From Niebla homalea (lineage: Eukaryota > Ascomycota > Lecanoromycetes > Lecanorales > Ramalinaceae): a stretch of DNA of 64,000 bases. A model generated the notes under the pieces. It was not told the origin of the DNA. It did no database searches and saw nothing but the letters and a program-made list of their open reading frames with translations. Made by a program: the position numbers and the translations under genes. Shown here one piece after another: positions 1 to 64,000 of the stretch. Each line of letters opens with the position of its first letter. The stretch's first letter is position 1. The DNA is taken from NCBI GenBank assembly GCA_019925105.1, contig JAHGAU010000001.1:1302001-1366000 (forward strand), written 5' to 3'.

Positions 1-2032
1 ACTGGAGCAACAGACAGTTTTTGATGGAGTAGGGGCGGGTCAGTCCTTCAAGAGCATGAGTGAACGAATGTATGGACGATGACAAGTGACAGAGACAGAC
101 GGGAAAAGAGGACAGTCGATGGAAGTTGGGAGGAGCAAAGGAGGGGGCTTGGCGGCAAAACGACGGACGATCTGAGGCAGCGCGGCAGTATGGTGGTGGG
201 ACTACAACAGTATTGTTGTGTGGCAGCTTTTGCCTTTTGGAAACGATGCATGATTATGCCCTTTTGCCCCGAGACGCGTAATGCATCCTGACGGCAGGCG
301 ATAGGTAGGTTGGTGGCACCAGTGGGGCAAGAGTTGTGAATACGGAGATCGATAGCATCGGTAGGGTCGGCACGCCACGATAACAATAAGTTAACGGTTC
401 TTGCATGGAGCGCAATAGACAATCCAGCCTGTCAGCGTGACATTAATGTGTAATTTGAAAGCGATGGGCGGGCATTGAACTTTGCGCCAGACGATGTGTA
501 TGGTTTCGAGCCATGACTGATACGTGCAACCCACCCAGCATCTTCTGAACAGTATGAAGGGCTCCTCTTATAGGATTACATCGTGAAGGAGATTTGACTC
601 TTGGCAACGGGAAAAGGGGGCAGCTTGAAGCCCAGAAATGGTCCCTTGGTGAGCCCTCCCGAATCCCGATACTTTGGCCTGACGTATTCTGTTTTTTTCA
701 TAATGTTGGCGTATGTTTGGAACGTCCTTACCCGCTAGAGCTGCTCGTATGTCCAACCGCCGATCTCACGCACAATAATAATCTTTACTCTAAACCTACC
801 CCTGCCGTCTTTGAGTTTCAACCCCTGGCACTCATTTGGGCAGAATTCGCCACGACAAGTTGACAAGAGACTATTTTTAACCAGCAGACTTTCAGCATTC
901 GGCAAGACCGCTTGTTTATCATTAGCTTTCCTGCTGGAAAAGCTCACGAGTGTGCCCTTTTGGGAAAACGATTTTCACGTCCTCATGATATCGCGAGCGC
1001 AATACTTGTATTAAACATGAGTGGCTACATTGATCTGCACAGTCTTCTGCCATGTCAACACTATATCATTGATGACCTATTGGGGGTAGAACATGGTCGC
1101 ACTGTCCAAAGCAAAGATTGGCCTCGCAACTCTCTCAAATTTGAGTCTCAAGCGTCTTATCAAGCTCCCACATCTTCCGTAGATACATAATAAATTACAT
1201 TGCATGGAGTAAAGAACGCAAAATAGTGGGCCTACTGAATTGAAAGTGCAAGCCTTCCAACGAATGAGAGAGGAGTCTGCTGTCAGGGATCTGACAGGCT
1301 AAAAGCACGGTGTGGGTACCCGCGTACCGCTGCTCACGCTTGTGCATTTTTCGCCTCTCCCTTTTCCCAAGTAGCAAACCCCTTCTTTTCCTCTTCAAGC
1401 CCACCTTTGACCTTTCCTCCCATACCTCCTCACTCTCGTTTCATCACATCAACCCTCATCTCAATTGTCATCAGCTTCTCCTCCTTGCTGGCGATTATTG
1501 TCGCTCGCTCGAGGACTGAGAGTTTGCACCCTCTGCCAGCTCATTCCCATTCGTTTGGTCGGGAAAGACGGCCAAGCAGAGGCCACTTGTAGCGCGGAGC
1601 AACCAGCGCAACATCAACAACCACCACAACAATCACGACCGTTCCTTCTCCATTACCTTCTTTTCTGGCCATACCAACAGCAAGCCTCTCCACACTCGTT
1701 CCTCCTTTCATTATTTCACTCCTCAAGACCGAGTTCGAATTCTCGCTCGACACGAACATTTCCAATCTTAATACAGAGCCCTCTAATTGAAGCCGCCTGA
1801 CACGCCATCCGCGCTCCAGGCGACCTATATCTGCACAATCATCATCGTTGTATCTGCATTCATTGCCTGAAATTAGTAGATGGCAGTTTAATACCTGTGA
1901 GTGCAAACATGATCTTTTCTCAGTCCCAAACCGTCAACATGGACGTTCCGGGTTTTCTTTGTCTCTCCATACAACTTCATCCTCCCGCTCGTTTCTGACC
2001 ATCCGCAAGACATCAAGTCACCAGCTGCAAAC
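1..2032. other. Intergenic region and FKS1 upstream/leader
   Basis: I see no convincing gene here. Short open frames on both strands have no recognisable domain. From about 1340 to 2010 the + strand is strongly C/T-rich with few purine runs. That is typical of a promoter-proximal region and long 5' leader of a highly expressed fungal gene, and it leads straight into the FKS1 start. No TATA box stands out. Confidence 0.6.
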
Positions 2033-5000
2033 ATGTCCGGTCAACCTCAGGGTCATTACGATGAGGGCTACGGCCAACATCAAGGAACGGACTCATATTA
2101 CCAAGATGATCATGCTCAAGGATACTATGATCAGTATGCCGATTATGGACACAATAATGGCCAGCAAGATTACGCCCACGGCCAGCAAGGGAATGGTGGA
2201 TATTATGATGAAGCGTGAGTAGCAGATCGAGCAAGCATCTCAACCCCGGTGCTGACATGGCATAGCGGCTACTACAACGCTGATGCCAACAACCCATACC
2301 AGCACGATGGAGGCTACTATGACGGTCATCAACAACAAGGCTATCAGGATGAATACTACAATGACCAGTACTATGATCAAGGTACTCCTGCTGCAGGTCA
2401 GCAAGGCTACAACCAGGCTGCAAAGCCAAGACGGCGAGGCCACGATTCAGAAGAGGACTCCGAGACTTTTAGTGACTTCACTATGAGGTCTGACATGGCA
2501 CGTGCCGCCGAAATGGACTACTACGGTCGCGGCGATGAACGCTTCAACAGCTACAACGATGGCCAGGGTCGTGGCTACCGTCCTCCATCTTCTCAGATAT
2601 CTTATGGTGGCAACCGATCGTCTGGTGCATCCACGCCAATCTATGGTATGGGCGACTACCAAAATGCATTGCCTGCCGGCCAAAGATCCCGTGAGCCTTA
2701 TCCAGCCTGGACAAACGAAGCACAGATACCCGTGTCCAAGGAAGAGATCGAGGACATCTTCATCGATTTGACCGGCAAATTCGGCTTCCAACGCGATAGT
2801 ATGCGGAATCAATATGACCATCTCATGACGTTGCTGGATTCGCGAGCGTCCCGCATGACACCGAACCAAGCCTTGCTGTCTCTCCACGCCGACTACATTG
2901 GAGGAGACAATGCCAATTATCGTCGGTGGTACTTCGCCGCCCACCTCGATCTCGATGATGCCGTTGGATTTGCAAACATGAAGCTAGGCAAGGCCAACCG
3001 GCGCACACGCAAAGCCCGTAAGGCCGCAAAGAAGAAGGCCCAACAGGATCCGCAAAACGAAGATCAAACCCTCGAAAGCCTCGAAGGCGACAATAGCTTG
3101 GAAGCTGCCGAATACCGTTGGAAGACGCGCATGAACCGAATCTCCCCGCACGATCGTATCCGCCAATTGGCCCTGTTCCTGCTCTGCTGGGGCGAAGCTA
3201 ATCAAGTCCGTTTCATGCCTGAGTGCCTTTGCTTCATCTACAAATGTGCCATGGACTACATGGCCTCTCCTGAATGCCAAAACCGGGTCGAGCCTGCCGA
3301 TGAATTCACCTACCTCAACAACATCATTACACCCTTGTATAAATACTGCCGAGATCAAGGCTACGAGATTCAGGACGGTAAATTCGTCCGGCGAGAGCGC
3401 GATCACAGTGGAGTCATTGGATACGACGATTGCAACCAGCTGTTCTGGTATCCAGAGGGCATCGAGCGTATCGTGATGGAGGACAAATCTCGTCTTGTCG
3501 ATGTACCTCCTGCAGAACGGTACAACAAGCTGAGCCAGGTAGTTTGGAACAAAGTCTTTTTCAAAACGTACAAGGAGACGAGGTCTTGGTTCCATTTGTT
3601 GGTCAATTTCAACCGAATCTGGGTCATTCACTTGACAATGTTCTGGTTCTACACGTCATTCAATTCGCCAACATTCTACACTAAACATTATCAGCAACAG
3701 CTTGGAACGAGACCAAAACCCGCGGCGCAATGGTCTGCGGTCGGTCTTGGTGGAACACTGGCTTCTCTAATAATGATCATTGCTTCCCTGGTCGAATGGG
3801 CCTATGTTCCGCGTAGATGGGCCGGCGCACAGCACCTGACGAAGCGGCTAATGTTCCTCGTCCTTGTCTTTGTCATCAACATTGCACCGAGCGTGTACAT
3901 CTTTGGCGTCAATCAGGATGGGCCTATTGCGAAAGCTCTTGGGATCGTGCAATTCTTCATTGCTCTCTTCACTTTCTTCTTCTTCTCCATCATGCCACTC
4001 GGGGGCCTATTCGGAAGCTACATGAAGAAGAACTCTCGGCAATACGTGGCTAGCCAGACGTTCACAGCCAGCTTCTCCCGTCTCACTGGGAACGACATGT
4101 GGATGTCCTATGGTCTCTGGGTTCTCGTATTCGCAGCCAAGTTCGTCGAATCCTACTACTTCCTCACCCTCTCATTCCGTGATCCCATTCGATTTCTGTC
4201 GACCATGAAAATTACCAGATGCGCTGGAGACAAAATTATCGGGAATGTGCTCTGCAAGCAGCAACCAAGAATCCTCCTCGGCTTGATGTTCGTTACCGAC
4301 ATCTGTCTTTTCTTCTTGGACTCGTACCTCTGGTACATCATCTGGAATTGTGTTTTCTCCGTGGCTCGCTCCTTCTACCTCGGGGTTTCTATCTGGACAC
4401 CATGGCGAAATATCTTCTCGCGCCTCCCAAAACGTGTCTATTCGAAGATTCTGGCTACCACGGACATGGAGATTAAGTACAAGCCCAAGGTTCTCATCTC
4501 TCAGATTTGGAACGCCATTGTCATCTCGATGTATCGTGAACATCTTCTCGCGATTGACCACGTGCAGAAGCTCCTCTACCACCAGGTTCCCTCGGAACAG
4601 GAAGGCAAGCGGACATTGCGTGCACCAACATTCTTCGTCTCGCAAGAAGATCACTCGTTCAAAACTGAATTCTTCCCTGCGCAAAGCGAGGCAGAACGTC
4701 GCATATCATTCTTTGCGCAATCATTGTCAACTCCGATTCCTGAGCCCTTGCCGGTCGACAATATGCCTACATTCACCGTCCTGATCCCTCACTACAGTGA
4801 GAAGATCTTGCTCTCACTGCGGGAGATCATTCGGGAAGATGAGCCATATTCGAGAGTTACGCTGCTCGAATATCTAAAACAATTGCATCCTCATGAGTGG
4901 GATTGTTTCGTCAAAGACACCAAAATCTTGGCTGACGAGACCTCGCAATTCAATGGTGACTATGAGAAGACCGAGAAAGACACAGTGAAGAGTAAGATCG

Positions 5001-7902
5001 ATGATCTGCCGTTCTACTGTATTGGCTTCAAATCTGCTGCTCCGGAGTACACTTTGCGCACTCGAATCTGGGCTTCGCTTCGCTCCCAGACGCTCTACAG
5101 GACCATCTCAGGCTTCATGAATTACAGTCGTGCGATCAAGCTTCTCTACCGAGTTGAGAATCCCGAGGTTGTTCAGATGTTCGGTGGCAATTCAGACAAG
5201 TTAGAGCGAGAACTCGAACGCATGGCCCGTCGGAAATTCAAAATCATTGTCTCTATGCAGCGATACGCAAAATTCAACAAGGAGGAGCGTGAGAACACTG
5301 AGTTCCTTCTTCGTGCCTACCCCGATCTGCAAATCGCCTATCTGGATGAAGAGCCGCCCGTCAACGAAGGAGACGAGCCACGTCTGTACTCCAGCTTGAT
5401 CGACGGCCATTCAGAGCTCATGGATAACGGCATGCGTCGTCCCAAATTCCGCATTCAGCTTTCTGGCAATCCCATTCTAGGAGACGGCAAATCCGACAAT
5501 CAAAATCACTCCATCATCTTTTACCGAGGCGAGTACATCCAGCTGATCGATGCAAATCAAGACAACTACCTGGAAGAATGCCTGAAAATCCGCAGTGTGC
5601 TTGCCGAGTTCGAGGAAATGACTACTGACAATGTATCACCCTACACGCCTGGTCTCCCCAAGAGCACGACCGCCCCCGTGGCCATCTTGGGTGCGCGTGA
5701 ATACATCTTTTCAGAGAACATAGGCATCCTCGGTGATGTTGCTGCCGGCAAGGAGCAGACTTTTGGAACCTTGTTTGCACGTACACTCGCTCAAATCGGG
5801 GGGAAACTCCATTACGGACATCCCGATTTCCTGAACGGGATCTTCATGACGACCAGAGGTGGCGTTTCCAAAGCACAGAAAGGCCTGCATCTCAATGAGG
5901 ATATCTACGCCGGAATGAACGCTCTACTCCGCGGTGGACGCATCAAGCACTGCGAATACTACCAGTGCGGTAAAGGTCGTGACCTTGGCTTCGGCTCTAT
6001 CCTCAACTTTACTACGAAGATCGGCACTGGTATGGGCGAACAAATGCTGTCTCGTGAATACTATTATCTCGGCACTCAGCTACCGTTGGACCGCTTCCTC
6101 TCGTTCTATTACGCCCACCCGGGTTTCCACATCAACAATTTGTTCATTGTGTTTTCGGTACAGATGTTCATGATCTGTCTGATCAACATCGGTGCTCTTC
6201 GCCATGAGACGATCATTTGCAGATACAATAAGAACAAGCCTCCCACTGATCCCATCTTCCCCACCGGTTGTGCCAATGTGGTTCCGATCCTGGATTGGGT
6301 GTGGCGCTGTGTTGTCTCCATCTTTATCGTGTTCTTCATCTCCTTCATACCCTTGGTGGTACAGGAGTTGACAGAGAGAGGATTCTGGAGAGCAGCTACA
6401 CGGTTGGCCAAACAATTTGCCTCTCTCTCACCATTGTTCGAGGTCTTTGTTTGCCAAATCTACGCCAATTCGCTGACCCAAGATCTTTCTTACGGGGGCG
6501 CCCGTTATATTGGCACCGGGCGTGGCTTTGCAACAGCCCGGATTCCGTTTGGTGTGCTTTATTCAAGATTTGCCGGGCCATCAATCTACCTGGGTTCTCG
6601 CATGCTGATGATGCTGCTCTTCGCAACTCTCACCATCTGGGGAGTGGAGCTTCTCTACTTCTGGGTCTCTCTGCTGGCTTACTGCGTCTCGCCATTCCTA
6701 TTCAATCCTCACCAATTCTCATGGAACGATTTCTTCATCGATTACCGAGACTTCCTTCGCTGGCTCTCCCGTGGCAACTCGAGATCTCATGCATCCTCTT
6801 GGATTGCCTTCTGCCGTCTTTCAAGGACACGAATTACTGGTTACAAGCGCAAGGTCCTGGGCGAGCCTTCCTCAAAACTCTCAGGAGACGTGCCGCGAGC
6901 CCACTTCACCAATATCTTTGTTGGGGAAGTGGTGGGCCCTCTGCTCTTTGTCGCTGTTACCTTGATCCCATACCTCTTCATTAATGCACAAACAGGGGTC
7001 AGGAAGCACAACGACCCCACAAACTCTCTGATTCGACTGGCAGCGGTTGCATTCGCACCAATCGCAATCAATGCAGGGGTTTTGGCTGGGCTATTCGGTA
7101 TGGCATGCTGTATGGGCCCCCTCCTTAGCATGTGCTGCAAGAAATTTGGGTCTGTGCTCGCTGCCATTGCACACGGTGTTGCCGTTGTCATGCTCCTGGC
7201 CTTCTTTGAGGTCATGTTCTTCCTTGAAGGCTGGGTTTTCGCCAAGGCTTTGCTGGGAATGATTGCTGTCGTTGCCCTGCAGCGCTTCATCTACAAGCTG
7301 ATTATCGCCCTTGCCCTGACGCGTGAATTCAAGACGGACTCAGCAAACATTGCTTGGTGGACGGGCAAATGGTACGCAATGGGCTGGCACTCGCTCTCCC
7401 AACCCGGGAGAGAATTTTTGTGCAAAATCACCGAGTTGGGGATGTTTGCCGCCGACTTCATTCTCGGACACTTCATCTTGTTCTTCATGCTTCCCGTCAT
7501 CGCTATCCCCTACGTTGACAAATTCCATTCGGTCATGCTATTCTGGCTTCGCCCCAGGTGAGTCGCCCGATCCATCATGTTGCTCCTCCTGTTGCTAACA
7601 CCTCTCACAGTCGACAAATTCGCCCTCCCATCTATTCTTTGAAGCAATCGAAACTTCGCAAACGGCGCGTCATCCGTTTCGCCATGCTTTACTTCACAAT
7701 GTTCATCATTTTCCTCCTGATGATCGTTGGACCGATTGTGGCAAGCAAGTTCATGACCAGTCTTCCCAGCATCCCTATGAACCTCTTGCAGCCAACCGGG
7801 CAGCAGAATAATGACACTAGCAGTATGACGACGGGCTCCGCGCTCGACGGCTTGGGCGCCAAAACTGGCGGTGGGGGTGCGGCGGCGACGTCATCGTCAT
7901 GA
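2033..7902 (+). CDS. FKS1: 1,3-beta-D-glucan synthase catalytic subunit
   Basis: This plasma-membrane enzyme makes cell-wall beta-1,3-glucan from UDP-glucose, normally with a Rho1 regulator. It is the target of echinocandins. Three exons are inferred: 2033-2214, 2266-7557 and 7611-7902, giving 1921 aa, the usual family length. The N-terminus (about residues 1-90) is Tyr/Gln/Gly/Asp-rich and disordered. It is followed by the FKS1 domain-1 region ([16 protein letters not shown]), a first membrane block, the large cytosolic glucan-synthase domain ([21 protein letters not shown] split as seen) and a second membrane block. Hot spot 1 reads FLTLSFRDP (F693 onward) and looks wild type. The hot spot 2 region reads DWVWRC (D1404 onward), with Trp where yeasts have Arg. 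The last exon encodes a basic stretch, one final membrane helix and a Ser/Gly tail. Both introns have clear gtgagt donors, and the second has a ctaac branch site. Confidence 0.97.
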
Positions 7903-8578
7903 TAGCTGGCATGTAGTACAACGGAGCGATCTGTTCATGACGGTGAAATTGTACAAATAGATGGGGCAGCCGCAGACTGGTCTCGGCTTTAGCGGATCAA
8001 TGATGGATCGATCAACAGCGTCCAGCATCGGTCCTTTCAATCGGCAAGGGGGCTTTGGCGCAGGGAGATAGACATGGCCCTGTGTGGTCTTTGTGGAGAG
8101 ACGGAACATCCAACTTGACGATGTGTAACTTCTTTGGCAGGCAAAGCGTTCCAGGGTGCAACGGGCAAAATGTAAATGGGGTGAAGCCGCAAGACGTGCG
8201 CTAGCAAGTTTGGCTCGATTGCTTCTGGTCTGGCTTGTCATGCATGATTATGGCAAAAATGTATTTAGTGGTGGTCATAATGAACGGCGAAGGCAACAAC
8301 AGAGAGAGAAAATTGCTTCATACTCCTCCGACTGCAATCATCCCATCAGCTTACGACCTAAGGGCCTGCTCTCGCATGTTGTTGATTCTCTAAGCGAGAC
8401 GCATCCCTAACGATACCAAGAGCGTGGGGCCCGAGGCGCCCGGAGGGTACCTACTACCGGGCACACCAAACGGACACTCATTTTCTACCTTACCTTACTT
8501 CTTCTCTCCTTCATCTTTTCAGATCATGACTTTACATTCGTTGCAAATCTGCCCTCAACATTCCCTCATTATCCAACA
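7903..8578. other. FKS1-LCB1 intergenic region
   Basis: This tandem gap holds the FKS1 3' end and the LCB1 promoter. A C/T-rich stretch around 8480-8530 precedes the LCB1 start. I see no RNA gene or repeat. Confidence 0.6.
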
Positions 8579-10334
8579 ATGGACCTTCATGACGCGCAAG
8601 CCTGGCTCACAAATGTTATAAATGAGCTATCCGTCCAATTCTCCAAAGTGCCAGGCTCTGCCATCTTCCTCCGTTACGTCAAATCGAGCTACCAGGACGA
8701 TCCCATCCGTTCTGCCGTCGAGCTCTTTCTTTTTCTTTTCGCTGTCAGATATCTGCTCGCCCCGACTTACAAGCCCCAGAGCAATAGCTTCGTCAAGCTT
8801 TCCGACGAGGTGCCTGCCAGGCCCGCAAGTTACAACATGCCCACGGCTGACATGTCTGCAGGAGATCGACGAGCTTGTGGATGACTGGACTCCAGAGCCG
8901 CTGGTCGCCCCTCAGACCGTCTTTGAAGAGGCCGAAAACGAGAAGAGGCCGGTAATAATTGGGTACCGCACGCTCCAGGCTGGAACGCCATTCAAGCCCG
9001 GCCACTGACAGCTGTCCAGCCCGACCGGTCCCAAGTCAAAGCTAGCAAATGGCCGTACCGTCACCAACCTGGCCTCGTATAACTTCTACAACCTAGTCGC
9101 CAATGAAACGTTGAAAGAAAAGGCCATCCAGGTCTTACGCACCTACGGTGTCGGCCCTTGCTCTCCACCCGGCTTCTATGGCACACAAGACGTCCACATC
9201 AAGACTGAAGCGGACATCGCCGCGCATTTGGGAGCAGCTGCCTGTATCGTCTATGCTCAAGCCTTTTCAACCATCAGCAGCGTTATCCCCGCCTTCAGCA
9301 AGCGGGGTGATGTCATCGTCGCGGACAAAGCAGTCAATTTTGCCATACGGAAAGGGATCCAGATTTCCCGGAGCTCGGTCTGGTGGTATGAGCACAATGA
9401 CTTGAAGGACATGGAAAGGGTCCTTGAGAAGGTGGTGAAGGAACAGGCCAGGAAGCCGTTGACTCGACGTTTCATCGTTACCGAGGGCCTCAGTGAGAAT
9501 GTGGGCGACATGATCGACCTGCCAAAAATAGTATGCTCCGCCACCCTCGTGTTTCGCCTGTGCTTGGCTAACGAAAAGTTTGCCCAGATCGAGCTGAAAC
9601 TGCGATTCAGGTTTCGACTCATCATCGATGAAACTTGGTCGTATGGGGTCCTGGGCCGGACTGGCGGTGGTATCACGGAGCAACAGAACATTGATGCTCG
9701 AGACGTGGACATGATTATCGGCTCACTTGCGGGTCCCTTATGCGCCGGCGGCGGCTTCTGTGCTGGCTCCGAGGAGATCGTGGAGCACCAGCGCATTTCC
9801 GCTGCTGCCTATACCTTTTCGGCTGCGTTGCCAGCCATGTTAGCTACCACCGCTTGCGAGGTCATCAACATGCTTCAAACCACGCCAGACATGCTTCTGC
9901 CCTTGAGGGACAACATCAAAACCATGTGGACTCAATTGGACCCTCGGAGCGAGTGGATCCGGTGCACTAGCTCGATAGACAACCCCATCATGTTACTTAC
10001 CTTGAAGCCGGACATTGTGAATGGTAGGAAATTGACGATTGGAGATCAGGAACAGATGATGCAAGATGTGGTAGACGAGGTAGGCATCCCGCTGATGCAG
10101 CTTGTGTCGCTATGGTGTACTCACTGCTTTGAGTAGGCGTTGACGAATGGGGTCATGATCACCCGGCTGAAAAGCATGCCTCGCGGTCAACATGCTTCGG
10201 CTAAAGAGATTGGCTGGGAATTGCAACCGGCGCTCAAGGTGTGCATCACGTCTGGTCTGACGAAGAAAGAAGTCGAACGAGCAGGCGTGGCCATCCGGCA
10301 TGCAATCACAAAGATTATCAAATCCAGGAGATGA
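8579..10334 (+). CDS. LCB1: Serine palmitoyltransferase subunit 1
   Basis: With Lcb2 this subunit catalyses the first step of sphingolipid synthesis (serine + palmitoyl-CoA to 3-ketosphinganine) at the ER. Five exons fit in phase: 8579-8809, 8862-8962, 9020-9530, 9588-10079 and 10137-10334, giving 510 aa. A membrane segment lies near residues 45-62 (VELFLFLFAVRYLLAP). The alpha-oxoamine-synthase fold follows, with the LCB1 motif YGVGPCSPPGFYGT. This contains the Cys whose human equivalent is mutated in HSAN1. The IIDETWSYGVLGR motif follows. In place of the PLP-lysine motif of Lcb2 the protein has GSLAGPLCAGGGFCAGS, with no lysine. That identifies it as the non-catalytic partner. The acceptor of intron 3 is placed at 9587, which gives LPKI-IELKLRF. 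The nearer AAG at about 9578 would add a few residues. Confidence 0.95.
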
Positions 10335-12182
10335 TTGATCCTCTCCCGTAGTAGGAGATGTCAATCCAGTGACGGGGTCTTGGTTCCAGTCCGTCAGCTT
10401 AACAAATGAGCCTGTATCGAGGATCCCGAAAGCCTGCTCCCACGATAGCGTCCTATTCCAAGACCGCCTTCGGGTTACAGAGAAGGAGGACACCTCTTGA
10501 GCTACTCTGTCCATCGGTGAAGGATCGATGATACGCCCAAGACATACTGTGGATGGTCTGAGGGACAGACCCGTCACGAGTAATGATGTCGCCCATTGAC
10601 GCTTCCAGCTAGACCCATGTTGAAGTCCCGGGCAGGCATCCTAGCTTGCTCGAGGAGAAGACAAGTTGGGCTTGCAATAGGCGACATGAGGCAGAGGCTT
10701 CGATCTGAGATTCAGCAGACCTGAATCCACTTGTTCGTTAGTACTAGAATTGATGATTGTTCAATATCACGCACACCTTTAGTGCCTTCAGATATGTCTC
10801 TCCTATTCAGTGATGCTTGTAACGGATTGCAGCGTCACCTTTGGCTTTAGCTTCTCGTCCATTGCTGCGTCATTTCGTGCAAGACAACCAGAAGTATTAC
10901 CCGAGGCTTGAGCTTGGGCTCCAGATGTCGAAGCGCGCTGTACAGTCCTACGATATCATGACCCGGGGTTGGGCCTGTACGTGTGTCCGCCCCTGTCCCC
11001 TGGCCAAATTCGAGGATTAATCTGCCATGGACCGCGACTTCATACCACTCCCCTCTGCCCCTGATACCACAGCCACGGGGACATAGCTTACCCCCAATCT
11101 CAGACCTCTCTACGATCCGTTCTCTATGCGGCAGCAGCCTTATGCGAGTCGATTGCTATCGTGCTGAGCTTGTTGAGTATCTGGATCGAATCCATGGGGC
11201 GGATGGTCTGGAGTATCTCAAAAGGTAATACAAAGGGGCTGAAATACTCAACATGCATCAGGGGATGACCGGGATGTTGGAATCAAGGACGACAAGCCAA
11301 ACCTACCAACAAGCCATTTTCACCTAAGAGGTTTGCGAATATGGCACGTGTGCCCTTTCCTGGACATGAGCTGTGTAGACTGGCCACCAAGATAGCTTGA
11401 CCTGAAGACGTCACTGCGCATGCTTCTACCGACATCGAGAAAACATCTGCGCTAACGAAGGAGGCCACAAGGAGCCGAACGATACGCAGCTACTGTCAGA
11501 GCATAAGATGGGGATCGACAGAAATCATTCTTGTGATTGAGAGCGAGAGAAAGTATTAAAGCGCAAAAGTACAGAATCATCGAGTGACATTGCCAACAGC
11601 AGAAGGAACACCTTGCCTCAAGCAGCGGCACTTCAAATAAAGGCGCGCTCATGTAAGTCATCTGTCATTCAGTGTCGGTCTGTTCCTTTCTTTGGTTAGC
11701 TGAGGGAAGTATTCGCTTGGGCAGCATGCTGCCTGCCAGGCTGATCCGTCTTCCCAATCCTCTCAGGGAGCGAAAGTGGGAGTTAATCTGTGCCACTCTA
11801 TTTGATTGTAAGGCGAAAAGCAATGACACCGCAGTAGTCATACAAGATGAATTCGATGGTATTCATCCTGATCGATAGCACACAGTCCCAATGCAGGAGG
11901 CTTCGCTATCAGTATCAATAGCAATGTCTGACCATCTGCAAGTATGCCTCAGTGTACGATGTGCTCCCTACACCTGATTGAAAGATTCAGGCTGGAATTT
12001 TCACCCAGGCCAAACCATATATTCTTCTCTGGGTACGACGATGCTCTCGGTGATGATACGATTGCCGTTGCAAGGGCGCGCTTCGCCCCGGTCTCAGCAA
12101 CATGATCTCCTGCCCCGGCTGGAATTGTCCCTGTTTAGAGTGCTGGAAATATGCTGGACTCGACTGCTGATTCATGGGCCCA
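10335..12182. other. 1.85-kb gap between convergent LCB1 and LDB17
   Basis: This is long for a convergent gap in this region. I checked both strands for spliced reading frames and tRNA boxes and found nothing I can support. Open frames are short (up to about 80 codons within the gap) and lack homology I recognise. It could hold a non-coding RNA, a relic or only long 3' UTRs. Confidence 0.5.
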
Positions 12183-13828
12183 TCATGCGTCTCCTTCAAT
12201 CTCAAAGGGACTCTTCACGTGAACCTTGGTCATCTTCACTTCACTTTCCAGTGCGTGGGAAGCCTCTTTCTCTCTACTTGGTGTGTGTATGCCGGGCTTG
12301 CTCCGCTGCGCTGCAACTTCAACGACGCTCAAGGAGCTTGCCGTTGCAGCGCTGTTGTCACCAACTCCATGGTGAGCTTGCTTTAGCTTCGTTGTATCCT
12401 CACCATTCTGTCTCGCTTCTGAGACTCCTTCACAGAGCCAGCCAACTCGTGAGCATCGACTGATTAGGCGCTTGGTCGTTTCATCAACGGCACCAAAATG
12501 GCCCATCGAGCTACCGCTCATGACGGCAAGGAGTCGAACCACGTCCTCGCGCTTGTAGTGTGGGGGATGTCTTAGCTGGGTGTGGGCAAGGAAAGGGTAA
12601 AGGACCCTGAGGTATGTGTGTCGTAGCGCGGATGAAGCCGGCGGCAGATCGAGCAGATTGCGGAGTATGATATCGAGAAGGACGTGCAGATCGTTGGTGT
12701 AGAAATACTCGTACGTTGGTGGGCTGGTGAAGAGCAGGTAGAGCAATTTGAGAATCAGGAGTTGGAGCGACGTTTCGCTTTCGCGGTTCAGGAGAAGGAT
12801 GATGTTCTGGCCAAAGCTCTTGTATGTGGAGCCATCTGCCGCAAGGATCTTGATGACCCGGTTGGTAGGCGTTGAGGCTGATGCTGGCGGCTGATCGGGC
12901 ACAGAGTCGTGGGCGCAAACCATGTATTGCTCGTTCAGGATCAGCTATATACATTAGCATTTCCGTTCAAGCCGCCGGTCCCGAAGAGACAATACCAAGA
13001 CTCGGATGACGGGATAATGGTAAGGATCGCCCACATCATCCGAGAGGCTCTCGATGATCTGGAACATACCAGTGATGAAGTCGTCGTCGACGAACACTGC
13101 GATCCCTTGTCAACAAGGCTACTCGTGTGACTGGTGAAGCGGATGACCAACTGAGATCCGCAGCGCGTAGTCGCTGGATGCGGGACATTTCGTATAGCAA
13201 TTCCAAGAGCATTCGGTGCAAGCCAGCATCGCTGTCTCGTTTCTGCTGTATCAACTCGACCAAGCGGGGAAAGGCCCCTTCCTCGTTCATCATCTCAAAC
13301 GTCGTCTCATTCTCTCGTCCGTCGTAAATGAGGAAGGCGGTAATGAAGTGGAGTATGGCCGGCTTGTCCTCCTACAGAAGAAGCGCGCCTTTAGTGGCAA
13401 GCTACACAGGCCGTCGTCCGGGTTCCGTACCTGAAGGAGGCTATACACAATTTGCCTCCGGACATAGTCCTTCTGGGAGGCAAACAGATTCGATTGGAGT
13501 AGGCGGTAAGAGCAACGTGCTATATCATACTCTGTTTGCACGTATTCGTCTGTCGACGAGGGTCGGATTAGTTCATGGAGAGGGCGTTGAGGGGATGTCA
13601 TGTGTCGCAGCGCTTGCCTTTGGAGGTCTCGGTGATGGCAAAATATGATCGAAGCGCATTGTCTATGATCTCGTGGTCTTGACTCTGAATCGAAACGATC
13701 TCATCGAGCTCTAGTCCCGGTAAGAATTAGAAGGGTGGCATGGCTGGCTGGGCGTGAAGGCAGCTGGCTTACACACCCATCCAAAATTGCTGCTCATCTT
13801 CAAATGTATACGAGACCTCGAAGTCCAT
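12183..13828 (-). CDS. LDB17: Ldb17/SPIN90-family actin patch protein
   Basis: Ldb17 (SPIN90/WISH family) acts at endocytic actin patches. Family members activate Arp2/3 to seed linear actin filaments. Six exons fit in phase: 13777-13828, 13618-13710, 13431-13549, 13152-13371, 12996-13096 and 12183-12944, read right to left, giving 448 aa. Recognisable blocks are FWMELDEIV at the N-terminus, DYVRRQIVYSLLQ, ENETTFEMMNEEGAFPRL, LHRMLLELLYEMSRIQRLR, SLSDDVGDPYHYPVIRVL and TSPPTYEYFYTNDLHVLLD. The last is the end of the leucine-rich SPIN90 domain. A polar tail of about 100 aa follows. Intron 2 (13550-13617) is a GC-AG intron with donor AAAG|gcaagc. Without it the reading frame appears broken, and with it the protein reads ETSKDEYVQTEYDIARC as expected. 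No SH3 domain is seen, as usual for fungal members. Confidence 0.9.
13550..13617 (-). other. GC-AG intron in LDB17
   Basis: On the - strand this 68-nt intron starts with gcaagc and ends with cgacag, with ctaat upstream of the acceptor. It contains no usable GT donor. Removing it joins phase-1 codon halves exactly and restores the conserved family sequence. The gcaagc donor is the standard form of the minor GC-AG class. Confidence 0.85.
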
Positions 13829-14282
13829 TTGTCCACGCACGCAAGTTCTGCTAGATTCGATCCCATGGCATCCAAATGATGCGGCGCACGTTGGGCTGTA
13901 CTTACTCGATTCTAGCACTGAGGTGGGACACTGGAAGCAATGACACGGGCGATCCATTATCCTTAGTGGCCCCCAATTAACTACTCTCATTAACTACTCT
14001 CATTTAACGCTATAACGCGTGGAACCCTACGGAGTTCGTGATCCGCAATCCCTTTTTTGATACTGCCAGGCGGTTGGGAAGACTGGTCGACAATTCACTT
14101 TATACATCGTCGTACATTCTACATGACAGACAAGAGCCTCTACCACTGGCCCCTCCCCTCACATACGCTGTCGTACACCCTGGCATCCTGATTAATGAGC
14201 TCTTCCTTCTACGGCTGGCTCGTAAATCCAAAATCACTGCATTAGATATCGAAGGTCCTGGACCACCCCAATTGATGTCCCT
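13829..14282. other. LDB17 promoter / GH47 3' region
   Basis: This gap lies between two - strand genes. It contains a perfect 13-bp tandem duplication (taactactctcat twice, 13978-14003) about 150 bp upstream of the LDB17 start. I see no RNA gene. Confidence 0.6.
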
Positions 14283-17200
14283 TCAACGCGGTCTTTTCAA
14301 AGGATGTGCCTCAGTGTTTCTGTCATCGTCGTGTCAGCTTTGGTAGCTTGCGAAGAACGAATTGCCGATTCAACTCACAATACATAATCATCCAGGCTAA
14401 TGTGAGACGGATCGCTGTAAAGCAAGTAGAAGTATTTGAGCGTCTCCGCGAGCCAAAATGACTCCATTTCATCAAGAACCGTTGACTTGTTACCATTGGT
14501 AACATCACTGATGGCGGAAGCACCGTACGTTGTGTTCGTGTGCTTCTCTATCGCCGTGAACATCTCCCACCCCTTTTCGCGCCAATACTCATCGCCTGTG
14601 ACACGGTAAAGGATGAAGACGGACTCGATAGCTTCGGGCCTAGAGGAATGTCAATATTGGATGGCCGTGACATTGGACTGGAGACTAACCTCAGGAGATA
14701 TCTTCCTCCGCTGATCTTGCTCATACCGATCGGGAGCCTTTCCTTATGGATCTTTGCAGCAATAAATTCTTCTCGAGTAGGTATGGCCGCAGCAGAAGAG
14801 TGAAGACTACCACCAATAACGCTGTCTTGTACTGCAGGCTGTCCCTTCGTAGGTGTTGGCACCGAATAGCCGGGTTTTTCGCCATCACCTTTCGACAGCC
14901 CGGCCGTTAAGCCATCTTCCAGTGCTGAATCATCCGTTGTTGCCCGACTGGCACCAGGCACCATCTTGCCTCCGACAGTCTTCTCTGCATCCATCTCGAC
15001 CACCGAGCTTCCCCTTACTTGGACCTGATCTTTTGCTGAGGTTCGTGGCGTGCCATCCTCATTTGCGTACTCCTCCGTGATACCTCCAGCTTTAGGGGAG
15101 GCGATGGTCTCCTTATTATTAAGGGGCTTCTCAGTCTGACTGTCATCGATGCGACCCAATTGACGTCGTCCGAGTCTGGGATTGAGTGGCTCTGATGCTT
15201 GGTCTTTGGCAACGAGCTTGGCCTTGGGGTACTCCACTGGTTCAGCATCCTCTCCGGTATTTCCAGAGTACTGCGATATGCTTAAGTCTGATTCGTCCTG
15301 CGTACTTGACGAGGTGGGTTTTGCGTCTTGCGATCGAGCAGTGCCAAACTGCGCCATGGCTGCACGACCCGCTACTGCTTCGGTATCAGCTTTCAAGGCC
15401 TTCTCTTTGGACGTCCCTGAGTCCACAAAAGCGGCTCCTTCCCCAGTAGGTTGATCCTTAGCTGCTGTTTTGATAGAATTAGGCTTTGGAGACGCGTCAG
15501 CTTTGGCTTTTGAAGAGTCCCAAAGCTTGGATTCATCAGATTCGAAAGAGGCTTCTTTAGTTCCTACATGATTCTCTGATGGCACTGCCTCAGCATTACC
15601 ATCAGTCACCCCATTCAGCTGTGACTGCTGGCTCAACCGTCTGATCTCTCTTTGGGCGCCGTAAGGATCGAGCGTTTCTTGCCACTTCGTCTCATTCCAC
15701 GGGCAGACGTCTTGGTCACTGCAGGCGATTGAAAGATATGACTCAGGCATGATACCAGTACCAGTGGATTCATAGGCCCACACGCATCCATCCGTCAACT
15801 TCTTAGCTATATCTAAATCCTCCTTTCGGTCAAAAATTCTTGCGCCTACAGCAAACATACCACCAATGAAACAGGTAAGATGAGTACCCTCAGGTTTGAA
15901 AAGTTGTCTCCCCCCAGCCTGTTCCTCGTCATGTACTTTCAGGAGACCAGCTTGCAAAATCGAACGTTTCTCATCCGGAATCATAGGCCGATAAATGAGA
16001 TGTTTCTTGGTAGCATCAGCAGCCATTTCGTACATAGATCGATACTTCGGCTCAAGGCCCCCCAATAGCATGTACTCTTTTGGCAGGTACTCGTATGTCG
16101 AGTCGGCTTGGCCACCCAAGCCGAATTCTTCGGTACTACTAAATGGTGGAGAGGCCAATCCTTGAGGGTCACAGTCTGGCTTGACCTTGGCATCGCTTTC
16201 AACTGGATTTGAACCAGATTTGGAAGCGGATCCTGCAGAAGTTTCACGACTCTTCTTCCGACTATCCTCAATATCACCGTCAGAAGAATACTGGGTCATG
16301 GAATCCCTCCTAGTTCGCTGCCTGGGCTCCCGTAAGTCAAGCAACGGGCCATCATCATCTAAAGTCACGCTCTTGCTACTACTGTTCTCACCATTATCCG
16401 AGGCTGCATCGTTGATCTTTGCGACGGTCTCTGCGCCGACGAGATCGGAGGATGCCGCAGCAATACGATTTGCTGCGGCCTTCTCCGGTATTGAGAGAGG
16501 CTTACTGACATCAGACTTGCCCTGTGTTTGGTCACTGGACTCGGAAGTGCTGCTGTCAGGTTTTCTGCATCCTGATGCGTCAACTTTCATTGGCCACAGA
16601 CCAGGCAACTTGGTGTGACCCTGCCAGATCTCGAACTCGTTAGTAATTCGAGCAATGGCATCGTAGTATCTGGGCTCTTTGGTTATTTGAGCAAGCCTGG
16701 TGAATTCAACAGACAAAGATCCAAGCTCAGCTAGCACCACTCGAGTTTTGGCTCTGTGAGGCTGAGAAGCAAATGTGGGTTTCCAGAGATAGAACGTTAT
16801 AGGCATCCGATTGGGGGTGTCGAAGGAACCCATAAGGATGTCGGCTAGCTCCACTGCCTTGTCAAGAAGAATTTGATGCGTGCTGCCGCTGATATCGAAG
16901 GCGGCGACGAGTCCCCCAAGATAACGGATGACGGTCTCAAAAAGCGGTATGTCGTTCCGCATACTCGTGGTAAAATCGATATCCTTCACGGCGTCCACGG
17001 CTTCCTCGAATTCATCCTTTAGGTCCATCATCCAGAGTGTATCGAGCGTGTCCACGAGGGTTGCCCCCCATCCGCAAAAGGGGTTCCGATACTTGCCAGT
17101 CTTTGGAGACAACTCGTCCTGCATCCAGGCCTTTTGTCTGTATCCGGTCCAGGAAAATAAAAAGGTGTCTTTGATTTTATCGATCTTGCTCTGTTCAACA

Positions 17201-17892
17201 AGTCCACTTTTGGGAGCAATAAATTCATGCTGGATCTTGGGAATAGTCTTGGGCGTGCCCGTAGGAAGCCGAATGAGACTCTTGGTGGGGACGGGGAAAT
17301 GTTCTGGTAGGCTTGACCAGTGGATCTTGGTAATGGTGTCGTCCGCGTTGACTTCAAGACGTCCTTGTGAATTGGTGCCGTCCAGCACGGGCAATGCGGG
17401 CTCTGCGGGATCGGTCGTTGTTTTGTTGACCGCAACGGGCTTGTTCAAGTACGGGTGCTCCGAGGGGCCAGAGGTCGCAACTTTCGATGTAGTCGTTGGT
17501 TTTGATGGCGCGCGGTTGCCACCATTAATTGGCAGCGGAAAAGAGTCGCTTGCGCGCACCGTTTCTTTTTCTGATGTTGGCTGCGGTGCAAGGGACGCTT
17601 GGGATTCGATGAGATCAAGTTGTGGACCCTTTCCTTCAGCGATTAAAGCTTCAGCATGGCTGGGTTGAGAGGGAGCTAATGAGGGCGCAGCGATAGGCTC
17701 ATTAGCTTCTGGATTGGAGTCTTCCTGAGGTTTCGCTGACGAGCTATCGGCCTTTTGTCTTAATTGCTTCCATCCCTCAACACCTGCGGCACCAGCGTGT
17801 TGTAGATCTCCCAACGTCGAGAAATGGTAGAGAAGACCCAAAGTGATGAGAGCAAACACTAGATATACTCTATAACGGCGAAGTCGAAACAT
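14283..17892 (-). CDS. Class I alpha-1,2-mannosidase (GH47), Mnl2-like, with long internal inserts
   Basis: GH47 enzymes trim alpha-1,2-mannose from N-glycans in the ER/Golgi. Some also mark glycoproteins for ER-associated degradation. Three exons fit in phase: 14690-17892, 14379-14639 and 14283-14319, giving 1166 aa. Residues 7-25 ([19 protein letters not shown]) form a type II membrane anchor. The catalytic domain begins near residue 235 ([44 protein letters not shown]). It is interrupted by two Ser/Asp/Lys-rich low-complexity inserts, at about 435-590 and 765-1020. It resumes with [17 protein letters not shown] and [10 protein letters not shown], and ends with [36 protein letters not shown] and the family-ending NTEAHP. 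At more than 1100 aa it is roughly twice a standard GH47 enzyme. The split domain resembles yeast Mnl2. I cannot tell whether it is an active mannosidase, and no EDEM role can be claimed from sequence alone. Confidence 0.92.
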
Positions 17893-18760
17893 TGTGCCGG
17901 CATCTGCTAAGCTGGGGCTTGAGGAGTGACAAAGGACAAGTGGATTGAGATCCTAGATTTGGAAGTTCAGGCAGTTGGAAAGTAAGAGCCAGGGGAGCCA
18001 CGCAGCTGCCATGGGTTAGGAGATCTGTGGTCAGGAATGAATTGACTGAAGGAATGTGAGCATTTCAATGTGAAGATAGAAGGCTAAAGAGGGGGTATGC
18101 TCGAAGGCTTTCAATGGATGTCGTTCGAGAGGTCCCCTCGTCTCCTATCTTGCTCGTCTGTTCTGCCACGAAATGATGCTATCGCAGCTGCCGCCCGCAA
18201 TCTCCAGCACGTGACTATTGTTGTTGCTTGGCGGAGAGCCGCGAGCGTCCCCTCGGTCCTTAGGTTTTCAAGCAAGTCAAGGTATTGAACAATCCATGTT
18301 GGACCATGTGGTGTCGCGCAAGAGTTCTTATCTATCCTTGAAAGTATGTCAAAAGCTCACGACATTTCCTTTCAGTATTGTACAAATCTAGTCTTCTGGC
18401 AGATGTGAATTCTCAAATCGACAAGACAGACTGTCATACTACTCCCTAAGTAGCTTTGGGCTAACTATGATTGATTTCCACAGATCTCATCGGTGAAAGT
18501 CTCCGTCTCGTCGCTTCAGGAAGGTCTTGAGGACATTCGAATCTCATAGGTACTTTGTCGTCTGCATGGCAAGGTGTATAGCTTCACGTAGTGTCCACCA
18601 GGGTAGCTCTGCCACGCAGCCTGCCCAAGGCAAGCTATGATTTGAATGAGATAAGGCAGGGAAGAGCTCTGAAGGACAGCAGAGAACGACAAGCCGAGAA
18701 TGCATCGGAATTGATACAGTCTTACATCAGTGCTTGGTAATTGGTTACCTACATTCGATC
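17893..18760. other. GH47 promoter / CCT6 3' region
   Basis: No gene is seen. A perfect CACGTGAC motif (E-box/bHLH-type site) lies at 18208-18215, about 320 bp upstream of the mannosidase start. Short frames nearby have no recognisable features. Confidence 0.55.
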
Positions 18761-20697
18761 TCACCCCTCTCCCTCACCTGGCCCAGGGCCTTGAGCTTTA
18801 CCCTAAGTGATGTTAGCGAAGCTCTGAAGATGCCACGGCTGCCTTGACAAACCATTTGCCGTGCTTTCAGCAATTCATCACAGAGAAGCAGATTTGATGC
18901 TATGCCAGCACTCGAAGCTACCGAATTTCTTAAAACACGGAAAGAATCATAAACCCCTTCCTGGATTGGATCCATCGCTTCGCCGTTGACCAGATTGAGT
19001 CCAACCACGTTTCCCTCCGATGATTCATCCTTCAACTGGGCCACTATCATGATGAGCCAACCTAGGCAATGTGGTGTGACGGGGTACAGCAGCTTACCGC
19101 TATCTTGGATGTCATGACCTGAATTTGCGGCAAGCGTCTTTGGGATGATAAGCAAAGCCTCCGCAAACGCCTTCACGCCAAACTGCGCCTTCCCCTTGAC
19201 CTGGCTGTTTGCTAGACTGTCGAGATGTGCTGCGCATGCTACTTGAAATGCTCCAGCCCCAGGTACAACGCTTTTGTCCAGAATCATGTTGTACACACTT
19301 CTCAGACCATCTCGTACGGCATCCTTGATTTGCATGATGGTGTGAGCATTTGGACCCTTGATCAGCAGCGTTACTGATTTAGGATCCTTGACCTCTTCCT
19401 GCAGAAGGGATTAGACCGCTTTTCCTGGGTGGGCCCGGCGTACTACTCACAATGAAAGTATATTTCTCCTCACCTAGCTGCTGTTCATAGACAAGCCCAG
19501 CCCAGCCGAGAACATCAGTACTCAGGTCATCAACGCTGTTCATTGCTGTGCCTCCGCAGATAAGTTGAAGCCGTTCCATATTCCTTCGTTTAGCTCGACG
19601 TAGGGCAAAGATACCATTCTTGACGAGCACATCAAGACTCAGCGGATCGATGCCCTTTTGATTTATCACTACAAAGCCTTTCTTTAAATCGTTGCCGCAG
19701 ACTTCCTTCTTCAGCTCCACAATCCTACGCAGTTTGTCATCCACGAAGCGACGTTCGCTTTCAACCAGCTTCTCACGCTGATCTGCGCTGGAATAGTAAA
19801 AGCCTGAGTTCACCTCGGATTTCTCATATTCCAGACTGACGTTGAGCGTAAGGATAAAGGCGTTCTCGACGCGTTTCGGCATGTCAGGATGCCGCGCACC
19901 ATGGTCAAGCGCAAGACCTTTGATAAGCGATGTATCTGCAGCTGAGCGATGCTGCATTTGCATGATCTCGACCATGAAGAGGTCTGGCTTGGCCGGAGGG
20001 TGATAGATGGCCAAGACAGCATCAACGATAGCGGGTGTGAGCCTTTCCGCTAGAGCCGGGTTCAACTTTGTACTGAGAGATGTGCGAGCCACGGACATGA
20101 GGAGTTCTCTATCGACATCCCGCCGGAGCTTGAACTGATCGAGAAACTAGAGGGGTGCAATTAGTGGGGGCGCTTCGGAGTGTACCTGTGGCGTATTTAC
20201 TTTCAAAGCTTCAGTCTTCGCTATCTCATAACCATCAGTGATGGTGCGTGGATGTAGACCTTCGGTGATGTACCGGTCTGCTTGTTTCAAAAGCTCTCCT
20301 ACCATGAGAACGACAGAGGTCGTCCCATCACCAGTGATGTCGTCCTGCGCTGTTGCCGCTCGAGCTATCATGATCTTGTCCGTTCAGCTCGTGCCACGTG
20401 TTGCAGGATCGGCCAAGGCACCGACGCACCGCTGTGGGGTTCTGTATTTGCATTTCTCGAAGCAAGACATTTCCATCCTTGGTCAGCTTGATTGCTCCAG
20501 CACCATCAACAAGCATCTTGATCGTGCCGGTGGGTCCCAAGTTGGATTTGAGGACATCTTGCAAGCCCTCACCAGCTGAAATGTTGACTTTAAGGGCTTC
20601 ACCACGTCTCTATGGAGTGTAAGCGAGAGCCTTCTCAGTATTTGTGCAAGATTACCCTCGATTCCGCCTTGGGATTTAGCAGCTGGGCGGCAGACAT
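18761..20697 (-). CDS. CCT6: Chaperonin CCT/TRiC subunit zeta
   Basis: This is one of the eight subunits of the cytosolic CCT/TRiC ring, which folds actin, tubulin and other clients with ATP. Seven exons fit in phase: 20656-20697, 20430-20609, 20201-20374, 19451-20146, 19098-19398, 18853-19043 and 18761-18802, giving 541 aa, the usual size. The start is [13 protein letters not shown]. Group II chaperonin motifs follow: [38 protein letters not shown], the zeta-type [32 protein letters not shown], and late [19 protein letters not shown] and [13 protein letters not shown]. The final 14-codon exon gives a [13 protein letters not shown] tail, as in other filamentous fungi. Introns are 46-55 nt. 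It is divergent from NOP56 across 327 bp. Confidence 0.96.
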
Positions 20698-21024
20698 GGT
20701 GCTGCTTTGGTGGGTGGGAATGATTTCTTAGCAGAGAATGATGACGCAGCGGGTTATCACCACTAAAGGAATGTTTAGTTTTCGCTTGCATCGAAATTAT
20801 ACAATCCTCGCGTTTGGCCCGCGCGCTTTCGAACCCTTGGTCTAGCTCTTATCGAGCTCAAGTAATATAATTGAAATGTGGCTGACCCCTCGACCGCTCG
20901 TACTAGTTCAGATGTGGAAACCCCAACCCAAGCTTTGCTTTTGGCGTCGCATCTCCCCACAGGTTGTTGAATTATTCCTAGCTGTTCGTCCATAAAGGGT
21001 GCTGGAGCGCAGCAATTCAGCACC
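20698..21024. promoter_or_regulatory. Shared CCT6-NOP56 divergent promoter
   Basis: These 327 bp separate the start codons of CCT6 (-) and NOP56 (+), so both promoters must lie here. No TATA box or known ribosome-biogenesis element (PAC, RRPE) is obvious to me. Confidence 0.65.
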
Positions 21025-22914
21025 ATGTCTATAGATTACCTGCTGCATGAGTCTTCCGTGGGCTACGCTGTATTTCAGGTCGTCCATCAGCCGGATGTTG
21101 TTGGCAATCGGATGAAAGAGTTTCAAGCATCTTTGCAGGTATGAGCTCTGTCGAGTCCAAATGAACCATCTTGAAAACTTACAACAAACAGGATTTGGCC
21201 AGATTTGGCAAGATGGTCAAGCTCATAAGTCTTGCGCCCTTCCAGTGAGCAGGTGGATGATTGCGCGAAGAGCATATTGTACTCACCACGGCTTAGAGGA
21301 GCCGCGCAAGCACTCGAGAATGCCAACCAGATTAGTGAAGGAATCGCCCCTCAGTTCCTCCTTGCCACTATCGAGGTCAATCTGCCGAAATCTAGCAAGA
21401 TCACTCTTGGTGTAGCTGACCGAAATCTTGCGGGCGCACTCAAGGGAGCTTTCCCTCATCTCCAATGCGAAACGGGCGACACCAGCGAGGTGGTGCAAGA
21501 CATGCTTCGCGGAATCAGACTACATGCGCACAAATTGATGAAACAGTTACAAGAAGGAGACGTCGAACGTGCGCAATTAGGCCTTGGCCACGCCTACTCT
21601 CGCTCGAGGGTCAAGTTCAGTGTCCAGAAGAACGATAATCATATCATACAAGCCATCGCTACCCTCGACCATCTTGACAAATCTATCAACATGTTCTCCA
21701 TGCGTGTCAGAGAATGGTGAGTTCTCTGTCATGCTCAATCCGTGAAAGCAGAACCTTACAATGATCTTCAAGGTATGGCTGGCACTTCCCGGAATTGATC
21801 AGGATTGTCAGTGAGAACCATCAATATGCGAAAATGGCCCTCTTCATTGGAGACAAGAAGAGGCTTAGGGACCAAGATTTGGAAGCATTGACCGCTCAAT
21901 GTAACGATGATGCCAGCATCGCACAGAGTATTCTGGACGCAGCCAAAGTGAGCATGGGTCAAGACCTTTCCGAGACGGATCTGGAGAATGTGATGACTTT
22001 TGCGAAGAGAGTAGTCAGCTTAGCGGCATACCGCAAAGCCTTATATGATTACCTCGTTGGTAAGATGGGAGTTGTAGCTCCAAATCTTGCTGCGTTGCTG
22101 GGTGAAATTATTGGTGCACGGCTCATCTCCCATGCTGGCAGCCTGACGAATCTATCAAAGTATCCAGCATCCACTGTACAGATACTTGGAGCGGAAAAGG
22201 CCCTGTTTCGTGCTTTGAAGACCAAGGGAAACACGCCCAAATACGGGCTTCTTTACCATTCTTCCTTCATTGGCAGGGCCGGCCAGAGAAACAAAGGGAG
22301 GATATCTCGTTTCCTGGTGAGTCACGAGATTTTATCAATGACTTCTTTTCGACTCCACTAGTATCGAAGATGGAGGTCTCTCTGTCGAACGCGCGCTTGC
22401 CCTTTCTCTCACATGAGTAAAGCTCAACTAGCTGACTATTTGATAGGCGAACAAATGTTCAATTGCATCTAGAATAGACAATTTCTCTGATCAACCAACT
22501 ACCAAATTTGGGATGGCTCTGAAGGCGCAAGTAGAAGAGCGATTGAAGTTCTATGATTCCGGACTGGCACCAACGAAGAACGAAGTCGCCATGGTATGTT
22601 GGAATTGCCTATCTTGAGCTCAGCATGCTAAGCGCGCTTTGTAGCGGTCGGCGATGGACGCTGTCCTCGCAGAAGTTGATTTTGTAGATTCCAAAATGGA
22701 TGTTGATAGTGATGAGCACATGGATGAGCCATCGTCACAAATGCTGCAGCAACAAGGGAAGCAGAAGATGGAAAAGAGGAACAAGGAAGCACGTAGGGCG
22801 AAGAAGGAGGAGAAACGAAAGCGTCGCGCGGTTGAGGATGGCCGTAGTGAAGCCGAGCTACTGAGGGAAAAGAAGAAAAAGAAGCGAAAAATTGTGACGG
22901 ACGAGGCCGTGTGA
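21025..22914 (+). CDS. NOP56: Box C/D snoRNP core protein Nop56
   Basis: Nop56 is a core component, with Nop58, fibrillarin and Snu13, of the box C/D snoRNPs that guide 2'-O-methylation and processing of rRNA in the nucleolus. Six exons fit in phase: 21025-21138, 21192-21244, 21297-21716, 21773-22316, 22447-22593 and 22645-22914, giving 515 aa. It opens with [16 protein letters not shown] (NOP5NT domain), then [19 protein letters not shown], the NOSIC/Nop core [20 protein letters not shown] with [19 protein letters not shown], and [18 protein letters not shown]. The C-terminus is a Lys/Glu-rich tail (about residues 455-515), as expected. GYAVF near the start and the [16 protein letters not shown] block fit Nop56 rather than Nop58. 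Intron 4 (22317-22446, 130 nt) is more than twice the length of the others. Confidence 0.96.
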
Positions 22915-23067
22915 AGTACGATGGAAACTCCCCTTGTCTATGATTGTATTGAGAGTCTGCTGGTATCCATTGATGATCCTGACAGCTAGCTATGTACGAT
23001 AGAGATGCCCGTGAAGGCGTCCCAGTTTCAGAATATGGGTCACCGGTAGATTGCACAGGTACTGCTG

Positions 23068-24171
23068 CTACACGGCTTCCCCAAAATTCATGTGTCCAGT
23101 CTTCATCGCATGCTCTGTTGCGCCCTTTTCGCCAGTCAGGCGCGTACCGCAATCATTGCAACGAATGCTGAAGCGAGCGGTGTCAGTATAGTAATGTTTG
23201 GCTTGTAACATGCGGCATATTTCAACAGCAGCGTTCAGGATCGACTGGCCCGCGCTTGCGAAAACCTTTGTATCGAACTCCGGGGGACTGTTGCTATGCG
23301 TGTGAGGTGGATCTGACGGAGACATAGCAATGGTGTCGTAATGGATGCCAGAGTAGACCAGTATACACCTGTTAAGACTTCTCTCGTTGTATCTATCGAT
23401 GCGGAGGGTTTGTACATCAATAGAACATATCTCGATATCGAAATGCTTGCTCAAGATGTCCAATTCGATTGCCCCTCCCCACGCATCTTCAGTTTGTATC
23501 CAACGGCAGTAGTCATCAGGAATCTGATCTAACACGGCAGCGGAATATGTGATCGGATCGGCCTGTATATCTTGAGCTACGATGGAGCGTAGCTCATACA
23601 TATTGTCCATGGCGCCGAAGAAGGCGGTGTTGAACGCACGAAAGAGGCAGGAATTGTCGTCAGGCATTATGCGGAGGAGGAGCGTTGCGCTATGGTCTGG
23701 AAGAGGGTATTCGGGGGCATCTTGATCTGCTGACTTTGTAGTAGGAGGGAAAGTCTGCGATGTGGCCTTTTTCGAAGATGGGTTGGGAGGCGATTTACCC
23801 ACATCAAGGAAGGAAAACGAGGACGGTATTTTAGATTCCTTTGAGGAGGGCATGGGTTGTCCCGCAGGCGAGGATTGTAGCGGAGGTACGGGCTCGTTGT
23901 GGAGCACATTGGTCATAGTCTTGTCGGAAGCCAGCGGTGCCTTTTTGCTCACGATAAGTTGCTCACCTTCAAGCTTGATGCCTATGCTTGAGAGTGGGGA
24001 AGCCTTGTGGAAGTCTTGTAGCAAGAGATCTTTGGGGGGGTATCCATACTTGAGCCCGAAGCCAGAAAACCCCGCCTTAGCAATAATTTGATCTTCCAAG
24101 TCTCCAACGGTCGATATATCGGACAAGATAAGAGTCTCTTGGCCATCAGGGTGTCTTAATCGTATCTTCAT
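23068..24171 (-). CDS. OTU1: OTU-family deubiquitinase Otu1/YOD1
   Basis: Otu1 is a deubiquitinase that works with Cdc48/p97 and trims ubiquitin chains on its clients. It is a single exon of 367 aa. Residues 1-80 form a UBX-like (Cdc48-binding) domain beginning MKIRLRHPDGQETLILSD. A Ser/Pro/Lys-rich linker follows. The OTU domain starts near residue 160 with the catalytic PDDNSCLFRAFN (Cys175), continues through YCRWIQTEDAWGGAIELDIL and ends with the His-containing IHYDTIAMSP. The C-terminus carries one C2H2 zinc finger (CNDCGTRL with HAMKTGH). Domain order and length match yeast Otu1 and human YOD1. It is divergent from the RSC subunit gene. Confidence 0.95.
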   Translation of the reverse strand: MKIRLRHPDGQETLILSDISTVGDLEDQIIAKAGFSGFGLKYGYPPKDLLLQDFHKASPLSSIGIKLEGEQLIVSKKAPLASDKTMTNVLHNEPVPPLQSSPAGQPMPSSKESKIPSSFSFLDVGKSPPNPSSKKATSQTFPPTTKSADQDAPEYPLPDHSATLLLRIMPDDNSCLFRAFNTAFFGAMDNMYELRSIVAQDIQADPITYSAAVLDQIPDDYCRWIQTEDAWGGAIELDILSKHFDIEICSIDVQTLRIDRYNERSLNRCILVYSGIHYDTIAMSPSDPPHTHSNSPPEFDTKVFASAGQSILNAAVEICRMLQAKHYYTDTARFSIRCNDCGTRLTGEKGATEHAMKTGHMNFGEAV

Positions 24172-24555
24172 TTTAACTCAAGAGTTTGTGAGTCAGGTCA
24201 GGGTTCGGGGAATAGCGAGATGGTAGACTCTGAACCTGGACACTCAAACCTTGACTTCCATGCTCCTGCTTTGATTGATCAGCCTTGCAAGGATGAGGTT
24301 TCCATCATCGAAACTTACCTTGCAGAAGGAAAGAGGAAGAAGAACTAGAGGGCAAAAGGCGAAGAAGTCGTCAGCCTTCCACAGCGGAAGTTGTGTTTTT
24401 CCGAAACCGATTCTGCTTCCGGACCGCCTTGGACCTCGATGAAACGCGCATCATGAGGGGCGCATCTCATCGGCCTGGACATTGAGCCAGCAGCTTAGCC
24501 TTGTGTTTGTCATCTAACACCGTGCAACCTGCCTGACTGTGACCGTGGTTCGACT
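24172..24555. promoter_or_regulatory. Divergent OTU1-RSC promoter region
   Basis: These 384 bp separate two divergent start codons and must hold both promoters. No recognisable element stands out. Confidence 0.5.
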
Positions 24556-27292
24556 ATGGCCGAATCTTCTAGAGCTGGAACGAATGCGCCCTCGTCCGCA
24601 GCAGGAAGTCCAGAGCATGATGGGTTGGAAGAGACCACGGGGGTGCATTCAAAGGTGCACGATTCTCAGTTGACCGACGCCCAATGGACCGCCATCAGGC
24701 AGATTACCGACAGGATCTACAGATACAGGACGCAGGAGTAGGCTCTCGAGATCTCGATACAGAGACCACTGACTGACCAATCAAAGCGGACATGATCCCT
24801 CTAAGATATTCCAGCGGAAGGTCAATAAACGCCTGATACCTGACTACTACGACGTGATTAAAGAGCCTGTCGCTCTGAGTACTTTAAAGGGCAAGATATT
24901 GCATCGGGGCTACACCAGCTTTCCAGAATACGTCAGGGATGCAGCGCTAATTTCGCACAATGCGCAAACCTACAACAGACCGGAGGCCGGTGCATACCAT
25001 GACGCCATCCTTCTCCGAGAGCTCTTTCAGGATGAGTTCCAGAAGCTCGTCAAGACTGGTGTGATTACCGCCGAAGCGAGTCAGTACCCCGACCTCGGAG
25101 AGCTGCCCCCGGTTGAAGACCTACCCCCGCCACCAGGTGCAGAGGAGGAGGATGAGGATGAGGAAGACGACGAAGACGACGAGGATGAGGAGGATGAAGA
25201 AGATGAATCGGAAGAAGATAGTGGAAAGCGAAAGCGAAAACGGGCACCTCGGTCGACTGCAGCCATCACCAAGAGGGAAGCTGGCACTAAAGCTGAGAGG
25301 GGCGCCAAAGGTGAAGACTCCAGAAAACGGCGAGGTCGACCGCCAAAGGTAGATACACCTATGGAAACACGCATCAAGAATGTCTTGAAGGCGATCCGCA
25401 AATGCAAGAATGAGAAGGGACACGTCATGTTTCACTCGTTTGAGAGATTGCCGGACAAGGCAGAGCTACCGGACTACTACATCGAGATCAAAGAGCCGCT
25501 GGCGATAGAGCAAATCAAGAGGAAGGCGAAACGGAAGAAATACCATTCGGTTGACCATTTCCTCCGGGACATGGACACCATGTTCAACAACTGCAAATCC
25601 TACAACATGGAGGACAGTCAGGTTTACCAGGACGCCGTCACTCTGCAAACCGAGACTCGAAGATTGGTGAACGAGGAGAAGGCCAGACCAGATGCGGAGT
25701 TTGCTTTGGAGGAGGGTAGGCTTCCTCTCCCTGACGGTATTACCCACAATGGAGAGCTCTGGAAGATCGGCGATTGGATACACTTGCAAAACGCCAACGA
25801 TGTGACCAAGCCCATTGTCGCTCAGATATACCGAACGTGGCAAGACACTGATGGCGACAAATGGATCAACGCGTGCTGGTACTATAGGCCAGAGCAGACG
25901 GTCCACCAACACGAAAAACACTTCTTTCCGCACGAAGTGGTCAAGACTGGTCAGTATCGGGATCATCGAGTTGACGAGATCCTCGATCGGTGCTTTGTAA
26001 TGTTCACCACTCGATACAGTCGGGGCAGACCGCGTGGTCTTGACGCCGCCAGAGACGTGTATGTGTGCGAATCTCGATATAACGAGGAGAAGCATAGGAT
26101 GAATAAGATCAAGACGTGGGCGAGTTGTTTGCCTGACGAAGTGCGAGATAAGGATTACGAGATGGATTTGTTCGACCATGCGAAAAAGGTTAAGAAGGTC
26201 CCTAGCCCAATTCTGCATCTGTTAAAACAAGACGTGGACGAAAGCGAGGTCAAGCCACGTTGGGGTGTCGACAACGCGCCTCCGGTGGTTGGGGCAGTAT
26301 ACAGAGGACTCAGAGATGAGAACGTACGTGTCTTGAATCACTTGGTCGTGTCAAGTGGCATGTGCTGACTTCACGCTCAGCAATCGCCACCTCCAGAACC
26401 AACTCCATCCCCATCACCCCAACCGTCTCCCCAACCCGCCAAGCCGATGACCAGCATGGCATCATCTTACAACAGTCCGGACTCCCGCCGGTCCGACCCA
26501 AGAGGTCCGAGTGGCAACGCTTCTCTCGTAAACCATGCACCAAATTACGCTTCTTCGCATCTTCCAACACATCAACAGCACAGCACATCCACAGCCCCGT
26601 TGCAGCATTCACACCATTTAGCACAACATGCATCAGCTAACTACACCCAGCCGGCTGATCACTCCGGGACACCCACAAACCGATTACCGCAAGCGCAACG
26701 CGCCTCCGCTTCAGATGCGGCAGTCTCTCGTCCCGATGAGGTTTTTCGATTGCCGGAGAATGCCAACATGGCAATTCCAGCCGATGTTCGGGATCAATTT
26801 CAACAAGACGACCAAGGCCATGTGCTCTTCTTTACTGCGCCGCCTTTGGATACACTGCCACCAACCAAGCCTGGCTCAGCCGTCGGTCATACAGCCAAGT
26901 ATCTTGCCGCCAAGCTTCGCGCTGAAAAGCGTAAAGCTACTGATCATGCCACTTCGGCATTGCCTTCCAATGGGTCCTTCCGCTCTAAAAAGCTCAAGCC
27001 CGAGGTAGATACCACACACATGACTGAGCGGATAATGGCTTTGACAGACGACGCATTGACCATCTGGACCAACCAGGTGCAAGATGGCACCGACGTGATA
27101 TACCAAGGCCTTTACGGCCAGCATTGGGAGGATGGTAAGGCATTTGAAGCACAGCTACTGAGAAATACCCAGATGGAAGCAGGTCAGGAACGAAAGGACC
27201 TGGAGGCAAGTAGGAAACGGCGCCGAGAGAAATCCAAGGTGTCACTGGTACGCCCGACTGTATTCAGAGACGACTCAGACCCTCGATACTAG
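24556..27292 (+). CDS. RSC1: RSC chromatin-remodelling complex subunit Rsc1/Rsc2 (double bromodomain + BAH)
   Basis: This is a subunit of the nuclear RSC (SWI/SNF-type) remodeller. Its bromodomains read acetyl-lysine on histones. Three exons fit in phase: 24556-24737, 24787-26323 and 26381-27292, giving 876 aa. Bromodomain 1 lies at about 50-155 (RLIPDYYDVIKEPVALSTLK, LISHNAQTYNRPEAGAYHDA). An acidic Glu/Asp run at about 180-205 and a basic GRPP AT-hook-like segment follow. Bromodomain 2 lies at about 253-340 (ELPDYYIEIKEPLAIEQIK, FNNCKSYNMEDSQVYQDA). The BAH domain lies at about 385-510 (WKIGDWIHLQNAND, WYYRPEQTVHQHEKHFFPHE, CFVMFTTRYSRGRP). The last exon is a low-complexity Ser/Pro/Gln tail with a basic end. 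Filamentous fungi usually have one gene where yeast has RSC1 and RSC2, so the symbol is by family. Confidence 0.94.
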
Positions 27293-27700
27293 GTGAATAA
27301 ACTGCATCGTGACACCCCAGACTTGATTTTGACTTCAAACGATGCGGGATTGTAGTCTAATGCGATTCCAAGCTCTTGCCAGTCCTTATTGGAGCACACC
27401 CATCTCAGACCATCTGCCATGAGCGTAAGGTAGATCCCTCCCATCGAGAAGGGCCTCATGCCATAGTCAGGTGTGAAGTTCGATCTCCGTTTCGCTCCAT
27501 GTTTGCTACCATCAGTCGAACGAGTTCCGCAGTCGCTCACACGATACAGTGCTTTGAGTCCCATGCCCTCGCAGTGGAGATTCTGCAACCCTCTCAATTA
27601 TGATCTTTGATCTTTTGCCATAGTGGTGGCAGCAGATTTGCTGGCCTGGTGGCGGTGATCCTGATTCTGCAACGCCGTAGTACCAAGATGGCCACTCTCG
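27293..27700. other. Gap with an unsupported 102-codon - strand frame
   Basis: On the - strand a 102-codon frame (27289-27597) ends at the RSC stop codon. It encodes no domain I know, and a splice-like gtgagc lies inside it. It could be the 3' exon of an unrecognised gene or chance. I do not call it as a gene. Confidence 0.3.
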
Positions 27701-28396
27701 TCATTCCTTGAAACCAGCAGCTAATTCGTTCGGCGGGCTGAAGCCTTCAAAGAGGCCCTCTCTTTTCTTCGCCAGAATTTCGAGCTCCCGCCTCAGGCGT
27801 TCCACCTCCAATAAGGCGATTTCCCTGTCCGGGGGCAGACCCTCAAATCCCCTGACTCTGCCCTCCAAGCCGCGGACACGTTTCTCCAGATCTCGGACTT
27901 CTCGCTCGTCTACCCGGGAATGAAGGCTTAGCGGAGGGCCTGGGTTCTCTCTGCTGCTGCTCGGGTTCATGCTCTTGTCGTCGGGCGCGTATGTTTGGTG
28001 GCGGACGTGGGAGGAAGAGAAGGCTGGCTGGTGCGGGCAGCTGCAGGTGCACACCCCTCGGGCTTCCTTTTCTTCAGCAGTCGATCTCCGTTCGAGTTCG
28101 TCGCGCTGCCTCTGCCGTCGTTCCGCGTGTAGCTGTGCCTGCGTGCGCGCTTCCATCTCCCCCCGGCGCAGCTTGACGAGGAAATCATGGGCCCGCTGAG
28201 CTTCAGCCTTCAGTTGCTGATGTAGGATTTCCACTCGCTGTAGCTGCTGGGATGTTTCGAGAGATGAGGAAGAGCCCGGATTGTGTAAGGGAGGGACAGC
28301 AGACGAATGCAGAGATTTTGGAGGTAAGACCATCGTATGGGCGGTGATGGATGATTGAAAGGCTCGAGTGTGGTCCTGCAGGAAGAAGCTCACCAA
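27701..28396 (-). CDS. Hypothetical coiled-coil protein
   Basis: I do not recognise this gene. The frame is 231 codons with no intron needed. The downstream Met at 28333 (MVLPPKSLHSSAVPP) is as plausible a start as the first at 28396. The product has a Ser/Pro-rich N-terminus and a charged helical stretch, residues about 50-110 (Gln/Glu/Arg-rich, VEILHQQLKAEAQRAHDFL). A small cysteine cluster (CTCSC) and a second heptad-like segment near the C-terminus (EREVRDLEKRVRGLEGRVRG, then LEVERLRRELEILAKKREG) suggest coiled-coil oligomerisation. The strand-specific coding character and lack of a strong competing frame support it moderately. The function is unknown. Confidence 0.5.
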   Translation of the reverse strand: MVSFFLQDHTRAFQSSITAHTMVLPPKSLHSSAVPPLHNPGSSSSLETSQQLQRVEILHQQLKAEAQRAHDFLVKLRRGEMEARTQAQLHAERRQRQRDELERRSTAEEKEARGVCTCSCPHQPAFSSSHVRHQTYAPDDKSMNPSSSRENPGPPLSLHSRVDEREVRDLEKRVRGLEGRVRGFEGLPPDREIALLEVERLRRELEILAKKREGLFEGFSPPNELAAGFKE

Positions 28397-28858
28397 TGAG
28401 GAAGAAGGGGGAACTGTAAAAAGTCCTCAAGCATTGGCATCTTGTAATTAGAAATGCGGGGACGGCAAAGCATATGACTGTAGAGAATGGCTCGTATAGA
28501 GATGCTGGAATTGCCACAAGAGCTCCTCTCAGGAGTATGGCGAAGGCGAATCGGTTCGGAAGAAAGGCTGTGGGAACTGGGAAAAGGAGCTGGATTCGAT
28601 GACCAGGCTTGCCAGGATGCGGGGCGCAGCAGGGTTTTGGGGCTGGCCCGGCAGTATCCCGGGCTTCCTCCATGCATTCTTAGGGGTATGTCTAGGTTGG
28701 CGAGCCCCTACTCCACGGCATCCCAGGGTGAATAAGCAGCAGACAACAGTACAGGAGTACCTACCTACCTAGGTAGGTATTATTGAGTTCTTCCGGTCAG
28801 CAGATTTCTCTAATCCCGGACTACTTGGGTTGACAGGACGAAGCAGGCATAGGACGAA
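28397..28858. other. Divergent region upstream of RSA3
   Basis: No gene is seen. It contains the 18-bp perfect palindrome described separately, about 80-100 bp upstream of the RSA3 start codon. Confidence 0.5.
28762..28779. repeat. 18-bp perfect palindrome
   Basis: The sequence tacctacctaggtaggta is its own reverse complement. It is built from tandem CCTA units meeting at CCTAGG. It sits in the putative RSA3 promoter. It could be a binding site for a dimeric regulator or a simple-sequence hairpin. Confidence 0.8.
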
Positions 28859-29163
28859 ATGGACGGCTCATCAGCTAGCAAAGACGACTCTCAAGCAAAG
28901 GTGCCTCAAGACCCTCTCACCGTCAATCCACACATTTTTTCAAACAACGGTCTGACAAATCCTTGTTACAGGACGTCTCGTCAAGCTTTGAACAGTTCTA
29001 TCTCCGACAAGCAACGGCCGAATTCGCCGACGAGATCGAGAAGCTACGCAAGTCGACCGACTTCAGGGAGTCATCCGTGCCAGTCCTTATTGCAGCAATC
29101 AAGCAAGGCGCAGGCAATTACTCCGTCGAACAGAAACGCCAGGTCATGACTCCCCATGGGTGA
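28859..29163 (+). CDS. RSA3: Ribosome assembly protein Rsa3
   Basis: Rsa3 acts in early 60S ribosomal subunit assembly in the nucleolus. Two exons, 28859-28900 and 28972-29163, encode 77 aa. The conserved Rsa3 C-terminal domain covers residues 18 onward: DVSSSFEQFYLRQATAEFAD, then EIEKLRKSTDF and SVPVLIAAIKQGAG. I chose the donor at 28901 (AAAG|gtgcct) because it joins SQAK to DVSSSFEQ in frame. A weaker donor at 28922 would not keep the frame as cleanly. The short N-terminus (14 residues) makes it compact compared with the 220-aa yeast protein, which carries extra sequence. Confidence 0.88.
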
Positions 29164-30158
29164 CACTTGGCGAAACAAGACTGGCCCTCAACGTGGTGTA
29201 TTTCAAGAAGGCTTGGAAGGTCTTCAATAATAGTCCACAGGCTTTGGAGAGTAAGGAGCGGAATTCCTGGGCCTGCGATTCCGCGCTTAGCGCTGGATCT
29301 ATCCCACCAAGCACACCCAATTAATATAGATAGAAATGCAAAGAAATTCCATTAAAGCTAGCTACCCAGGAAGCTGTCAAAGACAGGCAAAAATGTGTGA
29401 TACTCAAGCGAGTAGAAAGTTTCCAAAGATTGATAATTGGAGATTTGACGCAACCCACGGACTCTTCTGGTAAAAGGCAAGGAGAGTATTCCACGTTAGG
29501 ATGTCGTCCTCCGCTCCCAAGTTTTACTATTACACAATATATTCCATGCAATTTAATGCAATGACTGGCGGCCAAGCGGTAAAAAGCCCAATTACACCAA
29601 CAGCCCTGTCAAAGACTAGAGTCATATGTGTTCCAAATTTCATAGAGATTTGTATGCATTAATCTAAGTAATGCCTGATTATGTAGTTGATGTCGTCTCA
29701 TCATCAGGGAATGAGCGCTATGCAAAGGAGCAAACGTTTACAAGACGAAACTATCAGATCCGCTAAATCAAGGGGGATTCCATGTCTAGCCCATTGAATA
29801 TTCAACAAGACGATCAAGTAGTCGATTGCTCACCCAGCAAAGAGTAACGACCAAAGATGTCCTGCCCGTTTTCCAGCCTCATGATGCTTTGTCGAAGAAT
29901 ATTTACTGTAGAATCGAACAATGTAAATACATCGTGAGGTATCCTCACGTCAATAGCTACTGGCATTCACATTGTGCTGAGCCCTGTGCAAACTCAACGA
30001 GCCCGCCTGGCCGTTGAGAATAATGCATAGTGGAACAGAGACAATATCCAACGCTTGTTCCATGCAGGTCAAATATCGAGCGCGGGAATAGGACGCGAAC
30101 GCGAGTCGAGATTGCGGAGGATTCCACTTGATGCAGAAATGCCTTGCATTTACTATCA
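29164..30158. other. Gap between convergent RSA3 and AUR1
   Basis: This is nearly 1 kb of moderately AT-rich sequence between convergent 3' ends. No coding frame, tRNA or repeat could be supported. Confidence 0.5.
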
Positions 30159-31596
30159 TCACCGCTGGGTCTCGGTGTCGGAATGTGATGCTAATGTCTC
30201 TCCTTCCCAAGAATTGGTCTCGTCGACAGGACTTCGAGAACCAGGCGAGACAGAGGACGAGGAACCGATCGACCACTCGTCAGCTTCCGCCGTGGCATCA
30301 TCCAGACCAGCCAGTGAGTATCCTTTCTCCGCCGTCGTATCTTCGCCAATCTCAACATAGTCATATTCCCAACGAAACATTTTATCAAGCTGTTGGCGGG
30401 GCAGGTATTTCGCTTTCACGACGAAGAAGATCACACCAGATACTAGCACAATTTAGTATGCGGCTACCTCCCCACAGCAGTCACCAATTATTATGACTTA
30501 CGTAGACTTCCACCAACAAGATCAACGGCATAATGGTGGTTCAGATACATCGTGGCCCACCACAGCCACAGCGTGTAGACCACAAAGATTGGAGAGAGCC
30601 GTGGGAAGACGTGACTCATAAATAAAGCCTCAAACACCGCGCTTCCAGCGTGCAGGGAAGGGAAGGCTCCGAATACCATGGGTGATCCTGTGAATCCTGG
30701 GGTGTACAATGCGATGCCAAACAACTCATCAATAGCAGCTAAGCCGGCTGGCGATCCATGTATTGAATAATTAGCGGGCGCGAGCCCATACTTCTTCTCA
30801 TACCAAGGCGGGGAGCACGGGAAAGTCAACTGGATGGCGACCCCAATGAGGTTCATCCAGCCATAGCTTCTTGCAAAAACGGGAGTTGTTCCAGGAGCAG
30901 CGAAGACAAAGATGATGAGCGAACAGACAGCTGGTGCTCCATAATGCATTATGCCGTACGGCAGCCAGGCCATGACGCTGAGGAAGGTGCTGGTATGAGC
31001 GGACAGGATGTTGCTCAGGTTGGCACCGTAAAAGATGTTTTCAAGAGCGGGTAGGACACGGACCCAGATAGGTGGACGCCAGCTTGAGGGGATAAAGCTG
31101 TTCATGACAAAGTCAGCGGGCCATGCGCTTCAGCTTCGAATGGAACTAGGGAGGCAGGATGGCAGGTTCCTCACCCGCAAGCATAGAAGAAGATCAACCA
31201 CATCCATATGGTCAGACTAGGTAGCAGGAATTGTCGGGTCACTGGTAGCAAGAGAGCAGTTATGATCAGGGTCGAGAGGGCGGTCTTGACCAAAGGTCCA
31301 GGATTTGGTATTATGCATAGCGAAAAGATGCCTAGGACGACGAGTATCAGATATTGGCCATCATAGAAGCTCCAACGATGTCTCCGCAATGCTACCAGGG
31401 TATCGGCTGGTGAATAGGATGTTTGCAAAGCGGCCAAGGAGGAGGAGGGTGATTGTCGACTTCGTACTTTCGAGCGCAACTTCCGCCGAATACGATGAGG
31501 GATGATGGTAGGGATCGAGGGCGGCCATGAGAAGGGAAACTTCGGGCTGGAGTATCGGGCATTGAAATCGGTTAAGGAAGGTTTCCTCATCCTCAA
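30159..31596 (-). CDS. AUR1: Inositol phosphorylceramide synthase catalytic subunit
   Basis: This Golgi enzyme transfers phosphoinositol from phosphatidylinositol to ceramide. It is essential in fungi and is the target of aureobasidin A. Three exons fit in phase: 31175-31596, 30502-31097 and 30159-30442, giving 433 aa. A basic N-terminus (about residues 1-75) is followed by several membrane helices (YLILVVLGIFSLCIIPNPG, TIWMWLIFFYACG). The catalytic motifs are those of the PAP2-like Aur1 family: FPCSPPWYEKKYG, GAFPSLHAGSA and LNHHYAVDLVGG, which supply the His/His/Asp triad. The acidic Ser-rich C-terminal tail (EDTTAEKG to SHSDTETQR) is cytosolic in the family. The last exon begins at an acceptor preceded by catactaa. 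Confidence 0.96.
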
Positions 31597-32510
31597 CCCC
31601 GGGTTGCCTGGCTCTCCAAATCCAGCAGTATCACCGTTTGCTGATTCCCCCCTACAACCTCCTCTGACGGATGTCTGCTTGGGCGTGCGCCGTGGAGTTT
31701 GCTTTCTGGTGGAACTGCAAAAACAAGGCCAAGTAGAAATGTGTTTGGCACGCCACCGTAGATGCTCGGATCACTCGATCTCCACAGTCGGAGACGTCAG
31801 GGTGCAGGAACTGTTTAGGGTAATTTGCGGCGAAAAATTTGCAGCCCGGAGTGATGAGCGGCCACAGAGACAGAGAGGAATTGGGGAGTTGTGGGACGGG
31901 GAATCATACGGTGGCGAGAAGGAGCTGAATGCTGTACAAAGAGGAAGAAGTATGGAGGGAACAAGAGTCGGTCAGATGTCCAAGCCCCAAAGAGATTCAG
32001 CATCATCTCACTTTCCGTGAGCAGCCGGGGGCAGTCAGCAATAATTCCATGTGCGCTTCCCGCTCGGCATTCAAGCCTTGGCGCTGCTTCAGTTGATCGC
32101 TGTTTAAAATGAGCATTGTGTTCTAACTTTTCAATAATTGGCAAAATTCCCTCCAAAGCTCTTCACCACTCGAGCTATACTTGAGCATGCTTTTACAAAC
32201 TCTGTCTACGCTCGCAAACATGAGACCAAAGTTAAGGTCTGGTAGGACTGCCATTTGGTTCGCATGTGTTGATCCGCCATTTTACCTGCCTGTCATCCCT
32301 CTTCAATGACATGTATAGCTCCAGACCTGGAGGATATCCATCAAGATCGTGCTCCTTGCTTCGCGTGCTCTCCGTCCAAACCCTCATGCCCTATTAACCC
32401 ATATTCCCCTTTACGACTCGCCTGTCTCTCATCCAGTCGCTGCGTTTCCCGTGTATCCTAGATCTCGGTCGCTTCTTATGCGTGATCACTGACACTCTCA
32501 GACCATCCTA
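31597..32510. other. AUR1 upstream / GrpB-gene 3' region
   Basis: This gap lies between two - strand genes. Open frames on the + strand (for example 31502-32020) run antisense into AUR1 and carry no domain, so they are not called. No RNA gene is seen. Confidence 0.5.
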
Positions 32511-33359
32511 TCAAGAAAGAAAGACGGCATCAAGTAAGTCTGCCGTGGTTGGGCGGGGCCAGTCTCTCTTAGCATGCTCCTCAGCTTCAATCACTTCCTC
32601 CATCGTCCAGCCATCCTTCAGGAAGATCTTCCGGATCACCGGTTTCTTATTGTTGCAATAAGTCACGACATCGGAACCTTTGCCCCATCCTCAGTCAGCA
32701 TTCTTCATGCTAGACGCACTGAGCCTTCGCAGAGCCGTTGAAGGTAAGATCCCGTGGCATCACTCACCGTATAAATCCGCCAGCCTTTTCTTCGTGTCTT
32801 CGTACTCCTTACGCAGATCGGCGTTTTCTCGGAGGACTTTTCGCAATGACAGGTAGCTCCGTAGAGGAATGCTGCCTTCACCCACGACATAGAGGTTTCT
32901 GAGTGGGGTGATGCCCCGGACTTTGAATGACCATCTATCCTCCACTCCGCCGTCGCCAATGTATCCATAGCCACCCTGCCTACAACCCCACAGCAAAGCC
33001 TCCTGAAATTGCGCAAGTTTTTCCTTGGTGAACTCGTGTTGTGGGATCACAATGCAGATGTCCAGCACAGCCTCTTGATAGATTCCTGTGCTCGGGTCTG
33101 TCGTTGCTTTTGTCCCCAGGCCCGGAACCGACGTACTGCCGATATGTTCGATGGAGGAGAAGCTAACGTGGGCGTCGGCCAGGTCGCTTTCCAGGTCGGA
33201 CTTGATCAACTCGAACTGTTTTGGCCATTTCTCGTCGTAATCCACAATCGTGAAACTTCGATGGGCCACGGGTTCAAAAGAATAGCTGTTGGCAAAGCTT
33301 CCTTTCCAGGCTTGTGCCTTACTGTCCCCGGTCGACGAAAGTCCCGCAGATTCAAGCAT
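32511..33359 (-). CDS. GrpB/UPF0157-family protein (nucleotidyltransferase-like)
   Basis: The GrpB (UPF0157) family has a nucleotidyltransferase-like fold and is common in bacteria. Its exact biochemical role is not settled. Two exons, 32768-33359 and 32511-32677, encode 252 aa. The domain runs from about residue 37: TIVDYDEKWPKQFELIKSDL, the signature SSIEHIGSTSVPGLGTK, DICIVIP (acidic metal-site residue), YGYIGDGGVEDRWSF, LRNLYVVGEGSIPLRSYLSL and KEYEDTKKRLADLYG. The second exon adds a 55-aa C-terminus (TYCNNKKPVIRKIFLKDGWT, ending LLDAVFLS) that I do not recognise. The gene has a eukaryotic-style 90-nt intron. An ancient acquisition from bacteria is possible and is an inference only. Confidence 0.85.
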
Positions 33360-34120
33360 GATGCACTGGGTCTCGGTTCAGCAAGCTTGAGCAGTGCCAA
33401 TTGCCTGCCAAAGGTGTTACCCCTAGAGTATATTCTGTGTGAAGGCCAGTGATTCTTCGTCTAGTTCATGCAAGGGTGTACTATCCAAGGTAGCGTTTTG
33501 GATCCAACTGACGTGCAAGCAAAGGGTCCGTGTATCGTGATGGATGTTGGGATTTCCAGACGTTCAAGTGCACGATAAAAGTTCAAGGAGCGTTCAATTG
33601 CTCCATGTCAGGCCGCTGCGGTTGTCTAATTCTCGCATATGGAGTGAAGAATTTCAGGTGAAGTAATCTAATTCAATAGAGCAAAGAAAGGCAATAGTGA
33701 AATGCAGCTTTCAGGCGCCACACAAATAATGGCAGGACACCAACGGAAGGATTCAACGGTCCCTGCTTTGTTGATTTCCTGTCTGATGCTGTAGGTACAG
33801 CCTGGTAGTATAGACAACCAGATACTACAACTTCTGGTGATCATTTGAATAATGTTGGACTTCTAGGGTCTCGAACGCGAAACCAGACCTGAGAGAGTGA
33901 AGGTCAGGTTGTGCATCGCCGTTGCCCTTTAAAGAGCGTTTGGCTTTTAACAGAATAAATCATGAAATCTTGGCTACGACAATCTCATCTTATATCCGTT
34001 CCGAACGCTCCAGTGGAATTCTGACACCCGCAACCTCCACCCGACGCCTGCGCTAACAGCTAACGTTATTGAAAAGCTTCGGTGCTTACGTCGGCGCCCG
34101 AGCATTGAACGGATTGTCCT
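33360..34120. other. GrpB-gene promoter / CRZ1 3' region
   Basis: This 760-bp gap lies between two - strand genes and is slightly AT-rich near 33650-33960. No gene, tRNA or repeat is recognised. Confidence 0.5.
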
Positions 34121-36540
34121 TTATGGGCTTCCAAACAGGTCGTCCGAGTCACCCAGAAAGTCGTTGGTGAATGATGCATGCCCAATCATAGGATCGTCCA
34201 GTGCTGTTGTGTGACATTGCTTGTCCGAGGAAGAGCTGACAAGACCACTGAGGCTCAAAAAGTCACCAAAGTCCGTATTGCCAGGTGCTGCTTTGGAATC
34301 GCCGTCGAACAAAGGGAAGTCATGACTGAGGAAAGTTAGATGCGAATGGCCATCCCTCACTTCACCTGACGGTACCGAGGCAGGCTCATCCGGGTTTCCG
34401 AGCAAGTCAAAAAAATTGGAGGTAGCGGGTGATGACGAAGAAGGATCGAGCTCAGGTGGACTGCTGTTGTACGCCTCGGTCATAGGGTGCGGCAGAATAG
34501 TGGGCAGTCCGTTGTGTACCCCTGCAATGCTGCACATGTGTAGAGGAGGGCTCTGGCTATTGCCTCTAGGCGTATACGAGTGTTGAGAATGGGGCGATGA
34601 GTAGACTTTACTTGGACTCGTCGCTGGAGAGATAGGAGGAGTGGTCAGCTCAAACCGCTCGTTGAGGAGCGATATCTCGGGGAACGCTCTGTGACTCAGT
34701 GACGGGCTTGTGGTGGCAATGCTTGCATTGTCAAAAGCCGGTGGGCTGCCGTGTGAATAATCTGACGATCCAGAGATGGAGGAGGCATAAGTCGAGCCCG
34801 GAATTGTTCTCTCGAGAACATATTGTCGCGTCTTAGCAGCCTTCTCCAATCTCTCCGCAGTGGTAGGTCTTGCTTTCTTGGGTCGTCCACGCTTGCCGAT
34901 TTTCTTGGGGGAAAAGCCTTCCAAAGATCCAACACAAGAGCCGCGTTGGCGATGTCTTGTCAAAGCGTCCTGCCTGTGAAAGTCTTTGCCGCAAGCACAC
35001 TTGTAAGGTTTGTCTTTCGTGTGTATCTTGAGGTGTCGTTTCAGATCGTGCTGGCGGACGAAACGTCGACTGCATGCCTTGCAAACAAATTGTCGGTCCC
35101 CGAGGTGGGTTTGCACGTGTGACTTGACGTTCTCTTTCCGTTTGAACCACTTGCCACAGATCGTTCCGGGCTCTTCCTCAAAGAGGCATTTCCACTGGTT
35201 CTCCTCCGGAAAGGGCCCAGAAATGAATGAAGCGATCTCTTCATGAGTGATTCCTGTTTCTTCGAAGCATTCATCGACCTCCAAATTCTTGTCTGGCCTA
35301 TCACTCTGCTCCCAATTTGGATGTGAAGGCGGAGATGGATTGCACAAGTCCATTGCTGAGCCTGAAGCTTCTAAGTAAGACAGTTTAGCATCTCGAACGG
35401 CCCGATCGACCTCGTCACTGCCAAAGAGAGTCATCGGAGGCATTTCCGGCGAAGCTTGAAAGGAGTTCACGCTTGACGGCAGAGCATCAGCTTTTGGTGA
35501 CTGATCTCTCATTTCGGATCCGCTATCGAGAGGAATCTCTTTTTGCAACTCGGATAGATCCAAGAACTTTGGCGCTGGCATGTCGGCAAAATCAGCGCAG
35601 TGCCTTATCAGGGGCGCTGTTTTCGGTACGGACAAGTCCACGTCGATAGTTCCCTCCTGTTTCCATGACGAATGCGATTCTTGATGAGATCGGCCTCTCC
35701 GCATTGACTGGGATGCTTCAATACTCAGGTCCGGTGGCCTTCGATTGGGCGAGGGTTCGGTGGTACGACTTTGAGGAGCACCTTCGCGGTGCAGCCGATA
35801 GGGGAAACGCACTGATCCATTCGGAGCTGGTGGGATATCTGCAGTCCTGGTCAGTCAAGTATATTGCGACAAGGACGAGAGGCGCACTGACCGGTAACAT
35901 TTTGATTCGGGGGAGCACGAGGCCTGTCTTCAGGATTCCAGTTGGCGCTTTGGTACAGAGTTGGTAGAACGTCTTGCGCATCGTGACTATTTACTGCTAT
36001 ACTGGGCCGCCGCGGATGATAGTAGTCCGCTAACTTTGTCTGGATGTCTCTCGTCTCCAGGGGTTGAACGGGATTGGAAGGACTCATCCATGTCACTGGA
36101 ACGTGTGAGACTGCATTTCCTGAAAGGTGGTCTCGAGCACCTAAATCCTTCAAAAAAGCGTTGAGGTCGTCGTTGGAGATACATGGTTGTGTGAGCAAAA
36201 ACTCCGTTGATGAATGGTGGCTGAAAAGATAGTCGCTATGATGGGCTTGCTGCGAAAATGAATTTTGGCCTGGTCCTGCCGCGGCCTGCTGCGCTTCTTG
36301 CAAAGATTGTCGTCTGTCTTGCTGTCGATGTATTTCTCTGGCATCCGTTGCTTTGGTTTCCTCAAATTCTTCCTTGATGAATGGGAAGAATCCTTGATCT
36401 AAGCTCTGGCCCCTCTGGTGTGCTTCCGGCTGTGTAATGCTCGCCGAAGGCTTGGACTGAGTAGCAGCGGAGAGATGAGGTGTTGATTGCCGTCGATGAT
36501 GGCCTCCTGTGTGGTTAGTACATGTTATGTTTGACAGCAT
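34121..36540 (-). CDS. CRZ1: CRZ1-type calcineurin-responsive C2H2 zinc-finger transcription factor
   Basis: Crz1/CrzA enters the nucleus after dephosphorylation by calcineurin and activates Ca2+/cell-wall stress genes, FKS among them in several fungi. Two exons are seen: 35892-36540 and 34121-35838 (788 aa if the Met at 36540 is the start). The N-terminal half is Gln/Ser/His-rich. RPSIAVNS at about residue 180 resembles a PxIxIT calcineurin-docking motif. The zinc-finger block lies near residue 440. An atypical first finger (CLFEEEPGTICGKWF, HVQTH) is followed by FVCKACSRRFVRQHDLKRHL and YKCACGKDFHRQDALTRHRQ, the Crz1 hallmark. A Ser/Pro-rich tail follows. The 5' end is uncertain. Just inside the Met, ctaaccacacag|GAGG looks like an intron end (acceptor at 36507), so an upstream exon may supply the true N-terminus. 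Confidence 0.88.
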
Positions 36541-36984
36541 AGAGATGCAAGAGGAGTCTTGAGAGCGATTGTCGAAGGACTAATTAAAGCCCTTTTGATC
36601 CAAGACTGCGTCCAGGTTAGCTCATGTAGAAGATGGAAGAACAGAGCGCGGCATGTGCTTACCTCACGCAGCAGAGGCCGAATGGCCAGGCGAGGCCTGG
36701 AGGGGTACTTTGGCCTCCTCAGTCAAGCTTGGTGGTGAGATCTAATCAACGGGGGTTGAGAGGCTTCTGCCAGAGAGCGCAAATGAGCTGCTGATGAAGA
36801 TCTGACTTGTGACAATCAAAAAGCGGCTCTATATCCTAAGTTGTCTTTGAGGTTTTGGAGAGAGTGGTTTTGGGATGGGTGATACGATGGCGCAGCTTCG
36901 AGTAGGAGATGTCAGTTTCTCTCTCTGATTCGGAAAGTTCACTGTTTACGATATTACCCAGGCAACCCAATAGCAGCTGATAAG

Positions 36985-36993
36985 ATTAGGGTT
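36985..36993 (+). promoter_or_regulatory. Tbf1-like/telomere-repeat-type motif upstream of UBI3
   Basis: The sequence attagggtt (reverse complement AACCCTAAT) lies about 200 bp upstream of the UBI3 start. AACCCTAA-type Tbf1 sites are typical of ribosomal-protein promoters in many fungi. This is motif matching only. Confidence 0.45.
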
Positions 36994-37005
36994 CTACTCC
37001 CATAA

Positions 37006-37768
<763 letters not shown>

Positions 37769-37935
37769 ATCATAGTGGAGATGAATGGATGAGCAGCCAG
37801 CAGCCTTTCCGAATGCCATAATATGTGCCGTTTAATGTGCCAATGTGATGGACTCCCAGAAGCATGATCCCGCGTGTCCTTGCGTTGCTTTTGATTCAGG
37901 TATTCATTATCCATTTTTCGGATGGCTCAACAACC

Positions 37936-38682
37936 TCAACCCCTGGGTGGAAAGGTTGAGTCCTGTACGGAGTCGTGACCGCGTAAAACCCGGATGAATT
38001 TTATCGTATTGAGAAACCCCCAGTCGCCGTTCCAATGACCTAACCGCTCGACATTGCTTTTATCACGAATGTCCGGTACCCAGAAACCGCTATTGTATTC
38101 GCTGTCCTCCAGCTTTGCTCTCTGCTCCAACGCATCTTCTCTCGCGCCCGCAGGTCGACCTGATCTTCGGTGACTCTTCAATTCGGCCAAATCCTCATCG
38201 GCGCGGTTGAGATGACTTGTAACGCTCCGTCAATTTGAGCAATAGCATTGCGGGGAGGGAATGCACCTTTGAATCAATACATGAATACCTTCTAGGTCTA
38301 CTGGATTGCACGACTCTTTTATCGCATGCTGAAAATGGGCTACACGTTGTACTGAAAGATGACACTCGTTCTGAGCCTTTCCTTTGCGACAAAATAATCA
38401 GGTCTTTGAAACTTACACAATGGCTGGTTCATCCGTGCTCTCGAGGCTGCAGATTTGTCCAGTCTCTCGGATCTGGGCAGAATGCGAGATCAGTATACAA
38501 CTAAGAGGGTAAGGAGATTCTCAAGACATCATCTGTGGGAGTCGAAAAAAACCGCTTTTGAGGTCTACATGCCTGGCTGAAGCTTTTTTCAATTTCCTGA
38601 TGATTTTACTATTCCCATGAATACCATTTGCCGCCTTCTTCTTCGCAGCTTTTTTTTCGATCTTAGCTAGACTCTTCGTCAT
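37936..38682 (-). CDS. TMA16: Translation machinery-associated protein Tma16
   Basis: Tma16 associates with pre-60S ribosomes and translating ribosomes in yeast. The gene is easy to miss because its exons are short. Four fit in phase: 38573-38682, 38417-38472, 38267-38351 and 37936-38215, giving 176 aa. The protein starts MTKSLAKIEKKAAKKKAA, passes through RSERLDKSAASRARMNQPL, QRVAHFQHAIKES and DLEGIHVLIQSHLNRADEDL, and ends with the Tma16 signature HRRSGRPAGAREDALEQR, EYNSGFWVPDI and LGHWNGDWGFLNTIKFIRV. Intron 1 (38473-38572) fits only as a GC-AG intron (GCCAG|gcatgt), because no GT donor restores the frame. It is the least certain part. It is divergent from EXO1 and convergent with UBI3. 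Confidence 0.85.
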
Positions 38683-39003
38683 TCCGACTTCGAAGTTCTT
38701 GCCTTGATTGGGCTAGAAATCCAGATGTCCCCTCGGTCTTGGATATCTAGGACAACACTCCTTGCCCCACCGGCCCTAAGAAAAGATCGTGCCGGGGTTC
38801 TCCCGATGGCCGATAGTCGCGACTGAAACGCGACCAATATCAATTTGCAATGTGAGCTAATCGGGGCTTCCATCTTTGCGTAGTCAGACCATGACTTTCC
38901 GCATGCTGCCCTACCAACCGAATGCCAACTCGTGAAGGCGGGGATGCCAGGGAACCGCTGTATCCCCAATTCGCGGTAGACAGTGCATGCCGCCCTACAT
39001 GTC
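38683..39003. promoter_or_regulatory. Divergent TMA16-EXO1 promoter region
   Basis: These 321 bp separate the start codons of TMA16 (-) and EXO1 (+) and must hold both promoters. I recognise no specific element. Confidence 0.5.
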
Positions 39004-41400
39004 ATGGGTATCTCAGGTTTGCATGTGTGAAGACGTGGATGGACCATTGTTAATCGTGATCTAGGCTTGCTGCCGCTACTCAAATCGATACACAAGCCTT
39101 GCAATATTAGGAAATATGCCGGACAGGTCATTGGGGTGGATGCTTACGGCTGGCTCCATAGAGGCGCGGTGGCATGTGCCATCGATCTTGCTTTACACAA
39201 GCCTACCAAAAAGTTGACCCTCAGACCTTCCTCGTAAGGTAATAGACGGCTAATTGTATCAAGATACGTCGATTTCTCCATGAATCGAGTCCGCATGCTG
39301 ATCCACTTTGGTGTCGTCCCCTATCTTGTCTTCGATGGCGACTTCTTGCCTGGTAAGGCAGGCACAGAAGCTGAACGCGCGACCCGGCGCGAAGAGAGCC
39401 GAAAGCGGGGGTTGGAGTACCATCAGATGAACAAGCCTTCTCAGGCCCATCTCGAGCTACAAAAAGCAGTCGATATTACTCCGGTCATGGCGAGGGAACT
39501 CATAGAAGAATTGAAGAGCATTGGCGTCCAATATGTCGTCGCCCCGTATGAAGCAGACGCTGAACTAGTCTACTTGGAGAAGAAAGGCATCATTGGGGGC
39601 ATCCTCTCCGAGGATTCAGATCTGTTGGTTTTTGGTGCAAAGCGCCTGTTGACCAAGCTTGACCAGTACGGAGATTGTGTAGAGATCAACCGGGCAGATT
39701 TCAGTGCCTGTCGCGAAATCAGTCTGATTGGCTGGACCGACGATGAGTTCAGGCGAATGGCAATACTCAGTGGATGTGACTACCTTGGCAACATACCTGG
39801 TATGGGACTGAAGAACGCCTATCGTCTGGTGCGCAAATACAAGACGCCAGAGAAGATCATTCGCATGTTGCTCTTTGATGCAAAGTATCATGTTCCCCCA
39901 CGTTACCTTGAGGACTTTCAAAAAGCAGAATTGACTTTCCGTTTCCAGCGTGTCTATTGTCCGCAACAAAACCAGGTTATTACCCTCGGCGACATCAGCC
40001 TTGCTGGCAGTCAGAGCGATCTTGCATGCATTGGCGCAGAGGTGGAGCATTTGGTAGCTGTCGCTGTAGCAAGAGGTGATCTTGATCCTGTGACAAAAAG
40101 GCCCATCATTCTCCCGCTATCCTCAAAATCGTCGCCCAGAACCCCACTGACCGCATGTCAGTCGGACTGGAAGGAGACCAGATTGTCCCAGGTGAAGGGA
40201 AATAAAACCATTGAGACCTTCCTGAAGGCTCAAAGGACTCCTTTGGCAGAGCTAGATCCAAACAAGTTCACACCTTCCCCAACTCAAGAGCAACTCCTCC
40301 GGCGGAGTAGCGGAGCATCATGGCAGTCGAATGATCCTCCCACAACCACGTCCACCCCGGCTACGAGCATGCCCCTAGTCCAAGCCCAGCCACCAAGAAA
40401 TAGAGCACGGCCGAGCAGCACGATGTTAACGAACATGACGACCATTACGCCAGCAAAACGGAGGAAAGTTTTGCAAGATTCCCCAGATGGAAAGCAACAC
40501 GTCCTGGGGGAAGCTGGTCCATCAGCTGAGGTACAAAGCCCATTTTTCCGGTCAATACATACAACCCCAGGAAGGAAGCCGGGAAAGTCGAAAGGGACCA
40601 AAATACAGGTTTGGTCGGATGATCTCGAGTGCACTACAAGGACTGCTCAGGCCAAGAAGCCCACGCCTTCAGCCCTGGAAATCAAAGACCAATCGAGATG
40701 TTCTGACCGTCATCCAGTGAAGGCTCTTTTGGCAGAACCTGCTGGAAGGGAGCGCGCTTTGGACAGTGATGAGTCTCGCAAAAACGAAAATGCGACGGAA
40801 TCGCAGGCGCCCACTTCGTCAACAAGACCCCTTTCGTCATATGGTTGTGGCAACGCCGACGACGGCGATCACAATATCTCACTGCCAGACACCTTTCAGA
40901 GACTGGATCAATGTGTCAAAAGGGAGCTTGCCACCGTTACCAAAATTAGCTCGTTCCAGTATCAACCTCAAGCTACGCAACCTCCTTTCAGCCAAGAGAG
41001 TTGCAAAACCCAGCAAGCGACTCTTCGAGCATCCCAGTCATCTAGTCAGCCACGTATGAAACCCCCGACCGGCCGAAAGCAAGGCACGACACCGTTGCAA
41101 CGACTTGGGTTGGGAGCAATACGTCGTTCTCAGTCGCTTGATGAGTCGGCAATCCTTAATCACTCACCTAATGTACGACGTCCTGCCGACGTTCCACCAG
41201 CAGTCCCTGCTCAGAAGGAATTACTCGCACAATTAGGCCAGGATCGCATTATTAAAGCTTCAAGGGACAAGACCTGCTTACGAGGGAGTGAAGATGCATT
41301 AGGCCCAGAGTCAGAGGAGGATCCTTGCCTTCCAGTTTCAGGAGAGCATACGGGCCAGGGATCACTTCTCGACTTAAGTCAATTCACTTTTAGCGGATGA
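39004..41400 (+). CDS. EXO1: 5'-3' exonuclease 1 (Rad2/XPG family)
   Basis: Exo1 resects DNA in mismatch repair and double-strand-break repair. Three exons fit in phase: 39004-39016, 39065-39212 and 39264-41400, giving 765 aa. The first exon is only 13 nt and encodes MGISG, the invariant Rad2-family N-terminus. Together the exons read MGISGLLPLLKSIHKP. Acidic active-site motifs are present: IGVDAYGWLHRGA, VFDGDFLPGK, APYEADAELVYLEK, ILSEDSDLLVFGAK and MAILSGCDYLGNIPGMG. The helix-hairpin-helix region follows (GLKNAYRLVRKYKTPEKII). After about residue 340 the protein is a long disordered Ser/Thr/Pro-rich tail, as in other Exo1 proteins, ending LDLSQFTFSG. Length and order are standard. Confidence 0.96.
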
Positions 41401-41712
41401 TGGTAGTAAGATCATCCGGTTATTCGTTTGTGTCTTGGACACGATGCCTGTAAGCATCGACTGATCTTGGTATTTGAAGCTAAGTCGCGATGCATAGCCA
41501 AGGATGCATGCAAAGGAGTACGGTAGACATGGCGGCTACTTGTGTATGATGATAGAGCGATGAGATCAATGCAAGCAAGTGTAGTACATGAATGGTGACT
41601 TCAGCATGCTCTACCCTTCACGCGAAGGATCGAATGTGGTCAGGAGATGCCACACACATCTGGAGAGCTCAATGTTTTGTTATATATTATCGAATAGGGA
41701 ATGCATGGCCAC
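41401..41712. other. EXO1 3' region and tRNA upstream region
   Basis: No coding gene is seen. The only notable element is the TATA-like run just upstream of the tRNA, listed separately. Confidence 0.5.
41681..41690 (+). promoter_or_regulatory. TATA-like box upstream of tRNA-Ser
   Basis: The sequence tatatattat lies 23-32 bp upstream of the predicted tRNA 5' end. This spacing suits TFIIIB positioning, as at fission-yeast tRNA genes, which need an upstream TATA. It matters here because the internal A box of this tRNA is split. Confidence 0.6.
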
Positions 41713-41727
41713 GACGCTTTGGCCGAG

Positions 41728-41778
41728 GTACGCCAGATCCTCAACTTTCAACGAGATTAATTCTAACATTTGTCGCAG
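41728..41778 (+). other. 51-nt spliceosomal-type insertion in the tRNA D loop
   Basis: The insertion splits TGGCCGAG|TGGTTAAGGC. It begins gtacgc, ends tgtcgcag, and has an attctaacat branch-site-like motif 11 nt before the end. Length, ends and branch motif match the protein-gene introns here (UBP2 intron 1 ends ctaacatatatacag). The last bases of the insertion plus the next exon also form tgtcgcagTGG. That is one mismatch from the A-box consensus TRGCNNAGTGG, so the insertion may partly rebuild the promoter it disrupts. Confidence 0.8.
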
Positions 41779-41800
41779 TGGTTAAGGCGATAGACTTGAA

Positions 41801-41831
41801 TTTCTTCCACATGTGGATGAGCTTGTTCGAT
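41801..41831 (+). other. Canonical tRNA intron (31 nt) after base 37
   Basis: It lies one base 3' of the anticodon, the standard eukaryotic position. Bases ttcga near its 3' end can pair with ttgaa of the anticodon loop (one G-U), the usual anticodon-intron helix recognised by the tRNA splicing endonuclease. It also contains the palindrome tccacatgtgga. Confidence 0.85.
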
Positions 41832-41896
41832 ATCTATTTCATTCGTGAGCGCAGGTTCGAACCCTGCAGGCGTCGGAGTCCACCACCTTGGGATAC

Positions 41897-41902
41897 TTTT
41901 TT
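41897..41902 (+). terminator. RNA polymerase III terminator (T6)
   Basis: A run of six T on the coding strand lies 22 nt after the tRNA discriminator base, the normal pol III stop signal. Confidence 0.8.
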
Positions 41903-42149
41903 GAATGTTGTATGCAGAATTTCGGATCGAAGCTTAGTATTGTCCATTCCATCCGGGCACTCAGCTTTTTGTGCCTTCATTGACTTAGCTAGCAAACCTC
42001 AAGTGAACAGCGCACAGACACATATAGCTCTATCAGGAACTGGTGAATGATTCTGCGTCGACGAAAAAATTCCAAGGGACTACGCTTCGCTCCAAATGCT
42101 CCCAAAACTCCGTCCGAACCTATGGTATCTCCAACAGGATATGCGCTGT

Positions 42150-43833
42150 TCAGAACCCAAAGCCCCCGGGAAATTGAAATCCACCACCACCTCCCTGCTG
42201 GAACTTGAACTGCTGACCACCGCCACCTCCTCCTCCGGGACCTTGCCGGAAGAAGAACTGTTGTCCACCAGCACCTTGCCCGAACGGGCTCCCATGGAAC
42301 GGGCCCCCTTGCTGCTGCTCTGGATTGTTGGGATCATCACCTCGGTCAAATCGGGCTCTCAGCTCAGGGTCACTCAGTACTTCATACGCCTCGTTGATCT
42401 CGGCCATCTTTTTCTGAGCCTGTTCACGCTCAATGCCCTGCGTCACGGCTTTATCCGGATGATGTTGCTTTGTCATCCGACGATAAGCTCGCTTGATCGC
42501 GAGCTCGTCTGCATCAGTCGCAACATTGAGGACTTTGTAATAGTCCTTCGTCTTGGAGCGTTTGAGCAAGGTGTGAGCCTTTTGCAGGAGGGGCTGAATC
42601 CTCTGAGAGGCAGAGGGATGGTTCTCCTTGGCAGTGTTTAGGCTTGAGATGGCTGCTTCAAAGTCCTCAGTCTCGAGCAAGCTATGAGCTTGATGTAGCA
42701 GGCCTGGTAATGATTGAGGACTCTTATTTAGAGACTCGACGCAGAATGGGGTTGCCTTTTTCCTGTTGTTCATCTTGACATCTTGTCAGCCTGAGCTCCC
42801 GCAAGCGGGCTTGCATGACGCTTACCTCCAGATACAAGTCGCAAGCTATTTCCGCTAGGCTGTCGAGTAGTCCATTTGGGGATTGCGGGTGGATGTAGCC
42901 AGCATTCTTCGCTTCCTGTACTTCCTCCTTTACTTCCTCTATCAGACCTGGGTCCTCTCCAGTCTTGACTAGCAACTTCACAGCACTGTTGAACTGGCCT
43001 TTACCCTTCAACTGTTCGACTCGCAGAAGCGCCTTGTTAAGCTGCTTCTCCCGACGCAGCAGCTTGCTGCAAGCCTTCGAGTCTGGGTCCGATCGTAGAC
43101 ACTTCTTCATCTGCTCGACCCCCTTCTCTCGATCGTTGACGGCATAGAACATGGTGGAGGCGATATTCATGTGCGGCTCTATCGATGATGGGGCCAATTG
43201 GATGCTGTGCTGCAAATCACTCATGGCTTCCAGGACTTCGCCTCGTTCCAGGCGACATCGTGCCCTGCGCTGTCTCAACTCGAGTGACGTGCCTGCCACC
43301 AAGATAGCTGTGCCTGCGTGGCCAACGCAGTTCTCCCAGTCGGACGCCTTCTCCGCATCAGCGGCCAATACCGCAGCCCCAGAGGCCTCCTCAAGTTGAG
43401 CGTACTCGGCGGTGTCGATCTTCTTCGCCCTGTGATAGTCTTCTTTCGCGCCTGACCAGTCTGCATTCCTGCTCTTTATCTTGGCGCGCTGGAGCAGGGC
43501 CCCTTCGAAGTCGGGTCTTATTTGCAAGGCCTTGTCGAAGTCCTGTGTAGCTTTTCCATTGTTTCCCAAAGACAGGTAGGTTGCGCCGCGCTGAAAGATG
43601 GTGAGGTAATTCCGGGGATCTCGTGAAATGGCTATATCATAATAAGTCAGGGCATCATTGGCGTTGCCAGCAGCCAGATTCGCTTTGGCGGAGGAGACAA
43701 GGGAGGCTATCGGGGTATCTGAAGGGATCTCGGAAGGCGAAAGTGACAGCACAATGGGCGAGTAAAGCACCGAGGCTCCAAGAGCTAGCCACGGTAATCT
43801 ACGTATCATGATGATAATCTTGACAAAGTACAC
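42150..43833 (-). CDS. ER-lumenal TPR/J-domain co-chaperone (DNAJC3/p58IPK-like)
   Basis: This family helps BiP/Kar2 handle unfolded proteins in the ER lumen. Two exons, 42826-43833 and 42150-42773, fit in phase. The acceptor giving LYLE-MNNRKKATPFC matches the family. Starting at the Met at 43809 (MIRRLPWLALGASVLYSPIV, a clean signal peptide) gives 535 aa. The Met at 43833 adds 8 residues. TPR repeats fill residues 25 to about 395 (ANLAAGNANDALTYYDIAIS, AKIKSRNADWSGAKEDYHRA). The J domain is at about 403-473 with the catalytic HPD in TKQHHPDKA. A Gly/Phe/Gln-rich tail ends PGGFGF. There is no HDEL/KDEL signal, and many fungal members also lack one. Confidence 0.93.
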
Positions 43834-44275
43834 CCGCGTTCATCGACTGGACTACAAAGGACAAGTCAAGTCGCGAAATGCAAGGTGGCATGGAATGCCT
43901 CCGGACATAGTGTTTCGGGTTTTAGACAACAACTAGCCAGCCGTGCAATGACCTCATTCACCAGCAGTGGTGGCAGTGGTGGCAGTGGTGGCAGCCTTTA
44001 TGATAAGATATCTATCTTCAAAGCATTAATTCAATGAGGTACCATCTTCAACCATGCATTCGGAAAACTTCCTGTCCTCAGTGTTGTCTTCTCAGCCTCA
44101 TTGAATCGTATCCAAGGCTATCGCGGGATGGTCAGCTAGGCAACCAATTCAATGCACTTCGTGATGATTCTCACCTCGACGTTGTGCAATTTCTTCAACC
44201 AAACGCGAAGAGCTGAACTTAGGATTCTGGCATTCTCTGCCAATAGCCTAGCTCACCCGTCGAAGCTGGCTATCC
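43834..44275. other. Divergent intergenic region with 9-bp tandem repeat
   Basis: It separates the p58IPK-like gene (-) from the unknown gene (+). At 43964-43993 it holds a minisatellite of three gcagtggtg units plus a partial copy, about 150 bp upstream of the co-chaperone. Nothing else is recognised. Confidence 0.6.
43964..43993 (+). repeat. 9-bp tandem repeat (gcagtggtg)n
   Basis: Three contiguous perfect copies of gcagtggtg and a near-complete fourth lie in non-coding sequence. This is a simple minisatellite likely to vary in copy number between strains. Confidence 0.75.
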
Positions 44276-45851
44276 ATGGTGCAAGCGCAATCGCTCGCTC
44301 GTCTCATCGATCTCGCTGACGAGCCACCGCTAGAATATTCTCAAGGTGACACGTCGAATCTTGGTGGACCACTGACTCTTTACATCGCACGTGTGCCTGG
44401 CAGTAGAGGTAAGGACAGCGGCCTCTTCTATCTGGGTACGCCATTAAGCTTCCTCAGATGTTTTGTTTTCTACAATCAAGCCACTGGATAAGATCGTAAG
44501 GGCGGAAGATGTTCAAAGCTGTCTCTACTACGTCCATGTTGATTCTCCAGATGACGATAGCATGATTGGGCCGACAGAGGGAGGTCCCGCTGACGATGTC
44601 CTACCCCCTGCTCGCGCCCTGGCGGTAGAACGTGGTGACGTTCGTGGTGACGTTCGCGCATTAAAGAGGAAGCCACTACCTCAACGAGTCCACGATCCAA
44701 CAACACAGGCGCCGTCTAGCTTGCACCATTCCGTGCCGAATACGCAGAGCACCGTACGTGACACCCGAACAACCAAAATTCTTGGTCCACGGCCTATCAA
44801 ACCGCCATTGCGCACGCCCGATCCGGTGGTCCTTGACGATGTCACCAGCAGACAGAATCTTGATGGGCGACTATCAATAGAAAAGCCTCAGCTGAAGAAA
44901 AATATGGATGTATACGAAATGAAAATGCAACAGCTGGAGAAAACGTACGCTGCGAATGCCGCAGTAATCCAATCTTGTCACGGCACCGAAGCCAATGTGG
45001 TCCAAGACGCAGCCGGGCACTCTTCCAGCAATCCTGTCCGGACGCAGACGAGTCGCACACACTTGGGAGCATCATTGACCATCATTCGCCGCTACGACGG
45101 GAAGCAATCCAATGTTGGCAAAATCTACAGTGGTACAGATCTAGAGATCTTGAACCAAGGCTATCTCAAATATATGAATCACCGTGATCAGGAAGGAGTG
45201 CCTGGAATATGCGGCCAACAGGGCAACCCGCCTAAGACGCCGCACAATTTCCAGACTGCTTTGATGCCCACGCCCCAAGTGCAGGGCTTGAAGCGAGAGT
45301 CGCTGCATGCATCAGAAGTGTACACCAACCAGGATACGGGCAGGCCAATCGCAACCGCGGGCAGTCAGTCGCAACGCTTCGCCTTCTCCACGCCCTGGCG
45401 CAGGAGGTGCGAATTCCTCACTGGTGTTGCGGGGCGCTCACTCAAGTGCAGAAGTGAAGCGTATCCGGGCGCCCGATCGTCCTTCTTGAGTGAGCTACGC
45501 TTCAACCTACCGAGCTCCCAAGCTCTACGAAGTCCCGGGAGAACGAGACATGGGGGAGACGGCTGGGAGGGTAAAAGGAGGTCGCTCGCCTTCCGCAAGT
45601 CTATCGATCTTGGCTCTCTTCCTCCTGAGGGTGCTGGTCTGTCCGAGGTCAGCACAGCTGCATCAGACGAAGAGCTCGAAGTTCCATCACTAGATTTGTC
45701 TCTTGGTCAGGAACACGCAGGTGGCGGGTTTGGGGGCAAACAAGCCAAGTTGGGCAAGCTCATTGTTGCGCCTGAAGGGGTGCAAATGCTGGATCTTCTA
45801 GTGACGGCTAATGTAGCCATGTGGTGGAAGGTTTATGAGAAAGTCTGGTAG
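44276..45851 (+). CDS. Fungal protein of unknown function
   Basis: I cannot name this gene. Two exons, 44276-44408 and 44458-45851, encode 508 aa. The start MVQAQSLARLIDLADEPP lies at the first Met. The N-terminal part (about 1-75) is fairly conserved-looking: GGPLTLYIARVPGSRD, then TIKPLDKIVRAEDVQSCLYY. It may be a small globular domain. The middle 300 residues are disordered and Pro/Gln/Ser/Arg-rich. The C-terminus is a compact hydrophobic segment, KLGKLIVAPEGVQMLDLLVT followed by ANVAMWWKVYEKVW. It looks like a conserved helical motif or a peripheral membrane contact. No signal peptide is seen. The architecture (ordered ends, long disordered middle) suggests an adaptor, but no function is claimed. 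Confidence 0.75.
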
Positions 45852-46333
45852 GTGGACAGCGGTGTGTAGCAATTCTCGAACGACTCTCGAGCAAAAGAAA
45901 AGACCTTTTGTGTCATAATCTATGGTGGCCGCTTGGTGGCCGTGTGATTGATGCGTTGTTCATGCACCCATTGGGCAGCATTACGTTTCTTACTTTTGCT
46001 TTCTTTTGGCCGCTTTGAATTCACCGTTCATTCCGTCGACTTTACAAGCCATTTCAATAACTTAGCGGCCGCTTCACTGCTGTTCCTGAGTACCTTGCAT
46101 CATTGCTCACCGTATGTCAGGTTCCTGAAGTGCTGAAAGCCCTAGTAGGGTGTTTTCTGTTGCGCTTTCATGAGTGGCCTCAATAAATCAGTCTTTGATC
46201 CGTTGGAGTCGGTTAGCCATTCTTTCACGTGATACGGCCTTCTTGTTTTTGCTGCTATTTGTACTACCTTTGGCCTGCTCTCCAATGTCACGATCTCACA
46301 TCCTGAAAAACTCAAATAATCACACATCCCATC
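45852..46333. other. Intergenic region
   Basis: No gene is seen. A palindromic TCACGTGA lies at 46225-46232, listed separately. Confidence 0.5.
46225..46232. promoter_or_regulatory. TCACGTGA E-box palindrome
   Basis: A perfect palindromic bHLH-type site lies 102 bp upstream of the small secreted-protein gene. The role is inferred from sequence and position only. Confidence 0.4.
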
Positions 46334-46873
46334 ATGCAGTGGCTTCTTGATCCTGCTCCATCACGAGTATTCCGTGTTACCTTCTTTATCTGCCTCCTCC
46401 TGCGGCTCGCGACCTCAACGCCCGTGCCCTCGAACACGACGGAGCTGCAAGCGGCCCTCCCTGATCGACCAATCGTCGCAGACGTAAGGCTTGCCCTACC
46501 CTGCTTCCACCTGCACATTCCCCCCTGCCCACCGGACCCTTCTGGCGTGCTTTGAACGACCCCACCCACCCGTCATACCTGACCTGACTCGCAATCTTTT
46601 CCCTTGGCGCAGACATGTCCCACCCCTCCAACACAGTTCTTGCCCTACGCCCCGCCGCCCGGCTACACGCCCGCCCCGGGCTGTCCACCCGCCAACACCC
46701 AGCCGTCGGAGTCGAACCCACCCGCAGGGGTGTACGGCAGCGGGAGCGGAAGCGGATCGAGTGGCAGCAGCAGCGAGACGGTTTACAGCTCGACGGCGTC
46801 AGGTCACAAGGGGGAGGTGGCGATTGTGTCGATGGTGGGGATGACGTGGGGGTTCCTGCTTTGTTGGGGATGA
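46334..46873 (+). CDS. Small secreted or GPI-anchored-like protein
   Basis: Two exons, 46334-46483 and 46613-46873 with a 129-nt intron, encode 136 aa. An N-terminal signal-type segment (RVFRVTFFICLLLRLATS) is followed by a Pro/Gly/Tyr-rich mature region (PTQFLPYAPPPGYTPAPG). A Gly/Ser tract (YGSGSGSGSSGSSSETVYSS) precedes a C-terminal hydrophobic stretch (VAIVSMVGMTWGFLLCWG). A Ser/Gly-rich region before a terminal hydrophobic tail is the layout of fungal GPI-anchored wall proteins. Two mature cysteines are present. It is small, not otherwise recognised, and could also be an integral membrane protein. Confidence 0.6.
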
Positions 46874-47465
46874 GCTCGTCGTCGCCGTCCCGCTGTCAGA
46901 GGCGGTATCAGTCCGCCTGACGTCTGCTGGCTTACTTGGCCGTGTGCTTCAACGCCTTGGTGATCTGCCGAAGTGCGAAATAGGAACACAGAGATAGTCA
47001 TCGGTTCCGCAAAGGAGATATCAAAGACCGTCTCTATTTGACACCTGGAAGGTGCAGCTAATGTACAGTGAGATGCAAGCCAATCGCATGTATAGGTTGG
47101 AGATGTTCCAGCCCTCTCTCGAAAAGCAGGATGAGTTCAGACATGATCAAGAAGCTACCACACAGCAAATGCTCGCTCTCGCCTCTCCAGACAATTAATG
47201 TAGGCTGCGTAGCCTCGACCTTTTGCAAACGCCTCGCTCTTCCCCCCCCCCTTCACCTCCCTGTGCAGTCATACTTCAATTGCAGTGAGGACCTAGTCGA
47301 CCTCTAACATTCGTCAGCAGGCCCAGGTCCTCTGGCTGCCATCAAGCGTGCCGTGAGAATTCAATCCAGTCAATGGTCGTCGTATGCAATGTCCCTTCAT
47401 CCACGTTTCCATACATGGATCTCAAATCCCTTCCACGCCTTACGGTGCCTATTTGGGAGCCGTCA
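46874..47465. other. Gap between convergent genes
   Basis: No gene is recognised between the 3' ends of the small secreted-protein gene and HPC2. There is a run of about ten C near 47246-47255. Confidence 0.5.
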
Positions 47466-49412
47466 CTAGGTCGTCATCTGCTGCTGGTGTGGCATTGGAC
47501 CTCCCGTCGGCTGACCGGAGAGTGTGGTCGCGGGTTTACTGGCTAAAAGTGTCAGACTGTCTTTCTTCGCCTTTCTTTGTGCCTCGTCCCGGGCATCGCG
47601 CTCGATCTGTGATCGTGACCGGCGAACCCTCTTCACGACAGGCTTGCCATCTTTGTCCTTGGCGGCCCTACCCCGACCACCAGCGCCGCCGCCTCGCCCA
47701 CCCCTGCCACCGCCTCGCCCACCCCGCTTTGGTGGATTGATTTCCGCCCTGTGTCTGATGAGTCGGCTGTTGTGCAAGGCCAAGGGAGGATGTGATGCAT
47801 ACCTTTCTACCTTGGCCTCCTCCCCTTCCGAGACCAAAGGCCCGGCGTAGACGTAATAGCCATCCCTGCTGGTAGCGGCTTGCTCCTCCCATATCTGCTC
47901 GGTGTCGTCAATGAAATCGTCGTCCTTGTCATACATGTCTTCTTTCATGATGCGCTTCCTCTGTTTCGGTGCTTCCCCAGTATCCTCTCCGCTTTTCAAC
48001 CCTAACCCGCTCCGGTCGTCCATGCCTCCCATTTCGATGTTGCTGTTGTCGCCCTCGTCATTGGACAAGTCCACTGACATGTCATCCGCAGACTGGCCTC
48101 CAAGCCGGGCCTTGTTCGCGTTCTCCAGGGCTGCGCTAGCAGCAGCAACACGAGCAAGTCGATCCTTTTGAGCAGCCAGACGAGGATGCAAGGCGTTGAA
48201 ACCGTATTTCGCCTCGGCCAGTTTGGTGAAGTTGAAGGTGTTAGCTTCTCCCGTCAATGACACATTGATGACGAGTGTAGGTGCAGACTTCTCTCCTGCG
48301 GAACCCTCCGACCCATTTGCTCCCCCAAACATGGCACCGGAGAGAAGGCCGCTGCCGGCGGTTGGTAGTGGTGCAGTCTCCTTGCGAGGAGCCGGTTTTG
48401 GAGAATGTGAACCTGAAGAGGTTCCCTTGGTGCCGTTCATGGGGGATTTAGAAGGTACTATGCCGGTTTTGGGAGGGGCCAGTGGAAGTCCGGAGTTGGC
48501 GCCTATGGCTTCAGTAGCATGCATGCTCGATACGGCATGATCAACAATCTGTGCCGTTGGTGAATGTGCATCCGGTACGGTCGTCGTCAAAGGTGGTGGG
48601 GAGAGACGAGATTTGGTGGCATCGCGGGGCGAAGAGGGCTTGAACTCGGTGTCGCGCTTTGATAGCTGCATGTATGAAGTATAAGATCGTGTGCTGTCGG
48701 GAGGATCAATGAGACTGGAGATAGAAGGCGAGCGGGCGGCACTGATGGCGGTGGACGGCTTGGTTGGAGTATTGGCACCGTGCATGGGAGGCTCTGGGTG
48801 AGGAGCGAGAGTTGATGAACGAATGGGATCGTAATTTTGACCGCTGAATTGGCGGGGTTGAGGATTGTGGGCTGCTAGAGATTGTGTGTAAGAAGTGGGG
48901 ATAGCTTCACGATTTCCGTTTTGGGGAGGGGTTGGCATTTGGAAGGAGTTGTTGGGGTTGTTTGGGGGTGGGGTCGGGCGGATAAAGCCGGGCTGCAAGC
49001 TGGAAATTGGGTGAGCTGCCGCTGCCTGCCGTTCTGCCTCTTCAGCTGCCCTCTTGGCCTCCAATTCGGCTTTCTTTTTCAACGCACGCGGGCCTGTACC
49101 TCTTTGAATGCGAGGCTTCTTTGGTTTGACTTCTTCCCCATTCGGCGTCAAAAGTGCGTGGTTGCTGGCGGGCTCCTTCTTTTTGCGCGGGCGTTTGGTG
49201 GCAGCGGAATCTTTGACGGTCGATCTCTTGGCGGTCTTCTCATGCCCATCCTCAATCAGCGAAAGATTCATGTGATTTCCCAATCGATTTTCAATATCAT
49301 CTGCCGTTGCACCAAGGCGCGGGGGGGAGAAGTTGCCTGATGGTGGTGATGAGAGCTCGGGGGAAGAAGTGTGTCCGTTTTGAGACTCCTGCGTGGCCGT
49401 AATACCTGGCAT
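47466..49412 (-). CDS. HPC2: Histone promoter control protein Hpc2 (HIR complex; ubinuclein-related)
   Basis: Hpc2 is a subunit of the HIR histone-chaperone complex, which deposits H3-H4 independently of replication and represses histone genes. The start is MPGITATQESQNGHTSS at 49412. Read through, the frame encodes 648 aa. A likely 54-nt intron (47749-47802, gtatgc...cacag) is a multiple of three with no stop, so the spliced form has 630 aa. That form joins KVE-R-AEINPPKRG. The protein is largely disordered, with a basic KRPRKKKEPASNH segment near residue 90. The Hpc2-related domain is near residues 500-545 (KEDMYDKDDDFIDDTEQIWE, then SRDGYYVYAGPLV). Gly/Arg repeats (RGGRGGGRGGRGGG) and a basic C-terminus follow. 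Confidence 0.88.
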   Translation of the reverse strand: MPGITATQESQNGHTSSPELSSPPSGNFSPPRLGATADDIENRLGNHMNLSLIEDGHEKTAKRSTVKDSAATKRPRKKKEPASNHALLTPNGEEVKPKKPRIQRGTGPRALKKKAELEAKRAAEEAERQAAAAHPISSLQPGFIRPTPPPNNPNNSFQMPTPPQNGNREAIPTSYTQSLAAHNPQPRQFSGQNYDPIRSSTLAPHPEPPMHGANTPTKPSTAISAARSPSISSLIDPPDSTRSYTSYMQLSKRDTEFKPSSPRDATKSRLSPPPLTTTVPDAHSPTAQIVDHAVSSMHATEAIGANSGLPLAPPKTGIVPSKSPMNGTKGTSSGSHSPKPAPRKETAPLPTAGSGLLSGAMFGGANGSEGSAGEKSAPTLVINVSLTGEANTFNFTKLAEAKYGFNALHPRLAAQKDRLARVAAASAALENANKARLGGQSADDMSVDLSNDEGDNSNIEMGGMDDRSGLGLKSGEDTGEAPKQRKRIMKEDMYDKDDDFIDDTEQIWEEQAATSRDGYYVYAGPLVSEGEEAKVERYASHPPLALHNSRLIRHRAEINPPKRGGRGGGRGGRGGGAGGRGRAAKDKDGKPVVKRVRRSRSQIERDARDEAQRKAKKDSLTLLASKPATTLSGQPTGGPMPHQQQMTT

Positions 49413-50906
49413 TTTCGAAGCGTCTCCTCTACCAAGCAAACAACACCACACCGGGAGTGTTATGAGATTGGAACTCTCCTAGGATTTTAATACTGTTGTC
49501 GAAGTTGCACGTGAGGGGCGCATGTAAATGTAAAAGCATCAGATACTTAAAGTAGAGGAGGGTGCGAGGGGCTCGATCCACCATGAAGACGTTGTGCCTA
49601 CTGGGTGCACCGCAGCAGACAAACTTGCAATGCGTGGCCACCAGTGACTCCGTACACACTGCACCGGCTTTGGAGCGAAACAAGATAAATTGGGGCCTGT
49701 ATCGAATTGCGACAGATGTCCGGCTTGTTGCCGCAGTCACCCCACGCAAAATGGGAATGAAGGGTGAAGAGATGAAGCTGACAAGGAAAATGGAGAGCTG
49801 AAGAGGTGTAAAGAAGGAAGAGGTAGGCAGGCAGGAGAAAAGAAGAAGGAAAAGGTGGGCGATGGGTAGAGCTAAAAGAACGAAGACTGACGGGAGACCA
49901 GGTGGATGGGGAAAATGGAACAAAATTTCCCTTTTCCCTTGGACGGAAGCAAGCCAAGGAAGAGATCGAAAGCAATCGGACACATGATTGCCTAAGAAAC
50001 CATCGAGGAGAAGTATGAGGACTAATAATAATGAGGACTCCTCATCACTCATCAGCCTGGCTGTTCACCCGGGCAAGACGACACGCTACCGCTCCTGCTC
50101 GCACAAGACCAACCTTACGCATACAACGCACAGCAGTCAGTGGCTCGAGAGTGAGTACGGCTTGGGGCCAGGCCGCCAGGGTGTGACCTCACCAACCGTC
50201 CAACCTCACAGGCCAAGACCAGAAGAGGAAAGTCGGCCCAGGTGAAAAGAACAGCCCCCCGTAAGGAAACGAGGGAAGGAGGTCTCAGACAGGTAGTCAG
50301 ACACTAAAGTACTCGTGAAGGTCCATGTTTCGATAGAAAAAGAAGATCGAAAGGCCCAAAGTCAAAGAACCAGGGGTGACTTTGGGCTTGACCAATGAGA
50401 AGGAGGTTTGTTAGATCGCTTCGGGTAGATCATTTGCGGCTCTGGTACTGCATGCCTCGTCAATTTGATGAAGAACTCCTACTGTTGGCATGGGCAACAG
50501 ACCCAAGCATTGCAGTACGTAAGCTGTTCGGCTGTCCATCTCGGCACATACACACCATCATTGAGCAAATGTCATTTGCGAGAGGAGATCTGACTGAAGC
50601 GCATCATCCTGAGGTCTCTGCATGTTGCTGCTGTGGCGTACGTTCTCCTAGTGTCGGCTATACCCGTCAAAAGCCCAGAAAGCTCCACCCGGCGTGTGAT
50701 ATGGCTTGTTCGTAGCGCGCTAAGGGTCGCCATATCTGCATTACCCATAACACTGTCGCAAGTCGCACAATGGCGTTGAGGTGACCATTGCCTGCAACAT
50801 TGTCGGCTTTGATGCAGAATCGGACAAAATATCTCAAAAATGTTGAAGATGCGAGTTGTCTCGCCTTGGCATTGGCAGATATCTCCTTAGCGGTTGGGCC
50901 TGATGA
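49413..50906. other. 1.5-kb HPC2 upstream region / RPAP1 3' region
   Basis: This long gap has no supported gene. A frame of 207 codons on the - strand (49429-50052) is hydrophobic and Ser/Leu/Phe-rich only because the - strand is strongly C/T-rich (about 49790-49990). I read this tract as the HPC2 promoter and leader. Confidence 0.5.
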
Positions 50907-52133
50907 TTACCGTCCCTTCCATTTCCTCCCCCCTCCTTTCCTCCACAACCATACAGCATCTGTAGCAGTTGCCCAAACACTCCTGTTACCTTCTTGCTCC
51001 TTACTAGCAGCTGCTATAATAGATTCCACCACCTTTCCTTGCTCAATCAAATCCCATATTCCATCGCACAAAACCTCACCATCTGCGCCAAAATCTCCTC
51101 TACCCAAGCGATACAGTATCCGTCCAACCGTCTGATAGGCTATGCAACGTTGACTTGTCACTGCGCTTCGTGCGAGCCGAGACAGCTCTGGAATGGTATA
51201 GCCTGCGCTTTCAGGTGCATGACCATGGTGGTGAAGACCTTTCGTCACAGCTATCTGAGCAGACAAGCGAGGCGGAAGCAGGTGACCACGAAAGTCAAAA
51301 CGAAGTGATGACGGTGGCAGCGAGTCTTGGCTGGGTGAGTAATCCCTGAGCTCCTCTTCTTTAACGGGAGTCATCCAGGCAAGTGTAGAGGGATCTGAAG
51401 GAAGTAAGGGAAAATAAGTGGAATGGAGCTTCTCAAGAAAGTTAGGGTCATCAGGATCGAGATCAGGGGGAGCAGGTCGCTTCGGAAAGTGCATCTCAGG
51501 CAGTGGAGGAAGTGCTGAATGAGAGGTGACGGGGACTAGATCTGCCGGTGGAAACGCTGGTGCTGTGTCTGCTTGAGGCAAATGGTTGGGTAATGGTGCT
51601 GAGGCAGACACTGCAGGCATAGACTCCATGTTTTTGTACACAATGCCCTGAATCCCCAAAGAGCTTGGCGGAGGATCGCCCGAAGCGATGGACTGAGGTG
51701 ATGTAGGGGTCAAGGATGGCTCTATCACGCCATCCTCAATGTTCGCTTTTCGAAGAAGCTTTTCGATTAACGAGGGGCTCAGTCCCGTCATGAGTTCTTC
51801 CTTGGCCTCTTCTATTTCTTTTTGGGACATGTTTGCGAGGCGCTCATTGTTTTCCTGGCTTATGCCAGAATGTGCGCTCTCGCTGGAGGTGCCAACCTCT
51901 TGTCGGGATTGGTCGATATTGAGCATTGAATCATTCTTTGATTTTGAAGACATTTGGCGCGAAGAGCCATTTGTGTTAGAAAAAACATTGCGCCGTTTTC
52001 GACCGACTGGAAACCCTGTTCCTGGGGTCTTGAGCGTAGGAGGGCAGGGTAATCTCGCTTCGGATGAGAGGCGCTCCTTGATCCCTCCTAGCATACCGAA
52101 GCCTGTGGGGGATTCAAGTCCACCAGGAGTCAT
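50907..52133 (-). CDS. RBA50: RNA polymerase II-associated protein 1 (Rba50/RPAP1)
   Basis: RPAP1 (Rba50 in yeast) supports assembly and nuclear import of RNA polymerase II. It is a single exon of 408 aa. The N-terminal RPAP1 motif is at about residues 95-130 (NNERLANMSQKEIEEAKEEL, then MTGLSPSLIEKLLRKA). The C-terminal RPAP1 domain is at about 280-350 (SLRFDFRGHLLPPRLSAQIA, TIPELSRLARSAVTSQRCIA and YQTVGRILYRLGRGDFG). A Pro/Ser-rich region with PKRPAPPDLDPDDPNFLEKL separates them. The length equals the short fungal form. Animal RPAP1 is much longer because of an added C-terminal half. Confidence 0.93.
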   Translation of the reverse strand: MTPGGLESPTGFGMLGGIKERLSSEARLPCPPTLKTPGTGFPVGRKRRNVFSNTNGSSRQMSSKSKNDSMLNIDQSRQEVGTSSESAHSGISQENNERLANMSQKEIEEAKEELMTGLSPSLIEKLLRKANIEDGVIEPSLTPTSPQSIASGDPPPSSLGIQGIVYKNMESMPAVSASAPLPNHLPQADTAPAFPPADLVPVTSHSALPPLPEMHFPKRPAPPDLDPDDPNFLEKLHSTYFPLLPSDPSTLAWMTPVKEEELRDYSPSQDSLPPSSLRFDFRGHLLPPRLSAQIAVTKGLHHHGHAPESAGYTIPELSRLARSAVTSQRCIAYQTVGRILYRLGRGDFGADGEVLCDGIWDLIEQGKVVESIIAAASKEQEGNRSVWATATDAVWLWRKGGGRKWKGR

Positions 52134-52763
52134 GTTGTCGGATACTCCTTGTCTTCCTTAGTTCAAGCGCAAGTTCGATGAAGGCAAGAGGTACTGAGCT
52201 TCAGCACAGAGTGGTGTCAAAGAGGGTAGTGTGGGGCCCTAGCAGAAGCTGTCTCGCTGTAATTAGTGCTTTGACGCTAATCTAGAAGTAGTTACGCGTA
52301 ATATTGATCTTAACTAAGAAATATAAGCTTACACAAATCAGAAGCCCTTGGCAGCACTCAACAAGCTAAGGTGGACTGCAAGAACGCCTCCAGGTACCAC
52401 ACCTGCGTACATATCAACTTTCAATTTGCCCACACCGCTTGAAATCCCACCAGCGTTAGTTCAAATCGTATCGATCAAGTTTACAGTTTATGAATGAGAC
52501 AGTACAAATGCAGCCTCAGAATCTTATGCTAAAGCTACTCTGTAGCTCAGTCATTTGGCAAAGGCATCAGCCAAAGCTTCAAGAATCATTTGTCCCAAAT
52601 TCCAGGGCAGAATACTCGATTGAAGACAAACTCCCGCGTTTGCAAGGCTGAAGCAGGCTTCAGGGTGGCGACATGTGGTTTAATCAAACACGAGCGGCGA
52701 GCTCAGACTCTGGTTCCGACTGCACTGATCGCTCATTTCCCATTCTCGGTCAGCGAGAAATCA
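52134..52763. other. RPAP1 promoter / TBCC 3' region
   Basis: No gene, tRNA or repeat is recognised in this 630-bp gap between two - strand genes. Confidence 0.5.
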
Positions 52764-53999
52764 TCAGCAGGCTAGCCTTCGAGGTATGTTAGCGAGGGCC
52801 AGATACGTATTCAACGGCTGAGAGCGGGCTTCAGTAGAATGAAGCTCTTTCCAAGCATCTTCTGAGATGGCATCGTCATCATATGGGTGAATTGTACTCC
52901 AATTAGGACTTTCGCCAGCCTTGGGCCATCCGAAGTCATTGACTTGATTCCACACGTTCTCTGCATGTTTAAGACCGGTGTCCTGCTCCATCACATGATC
53001 AGTCAAATTTTTTGTAATGATGACCACGAGGCTACCAACAAAGAATGCGGGTAAGAATGCGAATCTGATATCTTTGCAATCTTCTATGATGGGCTTGCTG
53101 CTGCACCGAAGATATACCGCACAATCCTGACACATATGCAGCCGGATCTGGTGACTATGCACAACCAAGACGCTGTTGCGCATGTTTGTGACGTGGACTG
53201 CTCCGCTTACAACTCCGCCGAGAGTGAGTATTTCGCGCACATTCCTCAACGTTAGGGACGACATGGACGCCTGATCAGATGGACTTCTGCGTAGGTCGAT
53301 CAAAGAATGGCTCACGTCAGAAACCACGGCGGTTGAATCTTTCGATTGTTCTGAGTTAATAACGTAATGTGCATCCGACAAGGCAGTAATCCTTGCAAGT
53401 TTGGCTTGCGTTGGCTGAGGAAGTTTGTCCTCCGAGGTCTCACCTCGCTGCAACACAAAACTCTCTGGCGAGGTCAAAGCAGCATGGTGTCTTCCTAACG
53501 TACTGCTCGAGGCTGCTCCGGCATTGTTTCGAGAATTTGGAGAAGACCCTGCTGCTTCTGGCTGGGCGGGCTCGCCACTGCCCACGATTTTAGATTTGAA
53601 TTGAAATTTACGTTTCGGGATGGCGCTCTGTTGAGCTATCCCAACCCTGTCTCTCAATCGCTGGAGAATCTGATCACCTGACCGCTTCATTACATGAACG
53701 AGAAGCAATGGAGGGAGCACCCTACTCTGTCATATTTGCGCTGGTCATAGGCTGGTAGAGAAGGCGCGATGCTCTGGAATACATTTGACATATCTCCAAT
53801 GATCCATTCACACTGTCTCACGATTTCCTTGCGGGTCGAGAAGTCCAAATGGGGACTACTGAGACGGTTGAGCATGGCGTCAATGCCTACAGCTTAGCTC
53901 TGAGTCGGGGCGTCAAGGTAATCGCAGATGCTCACTATTTGCCTGGACTTGGAATGCTTGTTGTTCATGGACCCTTTCGGTGCTCTGACTGTCTGCCAT
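52764..53999 (-). CDS. CIN2: Tubulin-folding cofactor C (TBCC/Cin2)
   Basis: TBCC is the GTPase-activating cofactor that releases alpha/beta-tubulin dimers at the end of folding. Four exons fit in phase: 53936-53999, 53726-53886, 53040-53684 and 52764-52982, giving 362 aa. The start is MADSQSTERVHEQQAFQVQA, whose helix continues to DAMLNRLSSPHLDFSTRKEI. A Ser-rich linker leads to the C-CAP/cofactor C domain at about residues 190-320. The catalytic motif there is HSHQIRLHMCQDCAVYLRC (QxRxH with the Arg finger), then PIIEDCKDIRFAFLPAF and VWNQVNDFGWPKAGESPNWS. Intron 2 (53685-53725) is only 41 nt, the shortest here. Its acceptor is the least certain. Intron 3 (57 nt) is a multiple of three with no stop. 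Confidence 0.87.
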
Positions 54000-54328
54000 C
54001 CTGTTCCGCTTAGGCTCGTCGGAAGTAACGCAGATTGTAGGACCTGTAAAAATGGAAGCGGAAGCAAGATCCTTGACGGCGGGGTGTACAACATAGCATA
54101 GGGTGCGCATCATGCAGTCCTCCATAGTGAGCATAGCGTTATTGGCATCCTACCTAGTGCAAGTTTGAGGGGACGAAACAAGGCTCTGCCATATCAAGCG
54201 AAATGGGGAGAATACGACTCCAGCAATGAATTCGGCCGGCTTGGATTTTGTAAAGGGATGTAAAATTTCTCATGAGCTTTTGACCGAACGCTCACGCTTA
54301 ATCTAGACCCACCGTTTCCTCCCTTACC
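54000..54328. other. TBCC promoter / NDUFA11 3' region
   Basis: No gene is recognised here. A short upstream frame in the same direction precedes the TBCC start but has no conserved sequence. Confidence 0.45.
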
Positions 54329-55085
54329 TTAGGCTGGAACGTCGATTCCATAAGCCTCTTTTATCCTCTCTGCCCGTCTTGCCCTGTAACCGGGGCCGTA
54401 GATGCCTGCTCAAGCGGACTTAATCAGTAAACATGACCCAAGATGATGGGAAGTCGCCGAGTCATTGCTTACCCCTTCCTTCTCCAAGTTCATTGAGAGT
54501 CTCCTGAATAGGTCTTCGCCGGTTCTTCCGCATGTACTCCTTCCATTCATAGTCATCCATGTCTGGGTCTTTTAGAAGCCCCCGCAGTGAACCTCCCGAA
54601 TAGTTGAATACACCTTGCACGATGGCTAATCCTGCACCATAGGCAACTGTGGTGGGAAAGCTTCTCACTGTCCACGATCAGCGACACCACTTTGCCTTGA
54701 AGACGCCACCAGGACGACAAACTTCGAAAGCCTGCTACTGATCCTGCCAAAAACCCCGCAATGGTCGGATTCCACATGTCGTCCCTTTCTCTTAGATTTG
54801 CAGCCGCGCTCTGAGTGAAGCCGAATGTCGCGCCCATTGCAACTGGCAAAGGTGTCAGTGCCTTTCAGACATGTCAAAGCCAGAGTTTGGCGGACCGAAA
54901 GTCCCAATGATCCCCCCTGATCGGGAAAATACCGCCCAAGGACCGACATTAGTTCTGACCAGAGCGTTTTGAATTCCAGAAACAGTCAAGCCAGCCCCTC
55001 CCATTATTAATGTTACATGGAGACCGTCTCCTACAGCATCTTTTGGCTGGTACGCCACTTCATTGTCGTCCTCTTTCTGTGCCAT
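54329..55085 (-). CDS. Mitochondrial complex I subunit, NDUFA11/B14.7 type (fungal 21.3-kDa subunit)
   Basis: This accessory subunit of NADH:ubiquinone oxidoreductase sits in the inner mitochondrial membrane and belongs to the Tim17/22 superfamily. Four exons fit in phase: 54896-55085, 54723-54842, 54473-54667 and 54329-54405, giving 193 aa. Recognisable blocks are YQPKDAVGDGLHVTLIMGGA, NVGPWAVFSRSGGIIG, FGFTQSAAANLRERDDMWNP, TIAGFLAGSVAGFR and VAYGAGLAIVQGVFNYSGG. The C-terminus KEYMRKNRRRPIQETLNELG then GEGRGIYGPGYRARRAERIK is the typical fungal ending. Tim17-like Gly-rich helices are visible and no cleavable presequence is seen. It is divergent from UBP2. Confidence 0.92.
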
Positions 55086-55875
55086 GGCAAGGTCAATCAG
55101 ATACCCCTCGTTTTTGCAATGAGATATTCATGCGACTAGTGATCGTCTCCAGATAAAGGGGCGTAGCAAGGGCTCAGTGTATTGTTCTCAGCTGGAGGGG
55201 TGGATGGTGAAAGCACGTATCACAGTAGAAGCGCATTGCAGCGACCGTTTCCAGGCTCACTCAAGACGGTCACCCAGCGGCTACTTTTAGGGCTAGCTGC
55301 TTCGGCTGCTGCTGCGGGCACGTGCGGAACATGCGGGCTCCCCGCGGCTGTTTAAGCTTCCTATTGGACCATCAAATAGCTATAATCCTCTGCAAGTTGT
55401 GATCAAACCTTTCTGTATCCCTGGAAGATGCGGTTTGCAGCGTTCAAGCATAACACTTGTCACTCATTGCCTCTCCTCTCATCGTCCGAAGGCAGAGCAC
55501 GGTTCCCCAGGGACGATTTCAGCCTTTGCTGTAGAACGCCTCAACACATTCTCGCCCTAATCCGAAAAGTGCCCTTAGGCAATCAATTATAAATCTATCC
55601 GTGTGTCGGTAATCCTGCTTGCTTGTGTATTCATCGGCTTTCATATTTCTTACTCCCGCTGAGCCGGCCTATCAAGCGACTGGTCTCAGTCAGTCTTCTA
55701 AGAATCTTGCTTGGTATGATCCTGCAGATCCTAATAATCCGCAGTTGACTTGAGCCCCGACTATTGGAGTTGAACACACCTTCTTATTCTCTACCGATCT
55801 CCTCCGCTCAAATGGCGAATAGGTATAGACTCCACCTGCGAAGGCATTTGATGTAGGACTTGGTCCCTGGCAAAC
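55086..55875. promoter_or_regulatory. Divergent NDUFA11-UBP2 intergenic region
   Basis: These 790 bp separate two divergent start codons and hold both promoters. I searched for tRNA boxes and small genes and found nothing. A GC-rich patch lies around 55300-55350. Confidence 0.5.
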
Positions 55876-58800
55876 ATGGCGGTTCGTCTGAATGGAGGTA
55901 CATGACAAGCGTCTTGATCATGCCCCTGGCTTAGTGCTAACATATATACAGGGAAAACGGCGCCACGACTGATCCAAGACCTAAATGCATACAATCCCCA
56001 TCTGCGGAACGGCGATCCAAAAACCGCGTTGACTCATACTTATTTCAACGACGCAGAAGAAGAGGATGAGCATCCTCCCCTGCCCTTCGCTAGATGCCGA
56101 CATCAATGGGCAATCAAGAGCAATCAAAGTATCCTGCCAGGGGATGATACGTACGTACCTAGCCTTCGAGATGACTGGATATTCGCGTGCTGCTGCACGA
56201 AATGTCGCAGTCACTTATATTTTCGGGTCGACTATGGGCCGCAAGATCAACATTTCAAACCCTGCCCTCGAGTAGACAGACCCCTTCATCATTTCATGTC
56301 CCAGCCTGATGGTCCTGGAGTGGCTTCCGGCAAAGTCAACGGGGAAGGTCCTGGCGTAGAGCCTTCAATTTCTACATGCAACTTCGTATGCTCTAACGAG
56401 TCGTGCAACACTTCGATCAAGATATCTTTCAGGCCTCCCCGATTGAAGGATGATTGGATATCACTGTTGACTGACAAAGTCATTATCAAGGCGCGAGTCG
56501 AGAGGGCAATTAGTAGTGACCCGGAAAGATTTCAAGGACATGCGCCGCCTCTCCCAGGCTCTGTGCTTGAGACCCTCTTCCGCCTGGTGAGGATTGCATT
56601 GACGGCGGATGACGGTGATCCCACCAAGAAACCGTATGCTCGGAATGGGAAGAGCTGGCTTCTCAACTTTGGTGAAGAATCTGCGAGCCTGATGGAATAC
56701 CTGGGCTTCACAAGTGATGTAAAGGTGGTCCTTGAGCAACGTCAGTATGGATCTAATACTTTCCAGGGCGGCCCGTGGCAGTGGCCAAAAATTGACCGGA
56801 ATGCTCAGATCCCATTTCAGGACCCGCTCAGGATCCTGCTGGACGACGTCAGAGAGGAAATCTATACGCTCATGATGGCTAGACCAGACGATGAGAGGCG
56901 GAGCGCCAAATTCGAGCACATCCCAACTATGGCCTCCATGGGGTTGAAAGCTACGCTGGGTTGTGCCGAGTACAAGGTAAATTCCAAATCACGGACGGTC
57001 GATCTTACCATCGACGAACATCCTGCCTATGCTGGTGTAGGTGCCGTTGCTGATTTCCATGACGATCTCGTCTATTTCGCATATGTCCGTCAGATAAGTA
57101 CTGATAAGGACAACATACCCTACTATCTACAATGCCTTCAAACAATTGCTGAGGGTCGAGAAAGCGAAGAGCTCGGCACTAAAGCCGCTGTCGAGGAAAG
57201 TGAAGGCCGTTTCAGCTTGCGAGACGTGAAACAGGCTTATCGAAATCTGGGTCAAAACGTACACGAGAAGAGTTTGGCTGATGACACCATCATTGGCAGC
57301 TTCCAAGCCCGGCTGTCCGATGCTCCCAAGCAAGAAACCCTGTTGAGGCGGGATTTAGGCATCATCGGAAGACATCGAAGGAGTTACAAGATCCAGAACA
57401 TGGCAGCGCAAGCAGTCAGCAACTACGAACAGGCTCTAGGATTTTTGGATACTGAGGAGAGCACAAGTGATGAATTCATTACAACAATGTTTGCACTCAA
57501 GGTGGAGGGCAATCTAAGCAACGAAGCAACAGCCCGCCAGGCAATCGCCATCATTGCCAATCACAGGAAGAGTAGTTCGCTCAAGCAGTGGCTCGAGACA
57601 GGTCATCTTAATCCAACAGAGATGGATGCCAGCCAGGCTTATGCCAGGCTTGATATCCCCGACCGTACTATGGATGACGAAATGATTCTGGCCATCTACA
57701 AGGTCCAAGCAGATGATGCTCCCTCTCAAGCGGACGATCTGAGAAAGGCGCTCACCGCGATCGCGAAAGCAAGGGCTTCGAAGATCCTATTAGAGTATGC
57801 CGGGGTCGGTATCGATGGTGCAAAATATCCTCTTGATCAGTGGCCTGTCGCACTCGGCAACATTGGCAACACTTGTTATCTCAACAGCCTACTGCAATTC
57901 TATTTCTCGATACGGCCGTTTCGGGAGCTTGTGCTTGGGATTGAGAAGTTCAGAACACCCTTAGACCAGGAAAGCATCAGATTAAAACGGATTGGAGGTA
58001 GAATTGTGACCAAGAGAGAAGTCGAGCGCGCTCAGCGTACGGCTGACGAGTTGAGGAAGTTATTCCAGACCCTCATCGAAACCTCAAGACGCTCCATCAG
58101 ACCGGACACAGAGGTCGCCAGACTTACTCTCTTGACTCCAAAGGCTGAAATCGCCCGAAGGCAATCGATCCGACAATCAGCGAATGCCGATCAGCGACCA
58201 AGCTTTGCTCCAGGCCTTGGAACCATCAATGGTGTTGCTGTACAGGGGCCATCTTGGCCAGCTCCACCACAAGGTTTCTCTGATGAGGCAGCCATTGTTG
58301 ATGGCCCACCGGCAGAAATGGACACACGGCCTTCAGAAAACCGCGAATCAGCCAACAGCTCCAGTGAAACACTTGTCGATGCCCCAGTGACAAGCAGCAT
58401 AGATGGTGTGGATGTGGAGGAGGGTTTCAAAGATCAGAAGGAACTGATTCTGCAAACCGAGCAAAACCAATCATCAGAGGAAGGAGGTCTTGCGACAGTA
58501 GCAGCTCCTCATCCTAATCTAAACCCGCTTTCTGAGACCTCATCATCTCCTTTGAATGCTAAGGCGCTTGCTCCGTTTTCTGGACTAGATGAAGCACCTC
58601 AAGTTGCCCAGACCGTCGATGGTCCTACTTCCACTCAAGGAATGGAACCCCCTTCCAGCCTGCCGCCACCGGTGCCTCCTAGACCGAAACCCTCTCTCGA
58701 ACCGGACGAAGCTGTGAAAGAAGCAGAGTTTGCCGCTCAACAGCAGGATGTGAACGAAATCGCCTATAACATTCTCAACCAAATGCAGTGTGCTATAAAA

Positions 58801-60009
58801 GCCGAGGACCGTGATGAGGAAGGTGAGCAGCTCGATCAAATCAAGAGCCTTTTCTATGGAAAGCAAAAGACCTTCATTACGAGTCAGTCAGGAGAGGTGA
58901 GAATGAAGGAAGAATTCATGTCCGACATCAAAGTAAATGTTTTGGATGGCCCTCAAGATATCTACTCAGCACTTGACGGTGCTTTCGACGTTGAGGATGT
59001 TGTTGTAGCCGGTGGCGTGGAGCCAAAGTACTACACAATCAGTCGACTACCTCCTGTCTTGCAGATCCACATCCAACGAGGCCAATATGACCCTCAAACA
59101 AGGAAGGAGTTCAAATCTGACAATCATCTGGAACTCAGAGAGATAATCTACATGGACAGGTATATGGATTCTTCAGACCCGGAAATACTCAGGAGACGCC
59201 AAGAGTCATGGCAGTGGAAACGGCGCTTGAATACGTTGGAGTTTCGCCGGGATCAATTAATGGCTTCCGATGTAGGTAACCCGAAACCTGATCGTTGTTC
59301 CTCTATTAAAACCAACAGTTGCAGATGGACATGTCCACCGTACTTGAAAGCGCCCACAGGTACCTACAGCAGCTCGCCAAGATTCAAGGAGAACACGCTA
59401 TACATGTGCCATCCGCGCTCCTCGAGACTCTTGCAAAGGCCGCTGCAGAGGCAAAGGTGGAGCTCCGAGGTGAGAGACAGCTAGTGTGTAGAGCGAAGGC
59501 TTCTGCTAACTGGCAAAGGCCTTGAATGCCAGATCAAAGATTTGAGAGCCCAAATAGTTTCCCAGTTCAGCGACCTCCGAGGATTTCCCTATAGACTATC
59601 AGCTGTCTTCATTCATCGCGGCTCGACCAATGCTGGTCACTACTGGATCTATATCTACGACTGCAAAGCCCAGATCTGGAGGAATTACAATGACGAGAAA
59701 GTCACATTGGTCTCTGATGTCCGCGAGATCTTTGACCCACCCAAAGGCCAACGTCCTCCAACACCTTATTTCCTAGTCTACGTGAGGGACGACAAGAAGG
59801 AAGCTCTCGTGGATCCAATTTGTCGAGAGGTAAAGGACGCGCCCCCCGAAGAGTCGGAGGACATCACGATGGAGCAATATGAGCCAATCGAGCTTGAGGA
59901 CCAGATTACCAGTACCTACGCTTCCTTGCAGCCGCCTACCGTGAGTTCTGGGCCGTCGGGAGTTGTGGATTGGGATGACGGCCAGCAAAAATACTTTACC
60001 GGACAGTAG
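55876..60009 (+). CDS. UBP2: Ubiquitin carboxyl-terminal hydrolase Ubp2
   Basis: Ubp2 is a ubiquitin-specific protease (USP). In yeast it trims K63-linked chains and counteracts Rsp5. Four exons fit in phase: 55876-55897, 55952-59271, 59325-59469 and 59519-60009, giving 1325 aa. The start MAVRLNGGKTAPRLIQDLNA relies on a 22-nt first exon. A Cys-rich N-terminal region follows (WIFACCCTKCRSHLYFRVDY), then helical repeats resembling the UBA-like repeats of Ubp2. The catalytic domain begins with GNIGNTCYLNSLLQFYF (Cys649) and ends with the His box FIHRGSTNAGHYWIYIYD (His1203) and WRNYNDEKVTLV. A Ser/Pro-rich insert of about 200 aa splits the domain (about 730-920), typical of Ubp2. A coiled segment (QLAKIQGEHAIHVPSALLET) precedes the His box. 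Confidence 0.93.
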
Positions 60010-60668
60010 GGTGGACTTTTGCCACTCTCCTGCGCGGCCTCGAACGAAGCACAGGACGTCCACCCTACGCGAGCCTTTCGGGAAAAGGGTTGTTGTGTTG
60101 CTAGCATGACGAATTATCCTCACGTACCTGGTGGTGATTGGCAAATTGTGGATTTTGGTGTCAATCTGTCGACCTACTATCACTTGAGTTGCATACATAC
60201 AGGGTCATAGCGTTGGAGTTCGAGATACACGGCTACAGTCCTCACCACCGCAATTTTGGTGGGGAACATATGCATATGATACCCTGGATTCTTCGGCGCA
60301 GCACCTTCTTGATAGCACTTCAATTGAGCATTGAATGGTTGTGTGTATAGTAGTGAGATGGAGATGGAGCAGATTATTCAAGGCTTTTTGCCAATGAACG
60401 TTAGCAATGCTATACCAGTAGCCTTTCTCTTGACTCTTTCCCCTAGTGCCTCTAATCCGCTCGTTGTGATGGAGTCATGGAGATCTTGGCTGTGACAAAC
60501 AAGGCTAGCTCCACATGAAATGCCAAGATTCTCGCGCACTATCATGCTTCTGTGAGGAAATGTACGAAGTATGATACATACATTGCAATCGTGGAATCCT
60601 GTTCCCACTGCGCAATCTGATCTGCTTCTTCGTTTGCAGACCTCACATGCTTGCGCTCGAGTGTGGAC
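60010..60668. other. UBP2 3' region / SURF6 promoter
   Basis: No gene is recognised in this gap between two + strand genes. A short - strand frame covers the SURF6 first exon but is a shadow. Confidence 0.5.
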
Positions 60669-62427
60669 ATGGCCAATGACGTTAAACATGACAGCTTAGA
60701 AGTATGCCAGAGCGTCTCTCATGCAGCCTGTACGAAGCAGCTGCTAAACTGCCATCTTACAGGAACGACTAAGGAGCCATGCAAGGTCATTTGATGGTCT
60801 GCTTTCCATAATACCCGCCAAGCATTATTTTGGGGAGGACAACAGCGTAAGATCCTGCAGACAAAGGCCCCATTACAGGTAGAACCAAGTTTGACATGGC
60901 TATGGCCCTCAGGATCAATGGAAGCGGAAAAAGCAAACGAAGGAGCAGGCGCGGAACGCGAGGATGGCCAAGCTCGACCCTGACAATTACAAGAGCGCAA
61001 AAGATGTATTGGACGAGCAGCAGGCTGCTGAGCGGAAGAGGAAAATGGCGGAGGACGACGAGGATGCGCCCCCAGATGGCATAGATGTCGAGATACCCGG
61101 TGACGGCAAGGAGAGCAAAGCAAAGAAGACGAAAAAGCAGATGAAGCAGGAGAAGGGCGATGTGAGCCTTCTCAGAGACCAGTCCTCTGAACCTAGGAAT
61201 ACATCTCAGGCCATTAGACAGAAGCTGTCGGATGAGGCTGGAGCCGCCGCGGAGAAAAGGAAATTCAATAAACAGCTGAAGAAGGACAAGGCTGAAAAGA
61301 AAAGGTCGAAATCGAAAGCCAAGAAGGAGCGCAAAGCCGAGAAAACCTCGCAGAGAGAGGAGATTGTGCAGGGCACCGGAGCTGATTTGGTGGGGCGCGG
61401 GACTCTATCAGACGACCAAGACTTATCCTTCGAAGACCCCATCGCTGAGGACAATATTTCAACCAATCCCGTTGCTCCTTCATCGACGGCAACGCCTTCA
61501 CCACCTGTGCATTCACCCGCCTTCGATGCTTCCGAAAATCATTCCGTCTCATCCTCAATATCTTCACTGCCACCTTCCGGACCACCAGGTCAAGACGTTT
61601 CCATCACCAAATCACAGCTTGGCTCCACCGAGTCCCAGCACGTATCTAAGCCTGATCCAGAAGAACTCAAGTCTCGCCTCCAGTCACGTATCGAAACTTT
61701 CCGAACTGAGCGCAAGGCAGATGGGCCTAATGGAAATCCAGTCCGGACTCGACAAGATCTCCTGGACGCACGTCGTCAGAAAGAAGAAGTAAGAAAAGCT
61801 CACAAGAAAGAGCTGCGGCAAAAGGCCAAAGAAGAAGAAGCCGCACGAAAGGCCGATTTGTTAGCTCGAGGATCGCCATTGCTGTCACCAGGCTCTCCGT
61901 TATCCCCGTCTGCGGAGGCGAACACGCACGGCCTTTCCTTTGGCCGCGTGGATTTTGGCAACGGACAACGTGCATCATCCAGTCTGAATGATATCCTCAA
62001 GCCTGGAGGTAGACCAAAAGGTCCGTCAGATCCTACGACAGCTCTCATCGCTGCAGAAAACCGACAGTCTCGTCTATCAGGCTTTGATCCCGCCAAACAG
62101 GCAGATATAGCGCAGAAGGATTCGTGGCTGAATGCCAGGAAGCGCGCTCACGGAGAACGCATGCGTGATGACACTAGTCTGCTGAAGAAGACACTCAAGC
62201 GCAAACAGAAGCAGAAGAAAAAGAGCGAGAAGGAATGGGGGGACAGGAATGAAGGTATCCGAAAAGGGCAAGAGATGAGGCAGAAGAAGAGAGAAACGAA
62301 TTTGGCGAAGAGACGGGATGAAAAAGGGGGGAAACGGAAAAAGGTCAAGGAACCCAAAGCGCGCGCTGGGTTCGAAGGCTCGTTCAGGGCGAAGGCTTCT
62401 AGCGGGAATGGTAAGAAGACGAGATGA
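60669..62427 (+). CDS. RRP14: SURF6/Rrp14 nucleolar ribosome-biogenesis protein
   Basis: Rrp14 (SURF6) is a nucleolar factor needed for both ribosomal subunits, mainly 60S. Three exons fit in phase: 60669-60701, 60763-60846 and 60913-62427, giving 543 aa. The two short 5' exons supply the conserved SURF6 N-terminal domain: MANDVKHDSLEERLRSHARS, FDGLLSIIPAKHYFGEDNSD and QWKRKKQTKEQARNARMAKL. A Met at 60964 would miss this domain. The middle is Ser/Pro-rich and disordered. The C-terminal SURF6 domain is very basic and helical: RKRAHGERMRDDTSLLKKTL, KEWGDRNEGIRKGQEMRQKK and RAGFEGSFRAK. Intron donors are gtatgc and gtaaga. Confidence 0.92.
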
Positions 62428-63579
62428 ATTGGTGGGATGCAAGCAATGATCCAGCTTTAGTGTGACATCAACGTCAAGATCTTCCAGCTATTTTGTGCTT
62501 GCCCTGACCTCCGTCTCTTCGTGATCGAAAGGCAATGCTGGCCCCTTGGACCCAATGCCAGGGCAGCATCACGTGCTCCCCCTTAGCAAGCGTTGCGTAT
62601 GCTTGTATCGAGATGCTGACCAGAATCTCTAGCAAAGACTCAGTCTCTCTGCTATTGTTAGCCATCAGTCCCCTGAAGCAGTACTGCCACTCAATGCTTG
62701 ACATGCACTCCTACAACGCCACCATTGCCTTCTAGCAGGGACTAAATACCACTTGAGCTTGATTATGAAAAAGATCGTCCCAAAAGCCTTGCCGACCGTC
62801 CACGAATTCGCGTAATCAACGGACAGTGGCTGCTGTCCTATCTCGAAGTCCTGGAGCACATCAAATACTCAGGTTGTAGAATCACTCTCAACTCGATTAA
62901 ACTGCATGCATATATGCGGTGTTTGCTTGGAGATTTGCAGAATGAGCTGCTAGGTGCTACTAGAGTATTGGCGTTGACTTGGATCAGATAGAAACAGACG
63001 TATTTCAAGCTTGAGAGGACTCTGGGAGAGGCGTAACGGGGATACCTAGGTCTCCATCAAACGTAGGATGAGCGCATAAAGGCTGTTGAATCTGTGGAAG
63101 AAAGGGACAGGGACTAAAGGACATAGAATGGAGCACCCCCAAGGGCACCAGATTCAAGGTATCGTATCAATAATCGAGGACATATCAAGCTTGGAGCGAA
63201 GGATTTGGGACAGTTTCATATGATCTCAGGGGCATCCATGATACGTTATACAAAGCTAGCGCTTCTCCAACATAACGTCAGCTTCCTTCCATTCATGAGA
63301 TCAATTTGAGTGATTACAGCCCAGTACCAATCAAGCAATGAACATTTCGATTCTCATCCCAAGTGATTTGGATCCTTACAGTCCTCTTGACATTTCATAG
63401 ATCCGAGACAGACTAGACGCAGAGATCTAGGTTATAAGTGCTCGCCATCCTGGCCCCGATCAGCGGGTTACGGTCCAGCAATCTTTTCTTCTGTACTGTG
63501 TTTCTCTTGCTTTCCTTCAGCTTCTTTATTGCCTTTCAAGCAGCTGTCACTTCTCCTGTCAAAAGATCCAAGTCTCGAG
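62428..63579. other. SURF6 3' region / chitinase promoter
   Basis: This 1.15-kb gap has no supported gene. A frame at 63438-63641 begins with a signal-peptide-like stretch, but it is out of frame with the chitinase and reads antisense to its conserved sequence. I see no tRNA. Confidence 0.5.
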
Positions 63580-64000
63580 ATGGCCCCCAAAGAAAGTTTC
63601 AGGACTGTGGCCTACTACGTCAACTGGTTCGTGAAGCGTGATGACTATCCTCGGGGAATAGGCGATTATCATGCTGAACGCAAAACCAAAGGGCGATCTA
63701 TGGCAGAGACCATCAGCCGCAGGGTATACCAGCAGACAATCTCAGTCATATCTTGTACGCCTTTGCGAACGTGCGGCCTGAGAGCGGTGAAGTGTAAGCA
63801 GAGCTAGAAACCTGGCTGTTTGCCTCCAAATTCCTTACAACTATAAAGGTATCTCACAGACACTTGGTCAGATACGGATAAAGTCAGTGGCAAAGCCTCT
63901 TTGGATCTTAGCAACAAGTGCTGATCAAAAGTAGCATTATCCTAGCGATTCCTGGAATGATACCGGCAACAACGTCTATGGATGCATCAAGCAACTTTTC
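63580..64000 (+). CDS. GH18 chitinase, 5' part (runs off the window)
   Basis: GH18 chitinases hydrolyse chitin. This type, without a signal peptide, resembles the intracellular or autolysis ChiB class of filamentous fungi. Four 5' exons fit in phase: 63580-63626, 63692-63793, 63849-63882 and 63935 to the window end. Joined they read [60 protein letters not shown] and [20 protein letters not shown]. These are the first beta-strand and loop of the GH18 barrel. The catalytic DxxDxDxE motif lies beyond the edge. Class and activity are inferred from family resemblance. Confidence 0.88.

Follow-up and report, generated by a model that had tools for sequence, protein, structure and literature searches.

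In the textbook view, introns of tRNA genes are removed by a protein endonuclease and a ligase, and spliceosomes act on Pol II transcripts. The tRNA-Ser(UGA) gene in the window (the whole 64,000-nucleotide stretch of Niebla homalea DNA analyzed here) sits uneasily with this rule: besides an ordinary anticodon intron it carries an insert in its D loop that looks like an mRNA intron. Is this a functional tRNA gene, and if so, which machinery would take out the insert? Judged on sequence, the insert is very probably a spliceosomal intron of the U2 type residing in a tRNA gene of the Pol III class, and at least nine further tRNA genes of this nuclear genome would share the trait.

The preliminary description placed a tRNA-Ser(UGA) gene with a 51-nt D-loop insert at this locus, and direct reading agrees with it in both coordinates and description (Table 1). 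The GCCGAG of exon 1 is the 5' part of the D arm and of the A box, the anticodon TGA lies at 41797-41799 and the B box (41854-41864) falls inside exon 3. Within the D-loop intron a branch-type CTAAC is found at 41763-41767, its second A being 12 nt from the 3' end. The junction can be slid by 1-2 nt, and only the register given here has GT..AG ends. It had also been claimed that removal of the insert restores a tRNA-Ser, and this holds: ARAGORN then calls tRNA-Ser(tga) with seven out of seven acceptor pairs and a 31-nt anticodon intron. For the unspliced gene it returns a spurious Glu, in which the D arm is broken and the 'intron' measures 84 nt. Run on the window with the tool's settings, ARAGORN did not find the gene, and cmscan against Rfam missed it at gathering thresholds (window) and at E 5 (around the gene). 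By minimum energy the spliced initiator tRNA (iMet) folds into a cloverleaf, but the spliced Ser(UGA) does not, whether its anticodon intron is kept or removed.

Table 1. Features of the window and insert junctions of nine further split tRNA genes in the same genome. Positions refer to the window; slashes mark the insert boundaries.
Feature	Position	Strand	Description	Basis
mRNA-type motif just 5' of FKS1-like ORF	2215..2265	+	51 nt, GTGAGT, CTGAC 10 nt from end, TAG	
FKS1-type glucan synthase ORF	2249-7561			Pfam
mRNA-type motif at FKS1-like ORF end	7558..7610	+	53 nt, GTGAGT, CTAAC 12 nt from end, CAG	
Glycosyl hydrolase 47 ORF	14548-17892			Pfam
U5 spliceosomal RNA gene	29401-29514	-	52.2 bits, full model length, apparently intron-free	
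XPG-type nuclease ORF	39280-41400		presumably EXO1-like	Pfam
TATA-like box	41681..41688	+	tatatatt, -32 from exon 1	best TATAWAWA match
tRNA-Ser(UGA) gene	41713-41875	+	two interruptions (D-loop insert and anticodon intron)	read directly
Ser(UGA) exon 1	41713..41727	+	GACGCTTTGGCCGAG: 5' acceptor strand GACGCTT, T8 G9, GCCGAG	read directly; ARAGORN
mRNA-type D-loop intron	41728..41778	+	51 nt, 5' GTACGC, 3' CGCAG	read directly
Ser(UGA) exon 2	41779..41800	+	remaining D arm (TGGTTAAGGC), anticodon stem, anticodon, up to position 37	read; ARAGORN
Anticodon-loop intron	41801..41831	+	31 nt, tRNA-endonuclease type position	ARAGORN on spliced sequence
Ser(UGA) exon 3	41832..41875	+	remaining anticodon arm, variable arm, T arm, 3' acceptor AGGCGTC, discriminator G	read; ARAGORN
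T6 run	41897..41902	+	Pol III terminator candidate	read directly
TPR protein ORF	42724-43833			Pfam
Ubiquitin hydrolase ORF	56029-59484			Pfam
Ser(CGA)			GAC/gtgagt...cag/ACTT; acceptor 3/4	
Lys(UUU)			GCC/gtatgt...cag/CTGG; acceptor 3/4	
Gln(UUG)			GGT/gtacgt...tag/TGTG; acceptor 3/4	
Leu(AAG)			GGT/gtacgt...tag/GAGA; acceptor 3/4	
Arg(ACG)			GGT/gtacgt...cag/CCTG; acceptor 3/4	
Initiator Met(CAU), iMet			AGCA/gtaaga...tag/ATA; after acceptor position 4	
Arg(CCU)			GGGTGG/gttagt...aag/T; after acceptor position 6	
Thr(CGU)			GCCTTCTTGGCACAGTGG/gtaagt...tag/TAATGC; D loop	
Cys(GCA)			GGGCGTGTAACTCAGCG/gtaagc...ccag/GTTAGAG; 52 nt; D loop	

The gene does not stand alone. At least ten nuclear tRNA genes, Ser(UGA) included, carry an insert of the same design in the 50.6-Mb genome (52 contigs); this number is a lower bound taken from a partial tRNA census, and the share among the loci examined is no genome-wide rate. 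A search with the Rfam tRNA model (RF00005; the best 63 of 2585 candidates scored) gave at least 46 matches. Contig C49 accounts for 15 of these and is taken as the mitochondrial genome judging by its tRNA cluster. Three weak nuclear matches span model positions 4-67, 6-65 and 8-63 only, and others have badly paired acceptors. The matches are partial because the missing 5' bases sit approximately 50 nt further upstream, past an intron-like stretch: the order is missing bases, GTNNG, an intron-like stretch ending in AG, and then the tRNA body. The tenth case, Cys(GCA), was picked by its tRNA-like 3' end alone; a second locus picked in the same manner is AT-rich and has a decayed look.

The acceptor stem is the site in seven of the ten cases (five at position 3/4, iMet at 4/5 and Arg(CCU) at 6/7) and the D loop in the other three. 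Given the positions that the A box takes in tRNA genes, the intron lies inside it in Ser(UGA) and Cys(GCA). Apparently an ordinary anticodon intron is also present in eight of the ten genes, six of them flagged by ARAGORN and two, Ser(CGA) and Cys(GCA), recognized by eye. Among the contiguous genes ARAGORN flags anticodon introns in 16 out of 24, up to 54 nt in length.

The anatomy of the inserts is uniform. All ten measure 47-55 nt, start with GTNNG and contain CTRA, the A of which is 9-13 nt away from the 3' end (in Ser(CGA) another CTRA occurs at 6); the last three bases are YAG in nine cases and AAG in Arg(CCU). U2-type spliceosomal signals (GT with NNG, AG, and CTRA near the 3' end) are hence found in every gene. 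For four of nine genes the junction can be slid by 1-2 nt, and the GT..AG register is the one given. Introner-type repeated introns were considered and rejected: at the sensitivity of the search used, the Ser(UGA) insert is not repeated elsewhere in the genome, and the highest similarity among the 36 pairs of nine introns is z = 2.7, which leaves common descent of the introns unsupported.

Could such inserts be non-canonical tRNA introns that are removed by the Sen endonuclease and a ligase, their likeness to mRNA introns being incidental? Non-canonical tRNA introns do exist at position 3/4 (some Thermoproteales) and in the D arm (algae and nucleomorphs), according to excerpts of PMC4090602 and PMC3978253. 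However, the GT..AG ends and the CTRA at 9-13 nt recur in all ten genes, and the Sen pathway needs neither. A strict bulge-helix-bulge is moreover found in none of nine inserts, their central helix having 0-3 of 4 pairs. We therefore regard removal by the Sen pathway as very unlikely. Bulge-helix-bulge introns were rejected as a class on the strict motif, with a 4-pair central helix in 0/9 inserts (the set without Cys(GCA)). Canonical Sen-type introns were rejected as well, since the site is not one nucleotide 3' of the anticodon but at acceptor 3/4, 4/5, 6/7 or in the D loop.

The preliminary description had further likened the Ser(UGA) insert to the mRNA introns of neighboring genes, which turns out to be modestly supported. 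In the window 13 strict motifs of 45-59 nt are present against 4.9 +/- 2.6 (maximum 12) in 60 Markov-1 shuffles, a modest excess of predicted introns under a definition drawn up after the tRNA introns had been seen. One of these is the Ser(UGA) insert itself and two share one 3' end, leaving 11 other places. The ORF for the FKS1-type glucan synthase, an enzyme whose presence points to a fungal genome, is adjoined by two of the 13. When mRNA introns were sought with a looser coding-frame scan, the real motif yielded 253 hits and the three controls 396, 492 and 368, so here the noise exceeds the signal.

Once the insert is removed in silico, ARAGORN recognizes a tRNA in ten out of ten genes, each with every acceptor pair formed. 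The spliced anticodon label is correct for nine of them; Leu(AAG) is labeled Ile(aat) because ARAGORN places its anticodon intron differently. When the genes are left unspliced, none gives the right tRNA with a fully paired acceptor: seven (the initiator included) give no tRNA, and the other three have a wrong identity (the spurious Glu of Ser(UGA)) or a broken acceptor (Leu(AAG) and Arg(ACG)). Tools for tRNA finding can thus miss such genes.

An even-handed test covered 36 distinct places among the nuclear sequences examined, each having a 5/5 T stem and matching the T-loop motif. Ala(UGC) falls outside this set, its T loop not fitting the motif, and the two Asp copies count as one. A contiguous call with a full acceptor was obtained for 24 places; these include two odd loci, L048 and L101, and also Ser(UGA), which enters by way of the spurious Glu. 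At nine places nothing but the deletion of a stretch built like an mRNA intron rescued the call, with only 18 such deletions existing to try; Thr(CGU) was rescued by three of the 18, one of them giving another identity. The remaining three fell in neither class and concern Gly(UCC) and two places that are not tRNA genes by eye. For the seven acceptor-stem genes, the number of shuffled upstream sequences that passed was 0, 4, 0, 3, 5, 1 and 0 per 60,000, under a null that keeps exon 1 as long as observed and is thereby slightly favorable. Among the contiguous tRNA-like loci the acceptor is paired 7/7 in 25 out of 26. The exception is Gly(UCC) (C8:283419) with 5/7: it has two T-T acceptor mismatches, and no such intron accounts for them.

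It might also be argued that the interrupted genes are pseudogenes hit by insertions, while intact copies elsewhere serve translation. Decayed iMet-like sequences are indeed present in the genome (L040 and L106). Against this, the inserts have exact splice anatomy, and their removal brings back the tRNA call and the paired acceptors in all ten genes. When the genome was searched at the DNA level with nine spliced genes joined, each was found at one locus only. Three further matches turned up, namely Ser(GCU), Ser(AGA) and a decayed iMet fragment with a broken T stem. No second intact copy was thus found for the nine genes searched (the set without Cys(GCA)), the initiator tRNA among them, although diverged or unlisted copies could escape such a search. 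On these two grounds, intact pairing after removal and the absence of a second intact copy in the nine-gene search, the pseudogene explanation was rejected; we give it very little credence. The check for other intact Ser(UGA) copies that the preliminary description proposed likewise gave none by DNA searches of the organism's own genome.

Functional genes with introns that have to be removed would have consequences for the cell. The split iMet gene (L024) shows the hallmarks of an initiator: the pair A1:U72, GGGCTCATAACCC as anticodon arm and GGATCGAAACC as loop. The initiator tRNA, which starts every protein, is essential. If no intact copies have escaped the search, the introns would have to be removed for the cell to survive. 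UCG codons, in addition, need Ser(CGA) or Ser(UGA), and both genes are interrupted. A further step is to regard the spliceosome as an obligatory enzyme of tRNA maturation, on which iMet and a large share of the single-copy isoacceptors depend. This we put forward tentatively, as a possibility that is somewhat less likely to be right than wrong. If true, splicing capacity would set the tRNA supply and translation initiation, and the coupling could slow growth under stress, similar to a proposal made for the spliceosomal introns of lichen rRNA.

As a separate observation, the Ser, Leu and Arg isoacceptors each occur once among the nuclear loci read, with identities assigned partly by eye against the ARAGORN labels. 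The decayed initiator-like sequences L040 (C11:1155453) and L106 (C2:1442160-1442310) both retain the GGGCTCATAACCC anticodon arm.

The upstream regions bear on the extent of the transcript. A TATA-like match with a score of at least 6 is found in 23 of the 26 contiguous loci, 19 at -16 to -48 and four at -56 to -87. For the nine split genes measured, the best TATA-like matches lie approximately -25 to -46 from exon 1, and these same matches lie -73 to -99 from the contiguous tRNA body. In seven of the nine every best match falls within the range of approximately -25 to -46; Lys(UUU) and Thr(CGU) have extra tied matches upstream. The spacing measured from exon 1 is therefore as in most contiguous tRNA genes, which would place the insert within the transcript: the promoter seems to be positioned for exon 1 plus intron. 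T runs of at least 4 after the 3' ends and B-box stretches are present in all nine split genes read for them (the set without Cys(GCA)). Pol II might instead produce RNAs that contain the tRNA parts and are spliced like any other noncoding product of this polymerase, which is the least probable explanation of all: Pol II transcripts are the usual substrates of the spliceosome and a TATA-like box could suit either polymerase, but the box is placed as in most contiguous tRNA genes and nine split genes have the T runs and B-box stretches mentioned. A spliceosomal-type intron in a functional nuclear tRNA gene, as the preliminary description suggested, is the best reading, given nine sister cases (with iMet among the ten), the TATA-like box upstream of exon 1 (nine genes measured), no bulge-helix-bulge (nine tested) and no second intact copy found (nine searched). 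On the other side of the balance are the minimum-energy fold of Ser(UGA), the introns inside the A box of two genes, the very short mature exon 1 of seven, the decayed look of the second locus picked by its 3' end and the acceptor mismatches of Gly(UCC).

Beyond the intron anatomy, the restored tRNA call with its acceptor pairing, the TATA placement, the T runs and the copy search, all of which are read from the DNA, we infer transcription by Pol III, removal of the insert by the spliceosome and an order of events based on the general order of tRNA processing. Pol III would start from the TATA-like box 5' of the short exon 1 and read through the leader, exon 1, the intron and the remaining tRNA down to the T run. 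Still in the nucleus, the spliceosome would then take out the intron of 47-55 nt. In seven genes no more than 3-6 nt of exon 1 belong to the mature tRNA, so splicing would have to draw on the 5' leader before it is processed. Folding of the acceptor stem or D arm would be possible only after the spliceosomal intron has been removed, and RNase P and tRNase Z would trim the ends after this step. Where a separate anticodon intron is present, it would be removed by the tRNA endonuclease and ligase (the Sen pathway).

Several known systems resemble parts of this arrangement. In Schizosaccharomyces pombe and other fungi the U6 snRNA carries an mRNA-type intron. Such a case is comparable in having a spliceosomal intron in a Pol III transcript, but the host is an snRNA gene and not a set of tRNAs. 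The two U6 matches of the present genome look intron-free, since each spans the full model within 100-101 nt. The canonical Sen introns (position 37/38) share the nuclear tRNA genes as hosts, whereas the introns described here have another position, fixed splice motifs and, as proposed, other machinery.

The rRNA genes of ascomycetes and lichens are also known to harbor spliceosomal introns (Bhattacharya et al. 2000 as cited; Cladonia grayi, PMC8527467), and yeast removed such an intron from rRNA, as excerpts of PMC8527467 indicate. These introns are alike in that a spliceosomal intron resides in a non-mRNA gene, which in their case is transcribed by Pol I according to the same excerpts. Here, in contrast, the hosts are tRNAs (probably Pol III transcripts), at least ten different genes are involved and seven of the introns sit 3-6 nt from the mature 5' end. 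In archaea, Cyanidioschyzon and nucleomorphs, non-canonical introns are attributed to the tRNA endonuclease and often have a bulge-helix-bulge (excerpts of PMC4090602 and PMC3978253). They resemble the present introns in occupying sites outside the anticodon, including 3/4 (some Thermoproteales) and the D arm, at least in those excerpts; the introns described here differ in having no bulge-helix-bulge (nine tested) and spliceosomal signals instead. Among the matches listed for the open-licence PubMed Central literature, as far as their text was available, no report of spliceosomal introns in tRNA genes was found. An ectopic spliceosomal intron is of a known kind; its use across much of a tRNA set is new within the reach of these searches.

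Altogether the ten genes point to spliceosomal removal of introns from apparent Pol III precursors with a mature exon 1 of down to 3 nt. This makes it testable whether a spliceosome can handle a tRNA precursor that lacks the cap and tail of Pol II, and what holds back RNase P before splicing. It also raises the questions how introns enter noncoding genes and whether splicing can be a gate on translation.

A few other loci are worth recording. The odd locus L101 (C3:1165936 region) is tRNA-like with perfect acceptor pairing and D and T arms; no anticodon arm was found in it, either unspliced or after any GT..AG removal of at least 30 nt. Another tRNA-like pair with an identical 3' end consists of L048 (C1:476362) and C24:838531, the C1 copy having a paired acceptor but lacking U33, with its anticodon region interrupted by a long insert. 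Finally, tRNA-like 3' ends with the tail CAGACTTTTT (for example CACGACCAGACTTTTTT) occur on at least contigs C6, C9, C26, C29, C31 and C32, and this CAGACTTTTT-tailed set is possibly a repeated tRNA-derived element.
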